Part shown: positions 1 through 64,000 of the stretch, one piece after another | Layout of the letters: every line of letters starts with the position of its first letter | Numbering within the stretch: the first letter of the stretch is position 1 | Source of the DNA: a candidate division FCPU426 bacterium | Lineage (GTDB): Bacteria > Oederibacteriota > Muellerivitia > Muellerivitales > DAHXKG01 | Direction: 5' to 3' | DNA: 64,000 bases | NCBI GenBank assembly: GCA_027366525.1 | Contig: DAHXKG010000001.1 | Span: forward strand, 186,001-250,000 | Position numbers and translations under genes: made by a program | The notes under the pieces: generated by a model | Seen by the model: only the letters and a program-made list of their open reading frames with translations | What the model was told of the DNA's origin: nothing | Databases searched by the model: none

Positions 1-1635
1 TGTAATATTGGCTGCTTGCCTTTTTGAAAGTCTCATGTTCGGCATCCGAGTAGTCGGATCGTAGTTCTGCGGATCGCGAATCCAACTGTATATCCAACTG
101 GCTGTGACTTTACTGCCTTCATCTGAAAGATCAGGCGCAAACTCCGGATGATAGGGCATTGCATCGGCTATTCCATGACATGCTAAGCATCCAATCGTAT
201 GAAAGAGCTTTTTACCTTTTGCAATATTTCCATATCCTGGATATTTTTGTGGTGGTGCATAATTTTTAGAATTGTGAAACAAATAATACACAATGGAAAC
301 TAATTCAGCTTTCGTTTTAGGCAATGATTTGGGACCTGAATTATTGCTTTGGTTAAAAAAGCTTGGCATTCGTGCATAAATATCAAAAGAACGTGGATTC
401 CAAATCCATTTTGTTACAAAAGCCCTTGTTAATTTTCCTTTAACACGAATTAGGGGTGGCCCTGCTTTGGGCAAATTTTCCAATTGTTTGATTTTATGAC
501 AGCCAATACACCCTCGAACAACCAGCAATCGCCGGCCAAGATCCAACTTAGGGGCAAAATCAATATGTTGTTGAACCCCATGACATTCTTCACACGATGC
601 TTCTGCATATTTCAATGGAAGCATATGACTCGTCGCATTAACCGGATAGTGCCAGCCGTATTCTTTTTTCCACCGGATAGCTTCAGCTTTTGAATTGGGA
701 ACATGTCCCGCAGAAATAAATCCAACTGCCGGACCAACACCCCCATGGCATACTGTACATCCAAATTTGTTCATCGGATGCGGACTATTAGAACTCAAAA
801 ATAACTTCAAATCAGGATGTGTTGTGAATGGTTCTGGTGCATTTTCAAATCCTGGCGTATCAATTGCAAGATGACACGTAATGCATCGATCTACCCTCAT
901 GGTGTGAGCAAAATAAAGATCCACCGGAAGATTTTTCAACAAAATTTGATGAATTTTAATGGTCGGCGATAAAAAATTAACAATGGGGGCATTTCGGAAT
1001 GCAAAAAAAGGTGTAAACCCCATCTTAGCATATTGATGCTTAATTTGATTGACTTGTCGCAACATTGCCGTAAGCGTTGACTGATCCTTGGTTTTTTGGG
1101 CATAAATCTGCGTCAAAGCCTGTCCATACCCATTTCGCTTGAGTTTCAAAACCGTTACTCTATTTCCAAGTTTTTTGTCAACAGCAATCAAATTATTCAA
1201 TTGTTTTTCAAGCGTCGGGTTAGCTTCATGCTTGATTAAATACTGCTCATACCGCCATTTCAATGCATTAATTTCAATTTTTTTGAATTGATAATCCTGA
1301 TGAACTACATAAATTTTTGCTTGATATTTAGCGATCATATTCTGATCTTGGTGAATCTGACTACGCTCAGATCGAATCGAAGCCTTAGCAGCAGCTAAGC
1401 TGCTTTTAAGTTGATTGTATTTTTGGACATTAATCTTAGACATCGCCTCTTGAAACTTTACGCGATCCATCTTGCGTTCTAGAGTCATAAATTCACGCTG
1501 ATACTGCTTCCATGGTTTAAAATAATCATGCAAAATCATAGTAACAATAGCGACTAACAAAGCAAAACTTGCTATTAAAAAGACTTTTGCCAATGTCTTG
1601 CTGTTATACGCTCGAGGTTCTTTAAAATCCGCCAA
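1..1635 (-). CDS. Membrane-anchored pentaheme cytochrome c, bc-complex subunit (partial, C-terminus off the left edge)
   Basis: This is the electron-accepting cytochrome c subunit of the quinol oxidoreductase encoded just upstream. The frame is open to the window edge, so the C-terminus is missing. The start is a TTG (1633-1635) preceded by AAGGAA at 7 bases; no ATG lies nearby. An N-terminal membrane segment (about residues 15-36) is followed by about 200 residues of charged, probably coiled-coil sequence. Five CxxCH haem sites follow: CITCH (near 870-890), CTVCH (near 745-765), CEECH (near 583-598), CIGCH (near 497-512) and CLACH (near 175-192). It is the last visible gene of the Rieske-cytochrome b-subunit IV-cytochrome c operon, 29 bases after its neighbour. 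Multihaem c subunits replace cytochrome c1/f in many bacterial complexes; the long spacer before the haems is unusual. Confidence 0.9.
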   Translation of the reverse strand, partial: MADFKEPRAYNSKTLAKVFLIASFALLVAIVTMILHDYFKPWKQYQREFMTLERKMDRVKFQEAMSKINVQKYNQLKSSLAAAKASIRSERSQIHQDQNMIAKYQAKIYVVHQDYQFKKIEINALKWRYEQYLIKHEANPTLEKQLNNLIAVDKKLGNRVTVLKLKRNGYGQALTQIYAQKTKDQSTLTAMLRQVNQIKHQYAKMGFTPFFAFRNAPIVNFLSPTIKIHQILLKNLPVDLYFAHTMRVDRCITCHLAIDTPGFENAPEPFTTHPDLKLFLSSNSPHPMNKFGCTVCHGGVGPAVGFISAGHVPNSKAEAIRWKKEYGWHYPVNATSHMLPLKYAEASCEECHGVQQHIDFAPKLDLGRRLLVVRGCIGCHKIKQLENLPKAGPPLIRVKGKLTRAFVTKWIWNPRSFDIYARMPSFFNQSNNSGPKSLPKTKAELVSIVYYLFHNSKNYAPPQKYPGYGNIAKGKKLFHTIGCLACHGIADAMPYHPEFAPDLSDEGSKVTASWIYSWIRDPQNYDPTTRMPNMRLSKRQAANIT

Positions 1636-1664
1636 TTTTTATTCCTTAAAATTAAAGTTATAAA

Positions 1665-2741
1665 TCAAATATTAAAATAAAATCGCGAGATAGTAATAAT
1701 GTATTTTAAATTGAACAACCATCTCACAATCATCTTGGTTGGAACCGCAATCATCATCAATGCCAAAAACATAAAAATTCCATATCGAACAACTCCCAGT
1801 TCGCTCAACAATTTTTTTAAAAATGGAATTTTCCGTGTTAAAATTGGCGGCAGTACTAAGAAATAAATTCCCAAGAGTAAAAAACCCCAAATCTCTCGAA
1901 TAAACCAATTACCAGGCAGTGGTCTTCCGAGCATTTTTACCCAAACGATTTCTGATAGATTAATATTATTTTCTGCTAATGCCTTTTTAGCTGACCAATG
2001 TTCAAACGGAGCAAAAAAAGTCCAATTTGGTCCCCGCAAAAAAGCCCCGAACCCAATTAAAGCCACCCACATTAAAAACCCAAATAAAAATATCGTAACT
2101 GCAATTTTGCGCTCATTGAATGTAATGTAACCCGCACCTTTGGGATTCCGATCCAAATATGGAATTGCCATTAATCCAAAAATAATCAAACTAGGGTTAA
2201 GCACTCCGGCAATCCAAGGATCGAAATAAACTAAAGTTTCTTGAAGGCCTACAAAATACCATGGAGCTTTTGCTGGATTTGGTGCCCAACCAGCATTGGC
2301 CGATTGTTGTAATGGAGCATGAACCGCGATTGCCCAAAAAATAATAAAGGTAATCATGATAATTCCGGCAATAAATTCAATAAATACCAAGTCCGGCCAA
2401 ACATTTACTTTTTCATCTGAGTGTTGTTTTTCAATTGGTGGTTGGCCTGCCGCAATTCTTCGGTCATTTAATACAGCTCTTCGAAATGAAAACCAAAGGA
2501 AAAAAGCCAAAAGAGAAAATAAAAGAAAAATAGGTATATTGTCTGGTGTGGTTGCTACGCGACGAAAATGATGGTTAAAAAAGCATAAAACTAAAATAAC
2601 AATAATACCTATCATTATTTTAATTGCAATACGAGGTTCCGTCCATTTCTCACGAAAGCGAATCAATGAATAAAAAAATATAATATAATATAAAAAATAG
2701 CTCCATGGCGTAAAAAGGCTATTAATGAAATGTACGAACAA
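1665..2741 (-). CDS. Cytochrome b C-terminal half (subunit IV-like) of the bc complex
   Basis: This integral membrane protein of 358 residues corresponds to the C-terminal part of cytochrome b (b6f subunit IV) and completes the quinol-oxidation site. The diagnostic sequence is NPAKAPWYFVGLQE followed by VYFDPW (about residues 155-178), the counterpart of the PEWY loop at the Qo site; here it reads APWY, so the Glu of PEWY is absent at that position. It is much longer than plant subunit IV (about 160 residues), with extra N- and C-terminal membrane helices. The TTG start is supported by AAGGAG six bases upstream. It lies 23 bases after the cytochrome b gene and before the cytochrome c gene. 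Confidence 0.88.
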   Translation of the reverse strand: MFVHFINSLFTPWSYFLYYIIFFYSLIRFREKWTEPRIAIKIMIGIIVILVLCFFNHHFRRVATTPDNIPIFLLFSLLAFFLWFSFRRAVLNDRRIAAGQPPIEKQHSDEKVNVWPDLVFIEFIAGIIMITFIIFWAIAVHAPLQQSANAGWAPNPAKAPWYFVGLQETLVYFDPWIAGVLNPSLIIFGLMAIPYLDRNPKGAGYITFNERKIAVTIFLFGFLMWVALIGFGAFLRGPNWTFFAPFEHWSAKKALAENNINLSEIVWVKMLGRPLPGNWFIREIWGFLLLGIYFLVLPPILTRKIPFLKKLLSELGVVRYGIFMFLALMMIAVPTKMIVRWLFNLKYIITISRFYFNI

Positions 2742-2764
2742 ATTTAGCTCTCCTTAAATTATTT

Positions 2765-3595
2765 TTACAGTGGACCAGAAATTCCGCCATCTTTTCTAAC
2801 TCTCCAAAAATGCACCGCCATTAAAACTGCTGCAATTAGAGGAATGGCTACACAATGTAAAACATAAAATCTTAAAAGCGTTGCTGCCGAAACAAAGTGT
2901 CCACCTAAAAGAGCAAATCGAATATCCGATCCGGATGTAACTAGGGGAACACCATTAATTTTTAAAAAACCTGTCCCAGGTCCATTGTGTCCTAAAAATG
3001 GAGTTGATCCCGCCATATTAGTTCCTACTGTAATAGCCCACATGGCCAATTGATCCCAAGGTAATAAATATCCTGTAAATGATAGGAACAATGTCAAAAC
3101 TAATAAAAGAACGCCAATAACCCAATTAAACTCTCGTGGTGGTTTATATGACCCGGTCATAAAAACCCGAAACATATGGAGCCATACGGTAATCACCATG
3201 GCATGTGCACTCCACCGATGTATTTCACGGATAATTCCCAATGGCATGACATCCTTCATCGATAAGACATCATAATAAGCATACTCTGCCGTAGGACGAT
3301 AATAAAACATAAGCATCACACCTGAAATAACCAGTACAATAAATAAAAAAAATGAAAGCCCTCCCATACACCAGGTATAACTCATTTTCACACCTGAATG
3401 ACGCGCTTTTACTGGATGCAAATGGAGAAACACATTTGAAATGATTGCTGCTACTCGATTTCGAGGAGTGTCTGGGTATCCATGACGAAAAATTGATTTC
3501 CACACTTGAGTTGAAGACACCTCTTTCTTAATTGTGTCCACTGAAGGTTTTCGCTTCATCAGCTCCTTCCATTTTTTTCGAAACCCCTCTAGCAT
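2765..3595 (-). CDS. Cytochrome b N-terminal half (cytochrome b6 type)
   Basis: This is the di-haem quinol-binding core of the complex, 276 residues. The four haem-ligating histidines are visible: H126 and H140 (13 residues between them, in IHRWSAHAM...WLHMF) and H247 and H262 (14 between). The spacing and the HRWSA sequence match cytochrome b6 rather than mitochondrial cytochrome b. Cys76 in TWCMGG aligns with the Cys that covalently holds the extra haem c(n)/c(i) in b6f-type complexes, so a third haem is likely. The start is ATG with GGGAG eight bases upstream. It lies 27 bases downstream of the Rieske gene and is co-directional with it. Confidence 0.93.
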   Translation of the reverse strand: MLEGFRKKWKELMKRKPSVDTIKKEVSSTQVWKSIFRHGYPDTPRNRVAAIISNVFLHLHPVKARHSGVKMSYTWCMGGLSFFLFIVLVISGVMLMFYYRPTAEYAYYDVLSMKDVMPLGIIREIHRWSAHAMVITVWLHMFRVFMTGSYKPPREFNWVIGVLLLVLTLFLSFTGYLLPWDQLAMWAITVGTNMAGSTPFLGHNGPGTGFLKINGVPLVTSGSDIRFALLGGHFVSAATLLRFYVLHCVAIPLIAAVLMAVHFWRVRKDGGISGPL

Positions 3596-3622
3596 AATTT
3601 AGAACTCCCTTTAAAATTTAGT

Positions 3623-4387
3623 TTAACTATATTCCAAGAATGAACCTGGAAGTCCCCATTGATGCAATTCATATAAATACTGGTGACTTTTATTAACACG
3701 AATTTTCCCATTGCTTGCTAAAGTAATTTCATATCTTGGCAACGGACGCGGAGCGGGCCCTTCAAAATTAATCCCAGAAATATAATATCCGCTCCCATGA
3801 CATGGACATTTGAAAATTTGTTCCGATGGCAGCCAATTTGGTATACATCCCAAGTGGGTACAAATCGATGATAAAGCATAAAAACCCGAGTGATCTCGAA
3901 CCAAAAAAACCTTTTTGTTTAATTTAAACTGGCTATGAACCCCTATTGTAAACTCACTTGGTAATCCGGCCTCAAAAACTGGATTCGGCTCAAATGTCAC
4001 TTGAGGAAATAAAAATCGAACAAATCCTGCAAAGGCTCCCAATGAAGCTGCGGCAAATGTGACCCAGCCTAAACCTAAAACCGAAATAAAAGATCGCCGC
4101 GTCATCGGCTGATCTAAAATCGATACCGAAGACGCTTCTTCGTTTTTTTTAATCGGTATAACGCTATTTGTTTTATCGATCTTTTTTATATTCTTGATAT
4201 TTTTCCAAACAAATAACCCCAAAACTCCCACAATCATCAATACAAGCAACAAAAGACCTATCGTCCATAAATCGCTGCTAAAACTCATACTCCTACTTAA
4301 AAAACTGCTTGCAAAAGCATTTTGTTGCATTACACCCCACAAAATTAATCCTCCACCAAAATACCATTTTGCTTTGTTGAATTTCAT
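3623..4387 (-). CDS. Rieske iron-sulfur protein of the bc complex (copy A)
   Basis: This is the [2Fe-2S] subunit that takes electrons from quinol and passes them to cytochrome c. Cluster ligands are in CTHLGC (C176, H178; C181 for the disulfide) and CPCHGS (C194, H197; C196). A twin-arginine signal and membrane anchor (TRRSFISVLGLG, residues 96-107) sit in the middle of the protein, not at the start. They are preceded by an extra N-terminal segment holding a signal-like helix (about 10-27) and a second helix (about 41-61), which is atypical for the family. It is the first gene of the bc operon and follows a good promoter at 4461-4490. Bases 3633-4119 are duplicated in copy B at 7126-7612. Confidence 0.93.
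   Translation of the reverse strand: MKFNKAKWYFGGGLILWGVMQQNAFASSFLSRSMSFSSDLWTIGLLLLVLMIVGVLGLFVWKNIKNIKKIDKTNSVIPIKKNEEASSVSILDQPMTRRSFISVLGLGWVTFAAASLGAFAGFVRFLFPQVTFEPNPVFEAGLPSEFTIGVHSQFKLNKKVFLVRDHSGFYALSSICTHLGCIPNWLPSEQIFKCPCHGSGYYISGINFEGPAPRPLPRYEITLASNGKIRVNKSHQYLYELHQWGLPGSFLEYS
3633..4119 (-). repeat. 487-bp direct repeat, left copy (Rieske domain)
   Basis: By eye this segment matches 7126-7612 with only three differences, at 4025, 4063 and 4097 or within a base or two of them. All three lie at the 5' end of the genes, so about 390 bases are completely identical. Identity stops abruptly at both ends: upstream the two proteins are related but clearly diverged, and downstream the last codons differ. 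This pattern points to recent gene conversion or a recent segmental duplication. Confidence 0.95.
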
Positions 4388-5139
4388 CCAGCGTTATAAC
4401 TCCATAAGTTTATCAACTCGGTACAACTTTCTTGTTCCAGCCCTCCATAACAACGACGTCATTTTACTCTAACCGTTTTTCATATGTCAAGAATCGCTAA
4501 AAAAAATCAATGATATTTATCATACTTTTGAATAAAAATATATTACAGACCAACCGCTATTCCAAACTATGCATGCATAATTACTAAACTAATTTACAAG
4601 ACTCCATCACTTAGCTATTTTAAAATGCAATGATTCTTATGTAGATTTTAGCTGTTCATGTTTTTACATTGTATGTGTATGTAGCTCACCTACCCTCGCG
4701 TAAACCCCTATTTTTCAAAACTCTCCACTTGTTGCAATCATCACTCAATTTAAATAAACCACGTTCTTATTTTGGTTGACTCATAGTCAAAAATTATATC
4801 ATCAGAAAAATACTGTCTCCAAATATTTAATCTAACTTCCAACTGAATCAGTTATAGATTTTAAAGTCAACGCTCAAGGTTTTGAATCGAATTCAACCCC
4901 AAGAATAAATCCAAAAAAACTTTCGAAATCAACCGATTGATATTTTCAACATAAGAATACAATTTAAAAATCAACTAACATCTTTTTCGTCATCGAAATG
5001 CTAATCGAATATCAATATTTTCATGTTTTTGAAATTTAATTTTAAATTGATCTTTTTTTCATGAAATTTTTAAATTATTAAGTAAAATAGTCTTGTAGCT
5101 TAAAAATATTATTAAACAAATTAAGTACGAACGTTAATC
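4388..5139. other. Intergenic region between the bc operon and the nuclease-helicase gene
   Basis: This is about 750 bases of very AT-rich sequence without a convincing gene on either strand. It holds the promoter described at 4461-4490 and a 14-base palindrome, ATGATA-TT-TATCAT (4510-4523), just upstream of that promoter, which could be an operator. No tRNA, terminator with a T-run or transposon end was seen. The two genes are divergent, so it must also contain the promoter of the plus-strand gene; I could not pick one with confidence. Confidence 0.6.
4461..4490 (-). promoter_or_regulatory. Sigma-70-like promoter for the bc-complex operon
   Basis: On the minus strand a perfect -35 box TTGACA (4485-4490) is followed after 18 bases by TAAAAT (4461-4466), a 5/6 match to the -10 consensus. 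It would start transcription near 4454 and give a leader of about 65 bases before the Rieske start at 4387. Confidence 0.6.
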
Positions 5140-7008
5140 ATGAGACTATATTCTGGAACTTCCATTCAATTCATTCAAGATTCAGTACGAAACCAAATTG
5201 CCAATAAACTCCAAAATGCCTTCTTTGAGCAATTTCATTATAAACCTTCGCCAGCTGAAGTGCGATCTTGGAATCATTCACTCCTTTCCTTATCATCTGT
5301 CTTGAATGAGGCACAACTCTTTGACCACGGTATATTGCTAGAATACCAACTCCCTTTGAATTCAAAACGCCTAGATTGTTTAGTAACTGGCAGAGATTTA
5401 GATGGGCGGGATAATGCGGTGATCATTGAATTAAAGCAATGGGATAAATGTGAAGATTCCGATGGAGAAAATGAAGTCGTAACTTGGTTGGGTGGATCTA
5501 AACGAGATGTGTTACATCCTTCCGCTCAGGTTGGTTACTATAAGTTATATCTTCAAGATTCCCATACAGCCTTTTATGAAGGAGATCATTCCGTTCGTTT
5601 GAATGCATGCTCTTACCTGCATAACTATCCTCGAGAAAACCAAGACGTCATTTTTTCAAATAAATTCAAAAAAATCCTATTAGAAAATCCATTGTTCACG
5701 AAAGATGATGTACCCGCCTTGGAAACATTTCTGGCATCACGACTGCAAAAAGGAGAAGGGTTAGAAGTTTTAACAAAAATCGAACAAAATCGATACCGCC
5801 CCAGCAAACAGTTAATGAATCATGTCGCCCAAATCATCCAAGGAAAACATGAGTATGTGTTGTTAGACGAACAGGTTGTTGTGTTTGATCGAGTTTGGGC
5901 CTGCACTCAGAAAAATCTGTCCCAAAAATCTGTAGTCCTTATCAAAGGAGGGCCTGGAACCGGCAAATCCGTACTGGCTATAAACCTTTTAGCACGATTC
6001 CTTGCTGATGGAATCAATGCGCATTATGTAACTGGATCCAAAGCCTTTACAGAAACTCTACGAAAAATCATTGGGCCTCGTGGAGCCGTTCAATTCAAGT
6101 ATTTTAATAGTTACACTCAAGCTGAACAAAATGCCGTAGATGTTTTGATCTGCGATGAGGCCCACCGAATAAGGGATACGAGCAATTCCAGATTTACTCG
6201 TAAAGAAGCACGTTCAACCTTAACCCAAATAGATGAACTTTTAAAAGCAGGTAAAATTTGCGTGTTTTTCATTGATGATGACCAAGTCGTTCGTCCTGGA
6301 GAAATTGGAAAAGTAGACTATTTGAAAAATGCTGCACTACAAAAAGCAATTTCTATCCACGAATACGAGCTTGAAACTCAATTTCGTTGTAGTGGATCCG
6401 ACGGATTCGTCAATTGGATCAACAACACCTTAGAAGTCAGGCCTACTGCTAATGTTCTTTGGAATTGTGAAAAGGAAGAATTTGATTTTAAAATTTTTGA
6501 AAACCCATTTCTTTTGGAAGCGGCCATTCTTGAAAAAATTCAACAAGGATCCAGCGGTCGAATGACTGCTGGATTTTGCTGGAAATGGTCGGATCCTCAA
6601 TCGGACGGAACTTTACCTGCAAATGTCATTTTAGGCGACTACAAACGTCCTTGGAACGCTAAACCTAATAAGAAACTTGCCGTTGGTATTCCAACAGCCT
6701 CTTTGTGGGCAACGGATCCAAATGGACAGGGGCAAGTGGGCTGCATTTATACCGCTCAAGGATTTGAATTTGATTATGTAGGAGTCCTTTTTGGAAAAGA
6801 TCTTGTTTATAACCCTGACAAACCTAGTTGGGAAGGTCATCCAGACCAAAGTGCTGACCCATATGTCAAAAAAGCAAAAAATCAATTTATAGATCTTGTT
6901 AAAAATACTTATCGTGTTTTGTTGTCGAGAGGACTAAAAGGTTGTTATGTTTACTTTCAGGACAAAAACACAGAACGTTTTTTTAAAAGCAGAATGATAG
7001 CTAAATAA
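5140..7008 (+). CDS. PD-(D/E)XK nuclease-like / DUF2075 (Schlafen-group helicase) fusion protein
   Basis: This 622-residue soluble protein has two parts. The N-terminal part (about 60-165) shows a nuclease-like pattern: D79 in RLDC, then E97 and K99 in VIIELKQW, fitting D-(X)n-ExK. The C-terminal part is a superfamily-1-type helicase of the DUF2075 family: Walker A GGPGTGKS (270-277), Walker B VLICDEAH (335-342), FFIDDDQ (376-382), TQFR (413-416), YTAQGFEFDYVG (536-547) and a final RVLLSRG (about 595-601). It stands alone, divergent from the bc operon and converging on the second Rieske gene. DUF2075 proteins are often found in defence or repair contexts; that role here is inference. No cognate methylase, toxin or phage gene is adjacent. 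Confidence 0.85.
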   Translation: MRLYSGTSIQFIQDSVRNQIANKLQNAFFEQFHYKPSPAEVRSWNHSLLSLSSVLNEAQLFDHGILLEYQLPLNSKRLDCLVTGRDLDGRDNAVIIELKQWDKCEDSDGENEVVTWLGGSKRDVLHPSAQVGYYKLYLQDSHTAFYEGDHSVRLNACSYLHNYPRENQDVIFSNKFKKILLENPLFTKDDVPALETFLASRLQKGEGLEVLTKIEQNRYRPSKQLMNHVAQIIQGKHEYVLLDEQVVVFDRVWACTQKNLSQKSVVLIKGGPGTGKSVLAINLLARFLADGINAHYVTGSKAFTETLRKIIGPRGAVQFKYFNSYTQAEQNAVDVLICDEAHRIRDTSNSRFTRKEARSTLTQIDELLKAGKICVFFIDDDQVVRPGEIGKVDYLKNAALQKAISIHEYELETQFRCSGSDGFVNWINNTLEVRPTANVLWNCEKEEFDFKIFENPFLLEAAILEKIQQGSSGRMTAGFCWKWSDPQSDGTLPANVILGDYKRPWNAKPNKKLAVGIPTASLWATDPNGQGQVGCIYTAQGFEFDYVGVLFGKDLVYNPDKPSWEGHPDQSADPYVKKAKNQFIDLVKNTYRVLLSRGLKGCYVYFQDKNTERFFKSRMIAK

Positions 7009-7112
7009 AAAATGCAACGGCTGTTTTACTATTAAAATGAACGCTTGCGGAACTCATTTCAAAAGTAAATTTCTAAAAATCCACTTTTATTCGATATAAC
7101 CCTGATTTAAAT

Positions 7113-7913
7113 TTATCCTGCGTAATCCAAGAATGAACCTGGAAGTCCCCATTGATGCAATTCATATAAATACTGGTGACTTTTATTAACACGAATTTTC
7201 CCATTGCTTGCTAAAGTAATTTCATATCTTGGCAACGGACGCGGAGCGGGCCCTTCAAAATTAATCCCAGAAATATAATATCCGCTCCCATGACATGGAC
7301 ATTTGAAAATTTGTTCCGATGGCAGCCAATTTGGTATACATCCCAAGTGGGTACAAATCGATGATAAAGCATAAAAACCCGAGTGATCTCGAACCAAAAA
7401 AACCTTTTTGTTTAATTTAAACTGGCTATGAACCCCTATTGTAAACTCACTTGGTAATCCGGCCTCAAAAACTGGATTCGGCTCAAATGTCACTTGAGGA
7501 AATAAAAATCGAACAAACCCTGCAAAGGCTCCCAATGAAGCTGCGGCAAATGTGGCCCAGCCTAAACCTAAAACCGAAATAAAAGATCGTCGCGTCATCG
7601 GCTGATCTAAAACTGGAAAACCGGTTTCATTAGTCGTATTCTTGGTAGAAATTTCAGAATTTTTGGATTGCAAAGTTTTTTTCTCACTATTTAATGTTTT
7701 CATACGGGATCGAAGGTAACTTATCCCTTTATAGCCGATTACAAGTATAAAAAACAAAAACAGAACCATTAAACAACCCAATCCCATTTCCCATATAGCG
7801 GAACTTAGTGACATACTTTGACTTAACCAACCTGCAGCCCAAACTGGGGATGCACCTACCACAGTTATTATTCCAAACATCATTATGGTCAGAAATTTAA
7901 AATTTGATTTCAT
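7113..7913 (-). CDS. Rieske iron-sulfur protein, second copy (copy B)
   Basis: This paralogue of the Rieske subunit at 3623-4387 has 266 residues. From the QPMTRRSF twin-arginine motif onward it is nearly identical: one Thr-to-Ala change after GLGW, and a different tail ending FLDYAG instead of FLEYS. The first 95 or so residues are only distantly similar (WLSQSMSLSS versus FLSRSMSFSS), again with a signal-like helix and a second helix. Ligands CTHLGC and CPCHGS are intact. The ATG start has a strong GGGAGG site six bases upstream. It has no cytochrome b gene next to it, so it may supply the same complex under different regulation, or assemble elsewhere. Confidence 0.92.
   Translation of the reverse strand: MKSNFKFLTIMMFGIITVVGASPVWAAGWLSQSMSLSSAIWEMGLGCLMVLFLFFILVIGYKGISYLRSRMKTLNSEKKTLQSKNSEISTKNTTNETGFPVLDQPMTRRSFISVLGLGWATFAAASLGAFAGFVRFLFPQVTFEPNPVFEAGLPSEFTIGVHSQFKLNKKVFLVRDHSGFYALSSICTHLGCIPNWLPSEQIFKCPCHGSGYYISGINFEGPAPRPLPRYEITLASNGKIRVNKSHQYLYELHQWGLPGSFLDYAG
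7126..7612 (-). repeat. 487-bp direct repeat, right copy (Rieske domain)
   Basis: This is the partner of 3633-4119, in the same orientation and offset by 3493 bases, with three mismatches. Recombination between the copies would delete the nuclease-helicase gene and leave one intact chimeric Rieske gene directly upstream of cytochrome b. Confidence 0.95.
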
Positions 7914-8007
7914 TGCTGACCTCCCTTCTAAAACTTTAAAAATTTAAAATAAATCCGCAGGAAACACCAGTTACCTTTTGATGTATTCCTAATAATAATC
8001 TTTCTTA

Positions 8008-8035
8008 ATTCTACTTTTACTCCACCTCAGTTCAA
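8008..8035 (-). promoter_or_regulatory. Possible promoter of Rieske copy B
   Basis: On the minus strand TTGAAC (8030-8035, 4/6) is followed after 16 bases by TAGAAT (8008-8013, 5/6). It lies about 95 bases upstream of the start codon. It is weaker than the promoter of copy A and unlike it in sequence, which would allow separate control of the two genes. Confidence 0.35.
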
Positions 8036-8156
8036 AAATTCAACCCTTTGAAATGAAAATTTCAAAATAATTCTTTTAAAACAATAAATTCATTGATAAA
8101 ATTTTTCCACATCAACTGCATTGCCTACTGTAACTATTATCAAGGAATTCTAATTT

Positions 8157-8864
8157 ATGAATCAGATTATTTTGATCACCGGAGCCAATCGAGGTATTGG
8201 GCTAGCTTTAACTCACATTTTTTTAAATCAAAAAGACCTTGTTATAGCTACTTGCCGTCATCCCGAAAGCGCTTCAGCCTTGTGCGACTTACAATCTACT
8301 TATCCATCAAAATTGAAACTATTTGCCATAGATGTTACCGATGATAAATCCATATCTCAAGTTTCTCAAAAAATATCCACTGATATTTCACATATTGATG
8401 TCTTAATAAATAATGCCGGAATATCTCCGGCTCCCTTTGATGCATCCTTGGAAACACTTCGCTTTCAATCTGTGCGTGATACATTTGAAACAAATGTTAT
8501 CGGCCCTATGTGTGTTACGCGCACTCTACTTTCGCTATTAAAAAAATCATCTTCTCCTAAAGTCATCAATATAACCTCGGGCCTTGCTTCTCTTGCCAAC
8601 AAATCCAATGGGCTATTTTATGCTTACGGAATTTCTAAAACAGCTTTAAATATGGCCACGCGAACAATGGCTATTGAATTTTCAAAAAACAAAATTATTA
8701 TTGTCGCCATTGACCCGGGATGGGTGCAAACAGATATGGGAGGACCTAATGCGCCTTTATCTTCACATGAATCGGCAGAAAAAATTTTCAACACCATTCA
8801 ATCTTTGTCCTCTGATTCAACGGGACATTTTCTATATAATGATGGAACTAATCTTCCGTGGTAA
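8157..8864 (+). CDS. Short-chain dehydrogenase/reductase (SDR), C-factor-like
   Basis: This is an NAD(P)-dependent oxidoreductase with a Rossmann fold, 235 residues. The cofactor motif TGANRGIG lies at residues 7-14, NNAG at about 87-90, and the catalytic pair YGISK at about 159-163 with an upstream Ser in NITSG. DPGW follows near 189. Length and motifs fit the classical SDR family and resemble the carbonyl reductase/C-factor subgroup. The substrate cannot be read from sequence. It is divergent from the Rieske gene and followed by the GH44 gene about 200 bases downstream, so co-transcription is uncertain. Confidence 0.88.
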   Translation: MNQIILITGANRGIGLALTHIFLNQKDLVIATCRHPESASALCDLQSTYPSKLKLFAIDVTDDKSISQVSQKISTDISHIDVLINNAGISPAPFDASLETLRFQSVRDTFETNVIGPMCVTRTLLSLLKKSSSPKVINITSGLASLANKSNGLFYAYGISKTALNMATRTMAIEFSKNKIIIVAIDPGWVQTDMGGPNAPLSSHESAEKIFNTIQSLSSDSTGHFLYNDGTNLPW

Positions 8865-9060
8865 TATAGTTACATATTCTTATAAACCAGTATGATGATT
8901 TCGGTGCACACTTAAAGAATTCTTAAAATCAATCCAAAATCCACTAATTAATTTATCAACTCCACACAAAGCATGAATAAATTTTAAAAACCATTGCATT
9001 ATTTTAAAATTTAACATAAAACAGAAATTTACAATTATATATTTTTTGAGGAGCCTGCCA

Positions 9061-10656
9061 GTGAAAGCATTTCTTTGCATTTTGACTTTTTTTTTAAGCA
9101 TCCCTTACACCTATTCCAAGGTTATTTCACAAATTGTGGTTTCCCCTCAAAAAATTCTGAGACCCATTAGCCGCTATGTTTATGGTTTAAATACACAAAA
9201 CTCAGTATCAACTAATGCAACTATTCGTCGACTAGGAACTTATCGGATGAGTACATATAATTGGGTCATTAATGCATCCAACGCTGGCCCTATTGACAAT
9301 AACTCCAATAATAATCATCCATGTCAAGCAATGGGGTGTTTACATTGCAATCAGCCGGGGGGAGAAATTATTCACTTTGTTAAAGAAAACAAAAAAAAGC
9401 ATATGGCTTCTTTAATTACCCTTCCCTTGCTTCGATATGTTGCTGGCGACATCAATGGCCCTGTTCCACGATGGAAAGCAGCACCCAGTTCCCGCTTCAA
9501 GCAATCTGACTATTTTATGCGTCATCCTCACTATACCTTACACCCTAGTCCTGCAAACTATGTTGTCTACCAAGATGAGTTTGTACATTACTTAGTTCAT
9601 TATTTTAAAAAAGCAAACCAAGGAGGTATTGGTTTCTATGCTCTTGACGATGATCCCTCTTATTGGCCCATTCATGATCCATTAGTTCATCCTGAACCTA
9701 CTCAATATTGGGAGTTATCGAATATCTCCTACGGATTAGCTTATAACATTTTAAAAATTGATCCTACCGCCAAAATTGTCGGCCCAGATCTTCACGGTTG
9801 GAATGCTTTTATTAGCCTTAATCATGCTCCTGGATATCGTCAACTTAATCAAACTTATAAAACATTTTTAGATTTTTATCTTAGGCGGATGCATAATTTA
9901 TCAGAATTGGATCACGTCCGATATTTGTCGGTGCTTTCACTGCATTGGTTCTCTAAAGTTCGAGTTCACGGAAAACGCATCACTGGAAATTGTATTACGC
10001 CTCTCTGTATGAAAGCTCGGATGGAAGCACCCCGAAGCCTATGGGATCCTACTTATATAGAAAACAGTTCCATTACACGCAAAATACATAAACCCATTGA
10101 TCTTATTGCATGGGTGGACAAGAAAATTCAAGCCGATGACCCTGGAACCAAATTGGCTTTTACAGAATATAATTATGGAGCTGATAATAATATTTCAGGT
10201 GGGATAGCTGAAGCAGATGTTTTAGGTGCTTTTGGAAAACAAGGGGTTTATATGGCTAATTTTCAAGGTCCCTTAGATTCCTATATTCAGGCTGCGTTTC
10301 AGATTTTTAGAAATTACAATGGACACAATGCGCACTTTGGCAATACTGCTGTAAAAACTTCAGATGTTGATCCAAATCGTTTTTCATTATATGCCGCCAC
10401 AAATACCCAAAAGCCAACTTTACTTTGGATTCTTATTTTAAACAAACAATTAACTCATCGTTTTCAAATTCCTATTCATATCTCCAGCCAGTCTGTTTAT
10501 AAAACATTTCAAGCCTATCAATTTAATGCACTTTCGTCAAAAATTCATCCCATCATTCCACATGGTGTCATCCTTAAAAACACAATCAAAACAAACTTTG
10601 AACCTCTTTCCGTTACTTTATTAGTTTGTCACTGTGATAATCAAATCAATCACTGA
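9061..10656 (+). CDS. Secreted glycoside hydrolase family 44-like protein
   Basis: GH44 enzymes are endo-beta-glucanases/xyloglucanases with a TIM barrel. A GTG start at 9061 is chosen because AGGAG lies 7 bases upstream and a signal peptide follows at once (FLCILTFFLSIP...YS). An in-frame TTG at 9046 would overlap that ribosome site. GH44 landmarks run in order: RRLGTYRMSTYNW and NASNAG near the N-terminus, SLITLP, VYQDEFVHYLV, YALDDDPSYW and TEYNYGADN. The nucleophile Glu of TEYNYG is present (residue 369). The acid/base Glu of the usual DNEP motif is Asp (residue 198; GAT at 9652-9654), while the spacing to the nucleophile (171) is close to the 173 known for CelJ. No carbohydrate-binding or dockerin module is present. 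Confidence 0.85.
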   Translation: MKAFLCILTFFLSIPYTYSKVISQIVVSPQKILRPISRYVYGLNTQNSVSTNATIRRLGTYRMSTYNWVINASNAGPIDNNSNNNHPCQAMGCLHCNQPGGEIIHFVKENKKKHMASLITLPLLRYVAGDINGPVPRWKAAPSSRFKQSDYFMRHPHYTLHPSPANYVVYQDEFVHYLVHYFKKANQGGIGFYALDDDPSYWPIHDPLVHPEPTQYWELSNISYGLAYNILKIDPTAKIVGPDLHGWNAFISLNHAPGYRQLNQTYKTFLDFYLRRMHNLSELDHVRYLSVLSLHWFSKVRVHGKRITGNCITPLCMKARMEAPRSLWDPTYIENSSITRKIHKPIDLIAWVDKKIQADDPGTKLAFTEYNYGADNNISGGIAEADVLGAFGKQGVYMANFQGPLDSYIQAAFQIFRNYNGHNAHFGNTAVKTSDVDPNRFSLYAATNTQKPTLLWILILNKQLTHRFQIPIHISSQSVYKTFQAYQFNALSSKIHPIIPHGVILKNTIKTNFEPLSVTLLVCHCDNQINH

Positions 10657-11485
10657 CCGCTGTTCGACGAAAAAACGACGCCATGCGTTGATAAAAGAAA
10701 CCCTGTGGCAATATTTTTTCTAATAATGAAAATATGTGTGCCTCTCGACCAACGGGGTAACATATTTTCATGGGTTTGGACGATTCGATAATTTCGGCAA
10801 TTTTTAGGCCAACAATAGTTGCACTAGACCTAAACCGATTCTTATTTAACGCATTTAATTTTTTCATTAAAGTCTGATAACAAGCTTTTAATTCCGTCTG
10901 GGGAATTATTTGATTCTCCACAAAATTGGTTTTAAAAGGTCCAGGTTCAATAACAGTTACCTGGATTCCAAACGATTGGGTTTCGATCCTCAAGACATTC
11001 GTGAGCGCTCTAACAGCATATTTAGATGCACAATAAAGCCCCATACCAGGAACTGCAATTCGTCCTGCAAGACTTCCAATATTTAAGATGCGTCCTTGTT
11101 TCTGTTGACGCATTACGGGTAACACTGCTCGAGTCATCCGCAAAAGTCCGAATACATTTGTTTCAAATTGATGATGCATTTCTTGATCGTTAAATTCTTC
11201 TAAGGGACCCCAACTTCCCAAACCTGCATTGTTGATTAATACATCGATTTTCCCGGTTTGCTTTAAAACATATTGAACGCCCTTTTTAATCGATGAAGGC
11301 TTATCCACATCAATTTCCAAAGGATATACGGGGAGCCCTTGGCTAAGCTCGCGTAATTTATCTTGTTTCTTTAAATTTCTCATACTTGAAAAAACACGAT
11401 GGCCTTTTTGTGCCAATACTATTGAGGTTTCCAAACCAAAACCTTTCGAACATCCTGTAATCAAAATGACCTGTTTGGTTTTCAC
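10646..11485 (-). CDS. Short-chain dehydrogenase/reductase (SDR)
   Basis: This is an NAD(P)-dependent SDR of 279 residues. It shows TGCSKGFG (about 10-17) as the cofactor loop, NNAG (about 86-89), and a catalytic set of Ser in NIGSLAG followed by YCASKYA, then EPGPF. A longer C-terminal region after the substrate loop resembles the subgroup annotated as oxidoreductases acting on lipids or sterols, but the substrate is unknown. It converges on the GH44 gene with an 11-base overlap of coding ends. The 11638 gene is divergent from it. Confidence 0.87.
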   Translation of the reverse strand: MKTKQVILITGCSKGFGLETSIVLAQKGHRVFSSMRNLKKQDKLRELSQGLPVYPLEIDVDKPSSIKKGVQYVLKQTGKIDVLINNAGLGSWGPLEEFNDQEMHHQFETNVFGLLRMTRAVLPVMRQQKQGRILNIGSLAGRIAVPGMGLYCASKYAVRALTNVLRIETQSFGIQVTVIEPGPFKTNFVENQIIPQTELKACYQTLMKKLNALNKNRFRSSATIVGLKIAEIIESSKPMKICYPVGREAHIFSLLEKILPQGFFYQRMASFFRRTAVSD

Positions 11486-11637
11486 AAGATATACTCATTT
11501 CTTTTTAAAATTCATTTATGAATTTGATGGGCTCGCTAATCAAATTCATTTTTTGTTCCCAAATTATTTTTAAAGATGTTAGTATAATACGATACGTATA
11601 AAAATAAAATTTCAATTTATACTTGAAGGAACTATAT

Positions 11638-12303
11638 ATGAAATCAAGAATTATTTTCATGCTATTACTTATTTATTGTTGTTCGTTCCTAGCTCCTTCA
11701 AAATCTCATGCTGACGGTGCGATTCTCTACGCCAAAGTAATTCAGCTCAATGGCACCATTATGATTCACCGTCCGACCTCCATGGGAACAACCATTATAC
11801 CTGTAGAAACTGGCACTAAAGTTTTTCGCAAAGATACGCTTTATGTTTATGACAAAAGTTGGATGATATTAAAATCCCCTATTGGCGATTTAATTGGTTT
11901 TGATGGAAAAAATGGAGAAACAATTGCCTCGTTTGATGAACTTTATAAAGTGGGTCCTGATCGAGAAATTAGGATTTTACTTAAACAAGGCGAGTTACTT
12001 ATTCGGGCCCAAAACGATTCTTCCTTACAAAGTTTTTTTGAAATTCATGCCGGAACCGTTGTTTCAGAAATCAAACAAGGTAATTTCGTTTTTAAATATC
12101 ATCGACAAAAATCCATTTTAAAAGTTCAAATGCTTCAAGGTCATATTCTTTGCGTTGACCCTCAAGCTGAAAGTCAGCTTATTGACTACTCCCAACGTAT
12201 TTGGATCCATGGGAAACTTACTAAACCCAATCCCCTTCCCATCAGTTCTAAAACGATCAACTATTTTCAAAACATTTTTTTCAATGGGAAAGCTACCGAG
12301 TAG
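11638..12303 (+). CDS. Exported FecR-like domain protein
   Basis: This 221-residue exported protein starts at the ATG at 11638, with GAAGGA 7 bases upstream and an immediate signal peptide ending near SKSHA. The body resembles the FecR domain: VIQLNGTIMIHRP, then GTKVFRKDTLYV, a run of beta strands with IRILLKQGELLIRA, and EIHAGTVVSEIKQGNFVF. FecR domains occur in periplasmic signal transducers but also in stand-alone exported proteins; no sigma factor or TonB receptor is adjacent, so a regulatory role is not supported. A TATAAT sequence at 11583-11588 is a plausible -10 box. Its stop directly abuts the convergent LysE gene. Confidence 0.65.
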   Translation: MKSRIIFMLLLIYCCSFLAPSKSHADGAILYAKVIQLNGTIMIHRPTSMGTTIIPVETGTKVFRKDTLYVYDKSWMILKSPIGDLIGFDGKNGETIASFDELYKVGPDREIRILLKQGELLIRAQNDSSLQSFFEIHAGTVVSEIKQGNFVFKYHRQKSILKVQMLQGHILCVDPQAESQLIDYSQRIWIHGKLTKPNPLPISSKTINYFQNIFFNGKATE

Positions 12304-13020
12304 TTATCCTTTCAAGAAAAAATTCAAAGCTGGTGTGCCTCCAGTATGAATCAAGTTTAAGGCAATTTTAATTACAATAAATAATCCATAAATAATCAAG
12401 CAAACCGCCGATATCCAAGAAACGCGACGAAGCCATTTAGGATTTAAAAGATTTCTACCCCAATGAATGCCCAAGCCCAGAATAAAAAACCAAACCAATT
12501 CACTTACTAGGATGGCTGAAAAAAATGAAACTGCTGCTTCACTCGTTAATCCGATGGATTTTGAAAATTGTAAGGAACTTACCACTCCAACCCAATAAAT
12601 CAACGTGAAAGGGTTACTGCCAGCCAGTAAAAGTCCTAAAACTAGCGGGTTATCAATAATCTGAACTTGGGTTTTAAGTGTTTCACTTTCTCCGGTTGAC
12701 ATGGTATCTCGAACATCAATAAGAACTCCATATATCACATAAAGAAGCAAAATGCACCCGATGCCCCAAATAATAACCTTCCAAAATCCAACTAAACCTT
12801 CTTTTAAAAGGCCTGCAAAAACAAAATAAGCACATAGGGCATCCACCAAAGCCGAACCCACCCCTATAAAAAAAACGGATTGAAATCCTTCTAAAATTCC
12901 ACGTCGAACCGCCATAAGGTTCACTGGACCAATCAACGTCGCTGTACAAAATCCAATTAACAACCCTTGGGTTAATGCCCGATATATCAAATGAAATGAG
13001 CTTAGATCAACCATCGACAT
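12304..13020 (-). CDS. LysE/RhtB family amino-acid exporter
   Basis: This 238-residue inner-membrane protein has about six transmembrane helices. The N-terminal signature GLLIGFCTATLIGPVNLMAVRRG matches the LysE/RhtB family, which exports amino acids or small cationic compounds by proton antiport. A conserved NPFTLIYWVGV segment lies in the middle (about residues 130-140). The start ATG has GGGAATGAG upstream. It converges on the FecR-like gene, and the purE operon is divergent from it. The substrate cannot be predicted. Confidence 0.85.
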   Translation of the reverse strand: MSMVDLSSFHLIYRALTQGLLIGFCTATLIGPVNLMAVRRGILEGFQSVFFIGVGSALVDALCAYFVFAGLLKEGLVGFWKVIIWGIGCILLLYVIYGVLIDVRDTMSTGESETLKTQVQIIDNPLVLGLLLAGSNPFTLIYWVGVVSSLQFSKSIGLTSEAAVSFFSAILVSELVWFFILGLGIHWGRNLLNPKWLRRVSWISAVCLIIYGLFIVIKIALNLIHTGGTPALNFFLKG

Positions 13021-13134
13021 GCTTACTCATTCCCTTCTTTAAAAAATAGTTTTAAACGCTTGAAAATCCAAGTAATATCTTAGATCATGTTGCTAATTTT
13101 TACACTAATCAATTTAAGATTTTAGGAGAAGCTT

Positions 13135-13626
13135 ATGACTACTGAATTAAATCCATTAGTTGCAATCTTAATGGGAAGCAAAAGCGACTGGGAAATAATG
13201 AAATTTGCTTCCGATCTTTTAACTGAATTTAAAATTGCCCATGAGGTCAAAGTACTTTCGGCTCATCGAACCCCTATTGAAACTGCAACTTATATTGCTG
13301 AAATTGAATCCAGAAAAATCAAAGTAGTTATTGCGGCGGCTGGCGGAGCTGCGCATTTAGCTGGTGTTTGTGCGGCTCACACCATCGTTCCTGTTTTAGG
13401 GGTGCCCATGACTAGTACCTTAAATGGACTAGATTCGCTCTTATCGACTGTTCAAATGCCCGCGGGGATTCCTGTAGGAACTTTGGCTATTGGAAAGGCC
13501 GGTGCCATTAACTCTGCCTTATTAGCAGTAGCTATTCTAGCCCATGTGCATGCTGACCTTATTGTCAAACTGAAGGAATATCGAAAACAACAGTCGGAAA
13601 AGATTCTCAAAGAACACTTGCCGTAA
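13135..13626 (+). CDS. purE: N5-carboxyaminoimidazole ribonucleotide mutase PurE
   Basis: PurE catalyses the conversion of N5-CAIR to CAIR in purine biosynthesis. The 163-residue length is normal for class I PurE. Signature motifs are MGSKSDWEIM (13-22), LSAHRTP (41-47), AAAGGAAHLAGV (about 67-78) and GVPM...SLLSTVQMPAGIPV (about 90-110). The ribosome site AGGAGAA lies just upstream of the ATG. It is first in a tight plus-strand operon with ppc (8-base gap) and tsaC. No purK, normally its partner, is visible in the window. Confidence 0.96.
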   Translation: MTTELNPLVAILMGSKSDWEIMKFASDLLTEFKIAHEVKVLSAHRTPIETATYIAEIESRKIKVVIAAAGGAAHLAGVCAAHTIVPVLGVPMTSTLNGLDSLLSTVQMPAGIPVGTLAIGKAGAINSALLAVAILAHVHADLIVKLKEYRKQQSEKILKEHLP

Positions 13627-13634
13627 TTATTACA

Positions 13635-16463
13635 ATGTTCAACCATATGAAGAATAAAAAATTCTATAATTATCTTGATAAAGCTGCACAGGAAAACTGG
13701 TCTGCTTGGAATATGAATTTTAAACTTTCAAGTCTCATTCGATTTTTAGCTACATCTTTAGGACAAGTTATTGCTTATCAAGAAGGTTATAAGACACTCC
13801 AACTGGTTGAAAAAATTCGCCGTCTGTCCAAGGAATTACGATTATCCATCGATGTTAAAAAAGTTGATCAGCTTTCAAAAATTATTTCAAAATTATCCAT
13901 TCAAGAACTCACTCAACTCATGAAAGCTTTTACGCACTATTTCGGGCTAATTAATCTAGCTGAAAAAATGTATCAAAATTCAAAAGAATTTTATCCATCT
14001 AATGCAATTCTTAATCCACTGAATGACGTCATTCAAATACTAAAACGAGAAAAAATATTTTTTAAAAATCTAAATACCTTTATTTCCAAATCCAATATCT
14101 TATTAATTTTTACTACCCATCCAACTGAATCCAAACGACGAAGCAATTTACAAAAATTCCAACGTATTCGTCTCTGGATTGAAAAATTGCTCGTGACTTC
14201 ACCTCCAGAAAAACGTTACTTTTATGTTCATGCAATTTTTGAAGAATTAAGTTGCTTATGGCAAAGTGATGAAGTTCGAGCCATTCGCCCAAAAGTTCTG
14301 GATGAAGTTAACAGCCATTTACATTATTTTGAAGAAACTTTATTTCCAATTCTTCCTTTAATCTATAGAAATTTTGAATACGCTCTCAAAAAAGCTTACA
14401 ATCTTCAAACTTCGATTATGATTCCTCCTTTTCTAAAATTTGGATCATGGATGGGAGGCGATCGAGATGGAAATCCGTTCGTTACACCAACAATCACTTT
14501 AGAGACAATTAAAACCATGCGCCAAGTGGCTTTAAATCACTACATCAAAGAAATTAGAAGCTTAAGTTTTCAACTCAACCCTTCCTTACAACAAGTTAAC
14601 GTTAATCAGGAACTCATAAATTCCATACGGAGCGATGAGCGATTATTTCCGCATATAGCGAAACATAATCATGATGAAATTTACTTTGAAAAATATCGTC
14701 AAAAATTTTCACTTATCATTGAAAAATTAAAACAAACACTCCTCATGACGCAGCAAATGGCCGCTTTATCGCCCACCCTTAATATCTCCCCCAACGGATA
14801 TGCAACCTCGAATGATCTTCTTAATGATCTTTTAATTATTGACAGAAGTTTGCGTCAAAATCATGGTGAAGTGCTAGCGGAAGGCAAATTAAAAAATATT
14901 ATCTATACAGTTCAAGTTTTTGGGTTCCAACTTGGTACTTTAGATATTCGCCAGCATAGCTTGCATCATCAACAGGCACTCAATGAATTCTTAATCAAAT
15001 TTAACCTTTGTCATAATTATTTAACTTTTAATGAACTTCAAAAAATTGAATTCTTAGATCATTTAATTCAATCCTCCTTATCTTTATCCGTAAAATCATT
15101 CAAAAAGCTTTCACCACAAGCATCTGAAGTCATTCAAACCTTTCGAATAATTAAACAAGCCCTTCAAATGGATCCCAAATCCATCGATACATATGTTATT
15201 TCAATGACACACCACTCCAGTGATGTATTAACGGTTCTATTTTTTATGAAAATCACTGATCTCTATATTCCCTCCAAGCAAAGTTTTATCAATATTGTCC
15301 CACTTTTAGAAACTCTCGATGATCTACGCAACGGCTGTCAATTGTTCCAACAACTTCTCAAAACCAGTTCATATCCAAATCATCTCCAACTAAGAAATTC
15401 ATTTCAGGAAATCATGATTGGATATAGTGACTCGAACAAGGAATGTGGGTACTTAACTTCTCGTTGGGAATTATATAAGGCCCAAATTCAACTATCAAAA
15501 ATGGCTCAAAAAGAAGGAATCACTTTGCGTATTTTCCATGGACGAGGCGGCAGCGTTGGTCGGGGAGGTGGTCCTACCAATCAAGCAATCCTCTCACAAC
15601 CGCCTCACACCATTAATGGCCAAATCAAAATTACAGAACAAGGCGAGGTCATTAGCGATCACTATGGAGATCCATTAACCGCCGAAGCCCATCTTAATCC
15701 AATTATTAATGCCGTTTTTCGAGCTTCTTTAGCGACCGATAACCGACTCGCCAAAAAAAAGTGGACGGATGTTCTAGAAAAACTTTCATCAGATTCCCGT
15801 ATCGCTTATCAAAATTTGATTTACAATCATCCTGGATTTTCTGATTATTTTTTTGCTGCAACGCCTATTCATGAAATACAAAATCACCGTATTGGAAGCC
15901 GACCCTCATCAAGGACACAACATACAACTATTGAAACACTTCGTGCTATTCCATGGGTTTTTAGTTGGATGCAGAGCCGGCATATGTTAGAAGGTTGGTA
16001 CGGGATCGGTTCGGCCGTAGAAACCTTTATTCAATCTTCAAAAAAAAATCTTGTGTTACTACAAGATATGTATCATCATTGGCCTTTTTTTCAAACAACC
16101 CTCGATAATGCTCAAATGGTTTTAGCAAAATCGGATATGGCTATTGCGAGTCGGTATGCTGCCTTAGTTCCTAATACTAAGCTTGCCATGGAAATTTTTG
16201 AAAAAATTTATCAAGAGCACACCCGAACTGTTAAAATGATTTGTCTAATTGCTCAAATTCAAGAACCTCTTGAAAAAGATGCTCAACTTTTAAAATCGAT
16301 CAAACGGCGTCGACCTTATATAGATCCATTAAATTTTATTCAAATTGAGCTCATTAAGCGACTTCGCGCTGCTTCGCCTACCAATTCTGAAATCAATATC
16401 CTGAGAGATGCAATTTTATTAAGTGTCAATGGGATTGCCGCAGGACTCAAGAACACTGGTTAG
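13635..16463 (+). CDS. ppc: Phosphoenolpyruvate carboxylase
   Basis: This cytoplasmic anaplerotic enzyme makes oxaloacetate from PEP and bicarbonate. At 942 residues it has the usual bacterial length. Diagnostic segments in order: TTHPTESKRRS (catalytic His), SWMGGDRDGNP, LGTLDIRQHS, MIGYSDSNKECG, FHGRGGSVGRGGGPT (glycine-rich PEP loop), ITEQGEVISDHYG, IPWVFSWMQSR, and the C-terminal NGIAAGLKNTG tail that carries the allosteric site in the family. The start is ATG at 13635, or an in-frame ATG at 13647; neither has a strong ribosome site, fitting translational coupling with purE. The stop lies two bases before tsaC. Confidence 0.97.
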   Translation: MFNHMKNKKFYNYLDKAAQENWSAWNMNFKLSSLIRFLATSLGQVIAYQEGYKTLQLVEKIRRLSKELRLSIDVKKVDQLSKIISKLSIQELTQLMKAFTHYFGLINLAEKMYQNSKEFYPSNAILNPLNDVIQILKREKIFFKNLNTFISKSNILLIFTTHPTESKRRSNLQKFQRIRLWIEKLLVTSPPEKRYFYVHAIFEELSCLWQSDEVRAIRPKVLDEVNSHLHYFEETLFPILPLIYRNFEYALKKAYNLQTSIMIPPFLKFGSWMGGDRDGNPFVTPTITLETIKTMRQVALNHYIKEIRSLSFQLNPSLQQVNVNQELINSIRSDERLFPHIAKHNHDEIYFEKYRQKFSLIIEKLKQTLLMTQQMAALSPTLNISPNGYATSNDLLNDLLIIDRSLRQNHGEVLAEGKLKNIIYTVQVFGFQLGTLDIRQHSLHHQQALNEFLIKFNLCHNYLTFNELQKIEFLDHLIQSSLSLSVKSFKKLSPQASEVIQTFRIIKQALQMDPKSIDTYVISMTHHSSDVLTVLFFMKITDLYIPSKQSFINIVPLLETLDDLRNGCQLFQQLLKTSSYPNHLQLRNSFQEIMIGYSDSNKECGYLTSRWELYKAQIQLSKMAQKEGITLRIFHGRGGSVGRGGGPTNQAILSQPPHTINGQIKITEQGEVISDHYGDPLTAEAHLNPIINAVFRASLATDNRLAKKKWTDVLEKLSSDSRIAYQNLIYNHPGFSDYFFAATPIHEIQNHRIGSRPSSRTQHTTIETLRAIPWVFSWMQSRHMLEGWYGIGSAVETFIQSSKKNLVLLQDMYHHWPFFQTTLDNAQMVLAKSDMAIASRYAALVPNTKLAMEIFEKIYQEHTRTVKMICLIAQIQEPLEKDAQLLKSIKRRRPYIDPLNFIQIELIKRLRAASPTNSEINILRDAILLSVNGIAAGLKNTG

Positions 16464-16465
16464 TC

Positions 16466-17422
16466 ATGAAATTTTCAACTGCAATTGAAAATCAGTTAAA
16501 TCAAGCCGTTACCATCATCCAAAAAGGCGGACTTGTTGCTTTCCCCACCGAAACAGTTTATGGATTAGGTGCGAATGCCTTAAATTCAAATGCCGTAACC
16601 AAGATTTTCGAGGTCAAAAACAGGCCTGTCTTTGATCCATTGATTGTTCATGTTGGATGCATGGAAGAATCAGAAGCGCTTGTCGAATCTTTTCCACCAG
16701 TCGCCAAACAACTCGCGGCTGCTTTTTGGCCTGGTCCATTAACACTTGTTCTATACAAAAAAAAAATCATACCTGATATTGTTACCGCTGGATTCCCAAC
16801 CGTGGCCATTCGAGTTCCATCGCATCCCATTGCGCTAGAATTGATTCATCGATGCCAATGTCCTTTAGCAGCTCCAAGCGCCAATCGGTTTGGGAAAATA
16901 AGTCCGACAACTGCCCAACATGTTAAAAAAGATTTAGAAACCTCCATAGAATTAATTTTGGATGGAGGCCCTTGTTCGATTGGAATTGAATCCACTGTTC
17001 TCTCATGCCTACAACACCCTCCTGTTTTACTGAGACCAGGAGGCATTCCCCTCGAGCAAATTGAAAAATTACTTGGTCCAATTCATAGTCAATTTGAAAA
17101 AACTGGTCTATCCCCTGGACAACTTCCGGATCATTACATGCCCACAACACCACTTTACCTAGGAAAATCCATACCTCCCTTTTTAGTCCAAAAAAAGATA
17201 GGATTTTTAGGATTCAACTCTATCCCGGTATTGGATTCCTTCGCAGCAGTTGAACTCCTATCGCCAAAGGGAATTTTATCTGAAGCGGCCGCTCATTTTT
17301 TTAGCGCCTTGCATCGATTGGATCAAGGTGGACTCGATGCTATTTTGGCAGAGCCATTCCCAAACGTAGGACTTGGAATGGCCATTAACGATCGACTTTA
17401 TAAAGCCGCTCAAAAACAATAA
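16466..17422 (+). CDS. tsaC: L-threonylcarbamoyladenylate synthase (TsaC/Sua5)
   Basis: This enzyme makes threonylcarbamoyl-AMP from Thr, bicarbonate and ATP for the t6A37 modification of tRNA. The YrdC domain covers about residues 10-200: KGGLVAFPTETVYGLGA, KIFEVKNRP..DPLIVHV, PGPLTLVL, VAIRVPSHP and APSANRFGKISPT. A C-terminal Sua5 domain follows, giving 318 residues, so it is the long Sua5 form and not the short TsaC. It is the third gene of the purE-ppc operon. Its partners TsaB and TsaE are encoded at 48507-49654; TsaD was not seen. Confidence 0.95.
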   Translation: MKFSTAIENQLNQAVTIIQKGGLVAFPTETVYGLGANALNSNAVTKIFEVKNRPVFDPLIVHVGCMEESEALVESFPPVAKQLAAAFWPGPLTLVLYKKKIIPDIVTAGFPTVAIRVPSHPIALELIHRCQCPLAAPSANRFGKISPTTAQHVKKDLETSIELILDGGPCSIGIESTVLSCLQHPPVLLRPGGIPLEQIEKLLGPIHSQFEKTGLSPGQLPDHYMPTTPLYLGKSIPPFLVQKKIGFLGFNSIPVLDSFAAVELLSPKGILSEAAAHFFSALHRLDQGGLDAILAEPFPNVGLGMAINDRLYKAAQKQ

Positions 17423-18463
17423 TTAAATGCGTTGCTTTTTAGAAAAATTCCAAGAGTTCAACCATAATTGTTTAAATGCGGTCAGCCAACTTTTTTGTAT
17501 TGTATGGAAATACACTGAAGATTTTGGAAGTTGACTCAACAAGCGTCGATGTGCGACCTTCAATGAATGATATGGCATCCCGGGAAATAAATGATGTACT
17601 GCATGAAATCGAAGTCCAACTGGAGCCCATAGTGGAGTAAAAATCGGATTTCCAGGAATAGTAATTGAATCTAAAAATTGCCCTTCAAATTGCAAAATAT
17701 GATTCGGTGGATTTTGGTACCCATGTGCGACTAAAGTTCTAGCCATATTCACCAATAAAATAAATGTAGTAATCCCATACCACCACTCCGCTAATTGAAA
17801 CGGTATGAAATGAAACACCATTAAAAAAAATACAATCCACCCATAGAAGCACGTTGCCCCTTCTTCCATTTTCCATTTTTGTTCCTCTACCCGAGTCGGT
17901 TGGGTTCGACGATAACTTAAGTCAATTACTAACGATGAAGCTTTTTCCCAAGTGAATTCCCTTATTTTTTGATTCACATATGACAACGGTGTTAGAATCA
18001 TAAATCGTATTAAAAAGACCAACGGTGCCAAAAAAGATCCCAAAAACATTAATATAATTTTCATTGGCACTTCAAAGGCAAAAGACATATATTCACCATC
18101 GGCCTGAGTTCCATAAATTTTTTGCTTATGATGATCTATATGCACGCCCAAATAGGTAAACGATGGAACCATCAGAGGAAAGCCGCATGTTAAATTCCAA
18201 ACAATTTTAAAAAATCTAAAAGTTCCTTTTTTAAAATGGGCTAATTCATGAATAAATAAAACAGATCGATATAAGCTTAATCCTGCAATGAAAAATAAAA
18301 GCAGTTTCACATCAAAGGCAATTTGATCATTTATAATTAAAAAAAAAGAAATCCATCCCAGACTGATATGAAATAAAAAATCGGACCAATAGATATACAG
18401 ATTTGGTACAAAAAGATCTGCAACTATTCTTTTGGCTTCACCAATAGAAAAAGTATTTTGCAC
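17423..18463 (-). CDS. Membrane fatty acid desaturase family protein
   Basis: This 346-residue membrane di-iron enzyme belongs to the fatty acid desaturase/hydroxylase superfamily. Three histidine boxes are visible: HELAHF (about 69-74), HIDHH (about 108-112) and HAVHHLFPGMPYH (about 288-300). Four hydrophobic segments separate the first and last boxes. The substrate could be an acyl lipid or a carotenoid-like compound; the boxes alone do not decide. Its stop abuts that of tsaC (convergent), and the carboxypeptidase gene is divergent from it. Confidence 0.88.
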   Translation of the reverse strand: MQNTFSIGEAKRIVADLFVPNLYIYWSDFLFHISLGWISFFLIINDQIAFDVKLLLFFIAGLSLYRSVLFIHELAHFKKGTFRFFKIVWNLTCGFPLMVPSFTYLGVHIDHHKQKIYGTQADGEYMSFAFEVPMKIILMFLGSFLAPLVFLIRFMILTPLSYVNQKIREFTWEKASSLVIDLSYRRTQPTRVEEQKWKMEEGATCFYGWIVFFLMVFHFIPFQLAEWWYGITTFILLVNMARTLVAHGYQNPPNHILQFEGQFLDSITIPGNPIFTPLWAPVGLRFHAVHHLFPGMPYHSLKVAHRRLLSQLPKSSVYFHTIQKSWLTAFKQLWLNSWNFSKKQRI

Positions 18464-18616
18464 TTTTTCCCCCTAAATGAATAACGATTAATTTTACCAA
18501 ATTCTTAATTTCAAAAAAGATCGCTTACTTTCCGTTTATTTAAGTTTAAATAATAACTTACAATTAATTGAAATTATAATTATAATTTTTTAACTTAAAT
18601 TCAAGAGGAATTATTA

Positions 18617-20128
18617 ATGCCAACCACAAAGCTTTATAATGAATTGCTTACATATATGAAAGAAATCACAACATTAAGCACCTGTGCCAGCACTCTAGGA
18701 TGGGATCAAAGAACCTATATGCCATTTCGAGCCGCTGATCATCGAGCAGATCAACTCGCGCTGCTGTCTCGACTTATACACCAAAAATTAACTTCCCCCG
18801 TTCTAGGCGACCTACTCCATAATTTGGAATCTTCTGTCGACCCTACCGACTCAACTTCAGATTTTGCAGTTAACCTTCGAGAGTGGAAGCGTTTATATTT
18901 CCGTTCTCAAAAACTTCCCGTTGATTTCGTTGAGGAATTTTCGAAAACCACGGCTCAGGCTGAAATGCAGTGGATGCTCGCACGCAAAGAAAATCGCTTT
19001 AACCTTTTTAAACCTTGGTTAGAAAAAATTGTAACGCTCGTTCAGCAACAGGCCAGTTATTATGGTTATACAGATCATCCCTATGATGCACTTTTAGATG
19101 AATATGAACCCGCCATGACGACTAAACAATTGAAGGCAATCTTCACCCCACTAACTCAGGAATTAACTAATCTAATGGAAAAAATTTTGGGTTCAAATTT
19201 CCAACCAAATATTTCCATTCTCAAACGCAGCTGTTCTATCATTGCTCAAAAAGAATTTTGTGAACTGCTTTCAACTTTTATTGGATTTGATTTTTCACGT
19301 GGCCGACTCGATATAAGCACCCACCCATTTACAACTCAACTGGGCCCAATGGATATTCGGCTCACCACTCGCTATCAAGAAACTGATTTAGCCGACTCGA
19401 TTTTCAGCACGTTGCATGAGACTGGACATGGCATCTATGAACAAGGGCTCCCTTCGTTATATTTTGGAACTCCAATGGCTGAAGCTGTTTCTCTCGGCAT
19501 TCATGAATCCCAATCAAGACTTTGGGAAAATTTTGTTGGAAGGCGCCTCTCCAGTTGGAAGTTTTTTTATCCATATTTCCAAAAGCAATTCAAAAATATT
19601 TTCGAGGATGTATCACTAGAAGAATTGTATTTTGCCATTAATTACAGTCATCCTTCTTTAATACGCACGGAATCAGATGAAGTAACCTATAATCTCCATA
19701 TTGCATTAAGATTCGAACTGGAAGAAATGATGATTACCGGACAATTAAAAATAGCCGATTTACCTGAAGCTTGGAATGCAGGCATGAAAAAATATTTAAA
19801 AATAACCGTTCCCAGTGATACATTAGGTTGCCTTCAGGATATGCATTGGGGTGGAGGGGCTTTGGGTTATTTCCCAACTTACACGCTTGGTAATTTATTT
19901 GCCGCGCAATTTTTTCACACTGCCCAACAAGAAATTTCCAATTTAGATCAAGCATTTGAAACCGGAAAATTTAATGTATTAAAACAATGGTTAAACGAAA
20001 AAATTCATGTGCATGGGAAACGCTATAACTCGAACACCCTATGTCAATTGGTCACCCAAAAACCATTAGATCGGTCATTTTTAATTAATTACTTAAAAGA
20101 AAAATACAGTTTAATTTATCATCTTTAA
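18617..20128 (+). CDS. M32 family metallocarboxypeptidase
   Basis: This cytoplasmic zinc carboxypeptidase removes C-terminal residues from peptides. Its 503 residues match the normal M32 length. The zinc site HETGH lies at about residues 266-270, and the third ligand is in GIHESQSRLWE about 28 residues later. Near the N-terminus, TLGWDQRTYMP is a family signature, and HPSLIRTESDEVTYNLH near 350 is the conserved C-terminal catalytic segment. An AAGAGGAAT ribosome site precedes the ATG. It appears monocistronic. Confidence 0.94.
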   Translation: MPTTKLYNELLTYMKEITTLSTCASTLGWDQRTYMPFRAADHRADQLALLSRLIHQKLTSPVLGDLLHNLESSVDPTDSTSDFAVNLREWKRLYFRSQKLPVDFVEEFSKTTAQAEMQWMLARKENRFNLFKPWLEKIVTLVQQQASYYGYTDHPYDALLDEYEPAMTTKQLKAIFTPLTQELTNLMEKILGSNFQPNISILKRSCSIIAQKEFCELLSTFIGFDFSRGRLDISTHPFTTQLGPMDIRLTTRYQETDLADSIFSTLHETGHGIYEQGLPSLYFGTPMAEAVSLGIHESQSRLWENFVGRRLSSWKFFYPYFQKQFKNIFEDVSLEELYFAINYSHPSLIRTESDEVTYNLHIALRFELEEMMITGQLKIADLPEAWNAGMKKYLKITVPSDTLGCLQDMHWGGGALGYFPTYTLGNLFAAQFFHTAQQEISNLDQAFETGKFNVLKQWLNEKIHVHGKRYNSNTLCQLVTQKPLDRSFLINYLKEKYSLIYHL

Positions 20129-20161
20129 CATTTAACGCAAATTTTCATATTATTTCAGATA

Positions 20162-20539
20162 CTAATTGTTGTCACACGTAGATTGAATTAACTCTGATAT
20201 TTTTTTCTCAAACACCGATTTTACTAAAATTACATCGGCACCACAATCTTGAGCATCGTGCAATAAATCAAATCGAACATGGCTTCCATAAACCACAATT
20301 GGAATTTTTCGAGTTCTAGTATTTTTTTTGAAATTTGAAATCAACTCACACACGTCAACCTCGGAAATTGAACTGTCAATTATAATCATTTTAAGATTCG
20401 AGTTTGAACTGATTTTTTGTATACTGACTCCTTCCCAAGCAAAAATACATTCAACTTTTTTAATTTTAGATATCGCTTCTATTTTGGCTTGAAAAAATAA
20501 ATCACTGACAATTGCAAGAATCACTGGTGGTTGCTCCAT
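20162..20539 (-). CDS. Stand-alone receiver-like domain protein
   Basis: This 125-residue protein consists of one response-regulator-receiver-like fold without an output domain. The likely phospho-acceptor is D55 at the end of beta strand 3 (MIIIDSS), with the conserved Lys at 107 (VILVKS) and Ser86 in IVVYGS. Only one acidic residue (D13) is seen where receivers normally carry two, so phosphorylation is uncertain. It starts 11 bases after the polA stop and is probably co-transcribed with it. No kinase is adjacent. Confidence 0.65.
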   Translation of the reverse strand: MEQPPVILAIVSDLFFQAKIEAISKIKKVECIFAWEGVSIQKISSNSNLKMIIIDSSISEVDVCELISNFKKNTRTRKIPIVVYGSHVRFDLLHDAQDCGADVILVKSVFEKKISELIQSTCDNN

Positions 20540-20550
20540 TCCACATTAAT

Positions 20551-23307
20551 CTAATGCGCTTCTAACCAATTATTACCTATTCCGAGTTCCACTTTGAGAG
20601 GCACTTTTAATTGGATGGCGTGCTCCATTTCTTCTCGAATCATTTTGCATACTGACGCCAGCTCATTTTGGGGAGTCTCAAAAATAAGTTCATCGTGTAC
20701 TTGTAAGAGCATTTTTGTTTTAAATTCTTTAAGGCCTTTCTGGATTTTAACCATTGCTACCTTAATTATATCTGCTGCTGATCCTTGAATAGGAGTATTA
20801 ATTGCCATATGTTCTGAATTAATTTTCAAACCAGGATTGAAAGAATTAATATCCGGTAATTTACGAACGCGGCCAAGAATTGTTGTCACATATTTTAATT
20901 TTCTTGCCCCTTCGATTTGATTTTGAATATAGCTTCGAATCGTTGGATATTTCAAAAAATACTCATCAATAAACTTCTTGGCTTCCTCCAGTGATATACC
21001 GTTCTCACGCGCTAATCGCTGAGGCCCCATACCATAAATAATGCCAAAATTAATTGCCTTGGCTTGACTTCGCTGTCGGTGGGTGACTTCCTTTAGAGGA
21101 ACTGAAAAAATCAATGATGCTGTTTGGGCATGCACATCCTCGTCATGCCCAAATGCCTTTAAAAGATTTTCATCGCCCGTTAAATGAGCTAAAACTCTTA
21201 ACTCGATTTGGGAATAATCCGCAGAAATTATTTTGTATGTTGAGTAACTTGGGATAAAAGCACGACGAATTTCTTTCCCGGACTCATCCCGGATAGGTAT
21301 ATTCTGCAGGTTGGGATTAAATGATGATAGACGCCCTGTGGCGGTACCTACTTGATTAAAAGAAGTGTGAATTTTATTATTTTGTGGATGAACCAAGGTT
21401 GGTAAAACATCTAAATATGTATTTTCCAATTTTGATAATTTTCGATATTCCAAAATCAAATCAACAATTCGAATGCCTTTAAAGGCTTCCAAAGTTGCAT
21501 ATTTTGTAGAAAACCCTATTTTATTTCTTTTAGGTTTTTTCTCTGAATTTTTTTTGTGAATTTCCAATTTTGAAAATAAAATTTCTCCCAGTTGCTGCGG
21601 TGAGGCAATTTTAAAGGTTTCTCCCGCCTCTTCAAAAATATGTTTGGCAAGCTTATCTAATTTTATTTTTGTTTCCTTGGATAATTGACTCAAAATGCTT
21701 AAATCCAAGGTCACGCCATCCCATTCCATCTGTTCCAGAATTCGAATCAGTGGCAACTCTACATCCGTATAAAGTTCTAATAAACTTTTATTTAATTTAA
21801 GGTTATTATCAAAAATTTGATGCAATTTAAAAATGATCTCGGAATTTTCGCAGGCAAATTTTGATAAATCTGATACAGCAAGTTCACGAATAGTTTTAAC
21901 GGAGTGGTCATTCAATAATTTTTTAATCGGCATTTTAGAATAATTTAAATATTTTTCTGACAAATGTTCTAAATCATGATCTCGGTCAGAGGCTTCTAGC
22001 AGGTAACTCTCTAACATGGTATCAAATATGGGATTTTGAATATTTATTTTTGGGGACTTGAATACTGAGATCAAATTTTTAATTGAATGTCCCCCTTTAT
22101 AAATATTTGCATGTTCAAAAAGAGGTTTTAAATTTTCAAAAATAATTTTTTCTTCCAAGTTCAAATTGAACGGAATATAACATGAATTTTGAGGTCCCCA
22201 CGCAATTGCCATTCCAATGATTTGATTTAAAAAATTCGTTGTTTCAATGACTTCCAAATCGATGGCAATCAATGATTGCTGTTCCAGTTTTTGCACCATT
22301 GTTTGAATCTCATTTTGGGTTTCTAAAATCAAATGAACGTTTGCTGGATTTTTCACATGGATCATTTTTTTTGAAATTTCCGATCTTGGAATTTCAACGC
22401 TTGAAACCTCAGTAGCTTGAGCCCATTTTTCAGTCAATTTTTCCACTCTATGAATTAAATTGAATTCAAGCTCTTTAAAAATTTGACGTATTTCTGGCAA
22501 ATTAGGTGTTTGGAAAACTAAATCTTCCGGATGGTGTTTCAGGGGAACATTACAATTAATAATAACTAATTCACGGGATAGTAACGCCCGTTCTTTTTGT
22601 TGAATTAATATTTCTTTGATACGTGGTTTAGAAACCGTTTCAATTTTTTCATAAAGCTGCTCGACGGACGCATAAGTTTGAATAAGTTGAATCGCTGTTT
22701 TTTCGCCAATCCCATGAATTCCTGGAACATTATCTGAAGCATCTCCCATCAATGCAAGTACTTCTATTACTTGTTGCGGCTTAACACCAAATTTTTCCAA
22801 CACCTCATTTTCCCCAATTTCAGAAATCCCATTTGATTTTTTAACATCGTACATTTTTACTTGATCATTAATTAATTGCATAAAATCTTTATCGCCTGAA
22901 ACAATATAACTTTGAATCTTTTTATTGGAAGCCTCCTTGACTAGAGTTCCAATAATATCGTCCGCTTCATATCCCGGCGCGGTCAAATAAGTTAGTCCCA
23001 GTGCTTTAACTATTTTTTCAATGTATGGAAGGGAGGCTGCCAGATCCTCAGGCATTTTTTGCCGCGTAGCCTTATATTCAGCATATTTAGCATGCCGAAA
23101 CGTTGGTTCGGGCGTATCAAAAACGATACCCAAATAACTTGGATTCTCATTTTCAATAATTGATAAAAGCGTATTTATAAACCCAAAAACGGATGAGGTG
23201 TTGGTTCCTTGCGAATTTGTTAAGGGGTGCTTAATAAAAGCAAAATATGATCGATAGGCTAATGCAGAACCATCGATTAGAAAAAGTTTTTCAGTAAGCA
23301 TTTTCAT
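20551..23307 (-). CDS. polA: DNA polymerase I
   Basis: This repair and Okazaki-fragment polymerase has 918 residues. The 5'-3' exonuclease domain (1 to about 290) has YEADDIIGTL, SGDKDFMQL and MGDASDNVPG. The polymerase domain has SADYSQIELRVLAH, INFGIIYGMG and VHDELIFE. In the middle 3'-5' exonuclease domain D350 and E352 are kept, but residues matching E. coli D424, Y497 and D501 are N411, F484 and N488, so proofreading is probably lost, as in several other bacterial Pol I enzymes. It is followed by a receiver-like gene at 11 bases. Confidence 0.96.
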   Translation of the reverse strand: MKMLTEKLFLIDGSALAYRSYFAFIKHPLTNSQGTNTSSVFGFINTLLSIIENENPSYLGIVFDTPEPTFRHAKYAEYKATRQKMPEDLAASLPYIEKIVKALGLTYLTAPGYEADDIIGTLVKEASNKKIQSYIVSGDKDFMQLINDQVKMYDVKKSNGISEIGENEVLEKFGVKPQQVIEVLALMGDASDNVPGIHGIGEKTAIQLIQTYASVEQLYEKIETVSKPRIKEILIQQKERALLSRELVIINCNVPLKHHPEDLVFQTPNLPEIRQIFKELEFNLIHRVEKLTEKWAQATEVSSVEIPRSEISKKMIHVKNPANVHLILETQNEIQTMVQKLEQQSLIAIDLEVIETTNFLNQIIGMAIAWGPQNSCYIPFNLNLEEKIIFENLKPLFEHANIYKGGHSIKNLISVFKSPKINIQNPIFDTMLESYLLEASDRDHDLEHLSEKYLNYSKMPIKKLLNDHSVKTIRELAVSDLSKFACENSEIIFKLHQIFDNNLKLNKSLLELYTDVELPLIRILEQMEWDGVTLDLSILSQLSKETKIKLDKLAKHIFEEAGETFKIASPQQLGEILFSKLEIHKKNSEKKPKRNKIGFSTKYATLEAFKGIRIVDLILEYRKLSKLENTYLDVLPTLVHPQNNKIHTSFNQVGTATGRLSSFNPNLQNIPIRDESGKEIRRAFIPSYSTYKIISADYSQIELRVLAHLTGDENLLKAFGHDEDVHAQTASLIFSVPLKEVTHRQRSQAKAINFGIIYGMGPQRLARENGISLEEAKKFIDEYFLKYPTIRSYIQNQIEGARKLKYVTTILGRVRKLPDINSFNPGLKINSEHMAINTPIQGSAADIIKVAMVKIQKGLKEFKTKMLLQVHDELIFETPQNELASVCKMIREEMEHAIQLKVPLKVELGIGNNWLEAH

Positions 23308-23765
23308 AATTTAATCCAATACTGCCCACTTAATGAATTTATCTATTCTACATAAAAAATCATGACTATTTTAAACCTACAAGTTCAGTTTTTATCTTTG
23401 ATATTTTATTTCAAAATAAAAATAAGGAATTAAACTGTACAATAATTTTCCTGTTATTGTCTTTAAAAATCTGTTGGGTTCAAACATTAATATTCTTGAA
23501 TATTTTGTTGAAGTGGCCATCAAAATGGAATATTTTATTTTTTACTCCATATGGTTGTTCTGCATGATTTTTCCAAGTTGATCGTTAAGATTTTGAAATC
23601 CCAATAAATATTTTCTCATGTGCACAAAATATCTTTGGAAAAGAAAAATCAAATATTTTTAATCACATTCAACTTGAAACCAATCGTAACACTTATCCTT
23701 TAATAGCAATAAAACTCAGTGCATAAGTGTTTTAAAGAACTTGACCAACTGTATTTTTAAAATCT
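23308..23765. other. Intergenic region between polA and the parAB operon end
   Basis: This is about 460 bases of very AT-rich sequence. I see no conserved gene, tRNA or strong terminator. A 25-codon open frame on the minus strand (23542-23619) has an ATG but no ribosome site and no recognisable product. Both flanking genes are on the minus strand, so the polA promoter should be in this interval. Confidence 0.5.
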
Positions 23766-24050
23766 TTAACTAGGAATTCCATACTTCTTTTTCGCCTCAG
23801 CCGTCATATTTTCGATATCTTCCATTAAAATCCTTGCACGAACTCCTTTAGTTCTCTTAAGCTCTGTATCCAAGGATGATCTTAATCGGCCTCGGAGCAT
23901 ATCCGCAATTTTGCGCGGTGCATATACATAAATGTCAGCTCCATCATCTTTATAATTACTATAATCAATTCGAATTACTGCTTGTGGTGCTAAACGTTTA
24001 GCTTCCGCTTCAATTTTCTTAGCAAGAATTTCTGCAGCTGTTTGTGGCAC
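23766..24050 (-). CDS. Small conserved-looking protein of unknown function
   Basis: This is a 94-residue charged, soluble protein. The GTG start at 24050 is preferred because GGAAAGGA lies 7 bases upstream; an in-frame TTG at 24101 would lengthen it but has no ribosome site. The sequence has an N-terminal helix (AAEILAKKIEAEAKRLAP), a predicted strand pair (VIRIDYSNYKDDGADIYVYAP) and a basic/acidic C-terminal half. I do not recognise the family. It is the last gene of the run that begins with parA and ends here, 75 bases after parB. Confidence 0.6.
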   Translation of the reverse strand: MPQTAAEILAKKIEAEAKRLAPQAVIRIDYSNYKDDGADIYVYAPRKIADMLRGRLRSSLDTELKRTKGVRARILMEDIENMTAEAKKKYGIPS

Positions 24051-24125
24051 TGGATAATCCTTTCCATACGCTTTAAAATTTTTCCAACTAGCTAAAAACA
24101 ATTTTAGTATGGGTGGTGGCAGATG

Positions 24126-24995
24126 TCAACGCAACCCACCTCGCCTAAACAAATTTAAAATTCTTTCCAAATCTTCTAAATTGTAGTAAGCAATACTCAT
24201 CGAACTTTTGCGCCCATTCATTTGAATTTCCACTTTGGTACCTAACCAATCCCTTAAATCTTTTTCTAATTGTTTCAAGTGTTGATCATTATTATAAGAT
24301 ATTTTTTTAATTTGTTTTCCATCTTTAGGCTTTTGATTTTTCAACAGCCGCTCAGTTTCACGAACACTTAAATTTCTGTTAACAATTTTAAACGCGAATT
24401 TTTTTTGTTCTTGTTCATCTGACAGCGATACTAAAACCCGAGCATGTCCTTGCGATATTTGCCCAGATTCTAAAAGTTTTTTAACAGAATCTGATAATTT
24501 TAATAATCTTAATGCATTTGCTATCGTCGCGCGATCTTTACCAACTTTTTGAGCAATTTGCTCTTGAGTTAATTGAAACTCATTTTGCAATCGATTATAC
24601 CCATGGGCTTCTTCCAATGGAGATAAATCAGTTCTTTGAAGATTTTCTATTAAAGCCAGTTCCAGGGTTTCTTCGTCAGAAGCCTCCACCTCAATCGCCG
24701 GAATTGTCAAGAGTCCAAGTTTTTGCGAGGCTCGGAATCGTCGTTCTCCTGCAATAATTTCAAAATAATCATTTTTTTTTCGAACTAAAATTGGCTGCAA
24801 AACACCTTTTTCCCGAATCGAATCAATTAGCTCTTGAAGCTCCGTGGCTTGAAAATTACGGCGTGGTTGAAATGTTCCCGGCCTGATTTTATCAAGTGGA
24901 ATGACATGCGATTGATTAACAGGGCTTTTTTCTCGAGAAATATTTTTCGATGGAATTAATGCCTCAATACCTTTACCTAAAGCTTTTTTACCCAC
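24126..24995 (-). CDS. parB: Chromosome-partitioning protein ParB
   Basis: This is the DNA-binding CTPase clamp that loads at parS and works with ParA in segregation. It has 289 residues. The N-terminal ParB domain has IRPGTFQPRRNF, GVLQPILVR and AGERRFRASQKLG (the CTP-binding box II). The helix-turn-helix follows, TQEQIAQKVGKDRATIANALRLL, then GHARVL. The C-terminal dimerisation domain is short. It overlaps the end of parA by 8 bases. No clear parS site was found in the window. Confidence 0.96.
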   Translation of the reverse strand: MGKKALGKGIEALIPSKNISREKSPVNQSHVIPLDKIRPGTFQPRRNFQATELQELIDSIREKGVLQPILVRKKNDYFEIIAGERRFRASQKLGLLTIPAIEVEASDEETLELALIENLQRTDLSPLEEAHGYNRLQNEFQLTQEQIAQKVGKDRATIANALRLLKLSDSVKKLLESGQISQGHARVLVSLSDEQEQKKFAFKIVNRNLSVRETERLLKNQKPKDGKQIKKISYNNDQHLKQLEKDLRDWLGTKVEIQMNGRKSSMSIAYYNLEDLERILNLFRRGGLR

Positions 24996-25749
24996 GAGTC
25001 ACCAACTCCTTTGTTAAATTTAAATACGCTTGTGCGCCTGAAGACCTAATATCATATAAAATAATCGGTTTCCCAAATGAAGGGGCTTCTGAAAGTTGAA
25101 CATTACGAGGAATAACTGTTTCGTATAGTTTTTCTCCAAAAAACTTTTTAACTTCTTCGGAAACTTGTGCCGATAACCGTGTTCGAGAATCAAACATAGT
25201 CAAAACTGCTCCCTCAATTTCCAAACTTGGATTTAAATTTTCACGCACTCGTCCAATTGTTTCCATTAATGCGCTCAATCCTTCTAGTGCATAATACTCA
25301 CTTTGAATGGGAATCAAAATAGACCGGGCCGCCGTAAGTGCATTCACGGTCAACAACCCTAACGAGGGTGGCGAATCAATTAAAATAAAATCGAAATTAT
25401 CCCCTATTGATTCCAACGATTTTTTAAGTCGGAATTCGCGGTTTTCTTCAGTGATTAATTCAATTTCTGCGCCTGTTAAATTAGCATTTGATGGAATACA
25501 GGACAATTTTTTCAATTCCGTAGAACAAATCGCTTTAATAATATTTACTTCTCCCATTAAAACCTGATAAATAGTCGGATAACTTTCATTTTTATTCAAT
25601 CCAACCCCCGAGGTTGAATTTCCTTGAGGATCCAAATCAATTAAAAGGGTGCGCTTTTCCATGGCGGCTAAGCAAGATGCTAGATTAACCGTTGTGGTGG
25701 TTTTTCCAACACCGCCCTTTTGATTTGCAATACATATGATCCGTTGCAT
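24988..25749 (-). CDS. parA: Chromosome-partitioning ATPase ParA (Soj-like)
   Basis: This deviant Walker A ATPase drives chromosome segregation. It has 253 residues from the ATG at 25749, which has GGTGAG 7 bases upstream; a GTG at 25761 is possible. Motifs are ANQKGGVGKTTTTVNL (Walker A, about 7-22), LLIDLDPQGN (about 35-44), FILIDSPPSLG (Walker B) and IPIQSEYYALEGL. The short N-terminus without a helix-turn-helix is typical of chromosomal ParA. It overlaps parB and follows the flippase-like gene in the same direction. Confidence 0.96.
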   Translation of the reverse strand: MQRIICIANQKGGVGKTTTTVNLASCLAAMEKRTLLIDLDPQGNSTSGVGLNKNESYPTIYQVLMGEVNIIKAICSTELKKLSCIPSNANLTGAEIELITEENREFRLKKSLESIGDNFDFILIDSPPSLGLLTVNALTAARSILIPIQSEYYALEGLSALMETIGRVRENLNPSLEIEGAVLTMFDSRTRLSAQVSEEVKKFFGEKLYETVIPRNVQLSEAPSFGKPIILYDIRSSGAQAYLNLTKELVTRG

Positions 25750-25773
25750 ACTAACACTCACCGTACAATTTAT

Positions 25774-26742
25774 TTAAGACCGATCAGTTAACATAGCCAT
25801 TTTGGATTTCCATCGAATTGGTTTTATTAAAAAGCACAATAGACCAACCAGCGTAACCCCCAATGTTCCCATCACAAACAATAGCAACGAATACGCTAAT
25901 GCTTGTTCCTTGGATAATGCAATTAAACCAAAAAGTAAAATTAGGGTTCCTTCTCGCGTTCCAAATCCCAAAAAAGTTAACAGTGAAACAATATTAACTA
26001 CTGATAGGCAAAATGCCAAATAAAATAAATTTATATGTAACTGAAGTGCTAACGCCATAAACTGACATCCTTTAAAAAAAACATAATATGAGCAAATGGT
26101 CCAAAAGACAGAAAAAAAAATTGATCGTCGATAAAATGATCTCAAGCCTTGATGGAATTCCTCAAAAATTTCATCCGTTTTAGATTTAAACCTGTTTTTC
26201 ATCATGCGGCGAAAAATATTCTTTAAAATCAGTTTGCCCATCTTTTTATTTAAGAACACGGCTGAGCCTAAAATAAGTAGTCCAAAAAAAACCCAAACTA
26301 AACTCTTAAATTGCTGATCATGCGGAATCGGATAAAAAAGAATACCCAATCCACCAAAAATCAATAAGGCATATAAATCAAAAATACGATCCACAACAAC
26401 ATTCGATGCGCCTTTACCCCATGCGACATTCAAATCTTCTTTTAAATATAAAATTTTAATAAAATCCCCTATACGACTTGGGATTACATTACCCCAATAG
26501 AGACTACTCATATAAACCAAAAAACAATTCCATAGTGAATATTGTAAGCCTTGCATTTTCAAGAGTTGTTTCCATCGAATGGCTTTGAACAAAACCATAA
26601 TAATCAGCGAGAGAAGCGTAAAACTCAAAAAACCTATTTTGGTGTGCTGTAAAATAGACCACGTATCAGGCAGGTTAACTCTTAATAAAATAAAAACAAA
26701 TAAAACTAGTCCAATTAAAATTATTATCAAGCTCTTCCACAT
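25774..26742 (-). CDS. Lysylphosphatidylglycerol synthetase TM-region / AglD-like membrane protein
   Basis: This 322-residue protein has about eight hydrophobic helices and matches the UPF0104/LPG-synthase TM region family. Landmarks are FKAIRWKQLLKMQGL near residue 55, YWGNVIPSRIGDFIKILYLKE (about 80-100), a segment with VVVDRIFDLYALLI, and GFGTREGTLILLFG near the C-terminus. The family includes lipid flippases and glycolipid-synthesis partners, so a role in envelope lipids is likely but not specific. The soluble synthase domain is absent. It lies in the acpS-to-parB run, with gaps of about 25-30 bases. Confidence 0.8.
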   Translation of the reverse strand: MWKSLIIILIGLVLFVFILLRVNLPDTWSILQHTKIGFLSFTLLSLIIMVLFKAIRWKQLLKMQGLQYSLWNCFLVYMSSLYWGNVIPSRIGDFIKILYLKEDLNVAWGKGASNVVVDRIFDLYALLIFGGLGILFYPIPHDQQFKSLVWVFFGLLILGSAVFLNKKMGKLILKNIFRRMMKNRFKSKTDEIFEEFHQGLRSFYRRSIFFSVFWTICSYYVFFKGCQFMALALQLHINLFYLAFCLSVVNIVSLLTFLGFGTREGTLILLFGLIALSKEQALAYSLLLFVMGTLGVTLVGLLCFLIKPIRWKSKMAMLTDRS

Positions 26743-26772
26743 ATAAACTTCCTCGACAATATTCTTTTTTAG

Positions 26773-27132
26773 CTATTTTAAATCAACTTGTGTTTCTGTG
26801 TAATGCGGAAGGCCTTTTAACATTTTAACAACAACACGGACTTTGTAACTTCCAGGTATAATCCACGGCGATACTGGAACTATTCCATAAAAATACCATA
26901 ATTTTTCTTTTTGATTTTTTCGAAAAATCAATTCGGGAGCTCCTGGAACTAAAATATACCCAATAACAGATTTTGCACTCAACGGCGCATTAATTTCAGC
27001 TAAAGCAGGTTTTCCACAATAAAGTGCATGCGGTTCAACATCTAAGTGCAGGTGAGAATCCCGAATAAACGGATTAGTTGCACAACCAGCTGCCCCCAAT
27101 ATGAAAACAATGGTTATAATTACTTTATTCAT
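26773..27132 (-). CDS. Small lipoprotein of unknown function
   Basis: This 119-residue protein has a clear lipoprotein signal: a hydrophobic N-terminus and lipobox GAAGC with Cys17. The mature part is predicted beta-rich and ends in a segment (SPWIIPGSYKVRVVVKML) that resembles an Ig-like or carbohydrate-binding-like sandwich. I do not recognise a family. It is flanked by membrane proteins in the same direction with gaps of about 20-30 bases, suggesting an envelope-linked operon. Confidence 0.65.
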   Translation of the reverse strand: MNKVIITIVFILGAAGCATNPFIRDSHLHLDVEPHALYCGKPALAEINAPLSAKSVIGYILVPGAPELIFRKNQKEKLWYFYGIVPVSPWIIPGSYKVRVVVKMLKGLPHYTETQVDLK

Positions 27133-27153
27133 TATAACTAGTTAAATTGCTTT

Positions 27154-27729
27154 TCATTTTTGAGGTGTACCGGCAGCTGCTGGAACTGCTGCGGTTTTAT
27201 TTTTATCGCGCAATGCTTGAATTTCCTTTGCTTTTTCCGTCATCTTTTGTTTCAAGCGTTTTTCTTTGATAATCTGAATTTCATTTCTATGAATAAAAAA
27301 ATTCGCTTTTAATAACATGGTTTCCGATAAATTTCGACCTACTGCAAAACTAACATATGCCGGTAAAATCACCGCAACAATTAGTAAAGTTAAAAGCCAC
27401 AAACCACTCATCACCTGTCTCATCCCTAAAATATTTGGATGTACGAATCCAACATAAAGTAGAAAGCCCATTAAAATCAAGAAAATAAACAATAACCCTC
27501 CTAAAATCCGAGAAGTGGATTGGATTTTTTTATACGATGCTTTCATATCTTCAACATAGTGTTCCAAAGGCGTCCCTTGCGACTCCATGGCATCCTTCCA
27601 TTTTTCATCGCGTGATAAAATCCTTCGGCGGAAAAAAACACCAGCCCCAAGAATAATAAAAGTAATAAACCATGTTAAGGTAGCTAGAATCAAGTACCCA
27701 GCTGCTGAATGGTTCATAAATATATTCAT
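27154..27729 (-). CDS. Membrane protein of unknown function
   Basis: This 191-residue protein has three hydrophobic segments (about 10-31, 75-97 and 108-130) and a basic, coiled-coil-like C-terminal tail (about 145-180) ending in an Ala/Pro-rich stretch. Between the first two helices is a charged segment with KDAMESQGTPLEHYVEDM. No family was recognised. It has a good ribosome site (AAGGAGATAAG before the ATG). Its neighbours are a lipoprotein and a coiled-coil protein in the same operon. Confidence 0.6.
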   Translation of the reverse strand: MNIFMNHSAAGYLILATLTWFITFIILGAGVFFRRRILSRDEKWKDAMESQGTPLEHYVEDMKASYKKIQSTSRILGGLLFIFLILMGFLLYVGFVHPNILGMRQVMSGLWLLTLLIVAVILPAYVSFAVGRNLSETMLLKANFFIHRNEIQIIKEKRLKQKMTEKAKEIQALRDKNKTAAVPAAAGTPQK

Positions 27730-27753
27730 CTTATCTCCTTAATAAGTCATTTT

Positions 27754-28413
27754 TTAAGAGTGAATAAGTTGTACTGTTGTGTCTAATAATTCGAGCAAAT
27801 GTTGCTTTACCTCACTCCATGTAATTCCACCTTCACCTAACTGCTTCGCTTGCTGCCAACTCATAACCATTTCTGTTAACGCTTTGTCACCTTCCGTAAT
27901 TAAAGCCATTCGGACAGCTAATCGCCTGTTTTTTTCCTCTTCTTCTAAATTTTCTTTTAACTTTGTTTGAATTTCAAATTTAATCGAATCATTATTAATT
28001 TCTTTTTGCAAAGAAGCTCGAATTTCCTGCTCCACCTTTTGCCGAATTGTAGATTCAAGTACCTTTAAAATTTCCGACTGTTCGAGAGAAACTGACGAGG
28101 ATTCTGCTGGTTTCTCTCCTTTGGGAGAAATTCCGAGGGCTCCCCACTCTTCTTCTGAAGCTAGATCAACTTTAATACCTTTGGCGCTACCCCAAACCAC
28201 GGTTGTTAACTCACCTATTTTATCATAATAAACTCGAAGTCCTATCTCTACTTCTTTAAGATCCTCGGGGGTTTGTGTTAATAACAATAAATTATATTTA
28301 GAAACCTCCTTAAGATATGCCATTTTAAAATGTTCAAAAAGTTTTGGTTCTCGAACTTTTGCTAAATTAAGAAACGCTTCCCATTGGTTTTGTAATTCAT
28401 TGTTTGCAGCCAT
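27754..28413 (-). CDS. Soluble coiled-coil-rich protein of unknown function
   Basis: This is a 219-residue acidic protein without a signal peptide. The first 80 residues look globular (WEAFLNLAKVREPKLFEHF, then a segment with LTTVVWGSAKGIKV). Residues 115-165 are a charged, probably coiled-coil region (Glu/Lys-rich), and the C-terminus is again helical. Its start lies inside the 3' end of nnr (52-base overlap), a sign of tight coupling. I do not recognise the family. Confidence 0.6.
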   Translation of the reverse strand: MAANNELQNQWEAFLNLAKVREPKLFEHFKMAYLKEVSKYNLLLLTQTPEDLKEVEIGLRVYYDKIGELTTVVWGSAKGIKVDLASEEEWGALGISPKGEKPAESSSVSLEQSEILKVLESTIRQKVEQEIRASLQKEINNDSIKFEIQTKLKENLEEEEKNRRLAVRMALITEGDKALTEMVMSWQQAKQLGEGGITWSEVKQHLLELLDTTVQLIHS

Positions 28414-29978
28414 GTTATTTCACCATCACTTTCATGAACCTGGCGTAAAATTTTTGGCAATAGGGGCAACAAATCGCCAGCCAAAACTCCATCCAACCCT
28501 AATTTGCGACTGGCTCGTTCACCAGCTAATCCATGGACAAAAACTCCTCCCACCGCCGCATCAAACGGAGACATTTTCTGAGCTAAAAGTCCACCTATGA
28601 TTCCTGCTAATACATCTCCTGTTCCAGCAGTTGCAAGACTTCTATTGCCTGTTAAATTCAAATGAGTCTTTTTTCCTGGGCTTGCAATAACCGTAAATTG
28701 CCCTTTTAGTACAACAGTTATATTATACTCATTTGCAATTTTCTTAGCAACTTGAAGGCGATTCTTTTCAACATCTAAAATATTTATTTTTAGCAACCAG
28801 GCTGCTTCGCCAGGATGTGGTGTAATAATCACAGGAACATGAATACTCTTGAAAATATCCAATTGTCCGCCCAATAAATTCAAAGCATCTGCATCCAATA
28901 CCATCGGTACTGGCATTTTTAGGATAAGTTCCTTTAACATTTGTCCAGTTTCCCGATGTCTGCCTATGCCTGGACCAATTATCACTGCATTCACATTGGT
29001 TGTTAAATGTAAAATCCGTCCAACCGCTTTCAAGGAAAAAAATCCTCCCTCGACTTCAGGTACCGGAGCCGTCATTGGTTCGGTTAGTTTGGTTTCCAAA
29101 ATCGAATTTAAACTTTCAGGACACGCCACTGTAATTAATCCGGTTCCTATACGTTGAGCTGCCATTGCACATAATGTAGCTGCACCAGTTAATCCAGTGG
29201 CGCCAGCCACAACAACCAATCGTCCGCGATTGCCTTTATGAATACTTTCCTGATACTGAGGAAGAATATTTTTCACTTCTTGCCATTCTGTACTTTCATA
29301 CTCTAAAAAGTCAGCTCGTAAAAGATCATCGGGAAATCCAATATTTCGAATAATTAATGTTCCACACGCATGCTGCCCATGAGCGGTAAAAAAACCAATT
29401 TTAGGCAATCCGAATGTTACCGTATAGGTTGCTTGAATAACCGAGCCAAAAATTTCACCTGAATCCGTTGATAATCCAGATGGAATATCAATTGAAAGAA
29501 CTGGTATTTTGAAATCGTTCGTCATTTGAATTGTTTGTTTTAGCATACCCTCTACTGCACGATTAATTCCGATTCCCAAAAGCGCATCAATAATTACCGT
29601 ACATTCTTTTAACGCATCCATGCTTGTCTTAAAAGAATTTTCATCGTGGATTGACAGCATTGGTAAATTTAAATCTCGTGCTTTTTTATATTGAAGTTGA
29701 TTTAACGGTGAAAGCTCTTCAAAATCGCCATATATAACACTTACAACACTGATCTTTTTTTGTTTTAAAAGTCTAGCTACCACCAAGCCATCGCCACCAT
29801 TATTTCCTTTCCCACACAAAACACCTACTGTTTTTCTTTTTAAATGAGAAAATTTTTCGAAAAAAACTTCTGTAACTGCACGCCCGGCATTTTCCATCAG
29901 TTGTTCTAGTGATTGACCCATTTTTTCTACTGCAATAGCATCAATTTGTTTCATATGATTGGCTGTAGCAATCTTCAT
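28362..29978 (-). CDS. nnr: Bifunctional NAD(P)H-hydrate epimerase / ADP-dependent dehydratase
   Basis: This metabolite-repair enzyme reconverts hydrated NAD(P)H to the active cofactor. It has 538 residues. The N-terminal epimerase domain (1 to about 210) has CGKGNNGGDGLVVARLL (about 54-70) and SIDIPSGLSTDSG. The C-terminal dehydratase domain has IIGPGIG, ITPHPGEAAWLL (about 385-396) and the catalytic ATAGTGDVLAGIIGG (about 465-479). It overlaps the acpS stop by four bases (ATGA arrangement). The pairing of nnr with acpS is common in bacteria. Confidence 0.95.
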   Translation of the reverse strand: MKIATANHMKQIDAIAVEKMGQSLEQLMENAGRAVTEVFFEKFSHLKRKTVGVLCGKGNNGGDGLVVARLLKQKKISVVSVIYGDFEELSPLNQLQYKKARDLNLPMLSIHDENSFKTSMDALKECTVIIDALLGIGINRAVEGMLKQTIQMTNDFKIPVLSIDIPSGLSTDSGEIFGSVIQATYTVTFGLPKIGFFTAHGQHACGTLIIRNIGFPDDLLRADFLEYESTEWQEVKNILPQYQESIHKGNRGRLVVVAGATGLTGAATLCAMAAQRIGTGLITVACPESLNSILETKLTEPMTAPVPEVEGGFFSLKAVGRILHLTTNVNAVIIGPGIGRHRETGQMLKELILKMPVPMVLDADALNLLGGQLDIFKSIHVPVIITPHPGEAAWLLKINILDVEKNRLQVAKKIANEYNITVVLKGQFTVIASPGKKTHLNLTGNRSLATAGTGDVLAGIIGGLLAQKMSPFDAAVGGVFVHGLAGERASRKLGLDGVLAGDLLPLLPKILRQVHESDGEITWLQTMNYKTNGKRFLI

Positions 29979-30397
29979 GATCTTCCCTGGACAGAATTTA
30001 TTTCACCATAATTTGTTTCTAAAATAACCATAGCTGTTGCACTATGTTTACTATGAGCAATGGATAAATGTATTTTTGCAATTTCCCTTTGCAATCGCAA
30101 TGTTTCAAAAATTCCTGCTAATTGAATATCTGGTTTCCCATGCAAGTCTCGAATTACTTCTATCTGTGTCCATTTCCATCGTCCTCCAAATCCATAACTA
30201 AAAGCTTTAATAATCGCTTCTTTAGCTGCAAATCTTCCTGCTAGTGATGGGTGGGGATATTTTTTTGAAAGACAATAAGACTGTTCCGTAGGAGTAAATA
30301 TTCGATTTAAGAAACGCGAACGGTAGCGATCATATGCACTTTGAATTCGCTGAATTTCAATTAAATCAATGCCTATGCCGATAATCACCGAATTCAT
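29975..30397 (-). CDS. acpS: Holo-[acyl-carrier-protein] synthase
   Basis: AcpS transfers 4'-phosphopantetheine from CoA to acyl carrier protein. The 140-residue length is normal. Metal/CoA-binding signatures are IGIGIDLIEIQRI (6-18; Asp in GIDL) and GRFAAKEAIIKAFSYG (about 54-69; Glu in AAKEA). A conserved HLSIAHS segment lies near the C-terminus. It sits between atpC and nnr in one direction, so it may be read through from the ATP synthase operon. Confidence 0.95.
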   Translation of the reverse strand: MNSVIIGIGIDLIEIQRIQSAYDRYRSRFLNRIFTPTEQSYCLSKKYPHPSLAGRFAAKEAIIKAFSYGFGGRWKWTQIEVIRDLHGKPDIQLAGIFETLRLQREIAKIHLSIAHSKHSATAMVILETNYGEINSVQGRS

Positions 30398-30413
30398 TAC
30401 CCTTTTTGAATAT

Positions 30414-30680
30414 TCAGCTAGATTGCTTTTCCGCTTTATGTACTAAAACCACTACTTTTTCAGCATAAACCGAAGCAAATCCGGATGAAATATCATAAAA
30501 TTGAGTTATAGATTCATTCACCAATTTAATTGTACCAGCCTTTAAAGCTACCATTATAGAAATATGTTTCGGCATAATCCCCAATTCTCCACTTTCTCCT
30601 GGTAGCTTAACAAATGATGCAGGCTGATCCACCACTATTTTATCCGGCGTTATTAATTGAAACTGAAATAATTTATCCAT
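30414..30680 (-). CDS. atpC: ATP synthase F1 epsilon subunit, short form
   Basis: This is the rotor-stalk subunit of F1. At 88 residues it covers only the N-terminal beta-sandwich domain (FQLITPDKIVVDQPASFVKLPGESGELGIMPKH). The C-terminal helical hairpin, which inhibits ATP hydrolysis in the full-length family (about 130-140 residues), is missing. The ending is clean, so this is a short form and not an obvious frameshift. It is the last gene of atpBEFHAGDC, 10 bases after atpD. Confidence 0.92.
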   Translation of the reverse strand: MDKLFQFQLITPDKIVVDQPASFVKLPGESGELGIMPKHISIMVALKAGTIKLVNESITQFYDISSGFASVYAEKVVVLVHKAEKQSS

Positions 30681-30690
30681 AAAGAACTCG

Positions 30691-32981
<2,291 letters not shown>

Positions 32982-32992
32982 ATTTTTTTCGA

Positions 32993-34510
32993 TTAACTCT
33001 TAATATTAAATTGATTTGAAAAATCATTTAAAACTTTACTCAAAAGTTCCTTTTGTGCGTCTGTTAAATCCCTTTTTTCATGAATTTCCCTCAAAACAGC
33101 CCCGGAATTTTTCTTAAGATAATCCAAAAACTGCGTTTCAAATTCTCGAACTTTACTCACCGGAATAGTATCTAAAAACCCGTTAATTCCTGCAAAAATA
33201 ATAACCACTTGTTCTTCCATAGAAAGTGGCTGATATTGTGGTTGCTTTAAAAGTTCCACCATTCGTGCACCACGATTCAATTGATCCATGGATACTTTAT
33301 CTAATTCAGCACCGAATTGCGCAAATGCAGCTAATTCGTTGTATTGAGCCAAATCCAATCGAAGTTTTCCCGCCACTTTTTTCGTTGCCTTTGTTTGAGC
33401 ATTTCCGCCAACCCTAGAAACAGAAATACCTGCATTAACAGCTGGACGAATTCCGGCATAAAACAGATTCGATTCAAGAAAAATTTGTCCGTCCGTGATA
33501 GAAATCACATTAGTTGGGATATACGCTGTCATATCGCCAGCCTGTGTTTCAATAATCGGAAGTGCTGTTAAAGATCCACCACCTAAAGATTCATTAAGCT
33601 TACACGCTCTTTCCAAAAGTCTCGAATGAAGGTAAAAAACATCCCCTGGGTAGGCTTCACGACCTGGAGGTCTACGCAATAATAGCGAAATTTCACGATA
33701 AGCCACCGCATGTTTTGAAAGATCATCATAAACAATTAAAGCATGTTTCCCATTATAGGTAAATTCCTCAGCCATACTGCAGCCAGCATAAGGTGCAATA
33801 TATTGAAGTGGAGCAGGGTCGGATGCCGTAGCTGAAACCACAATGGTATAACTTAAAGCACCATAAGTTTCTAAAGTATTGACCACCTGGGCTACTGTTG
33901 AAAGTTTTTGTCCAATGGCTACATAAACACAAATCACATCTTCGCCCTTTTGATTTAAAATGGCATCAATGGCAATGGCGGTTTTACCAGTTTGACGATC
34001 TCCAATAATCAACTCGCGCTGACCTCGACCGATAGGTATCATCGTATCAATTGCTTTAATGCCAGTTTGTAATGGTTCTTTAACGGGCTGACGTTGAACT
34101 ACACCTGGAGCTCGGATTTCCAATCGTCGAAACTTGGTTGTTTGAATGGGACCCTTCCCATCTAAAGGCTGTCCTAATGGATTAATCACTCTTCCTAAAA
34201 GAGCCTCCCCCACTGGAACTTCTGAAATTCGTCCCGTTAGGGAAACTGTATCTCCTTCATGAACTTTTTGCGTTTCACCAAAAATAACAGCTCCAATGAC
34301 ATCTGTTTCTAAATTCAACGCAATGCCATATACATTCTCCTGAAATTTCAAGAGTTCTCCCGCCATGGCGTTTTTCAATCCATAAATGGTTGCAACCCCA
34401 TCACCCACGCGTAATACTTCACCTGTTTCTTCCCAACGAGCACTCGGAAGAAATTCAGCAATACGATCTTTTAAGATTTTAGTAATTTCATCTGCCGTTT
34501 GAGTAGTCAC
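32993..34510 (-). CDS. atpA: ATP synthase F1 alpha subunit
   Basis: This is the non-catalytic nucleotide-binding subunit of F1, 505 residues. Motifs are the P-loop [19 protein letters not shown], the [21 protein letters not shown] signature and a segment with [10 protein letters not shown]. The N-terminal segment reads [21 protein letters not shown]. It is in the standard position between atpH and atpG. Confidence 0.98.
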
Positions 34511-34565
34511 TCTTGAACTCCTTAAATCAAATTAAATGCTTTTTAGGTGCTGACCCCTTGAATAA

Positions 34566-35105
34566 TTAGGAAGCAATCAGTTTTTGTCGAAATTTTGCAA
34601 GCTGCCCCAAGATGCTTCCATCCAAACATTGATCACCTATATATATAATCATGCCCCCTAAAATTTCCTCTCGAATTTCTTCCCGCAATTCGGCCTCAAA
34701 ATGAAATTGCTTGTTCAAATAGTCCTTAAGCTCTTTTTTTTGAGCAACCTTTAATGCCTCAACACTTACTACTTGAACAATAATTTTCCCCTCTTCTCTT
34801 AGTTTTAATTGTTCATATTGCGCAATGATCACAGGTAATTCTTTGATTTTATTTTTCATCCACACTAACAACAAAAAATTACTTATTAATTTTGAAAATT
34901 TTAAATTTAAAATTTTTTCCAACATGACTAATTTATCTTTTTCCCCAATTCGTTGATTTTCTAAAAACTCATTAACTTTGGGGTCAATTTTCAGTAATTC
35001 TTTCAATTGGAGTAATTCCATAAAAATTTTTTCAACCTGCTGATCCAATTGAGCCATCCCAAATAATGCTTCAGCATATTTTTTAGTTATACTTGATTCA
35101 ATCAT
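34566..35105 (-). CDS. atpH: ATP synthase F1 delta subunit
   Basis: This peripheral-stalk subunit (OSCP) links F1 to the b subunits. The ATG at 35105 is chosen because it gives the usual N-terminus IESSITKKYAEALF; an upstream TTG at 35123 would add six residues. The product has 179 residues. The C-terminal conserved segment is EILGGMIIYIGDQCLDGSI (GG..I..GD..D.S), as in the family. It lies 19 bases after atpF. Confidence 0.94.
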   Translation of the reverse strand: MIESSITKKYAEALFGMAQLDQQVEKIFMELLQLKELLKIDPKVNEFLENQRIGEKDKLVMLEKILNLKFSKLISNFLLLVWMKNKIKELPVIIAQYEQLKLREEGKIIVQVVSVEALKVAQKKELKDYLNKQFHFEAELREEIREEILGGMIIYIGDQCLDGSILGQLAKFRQKLIAS

Positions 35106-35124
35106 ATGTATTCTCGTCCCCAAA

Positions 35125-35613
35125 TTAATTAGAGTGACTACTCATCTCACTAATTTCTTTCTGAACAAGCGCTTCCTGAATTTTAGAATCAATGGAAGCA
35201 CGAATAAGTTTTTCGGCGATCGTCAATGCCATGCCCCCTACCTCTTGCTGAATTTTTTTTGTCATTTCCTTTTTCTGTTGTTCTATCAATATACGTGTTT
35301 CTGTCAAAATTCGGTTGGCTTCTTCACGTGAAGCTTTGATAATTTTTTCTTTTTCTTGATCCGCTTGTTTTCGAGTTTCCCTCAACGTCATTTCGACTTT
35401 TTCTTGTAATTCGCTCAGTTGCTGTTCAAACTTTGATTTCAAAACTTCAGCTTGATGTTGTTGTTCTTCCGCCTGTTGAATTTGATTTTCAATCCGTTTT
35501 TTGCGATCCGCCATCCATTGCTTCAAATAGGGAAGAAACAACTTGGATGCAATCCACATACTTAAAAGAAATGAAATCAATTGAAGAGCAAATACTCCAA
35601 AATTAAAACTCAT
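35125..35613 (-). CDS. atpF: ATP synthase Fo b subunit
   Basis: This peripheral-stalk subunit has 162 residues. One N-terminal membrane helix (about 5-27) is followed by a long, charged coiled coil from about residue 35 to 130. A family-typical KQWMADRKKRIENQIQQAEE segment lies right after the membrane helix. It sits between atpE and atpH. There is one b gene only, so the stalk should be a homodimer. Confidence 0.94.
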   Translation of the reverse strand: MSFNFGVFALQLISFLLSMWIASKLFLPYLKQWMADRKKRIENQIQQAEEQQHQAEVLKSKFEQQLSELQEKVEMTLRETRKQADQEKEKIIKASREEANRILTETRILIEQQKKEMTKKIQQEVGGMALTIAEKLIRASIDSKIQEALVQKEISEMSSHSN

Positions 35614-35655
35614 TTGTATTCTCCTGCGTTACAAATCCATGGATTTAAATCATCC

Positions 35656-36072
<417 letters not shown>

Positions 36073-36104
36073 TCAACCAAGCAAAGCTTGGAACTTCGAT
36101 ATCG

Positions 36105-36902
36105 CTAAATCTCCAACTCTTCCGGTTCCGATTTAATAGCCGTTCCTATATATACCATCGCTAAGAGCATAAAAATAAAAGCTTGAACAAAACAGATAAA
36201 GATGCCTAATAGGATCATAAAAATTCTTAATGCAAATGGAAGAATTGCAACCATTTTCATCATTGAATTTGCTTGGAAAAAAACTATTATCAACAAAAGT
36301 AATACTGCTAAAACCTTTTCTTTACCCATAATATTTCCGAATAATCGAAGGGTTAACGAAATTGGTTTTGTAATCTCCCCCATTAAATGAATTAGTGGCA
36401 TTAAAAAACATAAAATACCATAAATACTCGCCATTAATATTTTTAAAAAAAATGATGATGTTGGTGCTGAAAGTTTTGGTGGCAAAAAATGCTTAAAGTA
36501 ATGAATCAATCCTCTTTTTTTTATTCCAAAGTAATGCGAAGAAAGGAAAACAATCAAAGCCATACTGAGATTAATATCCACCCGTGAAGTTGGTGAAACA
36601 AGACCGGGTACTAGTCCAATAAGATTACTAAAAAAAACAAAGAAAAATAACGTCACAAATAATGGGAAAAAAAATTCAGCTTCCCTCCCCACAAGAGGAT
36701 TGGATAAGTTTTCAATAAATTCAATGCACATCTCAACAAAATTTTGAATGCCACTTGGAATTAATTGGAGGCGCCTTTTGGCCATCCATAACAGCACTAA
36801 AAAGACAATGAAAATTACTCCAGCCATAATCAGTGGGTTAATCCAATTCCTAAATCCTAAAAAATGGGCTGAAATTATCAATGGGGTTTCAGCTGTTTTC
36901 AT
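36105..36902 (-). CDS. atpB: ATP synthase Fo a subunit
   Basis: This membrane stator subunit forms the ion half-channels. It has 265 residues and five to six helices. The essential Arg is in SLTLRLFGNIMG (about 182-193), and PLVGREAEFFFPLFVTLFFF is the conserved segment of the second helix region. It is the first gene of the ATP synthase operon and follows a candidate promoter at 36982-37010. Confidence 0.95.
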   Translation of the reverse strand: MKTAETPLIISAHFLGFRNWINPLIMAGVIFIVFLVLLWMAKRRLQLIPSGIQNFVEMCIEFIENLSNPLVGREAEFFFPLFVTLFFFVFFSNLIGLVPGLVSPTSRVDINLSMALIVFLSSHYFGIKKRGLIHYFKHFLPPKLSAPTSSFFLKILMASIYGILCFLMPLIHLMGEITKPISLTLRLFGNIMGKEKVLAVLLLLIIVFFQANSMMKMVAILPFALRIFMILLGIFICFVQAFIFMLLAMVYIGTAIKSEPEELEI

Positions 36903-36981
36903 TGAATTTAACCTTTATCTTTTTCAAATTTTTCAAAATAATGAGATCATCAAAATTGAAAACCACTAAAAAAGCACTAAA

Positions 36982-37010
36982 AGTTTAAACATTTCATTTT
37001 AAATAGTCAA
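36982..37010 (-). promoter_or_regulatory. Candidate promoter of the ATP synthase operon
   Basis: On the minus strand TTGACT (37005-37010, 5/6) is followed after exactly 17 bases by TAAACT (36982-36987, 4/6). Transcription would start near 36975, about 70 bases before the atpB start. The rest of the gap between atpB and the NHL gene shows no other feature. Confidence 0.45.
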
Positions 37011-37199
37011 TCATGGAACGTATAATTAATAACTCTTACTGAAAACATTTTTATTTTATAGTTAACTTATTTAAACCTATGTGAGTTAAATCAACTTCAA
37101 ATAAAAATTTATTCTTCAAAAAATCCAAATCTGAAATTTAAGACAGGATCGTAATAATTATAATTTACTAAGAATATTACATTTATGGGATATACATGC

Positions 37200-38969
37200 T
37201 TACAAAGGAGAAAAAACCTTTATGGAACCTGAATCATGATCGCCTACAAAAATATCCCCTAATGAATTAATCGCGATTCCTAAAATTCCATTAGGATATC
37301 CATAAATTGAACTTGAACCCAGAGAGCCCTCTGCGAGCGCAACACCCCCAAAAGAGGCTTCATATTTCCCTAATCGATCAAATTCGTCAATCCGATCGTT
37401 CCCATGATCGACTACAAAAATATTTCCCCTTTCATCCATTACAATCCCTTGTGGATCATTAAGTTCTCCCAAACTTGTTCCCGATGCTCCCCATTGATTA
37501 AGCACAACTCCTGATGGACTAAATTCCTCTACAACATTTCGAGCCGCATCTGCAACATAAATATTCCCGTGTGCCGTAACTAAAATACCGGTCGGTTGCT
37601 CTAATTGAAAATTGCCGGTACCAACCCATGAACCTAAATAATCTCCCTGAGAAGTAAATCTAAGAATCTGTCCCTGAGCGGCATCGGTGACATACACCAC
37701 CCCATGACCATTGGTGGCAATTCCAATGGGACTATCCCCATTAGGACTAGGAAGTGGCCATTGCAACAACAAGTTCCCATGTAATGCATTGAATTTTTCA
37801 ATTTCTTTTTTTTCAGAGTCCACAACATACAAATTATCACCAGCACTTACAGCTATCCCCATCGGTATTCCAATAATATGCATACCGATACTACCGATCC
37901 AATCTCCTTGCCCATTAAATTCTTGAATATCATCACTGTTATCATCCGAAACATAAAGTACATCGGAAATATTAGACGCTAAAAACGTTGGAGCCATAGT
38001 GGGAACTTGCCCGGTAAATGTGATTGAACTTCCATTCATAAGATTATATTCAATTACCTCGTTCGCTTGATAATTGGTTGTCCAGAGATCATATCCGTGT
38101 TGAAAAACACCCCATGTTCCCGCTATTGAATTCACCAAAGAACGAATTTTAGTTCCACTAGAATTAAATTCACTAATGCCATTATAATAATCCGCTACAT
38201 ATATATCATCCTGCGCATCAGTGGCAATTTGTGTTAAATAACTTGCCCCTGTATTAATAGAATTAGATAAAAGGGCCTTTTGTGGGTAGCTATATTCCTC
38301 AATTGCTCGAGTACTCCACACGCCTATATCCAGCGTTTCTTGTCCATTCAAATATCCAACCGCTATTCCATAAGCGCCATTCCCATTAGCAGCTATCCAT
38401 GATGTCAAATAATTTCCGGCATTGGTTAGTACATCAACTACTCCATTATCAAAATTTTCAATAAAAATATTTCCCGATGAATCGACGGTTAATGCCGTGG
38501 GATAATCCAACGTTGGAACTGTTGTAGCAGAAACAGTCCATATTAACCCCCCATTAGGATTGAATTTTTCAATTCGACTATTGTCAGTATCAGCAACATA
38601 AATATTGCCGTTAAGGCCTATTGCCATATCATACGGATCTTCCATTTGTCCCGCACCAGTTCCATACCCGCCCCATTGAGTTACAAATTGTCCCAAAGCA
38701 TTTAAAAGCGTAATCGTTGAATCGCCTGTGCTTAAAACATATATATCCCCTTGACTATTAACTAAAACTTTCTGAGGACCTGAAAAGGCATTATTAAGCT
38801 TATTCGGAATTTCCAATTTAAAAGTATATTGTGGAGTTGAAGATAAGGCTGTTGAAGGAGGTACCGGAGCTGGAAGAAAACCTTGTGGCGAACTTGGACT
38901 GATGCGTTGCTGGCATGCCGATAACATTACTTCTACGACTATCATTAAAAAAAACCACACCGTAAACAA
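37200..38969 (-). CDS. NHL-repeat lipoprotein (beta-propeller)
   Basis: This 589-residue exported protein starts at a TTG with GAAGGA closely upstream. The signal peptide ends in lipobox LSAC (Cys19), followed by a Pro/Ser linker. From about residue 55 it consists of repeated NHL-type units of about 45-50 residues of the form (G)xIYVADxxNxRIEKFNPNG...W. At least nine recur, for example DIYVLSTGDS, NIYVADTDNS, DIYVADYYN, NLYVVDSEKK, VVYVTDAAQG, NIYVADAARN and NIFVVDHGND, so one or two six-bladed propellers are likely. Ligand unknown. It is expected on the periplasmic face of a membrane. Confidence 0.85.
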   Translation of the reverse strand: MFTVWFFLMIVVEVMLSACQQRISPSSPQGFLPAPVPPSTALSSTPQYTFKLEIPNKLNNAFSGPQKVLVNSQGDIYVLSTGDSTITLLNALGQFVTQWGGYGTGAGQMEDPYDMAIGLNGNIYVADTDNSRIEKFNPNGGLIWTVSATTVPTLDYPTALTVDSSGNIFIENFDNGVVDVLTNAGNYLTSWIAANGNGAYGIAVGYLNGQETLDIGVWSTRAIEEYSYPQKALLSNSINTGASYLTQIATDAQDDIYVADYYNGISEFNSSGTKIRSLVNSIAGTWGVFQHGYDLWTTNYQANEVIEYNLMNGSSITFTGQVPTMAPTFLASNISDVLYVSDDNSDDIQEFNGQGDWIGSIGMHIIGIPMGIAVSAGDNLYVVDSEKKEIEKFNALHGNLLLQWPLPSPNGDSPIGIATNGHGVVYVTDAAQGQILRFTSQGDYLGSWVGTGNFQLEQPTGILVTAHGNIYVADAARNVVEEFSPSGVVLNQWGASGTSLGELNDPQGIVMDERGNIFVVDHGNDRIDEFDRLGKYEASFGGVALAEGSLGSSSIYGYPNGILGIAINSLGDIFVGDHDSGSIKVFSPL

Positions 38970-39051
38970 ATATCCTTCATGGATTCACTGTATCAAAATC
39001 CATGTTCCAAATACATCTTTTATTCGCTTCTAAATTTCATACGTTTACCCT

Positions 39052-39081
39052 TGATGGAGTATTCTTCAGAATACTCCATCA
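39052..39081. repeat. Perfect 14-bp inverted repeat with 2-base loop
   Basis: TGATGGAGTATTCT (39052-39065) is followed by TC and then its exact complement (39068-39081). It lies about 75 bases past the end of the minus-strand gene at 39156-39461 and upstream of the NHL gene. It could fold as a transcript hairpin and stop transcription, but no T-run follows on the minus strand, so an operator or processing site is also possible. Confidence 0.7.
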
Positions 39082-39155
39082 TTAAATTCAAATAAATTTT
39101 TGTTTTTGAAAAAACATATCGGCTATTATTTTTTTCATGTTTTAATTATTTCTGC

Positions 39156-39461
39156 TCAATGCTTTAAAACTGGTGAACGATTCATATATCCATGATAGGC
39201 TGGTCGCCCATATTGACTAGCTCGCCAGCAGCCATACCCCCAATTCCTAAACATGAAAAAATGAAATATCACAATCAATAAAAGTACTACTATAATGATT
39301 CTCCAAAACCCGAAATGATGGCAACAGCAGCCACTCAATCCGCTGCCACAATGTTTTTTGCGCCATATTTCGCCATGCTCTTTAAAATATTCTTTTCGAG
39401 CTGTCATACGAACATTTTCTTCTGCAATAATTCTCTCTTTTTCCTCTTGATTCAATTCCAT
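39156..39461 (-). CDS. Small Cys/His-rich membrane protein
   Basis: This 101-residue protein has a charged N-terminal helix (1-35), a cysteine/histidine cluster (KKHCGSGLSGCCCHH, residues 35-49; C38, C45-C47, H48, H49), one membrane helix (about 53-71) and a short aromatic, basic tail. I do not know the family. The cluster just before the membrane helix could bind a metal or be redox active. It is divergent from a two-component system whose kinase has a His-rich periplasmic loop, so it may be its target. The ribosome site GGAGG precedes the ATG. Confidence 0.65.
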   Translation of the reverse strand: MELNQEEKERIIAEENVRMTARKEYFKEHGEIWRKKHCGSGLSGCCCHHFGFWRIIIVVLLLIVIFHFFMFRNWGYGCWRASQYGRPAYHGYMNRSPVLKH

Positions 39462-39569
39462 AATTAATCCTCCTTTTTGAATATGGATTTAAACTCAAAT
39501 CCATTTCTGATAAATTATAAATAAAAAATAAATGCAAATTTGTTAAAAATCGTTTCAATTTGTAACACT

Positions 39570-39598
39570 TTTCCAAATTATTTAACCAGTGCTATAAT
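39570..39598 (+). promoter_or_regulatory. Candidate promoter of the two-component system
   Basis: TATAAT (39593-39598) is a perfect -10 box, with TTTCCA (39570-39575, 4/6) 17 bases upstream. It lies 45 bases before the response-regulator ATG, which has GAGAGGAT upstream. It shares a 180-base divergent region with the Cys/His-rich gene. Confidence 0.5.
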
Positions 39599-39642
39599 GA
39601 CCACTATTTACAATTCAAATCAATTTCATCGAGAGGATATGA

Positions 39643-40353
39643 ATGTCTAGTCACTATACTCATATTTTAATTATTGATGATGACATGAAACTCAATGAGC
39701 TTTTGAAAAATTATTTATTAAAATTTAACATGAAAGTATCTTATACCGATCAACCGGAGGAGGGTTTGCGACTATTTCATCAAGGCAAACCTCATTTAAT
39801 TATTCTCGATATAATGCTTCCCGGGACGGATGGATTTCAAGTACTAAAAACCATTCGAAAAACTTCTTCTGTTCCAATTATTATGCTTACAGCACGAGGA
39901 GAAGTTTCAGACAAAGTACTCGGATTGGAAACCGGAGCCGATGACTACTTAAACAAACCCTTTGAGCCCAGAGAACTTGTTGCACGAATTCAAAGTATTT
40001 TGCGACGAATTGCTCGATTGCCTTTAGATTCTTCGATTCTGGCTGCCGGTGCACTTCAAGTAGATTTAAATAAAAAAATGACTTATTTGCATGGTAAGAT
40101 TATCAATCTAACCACCACTGAATTTGAAATTTTAGCTTTTTTTATGAAAAATGCAGGTACTGTTTTAAGTCGAGATGCCATTATGAACCACTTAAAAGGA
40201 ATCGACTGTGATGCTTTCAATCGCTCTATCGATATTTTGGTAAGCCGCATTCGAAAAAAAATTCACGACTCCTCTAAGCATTCTCACTTCTTCAAAACCA
40301 TGTGGGGTACAGGGTATCTATTTATCGAAAAGGTGAAAATTAGTGAGTCGTAA
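39643..40353 (+). CDS. OmpR-family response regulator
   Basis: This transcription factor has 236 residues. The receiver domain (about 8-120) has the acidic triplet IIDDDMK, phospho-acceptor Asp in IILDIMLPGTDGF (about residue 56), Thr in MLTARG and Lys in LNKPFEPRE. The C-terminal winged helix (about 133-230) has LTTTEFEILAFF, VLSRDAIM, DILVSRIRKKI and TMWGTGYLF. Its 3' end overlaps the kinase gene by 11 bases, so the two form an operon. The target is not known from sequence. Confidence 0.94.
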   Translation: MSSHYTHILIIDDDMKLNELLKNYLLKFNMKVSYTDQPEEGLRLFHQGKPHLIILDIMLPGTDGFQVLKTIRKTSSVPIIMLTARGEVSDKVLGLETGADDYLNKPFEPRELVARIQSILRRIARLPLDSSILAAGALQVDLNKKMTYLHGKIINLTTTEFEILAFFMKNAGTVLSRDAIMNHLKGIDCDAFNRSIDILVSRIRKKIHDSSKHSHFFKTMWGTGYLFIEKVKISES

Positions 40354-41440
40354 AAAAAATGCATCAACCCAATCACCCTATACTTGCTTCCCAGCCAATT
40401 TGAAATCCCGCATTTCCCCAATGGACAAATGGACGGTTCAACCTATTCACTGGTTTTTTATTCGAATTTTGATTTTTTTTCTATGGGCCTGTATTATTTT
40501 AACACTTGCCCTAATCCATATTTTGCATGCGCATGGTCGAATGTTACATTGGTTTTTCCATATTTTTTGGATTCTTCTTATCATTATTATTCTTGGATCC
40601 CTGGTTCTCCGAAGAATGTTTGGCCCTTTACGATGGTTACTTCATGGTGTTCAAGAAATTTCAAATGGTAACTTGGATTTCCAATTTCAAGTTCAAAAAT
40701 ACCACGGAGAAATATGGTGCATTGCTCATCAATTCAACTTAATGGTTCAACATATCAAAAATATGATTCATTCCAAAGAACAGCTCTTATTGGGCGTAAG
40801 CCATGAACTTAGGAGCCCTTTAACACGCATGAATGTGGCACTCGCCATGCTACCTGAAGGAAAACTCAAAAATTCTATTCGGCAGGATCTTTCAGAAATG
40901 GAAACCATGTTAGAAGAAATTTTAATAACTGAGCAATTGAAAAACAATAACGGGCAATTGAAACTAAGCCAAATCCATCCCCTCTCATTGGTGCGTCAAC
41001 TGGCAGTTCACTACAAAAGCAGAAAACCTAAAATCCGGGTCATCGTTCCGACTCATGATATTATATTTCAAGCCGATGAAGAACGAGTTGCTATTGTTTG
41101 TCGAAATGTCATTGAAAATGCCTTGAAATATTCTTCACACCAAAAAAAGCCTGTGAAAATTTTTTTTAAAGAAACTCGAAGCCATGTAAAGATTTATATT
41201 CAAGATTATGGAATTGGGATCCCTCAAGAAGAACAAGAACGAGTTTTTGAACCCTTTTACCGTGTTGATAAATCACGCACTAAAACTTCTGGTGGCTACG
41301 GGCTAGGATTAAGTTTATGTTTCGAAATCATGCGAGCCCATGGAGGAACTATTGAACTCAAAAGCAGTTTAAATCATGGAACGCTCATCACTTTAACTTG
41401 GCCTAAATATCCTTCTAATGCTGTTCAAAAGTCTTCTTAA
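40343..41440 (+). CDS. Membrane sensor histidine kinase
   Basis: This 365-residue kinase starts at a GTG with AAGGTG 7 bases upstream. Two membrane helices (about 38-61 and 70-89) are separated by only about eight residues (HAHGRMLH), so there is almost no periplasmic sensor domain; His residues crowd the loop and helix ends (59, 62, 64, 69, 73). A HAMP domain follows (GPLRWLL...QFNLM), then HisKA with the phospho-His in GVSHELRSPLTR (H154), the N-box VIENALKYS, and the G-boxes DYGIGIP and GYGLGLSL. It pairs with the upstream regulator. Confidence 0.93.
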   Translation: MSRKKNASTQSPYTCFPANLKSRISPMDKWTVQPIHWFFIRILIFFLWACIILTLALIHILHAHGRMLHWFFHIFWILLIIIILGSLVLRRMFGPLRWLLHGVQEISNGNLDFQFQVQKYHGEIWCIAHQFNLMVQHIKNMIHSKEQLLLGVSHELRSPLTRMNVALAMLPEGKLKNSIRQDLSEMETMLEEILITEQLKNNNGQLKLSQIHPLSLVRQLAVHYKSRKPKIRVIVPTHDIIFQADEERVAIVCRNVIENALKYSSHQKKPVKIFFKETRSHVKIYIQDYGIGIPQEEQERVFEPFYRVDKSRTKTSGGYGLGLSLCFEIMRAHGGTIELKSSLNHGTLITLTWPKYPSNAVQKSS

Positions 41441-41478
41441 CGATGAATTGCTAAAAATCTGAGAAATTTTTCACTTTA

Positions 41479-41868
41479 TTAAGCCTTCATTTCATTTTTC
41501 AATTTATGAATTTTAAATTTTTGAAACGCTCCAAAAATAAACACCCCGATGGACCATGTATATGTAATCAGGGCCGCAATCAAACATTGCCAAGAAAGAT
41601 GAACCAACATTATCAAAATTAAAAAAATTATAATCCAATGAACCAGGTAATATATCCAAATTTTTTTAAGTTGATACTTTTCTTTAAAAAGTTTTCCAAT
41701 TAATTTTTCTCCATAAAAAAAGAAAGCAAGTGCAAAGATGCTCCCACATAAAAACCCAACGCTCCACCAAATGGCATGTTTTAAAAATGCGATGAGAACT
41801 AAAATACCAGTACCCCAAATCGAAATTTTGAACGATGGCCAAAGCAATTCATTTTTAAAGTCGGTCAT
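41479..41868 (-). CDS. ATP synthase subunit I-like membrane protein
   Basis: This 129-residue protein has about four hydrophobic segments. Its layout and position next to an AtpZ-like gene fit AtpI, an assembly factor of the c-ring. The ATG at 41868 (eight bases after the preceding stop) is chosen; an upstream in-frame ATG at 41907 lies inside the previous gene. It is separated from the atpBEFHAGDC operon by about 4.6 kb, which is unusual, as atpI normally comes first in the operon. Confidence 0.6.
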   Translation of the reverse strand: MTDFKNELLWPSFKISIWGTGILVLIAFLKHAIWWSVGFLCGSIFALAFFFYGEKLIGKLFKEKYQLKKIWIYYLVHWIIIFLILIMLVHLSWQCLIAALITYTWSIGVFIFGAFQKFKIHKLKNEMKA

Positions 41869-41875
41869 AGAATTT

Positions 41876-42115
41876 TTATTTTCGAAATCCTTTTTCAGAT
41901 TGCGCATTCAGTTTTCGAAGGTCGTCAAATAGTAAATAATACCCTGTAACAATTCCAAGTAGGATACCAACAATAATTACCCAATGACCCCAATGCCATA
42001 ACTGCTGAACTCCCCACCCGAGTGCCAAGCCGACCAAGATACTGATCACAAAATTTAATCCGATGAGGGAGACTCGTACGAGGTGGGCGCCGGTGGATAA
42101 TTTTCTCGGATCCAT
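41876..42115 (-). CDS. AtpZ/AtpI-type small membrane protein
   Basis: This 79-residue protein has two membrane helices (about 17-38 and 43-62) connected by a short loop, with GLALGWGVQQLWHWGHWVI in the middle and FDDLRKLN after the second helix. This matches the small AtpZ-like family found at the start of many atp operons and linked to Mg/Ca transport or Fo assembly. It overlaps the DUF3343 gene by 61 bases and is followed by the atpI-like gene, forming one unit. Confidence 0.7.
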   Translation of the reverse strand: MDPRKLSTGAHLVRVSLIGLNFVISILVGLALGWGVQQLWHWGHWVIIVGILLGIVTGYYLLFDDLRKLNAQSEKGFRK

Positions 42116-42390
42116 GGTTGATTTCCTTGAACTTGAAATGCAGCCTTAATATAAACGGCTTCTGCTAATAGTATTGTTTCAATCTGACTCCGATTTTCTC
42201 TTAATATTACCAGTCCTAAACCGCAATCATCTTGAATGTCTCGGGGTCTTGGAACAATGCGGAATTTCAGATGATGTTGCTTTAACACTGATTCCGCATG
42301 CATTGTTTCATGCGTAGTATGAAACAGGAGCACCATATGTGATTCCGTTAACAAAGCCAGTTTGCCTTGATGTGTAAAAGCTTGCTTCAT
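42055..42390 (-). CDS. DUF3343 family protein (putative Se/S carrier-like)
   Basis: This is a 111-residue soluble protein. The DUF3343 pattern is clear: VLLFHTTHETMHAESVLKQ (about 20-38), then VPRPRDIQDDCGLGLVI (about 46-62), with the single conserved Cys. The family has been proposed to carry sulfur or selenium, but this is not established. The C-terminal 20 residues overlap the next gene and look non-conserved. A plausible alternative start is Met19. Confidence 0.75.
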   Translation of the reverse strand: MKQAFTHQGKLALLTESHMVLLFHTTHETMHAESVLKQHHLKFRIVPRPRDIQDDCGLGLVILRENRSQIETILLAEAVYIKAAFQVQGNQPWIRENYPPAPTSYESPSSD

Positions 42391-42457
42391 TGCTTCTCAT
42401 GATTCAAGTTGATTTTTTCAATATTTTCACCGCATCCCCATATCCCAATAGTCATGC

Positions 42458-42958
42458 TCATGAATCTGACGGCGGATTCAAATTGGTAAAGTCTGTTGGC
42501 GAGAGGTTTTGGAGAAATTTTTTAAACTCCGACATTTCATTTTTGTATTTTTCTTTATCAATAATAGTCGCATTGATGACGACTTTTTCGGCTACAAAAA
42601 TAGGTGCCGCCATTCTCAGAGCTAACGCAATGGCATCAGAGGGTCTTGAATCCAACTCATATCGTTCCCCCGTTGCTGCATGATCCAAAATAATTTTGGA
42701 AAAAAAAGTAGTTTGATCCACATCATTAATAATGATCCGTTCTGCTTGAGATCCCAGCGTTTGAATAACATTTTTTAGCAAATCATGGGTCATCGGTCTT
42801 GGAAAAACTTGATCACTCAGTTGAATAAATATTGCCGTTGCTTCCGGAATTCCAATGGGTATTGGTAAATATCTCTTTTCTCCCTCATCTGTTAAAATAA
42901 CAAACGGGGTTTTCAAATCCGGATCGACCGCAATGCCTCTGACTTTCATTTCAATCAT
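42458..42958 (-). CDS. DUF151 (bifunctional nuclease family) protein, copy 1
   Basis: This 166-residue protein belongs to the DUF151/BFN family (T. maritima TM0160-like fold). Conserved segments are RGIAVDPDLKTPFVILTDEGE, YLPIPIGIPEATAIF, RPMTHDLLKNV and RPSDAIALALRMAAPIFVAE. The start at 42958 is chosen because the neighbouring paralogue begins at the equivalent Met (MIEMK). Some members are nucleases in plants; the bacterial role is poorly known. It lies 63 bases downstream of a paralogue with over 50% identity by eye. Confidence 0.85.
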   Translation of the reverse strand: MIEMKVRGIAVDPDLKTPFVILTDEGEKRYLPIPIGIPEATAIFIQLSDQVFPRPMTHDLLKNVIQTLGSQAERIIINDVDQTTFFSKIILDHAATGERYELDSRPSDAIALALRMAAPIFVAEKVVINATIIDKEKYKNEMSEFKKFLQNLSPTDFTNLNPPSDS

Positions 42959-43021
42959 AAAACATTCCATTTCTTGTTTAATCAAAATTTTAAACAAACT
43001 TATTTATTAAACTTCACTCCG

Positions 43022-43519
43022 TCATGGATCTTTTGGATTAGAATTAATAAAATCTGATAGCGAAATATGTTCCAAACGTTTTTTAAATTCCGACAACTCG
43101 GTTTTGCATCTTTTTTTATCAACAATGGTCGCTGTTACGACTACTTTTTCTGCTACTAAAATAGGCGAACACGTCCTTAGCGCCAACGCAATCGCATCCG
43201 AAGGCCTAGAATCTATTTCATATTTTTCTAACGTTTTTACATTTTCTAAAAAAATTTTAGAAAAAAAAGTATTTTTATCAATGTCGTTAATTACGATTCG
43301 AGTTACTTGCACTCCATGCACTTCTATTACCTGTTTTAAAAGATCATGTACCATAGGTCGAGGCAACTGCTGTTGACTCAGTTGAATAAAAATAGCCGTT
43401 GCTTCTGTTACCCCAATCCATATCGGAAGATATCGCTGCTCTTCTTCATCTGTTAAAACAACAGCTGGAGTTTGTAAAGTCGGATCAACCGCAATACCTC
43501 GAATTTTCATTTCAATCAT
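43022..43519 (-). CDS. DUF151 (bifunctional nuclease family) protein, copy 2
   Basis: This paralogue of 42458-42958 has 165 residues. The same landmarks appear: RGIAVDPTLQTPAVVLTDEEE, YLPIWIGVTEATAIF, RPMVHDLLKQV and RPSDAIALALRTCSPILVAE. The ATG at 43519 is chosen over a TTG two codons upstream. It is the upstream member of the pair, so the two genes arose by tandem duplication. Codon usage does not differ from the neighbours. Confidence 0.85.
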   Translation of the reverse strand: MIEMKIRGIAVDPTLQTPAVVLTDEEEQRYLPIWIGVTEATAIFIQLSQQQLPRPMVHDLLKQVIEVHGVQVTRIVINDIDKNTFFSKIFLENVKTLEKYEIDSRPSDAIALALRTCSPILVAEKVVVTATIVDKKRCKTELSEFKKRLEHISLSDFINSNPKDP

Positions 43520-43640
43520 AATCAAACTCGCTTCTGCTGTAATTTTTTACCCCAATAATATTATAAGTTTCTTTCTCGAACCTTTCAATTGTCTGCATTC
43601 CTTGCAATATATAATATTTTTGAAGCATTCATCAAAAAAA

Positions 43641-44210
43641 CTAAAAACCCGACAAATGGTTTTCACTCAAAATTTGAGCTTCAAAAGCCAAAACCTCCGC
43701 TTTTCGCTTCCAAGCATCCTTAGCTAAGCCAGCCTTTAAGCACGTTTGCTCTAAAAATGTTTCTTTTGACCATTGATGCTCTATAGCAACTTGTGGTAAT
43801 AATAAACCCATTTTAGCATTTTCACGTATGATCAATCCATGAATGCCCACCTGAATTTCTTGGGGTTGTATTAAATAGGGCTGGGTTAAAACTGAAATTT
43901 CAACTTCAATTTTTTCAAATTCGTTCAATTGAAGCGGCGAAAACCGTAAATCGTGGAAAGCCGCTGAAACGGCCGCCTCTTGCACCGCTTCTGCCAAAGG
44001 ATATGTTGCAAAAGAGAATCCAATGCACCCTCGTAATTCACTTTCCAATCGTAATGTCACAAAAACTCCACATTTTTTTTGTAACTGAGGATCGAACGTA
44101 ACGGCTGGAATCATTTGGTATTTTGAATACAATGAGGTTCGGATGGCCTCTCTTGCCAACCGTAGAAGAATACGCTGTTCTGGGATATTAAGACCTTTTG
44201 ATGATTCCAT
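43641..44210 (-). CDS. AMMECR1-domain protein (AmmeMemoRadiSam system protein A)
   Basis: This 189-residue protein has the AMMECR1 fold. Diagnostic segments are LRGCIGFSFATYPLAEAVQEAAVSAAFHD (about 59-87), FSPLQLNEFEKIEVEISVLT and LLLPQVAIEHQWSKETFLEQTC. The RGCIG motif with its Cys is the family signature. It follows the MEMO gene by 15 bases. In many prokaryotes A and B occur with a radical SAM protein; that third gene is not in this window. Confidence 0.9.
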   Translation of the reverse strand: MESSKGLNIPEQRILLRLAREAIRTSLYSKYQMIPAVTFDPQLQKKCGVFVTLRLESELRGCIGFSFATYPLAEAVQEAAVSAAFHDLRFSPLQLNEFEKIEVEISVLTQPYLIQPQEIQVGIHGLIIRENAKMGLLLPQVAIEHQWSKETFLEQTCLKAGLAKDAWKRKAEVLAFEAQILSENHLSGF

Positions 44211-44225
44211 ACCTCATCTCAATCT

Positions 44226-45062
44226 TCACAACGTCTGCATGGAAAAAACCACGGATGCATAACCAACCGCTCTATGATTAGAATTCATCACTTCACCTGA
44301 ATTACAATATTTCAAAACTATTTTTTCACTTTTCATCAATTTGTCAAGTTTCATTAAAAGCGATACTGGCCCCTTCCCACAATGCGTACAAAAAAAATTT
44401 TCGACCCCTTCTGTTAGAAGCATTGTTTCTTGATTTTGGATAGCCACTTCATCATTCTCTAATAAATAGTTCAAAAAAATATGGTCAATTTTTGAAGCCA
44501 TAAAAGCAGAAGGATAATGCGATAAATCGGAAGATGCAATAAAAACACCCTCTTTTTTTTGAATAATATTTTTCAATGTTTCTGACAGAAGTTGAAGCTG
44601 CTCAGAGGAAGTATTACCTAGAATCATAGGAACAACATAAGTTTCAGGCCAAAATTTCTTAATCATGGGGAAATGAACTTCTACTGAATGTTCTCGTAAA
44701 AAAGCCGGTTTATACTCTCGACAAAATGCATGGTTCGTTACAATTTCTTGAACCACTTGCTGATCAACAAGTATATCCCCTAAGGGTGTCTCAACTGTTT
44801 TGCCTAAAAACAGGGCAATTCCTTCAAACTCCACAAAATGACTTGGACCAGCAACAATCACGATTTTAGGAGGACAGACCTTCCAATATCCTAATGCAGC
44901 CGTAGATCCAGAATAACTATACCCTGCGTGAGGCAATAATAACCCCATCGCTTTATAAATCCCTTGCATTCCATCACGCCAACTTACTTGACTCATCATT
45001 TGATCCAATACCAAGGGATGACTTGGATAAAATGAACCATTGACTCTCATTTTCAATTTCAT
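44226..45062 (-). CDS. MEMO-family protein (AmmeMemoRadiSam system protein B)
   Basis: This 278-residue protein is related to class III extradiol dioxygenases and human MEMO1. The signature histidines are in LLPHAGYSYSGSTAALGYW (about 43-61), GPSHFVEFEGIAL (about 73-85), HSVEVHFPMIKKFWP and SSDLSHYPS (about 177-185). It ends near NSNHRAVGYASVVF. It may bind metal, but no activity is established for prokaryotic members. It lies upstream of AMMECR1, in the order usual for this pair. Confidence 0.9.
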   Translation of the reverse strand: MKLKMRVNGSFYPSHPLVLDQMMSQVSWRDGMQGIYKAMGLLLPHAGYSYSGSTAALGYWKVCPPKIVIVAGPSHFVEFEGIALFLGKTVETPLGDILVDQQVVQEIVTNHAFCREYKPAFLREHSVEVHFPMIKKFWPETYVVPMILGNTSSEQLQLLSETLKNIIQKKEGVFIASSDLSHYPSAFMASKIDHIFLNYLLENDEVAIQNQETMLLTEGVENFFCTHCGKGPVSLLMKLDKLMKSEKIVLKYCNSGEVMNSNHRAVGYASVVFSMQTL

Positions 45063-45066
45063 AAAA

Positions 45067-45642
45067 TCAAATGGGTTTTATAAATTTATTGAGCTTTTCT
45101 TCTGTCATTCTCCAAACCGAATCTGGAAGCACTGGTAAAGATCCTGCTGTAAATAATGAGGTTCCTAACGGAACCCAGGATTTACAACCTTCATATGCAG
45201 ATTTCATGGGAAGATCCATCGGCAATGGCAATGCATAAACACGCACAAGCATTAAATAAATACCTTGCCATTCTCCATAATAAAAGCGCTTTTCAACTTC
45301 CTTTTCACTAAATATCGTCATGGGAATTATTCGTTTACACAAATCCCAATCAATAACCCGAGTAGCCCATTGCGTCACACCATAAATCTTAAAAATAATT
45401 CGTTTAACATCCCGAGTTTCCTTTTGAAGTTGAAGAAATTTGGGACGCCAATCTGCCTTAATACTCTCTAAGTTTTCATGCTCAAACGTTGGGAAAAGGA
45501 AAAATTCAGAATATTCTGGCTTAAATTCACCCTCCGATTCTGAAATACCTCCTTTTTTAAAAAGCAGTGTTTGCTTCCCTTCTTCCAAAGCTTTAAGAAC
45601 TATTGCCCATTCTTTTAGGGCCATGTCATTTTGTGTTTTCAT
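45067..45642 (-). CDS. DUF1802 family protein
   Basis: This is a 191-residue soluble protein. The N-terminal segment LKEWAIVLKALEEGKQTLLFKKGGISE and the FFLFPTFEHE segment fit the DUF1802 family, whose function is unknown. It ends 5 bases before the MEMO start, so it leads the DUF1802-MEMO-AMMECR1 operon. Nothing in the sequence suggests a catalytic site. Confidence 0.75.
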   Translation of the reverse strand: MKTQNDMALKEWAIVLKALEEGKQTLLFKKGGISESEGEFKPEYSEFFLFPTFEHENLESIKADWRPKFLQLQKETRDVKRIIFKIYGVTQWATRVIDWDLCKRIIPMTIFSEKEVEKRFYYGEWQGIYLMLVRVYALPLPMDLPMKSAYEGCKSWVPLGTSLFTAGSLPVLPDSVWRMTEEKLNKFIKPI

Positions 45643-45734
45643 AACTCAAAAAGGTATGGTTTTTAAGAATAGAAGTCAAGAGTAATATTTTCAAACTAAT
45701 TAATTTATTAAACCCAATATTAAGTGCAGCATTG

Positions 45735-46646
45735 CTACGATAACGATAAGAGAAGGATTCCACCTATTACCAATATACTTCCTAGTACTACTCGTTTAAT
45801 TTGAGATTTTGGTAATTCTTTAAAAACAAAAAAAGACCATGCTGCATATAGAAGAACATTTGAATTAATAATAGGAATCGCTTTGGCTAAGCCTAAAATA
45901 TCAATTGCTTTTAATGAAAAAATCATTCCAAAAGCCCATAAAATAGCAGAGCCTGCTCCAAGCCCCACCTCTCTATATCCACCTTTTAAAAGTCCATGAA
46001 TTCCAAAAAAGAAAGCAGTGATGCCCGCACCCATCATTAACCCAGATAAAACTAATAGTGTTGACGGATTCGATGTTGGATTCAAGGCTTCCCATTTCAA
46101 TAACCAAGGCCATTTCAATTGACTTGAAATTTGAAGAGCTTTAATTGGTGCAAAATAAATACCCCAAAAAATGGCCGCTAATAATGCCAACAAAACTCCT
46201 ACTTTCAAGTTACCTTCTTTATGATTATCTGCTTCGGAGACCGATACAATAATCGCTCCCGCTAAAAGTAAACCTGTCCCCAAAATAAGAAAAAGATCTT
46301 TTGAAAAACCAGTTACTTCCCCAAATAAAAAAACTCCAACTAAAATATTGCCCAGTGTATTCAAATTAAATAGTACTGAACCTTTTGCTAAACTCAATTC
46401 TTCCAATGAAAGATTTGCGAATCCTTGTCCTAGAGCCCAAAGCATTCCAGAAAAAATGGAACCCCAAAACCAAACAGGATCTTTCCATAATTCCAAAAAC
46501 TGTCGAATAAAAATTATATCAACTAATAAAATACCGATTCCAATAAATGACAAAAATCCTAATCCTTTTACTTTTGAAAACCGAAGCGGAATTTGATAAC
46601 AACCAAATCCAATAAAACCCAATAAAGCATCTAAATATCCATTCAT
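45735..46646 (-). CDS. GRP/DMT-type sugar or metabolite transporter
   Basis: This 303-residue membrane protein has about ten hydrophobic helices in two related halves, as in the drug/metabolite superfamily, and is nearest to the glucose/rhamnose uptake (GRP) subgroup. The ATG at 46646 has AAGGTGG 8 bases upstream and is preferred to an in-frame GTG at 46658. Landmarks are GFGCYQIPLRFSKVKGL near the N-terminus and a segment with FWGIYFAPIKA in the second half. The substrate is not predicted. It lies 27 bases after the MFS gene and is co-directional with it. Confidence 0.75.
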   Translation of the reverse strand: MNGYLDALLGFIGFGCYQIPLRFSKVKGLGFLSFIGIGILLVDIIFIRQFLELWKDPVWFWGSIFSGMLWALGQGFANLSLEELSLAKGSVLFNLNTLGNILVGVFLFGEVTGFSKDLFLILGTGLLLAGAIIVSVSEADNHKEGNLKVGVLLALLAAIFWGIYFAPIKALQISSQLKWPWLLKWEALNPTSNPSTLLVLSGLMMGAGITAFFFGIHGLLKGGYREVGLGAGSAILWAFGMIFSLKAIDILGLAKAIPIINSNVLLYAAWSFFVFKELPKSQIKRVVLGSILVIGGILLLSLS

Positions 46647-46673
46647 TATAATAACCACCTTTTCTTGTTGAAT

Positions 46674-48032
46674 CTAAGCAATAGCTGCCCGAGTTCGTAA
46701 CTGTAAAGCTGAATAACGCAACAAAGCAATTCCGATTCCACGTGCTAATAAAATCACTACAATTAATACCAATGGAGAAATTCGGGTATATAAAAATACA
46801 CCAATCGGAAGAGCAATTAACATACTAATCTGAATAAAAGCCGTAGTTAAAGCAATCACTGCTGCACGATCAGATTCTTCAATTAAATTCATAAATACCG
46901 GAAAATTCAATGGGTAAACTAAACCACTTGCTATAGCTCCCAATATTGTGGCAATTAGCGAAAACCATATTGATTCGCCATATATTCCTATCCCAAAAAA
47001 GGTGAACGACAAAAATGAAAAGAATTGATCCAATCCTAATATGGAAAATATTTTTTTTTGATTTAAATAAGGGACAACCAGAATCATTGTCGCTAATGAA
47101 ACCCATGCGCCCGCTTCTGCAAGTGCAGAAATAGTCGAATCATGAATTTTTAAAAATTGGACTAAATACAACGATGAATAAATTAGCCAGATCGAAGTAA
47201 CCCATTCTTCAATCACTTTAGATGCCAACAAGCTACCTGTTCCTTTAACTTTAAAAAAACGATGCATTGAATTTCGATACTTTTCTAAAGCTTGTTTTAA
47301 ATTTTCATACCAATGATTAAGGGATTTCATCTTAGGTGCAACATTTGGTAAAAACTTCCATCGAACAACCAATGCAACTACTAAAAAAACCAAAAACATT
47401 TCAAACATATCTCGTTCTGCAAAAATTAAACCACACTTGTGTACCCAATATCCTGCTAATAATGGAAGAAAAAAAACTGATGGAAGAATATTAAATATTT
47501 GAAATAATGCAAAAATCCTTGGACGCGTGTGTGGTCGTGTACCCTCGACTAAAAAACACATATAGGATGAATTCCCTAAAGAATTCAGTCCGAATAAAAG
47601 CTGCGCCGCAATACACCAATATGCATTTAAAGCAAATGCCATAAAAAAAACCAAAGATCCCCAACTAATAATATCAAAAATCATCAATGTTCGTTTAGGA
47701 CCCCAAATTTCCGATAAATATCCGCCTACTAAAAATCCGATCAAACTTATAAATCGAACAATTGTCATCGTCATTCCTAATTTCCAATCAGAAACACCCA
47801 TAGCTACCATATATAAGTTTGAATAAATAGTCACCATCGCCAATGGAATATTCCAGAGGATACCTGAATAAATCGTTACTGCAGGACTCCGATCTAATTT
47901 CCGAAAAAGATGCCCAATTTCTAATTTTTGACGCTGAATTAAATATTTTGGAACCTTCCATAAGTAATAATTCATTTTCATTCGTATCAATGAAGTATAT
48001 TGATCAATATTTAAAAAAGAGAATTCAAACAT
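46674..48032 (-). CDS. Major facilitator superfamily transporter
   Basis: This 452-residue protein has twelve predicted membrane helices. The MFS motif A-like loop is GGYLSEIWGPKRTLM between helices 2 and 3, and a long charged cytoplasmic loop separates the two halves. The start ATG has GGAG 6 bases upstream. Substrate unknown. It lies 34 bases after rimI and is followed by the GRP-type transporter. Confidence 0.82.
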   Translation of the reverse strand: MFEFSFLNIDQYTSLIRMKMNYYLWKVPKYLIQRQKLEIGHLFRKLDRSPAVTIYSGILWNIPLAMVTIYSNLYMVAMGVSDWKLGMTMTIVRFISLIGFLVGGYLSEIWGPKRTLMIFDIISWGSLVFFMAFALNAYWCIAAQLLFGLNSLGNSSYMCFLVEGTRPHTRPRIFALFQIFNILPSVFFLPLLAGYWVHKCGLIFAERDMFEMFLVFLVVALVVRWKFLPNVAPKMKSLNHWYENLKQALEKYRNSMHRFFKVKGTGSLLASKVIEEWVTSIWLIYSSLYLVQFLKIHDSTISALAEAGAWVSLATMILVVPYLNQKKIFSILGLDQFFSFLSFTFFGIGIYGESIWFSLIATILGAIASGLVYPLNFPVFMNLIEESDRAAVIALTTAFIQISMLIALPIGVFLYTRISPLVLIVVILLARGIGIALLRYSALQLRTRAAIA

Positions 48033-48066
48033 ATAAACTCCAATTATCTTACAACCTACTAAAGCG

Positions 48067-48507
48067 TTATTCGATTAAGTCCCGATACATAACCCACGCA
48101 TCTTCTCCCGTATCAGCATAGTAACCTTTCCGAATGGCTACCAATCGAAACATACACTTTTCATAAAGATGTTGCGCTATTTGATTGCTTGCTCTAACTT
48201 CTAATGTCATCAACCGTGCCCCTCTTTTCCTTGAAAATTCAATACAAAAGGCTAAAAGGCGAGTCGCGATTTTTTGATTTCGATATAAAGAATGCGTTGC
48301 CAAAGTAATAACATGAGCTTCTTGCGGCGCTTCCCAAAATCCTATATACCCTGCAATTTGTTGATTCTCCACCGCTACAAAATAAAAAGCCAAGGATCGA
48401 CCTAATTCTTCTTCAAATAACTCTTTGGTCCACGGAGACGGCATTGACTGATTTTCAATATATATTACTTGATCCAAGTCACTTAATAGCATGGGACGAA
48501 TTTCCAT
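48067..48507 (-). CDS. rimI: Ribosomal-protein-alanine N-acetyltransferase RimI
   Basis: This is a 146-residue GNAT acetyltransferase. The acetyl-CoA loop is LYRNQKIATRLLAF (about 79-92), preceded by AHVITLATH; MTLEVRASNQIAQHLYEKCMFRLVAIRKGYY matches the RimI C-terminal signature. It overlaps the tsaB stop by one base (TAATG). A tsaE-tsaB-rimI order is common in bacteria. Confidence 0.92.
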   Translation of the reverse strand: MEIRPMLLSDLDQVIYIENQSMPSPWTKELFEEELGRSLAFYFVAVENQQIAGYIGFWEAPQEAHVITLATHSLYRNQKIATRLLAFCIEFSRKRGARLMTLEVRASNQIAQHLYEKCMFRLVAIRKGYYADTGEDAWVMYRDLIE

Positions 48508-49193
48508 TAAGCATTCTCATCGGCTGCTGGAATACGAAGATAAATTGGTTGAAGTGTTTCCAAGGAAGGGCGTTCACCCGATTTCCACCGCTGATATGCC
48601 AGTCGCGCAATACTCGATGCCGAAGGACGATGTAGCTGGGTAAAAGCTAAAATTCCGCGAGACCCTAAATTGATACGCAATTCTTTTTCATATTTCACTG
48701 CACCAGGCCCTACTAGCCATACCCGATCCTTGAATAATGTATTGAGTTGTTGAATGGGCCAAATAGCTGGTGGGCCTAGAGAATAAAACGCATCTTTTTC
48801 CACTTGATAATGTCCAACAAAGCATTCATTACGCTGAGCATCAATTAGGCAAAGAACCTCACCTTCTAACCCTGCATGACAAAAATTTTCAACAAGTCCA
48901 TCCAGAGTGGATATGCCAAACGCATATAGCTGGGAGGGTAATCCTAACCCTAGAGCTGTTGAAATTCCTACACGAATTCCGGTAAAACTTCCCGGTCCTA
49001 CCGAAACTGCAACAACTGATAAATCAGACGCCGTAAGTGCTTGTTGTTTTAAGAGTTCTTCTAATGCCGGAATTAACGCTGAGGCACTATCCAATTCACT
49101 TGGCAAAGAAATAAAACCCACTTCTTCTCCAGAAATCAAGTCAAGAAGTGCAACGCTACCTGGCAAGGTTGATACTTCTATTGCGGCCAACAA
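48507..49193 (-). CDS. tsaB: tRNA threonylcarbamoyladenosine biosynthesis protein TsaB
   Basis: TsaB is the ASKHA-fold scaffold of the TsaBDE complex that makes t6A37. It has 228 residues. Signatures are IEVSTLPGSVALLD (5-18), SVGPGSFTGIRVGISTALGL (about 64-83) and CLIDAQRNECFVG. The start is a TTG (49193 or 49190); no ATG fits. It overlaps tsaE by 16 bases. tsaD is not visible here. Confidence 0.94.
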   Translation of the reverse strand: MLAAIEVSTLPGSVALLDLISGEEVGFISLPSELDSASALIPALEELLKQQALTASDLSVVAVSVGPGSFTGIRVGISTALGLGLPSQLYAFGISTLDGLVENFCHAGLEGEVLCLIDAQRNECFVGHYQVEKDAFYSLGPPAIWPIQQLNTLFKDRVWLVGPGAVKYEKELRINLGSRGILAFTQLHRPSASSIARLAYQRWKSGERPSLETLQPIYLRIPAADENA

Positions 49194-49654
49194 CGCATTA
49201 ATTCCTCTATTCGAGCGGATTGTTCCTCATCCATTGCTAAAAAAGTTAATCGGCGTTGATTTTCAGAAACCATTTCAAATTCTACCGATAAAGTTCGTTG
49301 CGGAAATAGATTTTTAAATTTATTTCCCCACTCAACTAATATAACTCCTTTTTTTTCTATCCATTCCATCCATCCCAATGCCTCTACTTCATCCGATGTT
49401 AAAAGTCGATACCAATCAAAATGATACAAGATAATCGTCGGACATGGATAAATATTTTGCAAAGCAAAAGTAGGTGACGTCACCTTTCCAGAAAACCCCA
49501 ATCCTTTTGCAAATCCTTGAACAAAAACCGTCTTCCCTGTACCCAAATCTCCTGATAAATTCCAAATCTCTCCTGGGGAAGCCTGGGCTCCTACTATTGT
49601 TCCCAATTCAAATGTTTGTTGTTCATCCGTTAATACAAAACTAGTTGTGATCAA
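49178..49654 (-). CDS. tsaE: tRNA threonylcarbamoyladenosine biosynthesis ATPase TsaE
   Basis: This P-loop ATPase resets the TsaBD complex. It has 158 residues. The Walker A motif is LSGDLGTGKTVFVQGFAKGLG (from about residue 33), followed by VTSPTFALQNIYP and HFDWYRL; VEWGNKF near residue 107 is the family WG motif. The start is TTG at 49654; the ribosome site is weak. It is first in tsaE-tsaB-rimI. Confidence 0.94.
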   Translation of the reverse strand: MITTSFVLTDEQQTFELGTIVGAQASPGEIWNLSGDLGTGKTVFVQGFAKGLGFSGKVTSPTFALQNIYPCPTIILYHFDWYRLLTSDEVEALGWMEWIEKKGVILVEWGNKFKNLFPQRTLSVEFEMVSENQRRLTFLAMDEEQSARIEELMRCWPQ

Positions 49655-49703
49655 TTTTCAACCCTAATAGAAAATGTTACCGTTCGAATTGATTTAAAAA
49701 AAA

Positions 49704-49934
49704 TTATAGTTTAATAATTCCTGTTAGATTTAAAAAGTGATAAGCAAGAAGCAAGATCATACTTATCAAATACACTCTTAAGATAATCAGCGATAATCGT
49801 ACCGTAAAAGTCATCTTCATGGGTTCAAAATTTGAAAGATCTTTTTTCTGTTCTGGTTGATCATCCAGTGGATGAATTACCACATAGGACTGTTCATCCG
49901 AGTGTTCCTTTTTAAACAAATCGCGTGATTTCAT
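49704..49934 (-). CDS. Small single-pass membrane protein
   Basis: This 76-residue protein has an acidic N-terminal half (residues 1-40, with EHSDEQSYVVIHPLDDQPEQKKD) and one C-terminal membrane helix (about 46-68). No family was recognised. It starts 16 bases after the Nramp-like gene in the same direction, so it may be a partner or assembly factor of that transporter; that is inference from position only. A ribosome site AAGGGA precedes the ATG. Confidence 0.55.
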   Translation of the reverse strand: MKSRDLFKKEHSDEQSYVVIHPLDDQPEQKKDLSNFEPMKMTFTVRLSLIILRVYLISMILLLAYHFLNLTGIIKL

Positions 49935-49950
49935 AAGTCCCTTTTCAAAA

Positions 49951-51273
49951 TCAAGAAGAAAATAATTGAGGTAATACTACTTGAACGGCCAATATTATCG
50001 AAAGCGCAAAAAGACCAATGATAATCGTCCAATTAATCCAGTTATTCCAAGGACGATTTACAAATTCATTTCCTAATAACTCCCGATCATTTAACAACAA
50101 TTGTAAAAAAATCATTGATGAGGGTAACATAATTCCAGCAAGTACTTGAACGGTCATAATAATGAGTTGTAACGGCGCTTTAGGGATTAGGACCAGGCCT
50201 GCCGCGGCTAGTACGCCCAAAATATAAATCAAATAAAATCCAATAGCTTGTTTAGGTTTCAATTCTAAACCAGTAGGCCAATTCATCACTTCAGCATAAG
50301 CCCATGCACTTGAAAGCGAGACTGCCGTAATACCTAAAATTGAGGCATTACATATTAAAAGCAAAAGTCCGCTCTTTACAATGGTTCCAAAATATGCCCC
50401 TAAACTAGTCGCCATTTGAGCTGGATTTTTATAAACATATCCAATTGCACTATGAACTGCCATGTATCCGACAATCATCATGCACCCGGCAACAATAATA
50501 GTAAAAATAGCTCCAATCATTGTATCCAAACGTGCATAACCTAAATCACTAAACCTCAAGCGTTTATCCGCAACACAACTTTGCTGAAAAAAGAGCTGCC
50601 ATGGAGCAATGGTCGTTCCTACGACAGCGATCACTAAAAAGATATAACTTGATGTTATGCCTTGCCCTGAGGGAAAAAATGAAATCGCTGCAGGAGTAAT
50701 TTTCTCAAAAGAGAACCCTAAGCGAATTGCATAAATAATCCATGCAATATCTAGCAAGCATAAAAAAACAGTAATGCTTTCCCAGCGTCGATAACTCGCT
50801 GTTAAAACCATAATAATCGTTCCAACTGCTACAAGTGGTACGGTAATATCTGGCGATAACTTCATTTGCGAAGTGGCCAAGTTAATACCGGCAAATTCTG
50901 TTACTAATGTTAAAAAATTTAGCAACTGTAAATCAAAAACTGAAAAACGTCCCCACCATTTTCCAAATCGCCGATAAATCATTGTGGCGTGACCCTTGCC
51001 AGTGGCAATACCCAATCGGGCAACCATTTCTTGAGAAAAATAGGTTATTGGTAGCAAAAGAAGCAAGACCCAGAGCATATGCAAACCATACTGAGCACCA
51101 GCTTGCGTATATGTTGAAACTGCTCCTGCATCATTATCGGCTTCCATGACAATAAGCCCTGGTCCAAAAACAACCAAAAACAACATAATCTTTTGCATCC
51201 ATCGATAACGCGTTCGAATCACAGTTGATGGTTGATCTACACGATCCGGAATTTTATTCGATTTTTCTTCCAT
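49951..51273 (-). CDS. Nramp-family metal transporter, non-canonical
   Basis: This 440-residue protein has about eleven membrane helices and the Nramp (SLC11) LeuT-like fold. TM1 reads GPGLIVMEADNDAGAVSTYTQAGAQYG; the metal-site motif DPGN is D48-A49-G50-A51 here, so Pro and Asn are both Ala. In TM6 the usual Met-Pro-His is IAPWQLFFQQS, with Ala for the metal-coordinating Met. The Asp is kept. Similar loss of the Met is known in Nramp-related Mg transporters. Substrate selectivity is therefore probably not that of a classic Mn/Fe importer. It is followed by a small membrane protein. Confidence 0.85.
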   Translation of the reverse strand: MEEKSNKIPDRVDQPSTVIRTRYRWMQKIMLFLVVFGPGLIVMEADNDAGAVSTYTQAGAQYGLHMLWVLLLLLPITYFSQEMVARLGIATGKGHATMIYRRFGKWWGRFSVFDLQLLNFLTLVTEFAGINLATSQMKLSPDITVPLVAVGTIIMVLTASYRRWESITVFLCLLDIAWIIYAIRLGFSFEKITPAAISFFPSGQGITSSYIFLVIAVVGTTIAPWQLFFQQSCVADKRLRFSDLGYARLDTMIGAIFTIIVAGCMMIVGYMAVHSAIGYVYKNPAQMATSLGAYFGTIVKSGLLLLICNASILGITAVSLSSAWAYAEVMNWPTGLELKPKQAIGFYLIYILGVLAAAGLVLIPKAPLQLIIMTVQVLAGIMLPSSMIFLQLLLNDRELLGNEFVNRPWNNWINWTIIIGLFALSIILAVQVVLPQLFSS

Positions 51274-51755
51274 AATCTAAATTCCACTCATTCTAAAATT
51301 CAATAATTCAACACTCGCTTTAAAAACCTATTATGAAAGGAGTTTGAAATTAGCTCACTTAGTTATTTAAAAATGCTCTTAATAAAACTGAGTACCAAAG
51401 AGAACTTACTGAAAAATTTTTATTCAGTTTGCTAATGTCAACCATCTTTTACCGATAAGACTTAAGAAAGCTGCTACTTTACCTGCCCTTTGAATAAGGG
51501 CAACTTCTATCTGAAATTGGTGCACTGAAGTTCTAGAGTTTCTGCGTTATTTCATCTCAATATGCGTATAAAAGTATATATTCTTGCATGTGTATATACT
51601 CCTAGTATTACAAATCTGTCAATAAAATTAAAAACAATTGTAACAGTTCGTTCCATTTGGAAGCGACCCCAAATCCTTTTGAGATGGCACCCGGAATATT
51701 TTTTGAACTTCCCAATCAAGACTCGTGGAATCGCTCATCCGTCTCCATTACTTAA
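51274..51755. other. Non-coding stretch upstream of the Nramp-like gene
   Basis: This is about 480 bases without a convincing gene. A short perfect hairpin, TGCCCTT-TGAAT-AAGGGCA (51484-51502), lies in it but has no T-run. From about 51640 the sequence becomes visibly richer in G and C than the rest of the window and remains so through the SRPBCC gene, suggesting acquired or decayed DNA. The Nramp promoter should lie next to 51274, but no clear boxes were found. Confidence 0.45.
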
Positions 51756-51923
51756 CCCCAGCGTAATCTTGTTGGGTTTATTTTTTGGGGGCCAACTGTC
51801 GCACTGCCTATTATTCTTGGTATAAGTCCATCGCTTGACCAGCATGAGCGACGCGTTTTAAAAATCAAACTAAGTGAATACCTTGAGCTTAGTTTGATTT
51901 TTACTGCAATCTTAGGCATGTGA
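51756..51923 (+). pseudogene. Possible MarC-like membrane protein fragment
   Basis: The 55-codon open frame has no start codon and ends in TGA. Its translation contains WGPTVALPIILGISPSLDQ and HERRVLKIKLSEYLELSLI, which resembles the N-terminal part of MarC-family proteins (a P-TTVALFLGLAGN-like segment followed by an Arg-rich stretch and a second helix). Upstream, a different frame (51562-51825) reads NPSVILLGLFFGG, so the gene looks broken by a frameshift. The match is by eye only. It may be a remnant rather than a gene. Confidence 0.3.
51859..51903. repeat. 16-bp perfect inverted repeat with 13-base loop
   Basis: TAAAAATCAAACTAAG (51859-51874) and its exact complement (51888-51903) enclose a 13-base loop. 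It overlaps the MarC-like frame. The arm ends in a T-run on the plus strand, so it could act as a rho-independent terminator for plus-strand transcription, though no upstream plus-strand gene is evident. Confidence 0.6.
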
Positions 51924-51970
51924 CATTGCTATTTGCAGAGCCACGTCGCAGGATCTAAGTCTAGACTAAA

Positions 51971-52465
51971 TTAAGAGTGGGTGAGTCGGCTCTTCCTAGA
52001 AGCGTTCTGTGGAGCACCCTTTTCTTTCGGATCGGGCCGACCCTTGCCAGTTTCAATAAAGCGTTTAAGACTCTCTGTGATGTAGTAATTCCATCCCTTG
52101 GAACACTGCTCATAACATTCAATTTTGGGTTGGAGACCTCGATGGGTAAATTTCAGTTCGGTTTTCTCGCCCTTCGTTGTAATATTGAAGATAATATCCG
52201 TATCCGCCCACTCGGCATGATCCTTGGCAAAACTAATATAGCTTTTGGTCACATGCCAGACAACCTTGGCTCCTGGAATCAACTTAGTAATTTTTTGAGT
52301 GGTCCTGTGGATGTCCCCGTGCTGATAGGTAAATTCAGCACCTAATTTATCACTTTCACCGGCTATGCCTTTGCCCCACCACCCTCGAACATTAGTGATG
52401 GCTTTGTAAACTTGTTCTGGGTTCTGATCAACCATACAAACAATGGTAAAGTTTTTATTTTTCAT
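51971..52465 (-). CDS. SRPBCC/AHSA1-like domain protein
   Basis: This 164-residue soluble protein has the START/SRPBCC fold of AHSA1-type proteins: an N-terminal strand and helix (FTIVCMVDQNPEQVYKAITNVRGWWG), an inner strand with KVVWHV, and a C-terminal helix (EQCSKGWNYYITESLKRFIETGKG). The last 17 residues are a basic tail. Its codons and base composition are clearly less AT-rich than its neighbours, so recent transfer is likely. Ligand unknown. Confidence 0.8.
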   Translation of the reverse strand: MKNKNFTIVCMVDQNPEQVYKAITNVRGWWGKGIAGESDKLGAEFTYQHGDIHRTTQKITKLIPGAKVVWHVTKSYISFAKDHAEWADTDIIFNITTKGEKTELKFTHRGLQPKIECYEQCSKGWNYYITESLKRFIETGKGRPDPKEKGAPQNASRKSRLTHS

Positions 52466-52580
52466 AATAGCTTTTGTGTCAAGGTTTCAATAGTTCAAGA
52501 CTAATAAATTGATTCTTCGATTGCAAGCCTTTCGACATTATTTTTTAATCGGGCTCTAAAATTGATTGATGCAATGACCT

Positions 52581-53585
52581 CTATTCATTCGCCTGGAAAT
52601 GATCGAACCCCAATGCTTTAAGTGGACTACGATGCCCTTTCATATCAATCCAAGAAACACCTTGAGACTTTGGAAGAATACGACCAATGGATTTACATGC
52701 AATTCCTGTTTGAGGAACCAATTCATTTAAAACTTTTGAAATTTGTTGAGGTGAAACAGTAAACAGCAATTCATAATCTTCTCCCCCATGAAATACTAAA
52801 TCCGTTATTTTATAAAAATGTTGGTTACAAAATTGCTGTAATTCCGTGGATGTTGGGAGTGCTGATTCATGGATTTCCGCTCCAACTCCTGATTCCTGAC
52901 AAATGTGGTGAATTTCACTTGAAAGCCCATCTGAGATGTCAATTGCTGAATGGGCCAATTTATATTGAGCTAAATAGCGTCCCACTTCACATCGTGGACT
53001 TGGTGAAAGATGTCGTTGAATTAAAAACTGTTCTTGTTGATTAAATGTTTTTTTAAAATTTTCTTCTAACAATTTTAATCCAGCCGATGAATCCCCTAAG
53101 GTGCCTGTCACAAAAACAGCATCGCCTACTTGAGCCCTGCTGCGCTGCAAAGCTTTCTCTTGCTCAACCCACCCAATCAAAGCAATATTAATGACCCAGC
53201 AAGGGCTTTTCACCGTATCCCCACCTACCACTGAAACACTAAATTTTTTTCCGATTTCTTCGATCCCACTATAAAAGTCCAAAATCATGGCTTTAGAACA
53301 TCCCACTGGAATCCCCAAAGAAATCGTTGCCGCTACCGGGTGTGCACCCATCGCCGCACAATCGCTAATATTGACGGCCATCGATTTTACGCCTAATTGC
53401 TTTGGAGTTATCCAATCCATACAAAAGTGAACTTTCTCAATCAACATATCGGTAGTAAAAATCAAATCTTTTTTTAAAAATGATTTCACAATAGCAGCAT
53501 CATCCCCAATACCTAAAAGGATATCTTGATTTCTGATTTGGAGATGTTGACGGATTGCTTGGATCAATTCAAATTCACCGAACAT
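52581..53585 (-). CDS. thiL: Thiamine-monophosphate kinase
   Basis: ThiL makes thiamine diphosphate from thiamine monophosphate and ATP. The 334 residues are normal. Signatures: GIGDDAAIV (about 24-32), a TDMLIEKVHF segment, VNISDCAAMGAHPVAATISLGIP, VVGGDTVKSP, VTGTLGDSSAGL, DISDGLSSEIHHIC and a GGEDYELLFT loop. The ribosome site AAGGGA precedes the ATG. It follows argJ by 23 bases in the same direction. Confidence 0.96.
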   Translation of the reverse strand: MFGEFELIQAIRQHLQIRNQDILLGIGDDAAIVKSFLKKDLIFTTDMLIEKVHFCMDWITPKQLGVKSMAVNISDCAAMGAHPVAATISLGIPVGCSKAMILDFYSGIEEIGKKFSVSVVGGDTVKSPCWVINIALIGWVEQEKALQRSRAQVGDAVFVTGTLGDSSAGLKLLEENFKKTFNQQEQFLIQRHLSPSPRCEVGRYLAQYKLAHSAIDISDGLSSEIHHICQESGVGAEIHESALPTSTELQQFCNQHFYKITDLVFHGGEDYELLFTVSPQQISKVLNELVPQTGIACKSIGRILPKSQGVSWIDMKGHRSPLKALGFDHFQANE

Positions 53586-53608
53586 AAAATTTCCCTTTTA
53601 TCCAAGGA

Positions 53609-54811
53609 TCAAGTTGTATATCGCCCATTAATCTCGATATAGTTTGTACCAAGATCGCAAGTATAAATTTCCGCTTGTCCGACCCCCAAATTCAATTGAA
53701 TTTCAATTGTTATTTCTTTTTTTGAAAAAAGCTTTCTCAGTTTTTCCCGTTCCCAGCGAACTGGCTTACCACCATTGAAAACCAGATATTTCTCAATTCG
53801 AACCTTCGTTTGCATTTCCTGAATATCCGCTCCAGAATATCCAACGGCTGCTAAAATTCTTCCCCAATTTGGATCTCCTCCAAAGAGGGTGGTTTTTACT
53901 AATAATGATTGCGCCACTGCCATCCCAGCTTGGCGTGCTTGAGCAGGCGTTTTCGCCTTTTGAATTTTAATGGTAATAAATTTAGTTGCCCCCTCCGCAT
54001 CACGAATAATATCGCGAGCCAGCTCTAAGCAAATATTTTCTACTGCACTGCGGACTTTAAACAAATCGGAATCCTTCGATGACACAATTCGAGTATTGCC
54101 AGAAGCACCATTGGCTAAACCAATCACGGTATCATTGGTTGACGTATCTCCGTCCACGGTAATACAATGAAAACTTTTTTCAATCGCTTCATGAATGATT
54201 TGACGCCACAGAGCTTGTTGAATATTAAGATCGGTCATCAGGTAAACGAGCATGGTGGCCATAGCGGGATGAATCATGCCGGAGCCCTTGGCAATTCCTA
54301 AAAATTTAACCTGCGTCCCATGAATATTTACCACTTTCGACTGGATTTTAGCTTTTTGGTCAGTAGTCAAAATCGCGTGAGCTGCTGCGAATCCTCCAGC
54401 GGGAGATAAAGAGGTTGTTAACAGTTTAATGCCTTGAAAAATTTGTTTCATTGGCAACGGTACACCAATTACTCCTGTTGAATGAAATAAAATTGATTTA
54501 GAAGGAATACCCAATTGTTGAGATACCCATTGAACTCCCGACAACACATCCTGCATGCCGCGCGTTCCAGTTAAACAATTAGCATTTGAAGCATTAATTA
54601 AAATAGCTTGGATAGGTTGTTTTTCGTTTAATCGTTGTTCCGTATGTCTGGCTGGTGCAGCTTTAACCCGATTGGTGGTAACCATCCCTGCAGTTGCTGC
54701 CGGAAATGATGAAAATAATAGCGCCATATCCAACTTGCCATTTTTTTTCAACCCTGCATGAACTCCCGCCGCAGAAAACCCTTTTGGAAGTTGAACTGTT
54801 CTTTTATGCAT
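53609..54811 (-). CDS. argJ: Bifunctional glutamate N-acetyltransferase / amino-acid acetyltransferase ArgJ
   Basis: ArgJ recycles the acetyl group in arginine biosynthesis and, in bifunctional forms, also acetylates glutamate. The ATG at 54811 is chosen because AAAGGA lies 7 bases upstream; the open frame continues further up without a ribosome site. It has 400 residues. Autocleavage into two chains should occur at Ala-Thr in MATMLVYLMTD (Thr186). Other signatures are LINASNANCLTG, GSGMIHPAMA, VDGDTSTNDT and GGDPNWGRILAAVGYSG. No other arg gene is in the window. Confidence 0.95.
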   Translation of the reverse strand: MHKRTVQLPKGFSAAGVHAGLKKNGKLDMALLFSSFPAATAGMVTTNRVKAAPARHTEQRLNEKQPIQAILINASNANCLTGTRGMQDVLSGVQWVSQQLGIPSKSILFHSTGVIGVPLPMKQIFQGIKLLTTSLSPAGGFAAAHAILTTDQKAKIQSKVVNIHGTQVKFLGIAKGSGMIHPAMATMLVYLMTDLNIQQALWRQIIHEAIEKSFHCITVDGDTSTNDTVIGLANGASGNTRIVSSKDSDLFKVRSAVENICLELARDIIRDAEGATKFITIKIQKAKTPAQARQAGMAVAQSLLVKTTLFGGDPNWGRILAAVGYSGADIQEMQTKVRIEKYLVFNGGKPVRWEREKLRKLFSKKEITIEIQLNLGVGQAEIYTCDLGTNYIEINGRYTT

Positions 54812-54843
54812 TTTTAATCCTTTAATAATAAATGAATACTCCC

Positions 54844-55905
54844 TTACGCAGGAGGCAATCCACCTAGATATAAATAATTTAAGGATCTTGACCGACTGAT
54901 CAAGCGGGAAATAATTGGATTGGGGAAGCGATGGACATAAGGAACTGCCCACTCAATATCGCCAGCCGTAATAAATTGCCCAGGCGTATCCTGCTTGACT
55001 CCCGTCTGTTTTTGAAAATACTGGTTATTCATCAACCCCGCAATTACACGATTTACCAACCGATGCAATGCTCCGTGATTTTTTTTGTACAAATTTAATC
55101 CATTGTCGGTTCCATATTCTGCTAAATAAACCAATGGAGCCACTGCAAATAAATGGTAATGAAGTGCTCGTGGCCCTCGGCGCATTTCTAATGGTAAAGT
55201 ACCTTGATTCGTAATTTGACGAACGCCATTTTGATAAGCTAGCATCCCCCATTGAAATAACTTTGAATCGTTGGATACAATCCCTACGGAAGCCACTTCC
55301 AGTCCAGCCCAATAGAACAAATTATTCAAATTATGCTTCCAAGCCTTGGCTAATCGAGCGTTATAATATATCTGCGTTTGACGCGCAATTTGCTGCATCC
55401 ATTTAGTAATTGATTGATATTCTGATGGTGTGACTAGACCACTCTCTCGAATCTTTAGATAGGCAATGGCAAGCGCGTTGGTAAGCCAAACACTCACAAA
55501 CAACCCTTGCCGAGAAAGTTTTCCCCTAAAAATTCCCTCATTCGCCATCCGCTGTAACCCCTGAATAACACATTGGGCAGCTAGACGACTTCCGGTTTGC
55601 TGATAAGCATCAGCGGCTGTTATAATATGTGCTACCATTCTTTTGTAGGGCCTTGAACATTTTTGATAAACTTTCATTTTTTTAATATCAATAATTGACG
55701 CAAGAAACGGCGTGTTTTTTTTATAGAACCCATGAAATTCTGCATTGGGTGATAATTTTTTCCATTTAGGGCAATGATAACTATAATTTGTCAGTTTTAT
55801 TTTTTTATAGTCCCATGGAGATCTCAACGTGGATTTAGCCCATACAAACGAATGACTGAAACTGACTAAAACAACTACCCAGCCCCAAAAAATTAAGCGT
55901 TTCAT
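54844..55905 (-). CDS. Secreted PL5 (AlgL-like) alginate-lyase-family protein lacking the catalytic His
   Basis: This 353-residue protein has a signal peptide (residues 1-24, ending VWA). The start at 55905 is chosen for spacing to GGGGAG. It aligns with the AlgL family of poly-mannuronate lyases from about residue 40 on. The catalytic segment is NNLFYWAG (194-201), and EMRRGPRALHYH (240-251) supplies Arg243 and Tyr250. Spacing matches P. aeruginosa AlgL exactly (Asn201-Arg249 and Tyr256), but the catalytic His202 is Leu196 here (TTG at 55318-55320 on the minus strand). GTLPLEMRR and KNHGALHRL are also conserved. It may bind rather than cleave polysaccharide. It lies just upstream of argJ. 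Confidence 0.82.
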   Translation of the reverse strand: MKRLIFWGWVVVLVSFSHSFVWAKSTLRSPWDYKKIKLTNYSYHCPKWKKLSPNAEFHGFYKKNTPFLASIIDIKKMKVYQKCSRPYKRMVAHIITAADAYQQTGSRLAAQCVIQGLQRMANEGIFRGKLSRQGLFVSVWLTNALAIAYLKIRESGLVTPSEYQSITKWMQQIARQTQIYYNARLAKAWKHNLNNLFYWAGLEVASVGIVSNDSKLFQWGMLAYQNGVRQITNQGTLPLEMRRGPRALHYHLFAVAPLVYLAEYGTDNGLNLYKKNHGALHRLVNRVIAGLMNNQYFQKQTGVKQDTPGQFITAGDIEWAVPYVHRFPNPIISRLISRSRSLNYLYLGGLPPA

Positions 55906-56121
55906 CATTAGCTCCCCTTGAGCCTTTAGTTCCATAAGTATAACTAAGTATTACTTTAATTCAATTTATTTTATACAATATGATTTGAGCGTCTGTTGGG
56001 ATTGTTTTTAGTACTCATTTTGATTAAAGTATGCTACTCAAGTTGCTTGCCGATCAAAAATTTTCAATTGCACTAGAGCCGTCTTTTTTTAAACTCTTCA
56101 TCCACTTTAGAAGGATCGACA

Positions 56122-56799
56122 GTGTTTCCACAAGACATTTTACCTATTTCATCCCTCCTCTTTGATTTAGATGGAACGCTCATTGATTCACGGCAAGATC
56201 TTGTAAAAGCCGTAAATTATACCCTGGATCAATTACAATTTCCGTGTCTGCCTAGTTCAACTATTGAATCATATGTAGGACGCGGACTTTCATTTCTTCT
56301 AAAAAACGCTTTTCAAACTTCTGATTCTATTATTCTCCAAAAAGCCATTCAAATTTTTAATCAATTTTATGAAACCCATTGCGTCGATACTACGTGTCCG
56401 TTCCCACAAACAGTGGAATTTCTTCAAGCTATTCAATCGCAACATATTTTAATGGCCATTGTCTCCAACAAACCCCAACGATTTACTGAACTCATTCTTA
56501 AAAAACTTAATTTGCATTCATTTTTTCAGTTCGCATTAGGACCGGAATCGGTTCCATTTCCCAAACCACATCCCTCTGCATTACTCACCGCTTTAAATCA
56601 GTTACAAACATCCCCTATATTATCCTTATTTATTGGTGATTCTCCCATGGATATCCAAGCAGCACACGCTGTACCCATGAAAGTTGGGATCATTCCACAT
56701 GGCTTTAGTTCGCAAGAAGAACTGAAAAAATACAACCCCGATTTTATGGTTCCTCATTTCAAAGATTTTTTACCGTTGATTCGTTACGCCCCCAGATAA
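56122..56799 (+). CDS. gph: HAD-superfamily phosphatase, phosphoglycolate phosphatase-like
   Basis: This 225-residue cytoplasmic phosphatase has the HAD motifs: LLFDLDGTLIDS (16-27, nucleophile Asp), IVSNKP (Ser in motif II), KPHPSALL (Lys in motif III) and FIGDSPMDIQAAH (motif IV acidic residues). A helical cap domain lies between motifs I and II, typical of Gph. The start codon is GTG at 56122, with AGAAGGAT upstream. Which phosphate ester it uses cannot be told from the motifs alone. Confidence 0.88.
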   Translation: MFPQDILPISSLLFDLDGTLIDSRQDLVKAVNYTLDQLQFPCLPSSTIESYVGRGLSFLLKNAFQTSDSIILQKAIQIFNQFYETHCVDTTCPFPQTVEFLQAIQSQHILMAIVSNKPQRFTELILKKLNLHSFFQFALGPESVPFPKPHPSALLTALNQLQTSPILSLFIGDSPMDIQAAHAVPMKVGIIPHGFSSQEELKKYNPDFMVPHFKDFLPLIRYAPR

Positions 56800-56869
56800 T
56801 TACTACATCTTTAATCTTGACTTTTTATTTGGATTTTTTAAACTCTAGTGAAAAAATAAAGGAGTATTT

Positions 56870-57472
56870 ATGAAATCTTCCAACGCGTTTTTTGTGGGTT
56901 TGATGATTGCTGTATTATCCGTATTATCGATTTCTCCATTATGGGCTTCAACTTTTACCATGGATACACAACACACTCAAATCGGCTTTAAAGTTAAACA
57001 CATGACTATTGCTTATGTACGAGGTCGTTTTGATCGATTCCAAGGAAGCTTCACGTATGATCCCAAGGATCTCAAAGCCTCCCATGCAGAAATTCGTATT
57101 CAAGCTGCAAGCATTGATACCGGTTCTACGGCCCGAGATAAAGATCTTCGATCTGCAGCTTTTTTATGGGTTCAAAAATATCCCTGGATTACTTTTACAA
57201 GCACTAAAGTTATTGGCTCCAATCCCCAAAAATTTAACTTGCTAGGAAAGTTAACTATTCATGGAGTGACCCACATCGTTCAACTGCATGTTCAATTAGG
57301 TGGCCAAATACTTTTTAATGGAAAAGAACAAATTGCGTTTCATGCTTCTACCCTGATTAATCGCAAGCATTACGGTATTATTTGGAATAAGATTTTGGAT
57401 AATGGTGGATTCTTAATTGGCAATCATGTTTATATCACTTTAGAAGTCCAAGGATATCCTTCAGGGAAATAA
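56870..57472 (+). CDS. YceI-family periplasmic protein
   Basis: This 200-residue exported protein has a signal peptide (1-26, ending LWA). The mature part has the lipocalin-like YceI fold: TFTMDTQHTQIGFKVKHM, then VRGRFDRFQGSFTYD, SAAFLWVQKYPWITFTS and FNLLGKLTIHGVTHIVQLHV. Members bind polyisoprenoids or related lipids. The ribosome site AAAGGAGT precedes the ATG. It converges on pdxH with a 12-base overlap of coding ends. Confidence 0.93.
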   Translation: MKSSNAFFVGLMIAVLSVLSISPLWASTFTMDTQHTQIGFKVKHMTIAYVRGRFDRFQGSFTYDPKDLKASHAEIRIQAASIDTGSTARDKDLRSAAFLWVQKYPWITFTSTKVIGSNPQKFNLLGKLTIHGVTHIVQLHVQLGGQILFNGKEQIAFHASTLINRKHYGIIWNKILDNGGFLIGNHVYITLEVQGYPSGK

Positions 57473-58111
57473 TCGTTTTAATTGCCATTGATGCTTTACA
57501 TGGCGATAAACTAATCGATCATGAAGTCGATTAGGTTGGCCCTGCCAAAATTCAAATTGAGAAGGAACGAATCGATATCCCCCCCAACTCGGGGGGCGGG
57601 GAATTACTTTACCCTGATAAAGATGTTTGAAATACTTAATGCGTTCCAATAATTCATGACGACTTTTAAGAACCGAACTTTGTTCGGAAGCCCATGCACT
57701 AATTTGGGATTGACGAGGTCGAGTTTTAAAATATTCCGTTGATTCATTAAAACTCAATTTGAAAACTTGCCCTTCAATTCGTATTTGGCGATTAAGCTTC
57801 GGCCAATAAAACAGCAAAGAAGCACGAGGATTCCGATCTAGTTCTTTACCTTTATCGCTTTTATAGTTTGTAAAAAACACAAACCGATGTTGATCCATTT
57901 GCTTCATTAACACAACTCTACTACAAGGAAATCGAGTTTTTCGAATCGTAGATAAAACCATCGCATTAGGATCTATCTCTTTAAATTTAACTGCTTGTTT
58001 GAACCACCTTTCAAATAGCTTAAATGGCGATTGAGGACTCTTTTCCTCCAACAATCCAGTTGAGTAATATTCACGCCGCAATTGATATAAATATTTTTTT
58101 TCGAGTGCCAT
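57461..58111 (-). CDS. pdxH: Pyridoxine/pyridoxamine 5'-phosphate oxidase
   Basis: This FMN enzyme makes pyridoxal 5'-phosphate. It has 216 residues. Signatures are YSTGLLEEKSPQSPFKLFERWF near the N-terminus, CSRVVLMKQMD, FFTNYKSDKGKELDRNPRASLLFYW (FMN site), RQIRIEGQV, SWGGYRFVPSQFEFWQGQ and RLHDRLVY at the substrate site. All parts of the family are present. It appears monocistronic. Confidence 0.96.
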   Translation of the reverse strand: MALEKKYLYQLRREYYSTGLLEEKSPQSPFKLFERWFKQAVKFKEIDPNAMVLSTIRKTRFPCSRVVLMKQMDQHRFVFFTNYKSDKGKELDRNPRASLLFYWPKLNRQIRIEGQVFKLSFNESTEYFKTRPRQSQISAWASEQSSVLKSRHELLERIKYFKHLYQGKVIPRPPSWGGYRFVPSQFEFWQGQPNRLHDRLVYRHVKHQWQLKRLFP

Positions 58112-58552
58112 TTTCCCCTACTTAATCGCACCTGTAGTTTGGTCTATCTTATAACTTTTTAAAAATCCAGCAATCCATTTTGATCATATTGACAAGATAC
58201 TTTAATTATTTTCAACTCTATTTAATGAAATGATTGCAGCAATTTTCAAATCCTTGGAATCAAGTCCCACTATCAAAAAATCGCCTGTTTTATAATTGGA
58301 GTTGTAAAATCAGCGAAATTTAAGTATTTAATCCAACTCTTTGTTTAAAAAGTTTTTTACTTCATTATGTAAATTAATCAATCTCTGTTTGACCTGCGTT
58401 ACCATTGTAAGGACACCAACTAGTGAACCTACTAATAAAATCAACTTAATTATCTTTTCAGCTAGATTTAGACTCCTAACTTTCCAATTCTAAGCAGCTA
58501 ATTTTGTTCTTGAAATAAGCGTATCAGGTACATCTGCCCCCTAGTTACAAAA
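58112..58552. other. Intergenic region between pdxH and nrsF
   Basis: This is about 440 bases with no recognisable conserved gene. It holds the short open frame described at 58328-58444 on the minus strand. No terminator with a T-run was found after the nrsF-like gene. Confidence 0.45.
58328..58444 (-). CDS. Possible very small membrane protein
   Basis: This is a 38-codon frame from a TTG. The translation has one hydrophobic segment (ILLVGSLVGVLTMVTQV) followed by an amphipathic, charged helix (RLINLHNEVKNFLNKELD), which looks like a genuine small membrane protein. The frame stays open upstream (LAEKIIK precedes it) to an AGGAG at 58475-58479, but there is no standard start codon near that site. 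It could be a decayed gene. Confidence is low because nothing else supports it. Confidence 0.25.
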   Translation of the reverse strand: MILLVGSLVGVLTMVTQVKQRLINLHNEVKNFLNKELD

Positions 58553-59242
58553 CTATTTTTTCCATTTTGAAAACCACCAAGTTCCTATTAGCAAAGCAAT
58601 TAAAATCATAATTAAAAAAGATAAACCATAGATTGCCATAACATAACATGATTCACAAATGGGATAAAGCAGTTGCGAAATTCCCATTCCCATTAAAAAA
58701 GCAGCCATACTTACCCAAATTCCAGTCCACATTGGTTGAAGAGGGGCGTTTTTAGAAATTAAAAATCCAAGTACAATCCAAGGAATGGCACTTAAAGCTA
58801 AAACACATCCAAAACAACGTGGTTGTTTAATAACACATGTAAATAAATTCATGTAGTTCCAGTAAAAATGGGCATCATAAATTGGGAAAACCACTACCAA
58901 AATTAGTGTAACCGTTAAAATTATTTTAAAAATATTTTTAGTTATTCGTCCAGGTATGCTAGATGCTATGGCTTTCCATCCAGCCAATGCAGCACCTAAA
59001 ATTGAAATAATCAAGAAATCATGCGCTTGCTGATTTGACATCATACTCATTTGACACGTTGATTTCCCCATCACCCAGACGGCTATACTCATACCTGCAA
59101 TTGATAAGGCAATCCAAGAAAGCCACTGAACCCAAATGGAAGCAATTGATTTTTTAGGGTGATGCGTTTTGATCAATTGACTCATCACTTTTTGATGAAC
59201 TTCATTTACTGTAACCCGATGAAATTTTTTATTGGACTTCAT
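58553..59242 (-). CDS. nrsF: NrsF-family (DUF1109) anti-sigma membrane protein
   Basis: This 229-residue inner-membrane protein has six hydrophobic helices after a cytoplasmic N-terminal tail. It fits the NrsF/DUF1109 family, including HDFLIISILGAALAGWKA, an IPWIVLGFLI segment, and Cys residues in periplasmic loops. NrsF restrains its cognate ECF sigma factor. The start ATG overlaps the sigma stop as ATGA (4 bases), which fixes the start and ties the pair together. Confidence 0.8.
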   Translation of the reverse strand: MKSNKKFHRVTVNEVHQKVMSQLIKTHHPKKSIASIWVQWLSWIALSIAGMSIAVWVMGKSTCQMSMMSNQQAHDFLIISILGAALAGWKAIASSIPGRITKNIFKIILTVTLILVVVFPIYDAHFYWNYMNLFTCVIKQPRCFGCVLALSAIPWIVLGFLISKNAPLQPMWTGIWVSMAAFLMGMGISQLLYPICESCYVMAIYGLSFLIMILIALLIGTWWFSKWKK

Positions 59243-59808
59243 AGCCGATCCTTCAACATTTTCCGCAGTAGAATATATCCACAATGCGCCCTGGATTTTA
59301 AAGCTGCAACTGAAATTTTCAAAATTTTTGCAGCTTCTTCTAATGAAAGTCCTTCTAATTTCAATAACTCAATTGCTTCTCGGTTCAACTTGGGCAGTGT
59401 GCATAAGGCCTCATAAAGGTCTTCCTTCCATCCAAACGATTTATTGACGGAGATCGTATCGGGAATAATTTCCAAAACAAATTCTCTTTCCTTTTGCTTT
59501 TTATACTTTCGCAATGAATCCCACATAGAATTCCGAACTACCGCAAAAAGCCATGGACCCAATGGTTGCTGAGGGTTATATGTATGGTAGGCTTTGTGAA
59601 ATTTCAGCAATGTTTCTTGATATATGTCACCTACTTGCTGACTATCAAATATTCTTTTTCGAATATATTGATAAATAATCGGACCTACTTCATTCAAAAA
59701 TTGAGCATAGGCGTCATGATTCCCTGCTTGTATTTGAGCAATAAGCTTTGACCATGATTGCCATTGTAATGGATTTTGAATCCTATGCTTTTGATTATGG
59801 TCATCCAT
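59239..59808 (-). CDS. ECF sigma factor (SigF/NrsF-linked type)
   Basis: This 189-residue sigma-70 family factor has a region 2 (VGDIYQETLLKFHKAYHTYNPQQPLGPWLFAVVRNSMWDSLRK in parts) and a region 4 (LCTLPKLNREAIELLKLEGLSLEEAAKILKISVAALKSRAHCG in parts). The regions are joined by a short linker, as in ECF factors. It is translationally coupled to the NrsF-like gene. In related systems the pair responds to metal or oxidative stress; this is inference from family. Confidence 0.92.
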   Translation of the reverse strand: MDDHNQKHRIQNPLQWQSWSKLIAQIQAGNHDAYAQFLNEVGPIIYQYIRKRIFDSQQVGDIYQETLLKFHKAYHTYNPQQPLGPWLFAVVRNSMWDSLRKYKKQKEREFVLEIIPDTISVNKSFGWKEDLYEALCTLPKLNREAIELLKLEGLSLEEAAKILKISVAALKSRAHCGYILLRKMLKDRL

Positions 59809-60495
59809 AAAAAAATTATCTATTAAATTATGTCGTATTGCAAGGTTTGGGCATTCTCAACTTCAAAATCAACTATCAAAAGTCGCTGATAATTCCGTAG
59901 TACTAGAATTCAACATGCATCTCAATACCGTGAATAAAACTCTTCGAAAATTTCAAACCCAAGAGCTTTCATAGACACGTTGTGGTCAAAAAGATAATGG
60001 GTTTAATTTCTCAATCGAAACAACGCCCTCTATCTTGAGCCCCCAAGACTCACTGTATGCTTCCATGCGTCTCCGGTGGAAAATATCTCTTAAATCCGCA
60101 CATGAACCTTGAATGAAATTCCAGGTTTAAAAACAATGCATCCCTATAGGATAGCTTATAAAAATGCCGATCAAATCAAACATCAAAAACAAAATTTTGA
60201 AATTAAAATGTTCTAATTTCGAGATTTCATCAACTCTTTATCTAACCTTCTCCATAATTTAGCCCGATATAAACTTAAGGGTATAGCAATTTCAGTGCAT
60301 TTCAAGGAAGGTAGGCTTGTCATACATGGTCAACAACGAATGTCTGTTGCGCAAGCGACACGCCTCAGAGCGTTTCAACAAATTTATTTGGCAGGCAGAG
60401 AATCCGTTTTAAAGTCTTTAGAAAAATTTTCTACAAATCATTTAAAGCTGAATCATTTTTAAACATTATTCAGTAACTGTTAAAAAAACTGCTAA
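59809..60495. other. Intergenic region between cspA and the ECF sigma gene
   Basis: This is about 690 bases without a clear gene. A 16-codon frame on the minus strand (59922-59972) reads MKALGFEIFEEFY and resembles the N-terminus of S-adenosylmethionine decarboxylase, but it stops at once; it could be a remnant. The plus-strand frame at 60217-60462 is listed separately. Base composition is uneven, consistent with decayed DNA. Confidence 0.4.
60217..60462 (+). pseudogene. Orphan open frame without a start codon
   Basis: This is an 81-codon frame ended by TAA. The translation looks protein-like: a segment with GIAISVHFKEGRLVIHGQQ, then SVAQATRLRAFQQIYLAGR and a Lys-rich C-terminus. No ATG, GTG or TTG with a ribosome site begins it; an ATG just upstream is followed by a stop after one codon. 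I do not recognise a family. It may be a truncated gene or a chance frame. Confidence 0.25.
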
Positions 60496-60537
60496 AAATA
60501 AAAAACCCTTAAAAAAAATTTCAAGGGTTTTTTATTT
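60496..60537 (-). terminator. Rho-independent terminator of the cold-shock gene
   Basis: A perfect 15-bp stem, AAATAAAAAACCCTT with its complement (60496-60510 and 60523-60537), encloses a 12-base loop. Read on the minus strand the second arm contains a run of T after AAGGG, so it should stop transcription of the cold-shock gene about 20 bases after its stop codon. Confidence 0.8.
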
Positions 60538-60557
60538 AGACAGACTATCCACATTAT

Positions 60558-60758
60558 TTAAATTTTATGGACATTTTCGGCTTTAGGACCTTTTTCTCCT
60601 TGGGTGAGCTCAAATTCTACTCGATCCCCTTCATTGAGACTCTTATAACCGTCTGACTGGATGGCTGAATAATGTACAAACACATCATTCCCTCCATCTT
60701 GGGCAATAAATCCAAATCCTTTTTCATTTTTAAACCACTTTACTGTTCCTTTAGGCAT
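60558..60758 (-). CDS. Cold-shock protein (CspA family)
   Basis: This 66-residue nucleic-acid chaperone is one OB-fold. The RNA-binding motifs are KGFGFIAQ (RNP1, 13-20) and VFVHYSAI (RNP2, 26-33); [17 protein letters not shown] closes the domain. A ribosome site with AGAGGATAG precedes the ATG. A terminator follows. The 256-base gap upstream has no gene and may hold a long leader, as is common for these genes. Confidence 0.96.
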
Positions 60759-61014
60759 CTGCTATCCTCTTCTCTTCTAAAATTAAATTACCCCGACTGA
60801 GCAACATCCTCATAATCATGGGCGGCATTATTGTACCTCAAAATCTTAAAAAGAAAACTTTTTTTTTAAAAAAATACAATCAAAATATTCTAAATTTAAA
60901 GGATTTTCCATGTATTCGAAATAAATAATTAAGACTCCGCCTTAAACTTTGGGCTATAAAAAATCAAAAAAATGGTCAAGCTTGGCTAAAACAACTAGCC
61001 CCCCATTCATAAAT

Positions 61015-61470
61015 TTATTTATTTAATTGCCTGGTATACACAATAAAATCCGTAGCGGGCGGCTCAAGCCCCGATTGTTTAAGCGCTGTTGCAATTTGTC
61101 CACGATGATAAACGCCATGTGTTCCCAATTGCACGAGAATATCCTCCAAATTTGAGCGGGATGGCTCGCCTTTCATATTGCGATATTCCAGTATTTTTTT
61201 CAATTCCAAATCATCAATCGTATTTAAATAATCGATTATTTTTTCACAAAACTTTTTAGCACACACTTCAAAATCATCTTGAGTTTGAAATAAACTATTA
61301 TCCGCCACCGCTCCTGTAATGCGTTGTAGCCAAATTTGATGTGCTCCAAGAATATGCGTCATTTTGGCTTTCGCTCTTTCATTGATTGGACTAGTTTTAA
61401 ACATGGCTTGAATCATTAGAAGATTGGCCCATAAATCATATTGAAATAACTTAATAAAAAATGGTTTCAC
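61015..61470 (-). CDS. DinB/YfiT-family putative metal-dependent protein
   Basis: This 151-residue four-helix-bundle protein is of the DinB-like type. The potential metal-ligand histidines are in HILGAHQIWL (H39, H44) and GTHGVYHRGQIA (about 115-126). The YDLWANLLMI start and the RGQIATALKQSGL segment are typical. Family members act in thiol or bacillithiol chemistry or are of unknown role; nothing here decides. It appears monocistronic. Confidence 0.88.
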   Translation of the reverse strand: MKPFFIKLFQYDLWANLLMIQAMFKTSPINERAKAKMTHILGAHQIWLQRITGAVADNSLFQTQDDFEVCAKKFCEKIIDYLNTIDDLELKKILEYRNMKGEPSRSNLEDILVQLGTHGVYHRGQIATALKQSGLEPPATDFIVYTRQLNK

Positions 61471-61772
61471 TTTTTATCCTTTTTAAAAGAATATGTATTC
61501 TATTTTTATAAATTAAAAACTAAAAATCAAGTTGTTTATATTAAGAAGATACTTGTCGCTGAGCCTGTCATGATGCACAATCTATTGGTTGTTATTATGT
61601 CTCCATCGCATATATTTACTAGCCCTCTTAGAGCACTTTGACATGATCCACTGTTTTAAATTTTCAACCTAGCGTTGAGCGTATGATCGTTGAATTTCAA
61701 GTTCCCGATAGAATGTCGCTCATCCTTAACCCATGAATCCGACCTAACCTGAAACATAAATCTTTTTACATC
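61471..61772. other. Intergenic region upstream of the DinB-like gene
   Basis: This is about 300 bases with no open frame of note, no tRNA and no clear terminator. Both neighbouring genes are on the minus strand, so it should hold the end of the methyltransferase transcript and the promoter of the DinB-like gene. Neither could be located with confidence. Confidence 0.4.
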
Positions 61773-62750
61773 TTAATTTTTTTCTAGAAACAATTTCACA
61801 TTATCTACAGCTTTTGTTTTTTTCAATCGAGCGACAAAAAAACCTTCCCATTGATCATTCGGCAAAATTCGACGACTTAAAGAAAGTGAAGCATCAAATT
61901 GTTGACCCTGAAATCTGGTTAATCCATATTGAGCTCTAGGAAAAAAAGTATTAATGGGTTCTAAGCAAATTTTCCCATCCCACATTGCAAGAATATCATT
62001 TAAAATCCCCTCATTTTCTTCTGGAGCAAATGTACACGTTGAGTAAACAAGAATGCCCCCCGGTTTCAAGGCTAATACTGCAGAATTTAAAAGTTGCCGT
62101 TGAAGCTTCGCCATTTGTTGAATGACTTGGATATTCCAGTGTTGATACGTTGAATTATGGGACGCTAAAAATTTTCCCTCCGAACTACACGGAGCGTCCA
62201 ACAAGACTTTATCAAACTGTTCGAAATAGTGTTGACCTAATCGTCGCCCATCACTTGGTTCTAAAAGTAAAATCGAGGTCGCATTTTGACGAATAATGTT
62301 AAACCGTAGTTTTTGCCATCGAATTTTGTCTTTTTCATTGGCAAAAATTCGAGCTTGATTTCTCGCAAGACTTGCCAACTGAGTAACTTTCCCACCCGGT
62401 GCTGCAGCTAATTCTAAAATGGTTTCTCCTGGTTGTGGATTTAATACTAAAGGAGGAATCATACTAGAAAGATTCTGCAAGTAAATTCTCCCATCCAAAT
62501 AAATATTCGTTTTTTCCAAATCCCGTTGTTTTAATTTTTTAAGCACATATGCGTCTGAATACCATGGTACCGATTGAACTCCAAAACCCAGGTCTTGAAG
62601 TTCTGAAATTACTGTTTGATCCGAATCAATTAATCGATTAATTCGAAAAGTAGTTTTTCGCACTTGAGTTAAAGATTTTAAAAAATCATTCCAATATAAT
62701 TTTGGAATAACCATTTGCATTCTAGATAAAAACAAATCTGGAATTCTCAT
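61773..62750 (-). CDS. RsmB/NOP-family 5-methylcytosine rRNA methyltransferase
   Basis: This 325-residue SAM-dependent methyltransferase has the SAM loop ELAAAPGGKVTQLASL (about 108-123), LDAPCSSEG (motif IV, with the PC) and YSTCTFAPEENEGIL (motif VI, catalytic Cys in TC). The N-terminal part is short and lacks a NusB or PUA domain, so it is closest to the RsmF/YebU core. The precise rRNA target is uncertain. It appears monocistronic. Confidence 0.9.
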   Translation of the reverse strand: MRIPDLFLSRMQMVIPKLYWNDFLKSLTQVRKTTFRINRLIDSDQTVISELQDLGFGVQSVPWYSDAYVLKKLKQRDLEKTNIYLDGRIYLQNLSSMIPPLVLNPQPGETILELAAAPGGKVTQLASLARNQARIFANEKDKIRWQKLRFNIIRQNATSILLLEPSDGRRLGQHYFEQFDKVLLDAPCSSEGKFLASHNSTYQHWNIQVIQQMAKLQRQLLNSAVLALKPGGILVYSTCTFAPEENEGILNDILAMWDGKICLEPINTFFPRAQYGLTRFQGQQFDASLSLSRRILPNDQWEGFFVARLKKTKAVDNVKLFLEKN

Positions 62751-63017
62751 AGTTTAGCTTTCAAAAAAAGCAGCTTGTTTAAAGAGCGGTAAAGTATTAT
62801 CACTGTTCGTTTATTTCGAGTTACATTGAATTTATTCTGCTAAGTTCAAAGCAAATTTTAAAAAGCCCAATGAGTCTCTGACGTGTATCTTTGAAATACT
62901 TGGGGCTGATAAACCCTGCACGCCCACTCAATTCCAATAAAATATTATTTTGTATTTTAACTCAGTAAAAATATTTCAGCAATTTTACGTTTTGCAAAAA
63001 AATCACCCATTTACCAG

Positions 63018-63599
63018 TCAATAAATTTGGAAGTTAATGCGTAATTTCACAGATGCATTGATAGGAATGCTGTTATCTGTAGCTGGAAGAAATTTCCACT
63101 CTTTTACTGTTTTTAACGCAATGGCATCTAATATTGCATTCCCACAAGAACTTAATAGTTGAGCAGATACCGTTCCATATTTGTCAATAAAAATTTGGAT
63201 AATCACTGCTGTATTCATCACTCGATTTCTCAGATAATTTGGTATGACCGGATGGGGTGTATACAAAGCTACAGGTCCATGTGTTGGTCCCAAAGGAGAA
63301 CCCGACCCTTGTTTATTCTGAGTTGTTTTTATAACAGGTTTAACTTTAGCGTGTGTAAGCGATTTGCTAATAGTATCTTTTGAAACATGGTGCGCGGCAC
63401 GTTCGCTTGGCAGTTGGATTAACTGGGCTTGAATCAGTGTGGCCTGTGGGAAAGTTTGTGACGGACTTGAAAAAATAAACCCTCGAAGAATTCCAACACC
63501 AATTAAAATTAAAAGCTCAAAAGCAAATGCAATGCTCAAAGCTATTAGTATCTCTTTATATCCTGAATCGTATTTTTTTATCTCCGCTAAGGACCTCAT
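63018..63599 (-). CDS. TonB-family energy transducer
   Basis: This 193-residue protein has a cytoplasmic start, one membrane helix (about 20-43), a Pro/Lys-poor periplasmic linker (about 50-110), and a C-terminal TonB-like domain (YLRNRVMNTAVIIQIFIDKYGTVSAQLLSSCGNAILDAIALKTVKEWKFLP in parts). The TonB box-interacting end is short. It overlaps the ExbD gene by four bases, so the two are co-translated. It probably energises an outer-membrane receptor or a Tol-type function; no receptor is in the window. Confidence 0.88.
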   Translation of the reverse strand: MRSLAEIKKYDSGYKEILIALSIAFAFELLILIGVGILRGFIFSSPSQTFPQATLIQAQLIQLPSERAAHHVSKDTISKSLTHAKVKPVIKTTQNKQGSGSPLGPTHGPVALYTPHPVIPNYLRNRVMNTAVIIQIFIDKYGTVSAQLLSSCGNAILDAIALKTVKEWKFLPATDNSIPINASVKLRINFQIY

Positions 63600-64000
63600 G
63601 GCTTTTCGGTTTGAGAGGCTAATGCAAATTTGCGAATACCCACCGCTCGAGCCGCATTCATCGCATGAATAATCAATCCATAATTGGCATTTTTATCGGC
63701 ATTAATGATAACCACACCCTGAGGATCTTGTCGCATTTTAATGAGCAATTCCGGACCAAGAGTTTTTAAAGTTACGACTTTTCGATTAGCCCAAAGCTCT
63801 CCATTTTTTTGGATAGTTAAAATGACATCTTGCTGAATGGTTCCTGGTTGAGAAGTAGTTTTAGGAAGATTAACTTTCATTCCATTGAATTTAGTCATCG
63901 CCAAAGAAGACAACATAAAATAAACCAAAAGAAAAAAAATCACATCGATCATATTCATGATTTCAATTCGAACTCGTTTAGTTGATCGTTGACGAATTTG
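63596..64000 (-). CDS. ExbD/TolR-family protein (partial, N-terminus off the right edge)
   Basis: This proton-channel partner of ExbB/TolQ powers TonB-like transducers. The reading frame continues without a stop to the window end, and the N-terminal basic stretch (QRSTKRVRIEI) lies upstream of the first Met, so the true start is beyond 64000. The single membrane helix starts with MIDVIFFLLVYFML and carries the essential Asp. The periplasmic domain ends with GVVINADKNANYGLIIHAMNAARAVGIRKFALAS, typical of the family. ExbB/TolQ is expected next, outside the window. Confidence 0.93.
   Translation of the reverse strand, partial: QIRQRSTKRVRIEIMNMIDVIFFLLVYFMLSSLAMTKFNGMKVNLPKTTSQPGTIQQDVILTIQKNGELWANRKVVTLKTLGPELLIKMRQDPQGVVIINADKNANYGLIIHAMNAARAVGIRKFALASQTEKP

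Follow-up and report, generated by a model that had tools for sequence, protein, structure and literature searches.

What does a PL5-type protein do when leucine stands in the place of the active-site histidine and the catalytic asparagine, arginine and tyrosine are all retained? This question is raised by a gene (P0001) in a 64,000-nucleotide stretch of DNA from a candidate division FCPU426 bacterium, hereafter the window. According to its translation, the true start is probably Met10 or Met11 (55908 or 55905), because a Shine-Dalgarno-like AGGGGAG was seen by eye just 5′ of these codons, and the hydrophobic N-terminus that would follow is a probable Sec signal peptide (Table 1). The open reading frame (ORF) is intact and ends in a conserved LGGLPPA sequence. 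P0001 passes the curated cut-off of Pfam PF05426 (131.8 bits versus 22.2; E value 4.4e-38), and its best solved relative by sequence is Smlt1473 (phmmer, 1.5e-41), the other best solved relatives being the Pandoraea lyase PanPL, AlgL, and A1-III, all members of PL5. Given these two E values, a chance match is not an issue. An AlphaFold2 model built from 48 sequences (mean pLDDT of 93.3 and pTM of 0.89) is an (alpha/alpha) toroid, for which PL5 entries top the Foldseek and VIA-align rows. It superposes on AlgL H202A with a Z score of 40.6 and an rmsd of 2.2 over 323 residues (best alignment) and on Smlt1473 with a Z score of 39 and an rmsd of 1.5 over 293 residues. By sequence and predicted fold, P0001 is therefore a PL5 protein. 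It nonetheless scored far under every cut-off of the AlgL equivalog (NCBIfam PRK00325 models), with a best score of 202.6 bits versus 366, and it should not be filed as AlgL or as an active alginate lyase, because the active-site histidine is missing and the gene lies outside an alginate operon.

Table 1. Features of the P0001 locus, in positions of the window and residues counted from the first ATG
Feature	Position	Strand	Remarks
P0001, PL5-type (Alginate_lyase, PF05426) gene	54844..55935	-	Longest ORF, 363 aa from first ATG
P0001, likely start Met10	54844..55908	-	354 aa; ORF, Pfam match, AF2 model
Hydrophobic N-terminus, residues about 10-32	55840..55908	-	By eye; N-terminal helix 2-26 in the model
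Lid loop, residues 67-83	55687..55737	-	Extra KK; Asp75 of all 13 sisters lost
Q143 to W150 (Smlt1473 Q112 to W119)	55486..55509	-	A144G, Q148S, G149V versus sister-invariant residues
N204-N205	55321..55326	-	Smlt1473 N166-N167; N205 is the carboxylate-neutralising Asn
L206, codon TTG	55318..55320	-	AlgL His202, Smlt1473 His168, A1-III His192 position
R253	55177..55179	-	AlgL R249, Smlt1473 R215
Y260, catalytic Tyr	55156..55158	-	AlgL Y256, Smlt1473 Y222
F263	55147..55149	-	AlgL Y259, Smlt1473 Y225 position
argJ, downstream of P0001	53609..54811	-	Start ATG 54811 (probable), 32 bases after PL5 stop
thiL-like gene, beyond argJ	52581-53585

A sequence-only reading of the window had proposed that Asn195, Arg243, and Tyr250 are spaced as in AlgL and that AlgL His202 is replaced by Leu196. 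Both proposals were correct. In our numbering, which adds 10 to that reading's count from Met11, the motif N204-N205-L206 is followed by R253 and Y260, lying 48 and 55 residues after N205, exactly as for N201, R249, and Y256 of AlgL (residues as named in the accessible part of PMC8829089). The phmmer alignment sets Leu206 under the histidine of Smlt1473 and of the Pandoraea PL5 enzyme, and under the alanine of their engineered mutants. The Asn, Arg, and Tyr of the PL5 site are thus all present in P0001, and the active-site His is absent. Residue roles in Smlt1473 (Stenotrophomonas maltophilia; PDB 7fhu and others) were taken from the accessible part of PMC8511899. Of its residues, P0001 keeps Y39, Q112, W119, N166, N167, W171, both arginines (R215 and R218), H221, and Y222. 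In contrast, His168, Tyr225, Tyr115, and Tyr38 are Leu, Phe, Phe, and Phe in P0001, and the lid residues differ. The Phe at the Tyr38 position occurs in 13/13 nearest sisters and those at the Tyr115 and Tyr225 positions in 2/13 each, whereas none of the 13 shares the Leu. AlgL of Pseudomonas aeruginosa (4ozv; H202A, 4ozw), 24% identical in the structural alignment, carries His202 and Tyr259 where P0001 has Leu and Phe; like AlgL, P0001 is probably exported.

A sequencing error at L206 is very unlikely because TTG has no base in common with CAT or CAC, and the 284-kb contig with core genes on which P0001 lies also speaks against an assembly error; both were rejected. The earlier description of a precise loss in an otherwise well-kept site was accurate as to the His-to-Leu change beside an intact Asn, Arg, and Tyr, but not as to the rest of the site, since the helix spanning residues 144 to 153 and the lid loop have changed. 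Its 13 nearest sisters are invariant at 94 columns (His206 included), and P0001 differs from them at 24 of these, compared to 0 to 4 of 94 to 98 such columns for any sister under the same test. I152T and G153N add to the tabulated replacements in the helix carrying Q143 and W150, L207F adjoins Leu206, and the lid shows D75T plus the additional lysines. The surroundings of Leu206 have therefore moved as well, and the His-to-Leu change is no isolated point loss; such rapid change can also be a sign that constraint was lost. A different histidine, or the lid lysines K72/K73, might fill the place of His202 in space, which would make P0001 a normal lyase despite its sequence. Five residues ahead of L206, P0001 has H201 whereas Asp or Glu is usual among the sisters, and both lysines were gained in P0001, yet neither feature is found in most other Leu clades, and we regard this explanation as very unlikely.

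To place the gene, we scanned 84,980 species genomes from a profile seed and found relatives where a single-sequence P0001 scan of genome contigs had returned none. The profile scan matched 214 stretches, of which 200 were confirmed and the best 80 kept. The top ones among these best 80 of 200 were all from Acidobacteriota, the closest being 51% identical, and all 80 had His at position 206 (three as QNH). Hits were present in 42/399 genomes searched of the class of the best match. The Terriglobia PL5 proteins of this phylum, e.g., that of Granulicella pACIX902 (P0002) and L048-L057, are 43 to 54% identical to P0001, share its LGGLPPA ending, and are often encoded near GH88 genes and TonB receptors. 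Two trees were computed with columns 206 and 263 omitted. The quick tree comprised 142 rows (180 rows reduced to 145 by dropping identical or near-identical ones, then freed of fragments L069, L096, and L203, the full ORFs of the first two carrying His); there, P0001 fell in a set of 14 with an SH-aLRT of 98, the 13 others being Acidobacteriota-type and all having His. In the careful tree of 80 rows picked by hand, with ten long or odd rows named for exclusion, it fell in a set of 10 with a support of 98/95, in which 9/9 others had His. The closest relatives of P0001 are thus Acidobacteriota proteins with the histidine.

P0001 lies in a Terriglobia clade, and its host is a member of another, small phylum (45 genomes in the collection, versus more than 399 for the Acidobacteriota class of the best match alone); transfer between phyla, probably from Acidobacteriota, is the simplest account. 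Since the composition of the gene (GC, 0.403; GC3, 0.354) is near that of its neighbours (argJ, 0.411 and 0.337), the transfer would not be recent. A native gene of the host phylum was not supported, as of 59 genomes searched with P0001, its own was the only one to match; PF05426 is present in 7/45 host-phylum genomes, host included, and three proteins from the same order, L003-L005, show greater distance and an NNH or NNW motif. Carriage by a phage or plasmid was also rejected, there being no relative in viral contigs and only distant relatives in one phage record and 16 plasmid records. The unverified record of Pseudomonas phage Y5 (L044) contains a canonical NNHSYW AlgL-like stretch. A second PL5-like lineage, about 30% identical and with His and Phe263, occurs in genomes of the Acidobacteriota class (L140 and L168-L171), and three Acidobacteriota PL5 ORFs of 448 to 563 aa (L086, L087, and L096) have an extra C-terminal part with repeated WxNxTYW-like motifs.

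The branch leading to P0001 is long in both trees (0.65 to 0.81, versus 0.15 to 0.31 for the nearest sisters). Together with the altered invariant columns, this could be explained by decay of an acquired lyase that drifts without its partner pathway after transfer. GH88 lies within 8 kb at 13/42 Acidobacteriota His loci and at no Leu locus, and a search of the host genome for GH88 gave no match, so the usual partner would be missing. We nevertheless consider decay quite unlikely, as the ORF is intact with its signal-like N-terminus and conserved C-terminus, none of the catalytic residues Asn, Arg, and Tyr has been lost, three substitutions separate the Leu codon from His, and the gene, not recent by its composition, is still open.

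The replacement had been presented as a singular oddity, a view that did not survive comparison with the family, in which Leu occurs on at least five separate branches. Among the 145 non-redundant rows, 122 have His at position 206 and 16 have Leu; Trp is found in 2, Ile and Gln in 1 each, and the remaining 3 are fragments that lack the position. As Leu-type proteins were the seeds for searching Burkholderiales and Rhizobiales, 16/145 is not a frequency. The phylogeny of N-N-L members that the sequence-only reading had suggested as a check yields 6 Leu changes on the careful tree (6 to 6 in bootstrap trees), where branches with good support force 5, and likewise 6 on the quick tree, at least 4 of them forced. 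One of these changes leads to P0001 and a second to L162, which comes from an Acidobacteriota-class genome. The others mark the Burkholderia-type pair L172/L041, a Rhizobiales clade (L188/L194/L195/L198/L199), the single row L197, and a clade of six rows (L043/L046/L179/L182/L207/L208). A unique singleton is thereby ruled out, and a single Leu clade is not supported, the Leu rows falling on one side in 0% of 200 bootstrap trees. N205, W209, R253, and Y260 are kept in 16/16 Leu rows, and the replacement within PL5 proper is always Leu, the Trp, Trp, Ile, and Gln rows being long-branch outliers. Because Leu stands each time beside an intact Tyr, Arg, and Asn, function would explain the pattern more easily than decay. 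Residue 263 is Phe in 10 Leu rows, His in 6, and Tyr in none, versus Tyr in 71/122 His rows; this coupling is suggestive only and was not significant on 5 independent pairs (median p of 0.25). The Leu-type proteins of Burkholderia, Rhizobiales, and Salipiger (P0003, L172, L188, L194, L195, L198, L199, L179, L182, P0005, and P0007) resemble P0001 in their Asn-Leu, their retained Trp, Arg, and Tyr, and Phe or His at 263, but have separate origins. Judged from these alignments and trees, the His-to-Leu change of P0001 is a real, old substitution within a recurrent pattern. No description of natural His-lacking PL5 proteins was found in titles and abstract openings of the open-access papers searched, which does not prove their absence from print. 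Some PF05426 proteins outside PL5 proper carry Trp at the His position as NNW (L023, L024, and the same-order L005).

The same histidine has been replaced by engineering, including by hydrophobic residues in another family, PL17 (Smlt2602 H208F and Alg17c H202L, the latter known here from its PDB title). According to the accessible parts of the reports, R215 and N167 of Smlt1473 neutralise the carboxylate and Y222 acts as base and acid for ManA, His168 being the base only when the C5-H is on the other face, i.e., in the other C5 configuration; Y225F enhances activity on polyGlcA and polyManA, and H168A is reported as inactivating (PMC8511899). AlgL H202A has no detectable turnover in vitro, yet the P. 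aeruginosa strain carrying it grows and is wild-type-like, in contrast to R249A/E and Y256F strains; its authors suggest that some activity persists under the detection limit, and they cite a large but incomplete loss of activity for A1-III H192 mutants (PMC8829089). With H208F, Smlt2602 becomes less active on alginate and 28-fold more active on poly-GlcA, a gain not seen with H208A (PMC4765187). By analogy with these mutants, a lyase driven by Tyr260 and narrowed in range could have a hydrophobic residue 206 together with Phe263, and P0001 combines both kinds of change, i.e., a hydrophobic residue at the His position as in Smlt2602 H208F and a Tyr-to-Phe replacement as in Smlt1473 Y225F.

Our best reading, which we hold tentatively, is that P0001 is a lyase working with Tyr, Arg, and Asn only, of low or narrowed activity and perhaps directed at a glucuronic-acid polymer. 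Given the published mutants, a lyase of low or shifted activity seems at least as likely as a dead one, and each of the three options offered by the sequence-only reading (a polysaccharide-binding protein, a lyase using only the Tyr, or a new substrate) is compatible with our results. The sequences show the His-to-Leu change, its ancestry and recurrence, the retained Asn, Trp, Arg, and Tyr, and the predicted fold; activity, mechanism, substrate, and location we infer as follows. An exported PL5-fold protein, its gene probably acquired from Acidobacteriota, would have diverged fast, the active-site His becoming Leu on the P0001 branch and Tyr263 probably becoming Phe. Neutralising the C5 carboxylate would fall to N205 and R253, with Y260 serving as base plus acid along the syn "Case I" route of Smlt1473, which is His-independent. 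Leu206 would remove a second base or hydrogen-bond donor at the +1 sugar and may thereby shift the site from guluronate-type sugars to poly-glucuronate- or mannuronate-like polymers, the likely target being the host cell's own exopolysaccharide (EPS).

The neighbours of P0001 (argJ, the thiL-like gene, a HAD phosphatase, and YceI) do not form an alginate biosynthesis operon, and an 8-kb scan found no EPS, AlgX/AlgF, GH88, TonB-receptor, or GH3 marker nearby. EPS or alginate-assembly genes lie within 8 kb at 9/12 Leu loci versus 1/89 His loci (0/42 Acidobacteriota and 1/47 other), a comparison biased towards Leu-type loci, since these supplied the markers, and in which the nine represent only two of the six Leu changes. 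The count excludes three long loci (L238, L240, and L241) and loci shorter than 9 kb (the Leu-type plasmid loci L041 and L043 among them). Of the 12 Leu loci, 5 encode a Bac_transf sugar transferase together with polysaccharide deacetylase, GT2, and Wzy, and 4 encode AlgX/AlgF, as in the L216 run of AlgX, AlgX, AlgF, a Sel1-repeat protein, the Leu-type PL5, and a PL7 lyase. In Rhizobiales-order clusters of this alginate-assembly-like kind (L216, L217, L236, and L237), the Leu-type PL5 takes the place of AlgL with the PL7 lyase adjoining; the PL7 of L216 bears RTX repeats.

The main rival reading, in our view somewhat unlikely, is that P0001 no longer cleaves and has been retained to bind polysaccharide or to serve in assembly, its groove and sugar-binding residues preserved and turnover lost with the histidine. 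AlgL H202A and Smlt1473 H168A lack measurable activity, and over-expressed AlgL H202A gives a three-fold alginate yield in P. aeruginosa according to the accessible part of PMC5099689, so that an AlgL without turnover can act in assembly; the assembly clusters around 9 of the Leu loci are consistent with such a role. The P0001 gene, however, lies outside any such cluster, Tyr260 and Arg253, whose known roles are chemical, are kept in every Leu row, and the replacement in PL5 proper shows no scatter of residues.

As for a Tyr/Arg/Asn-only lyase of low activity, the same two inactive mutants argue against it, Smlt2602 H208F is a Phe in another family, and the EPS link of P0001 is genome-wide rather than local. 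That link favours it in another respect. The host genome, which encodes a single PF05426 protein, has one Bac_transf, recovered by the EPS marker queries, on another contig inside a cluster of glycosyltransferase genes, among them one matching GumK_N (2.3e-14; GumK-type glucuronosyltransferase, N-terminal domain only). An AlgX query found no match in the host genome, but control genomes were equally silent. A broader proposal, which we think unlikely, is that His-to-Leu PL5 proteins form a convergent class of low-turnover, syn-route EPS-assembly lyases for glucuronic-acid-type polymers that use Tyr, Arg, and Asn only, with P0001 as a stand-alone member derived from a degradative Acidobacteriota enzyme and redeployed on the host's GumK-type exopolysaccharide. 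If so, evolution would have made the equivalent of AlgL H202A several times, as a slow "housekeeping" lyase that removes stray polymer and spares the product. The role of the PL5 active-site His is unsettled, the AlgL mutant seeming dead in the tube and working in the cell, and the question becomes testable with natural proteins in which this residue was lost on five or more occasions while the other chemistry was preserved. Leu-type proteins may also be ready-made low-turnover or specificity-shifted lyases; if they are dead binders instead, automatic "alginate lyase" names, e.g., that of the Burkholderia protein, would be wrong.

Elsewhere in the window, positions 9046-10656 (+) encode an exported-looking GH44-type glycoside hydrolase (PF12891, 1.1e-33). 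Two Rieske-type genes (3623-4387 and 7113-7913, both -), whose C-terminal parts of about 170 residues are near-identical by eye, flank the gene of a 622-aa protein (5140-7008, +), which resembles the DUF2075/ATPase type; by eye, the arrangement suggests that a duplication surrounds an inserted gene. Finally, tandem BFN (bifunctional-nuclease-domain) proteins are encoded at 42458-42997 and 43022-43525 (-), the first recognised by Pfam and the second by eye.
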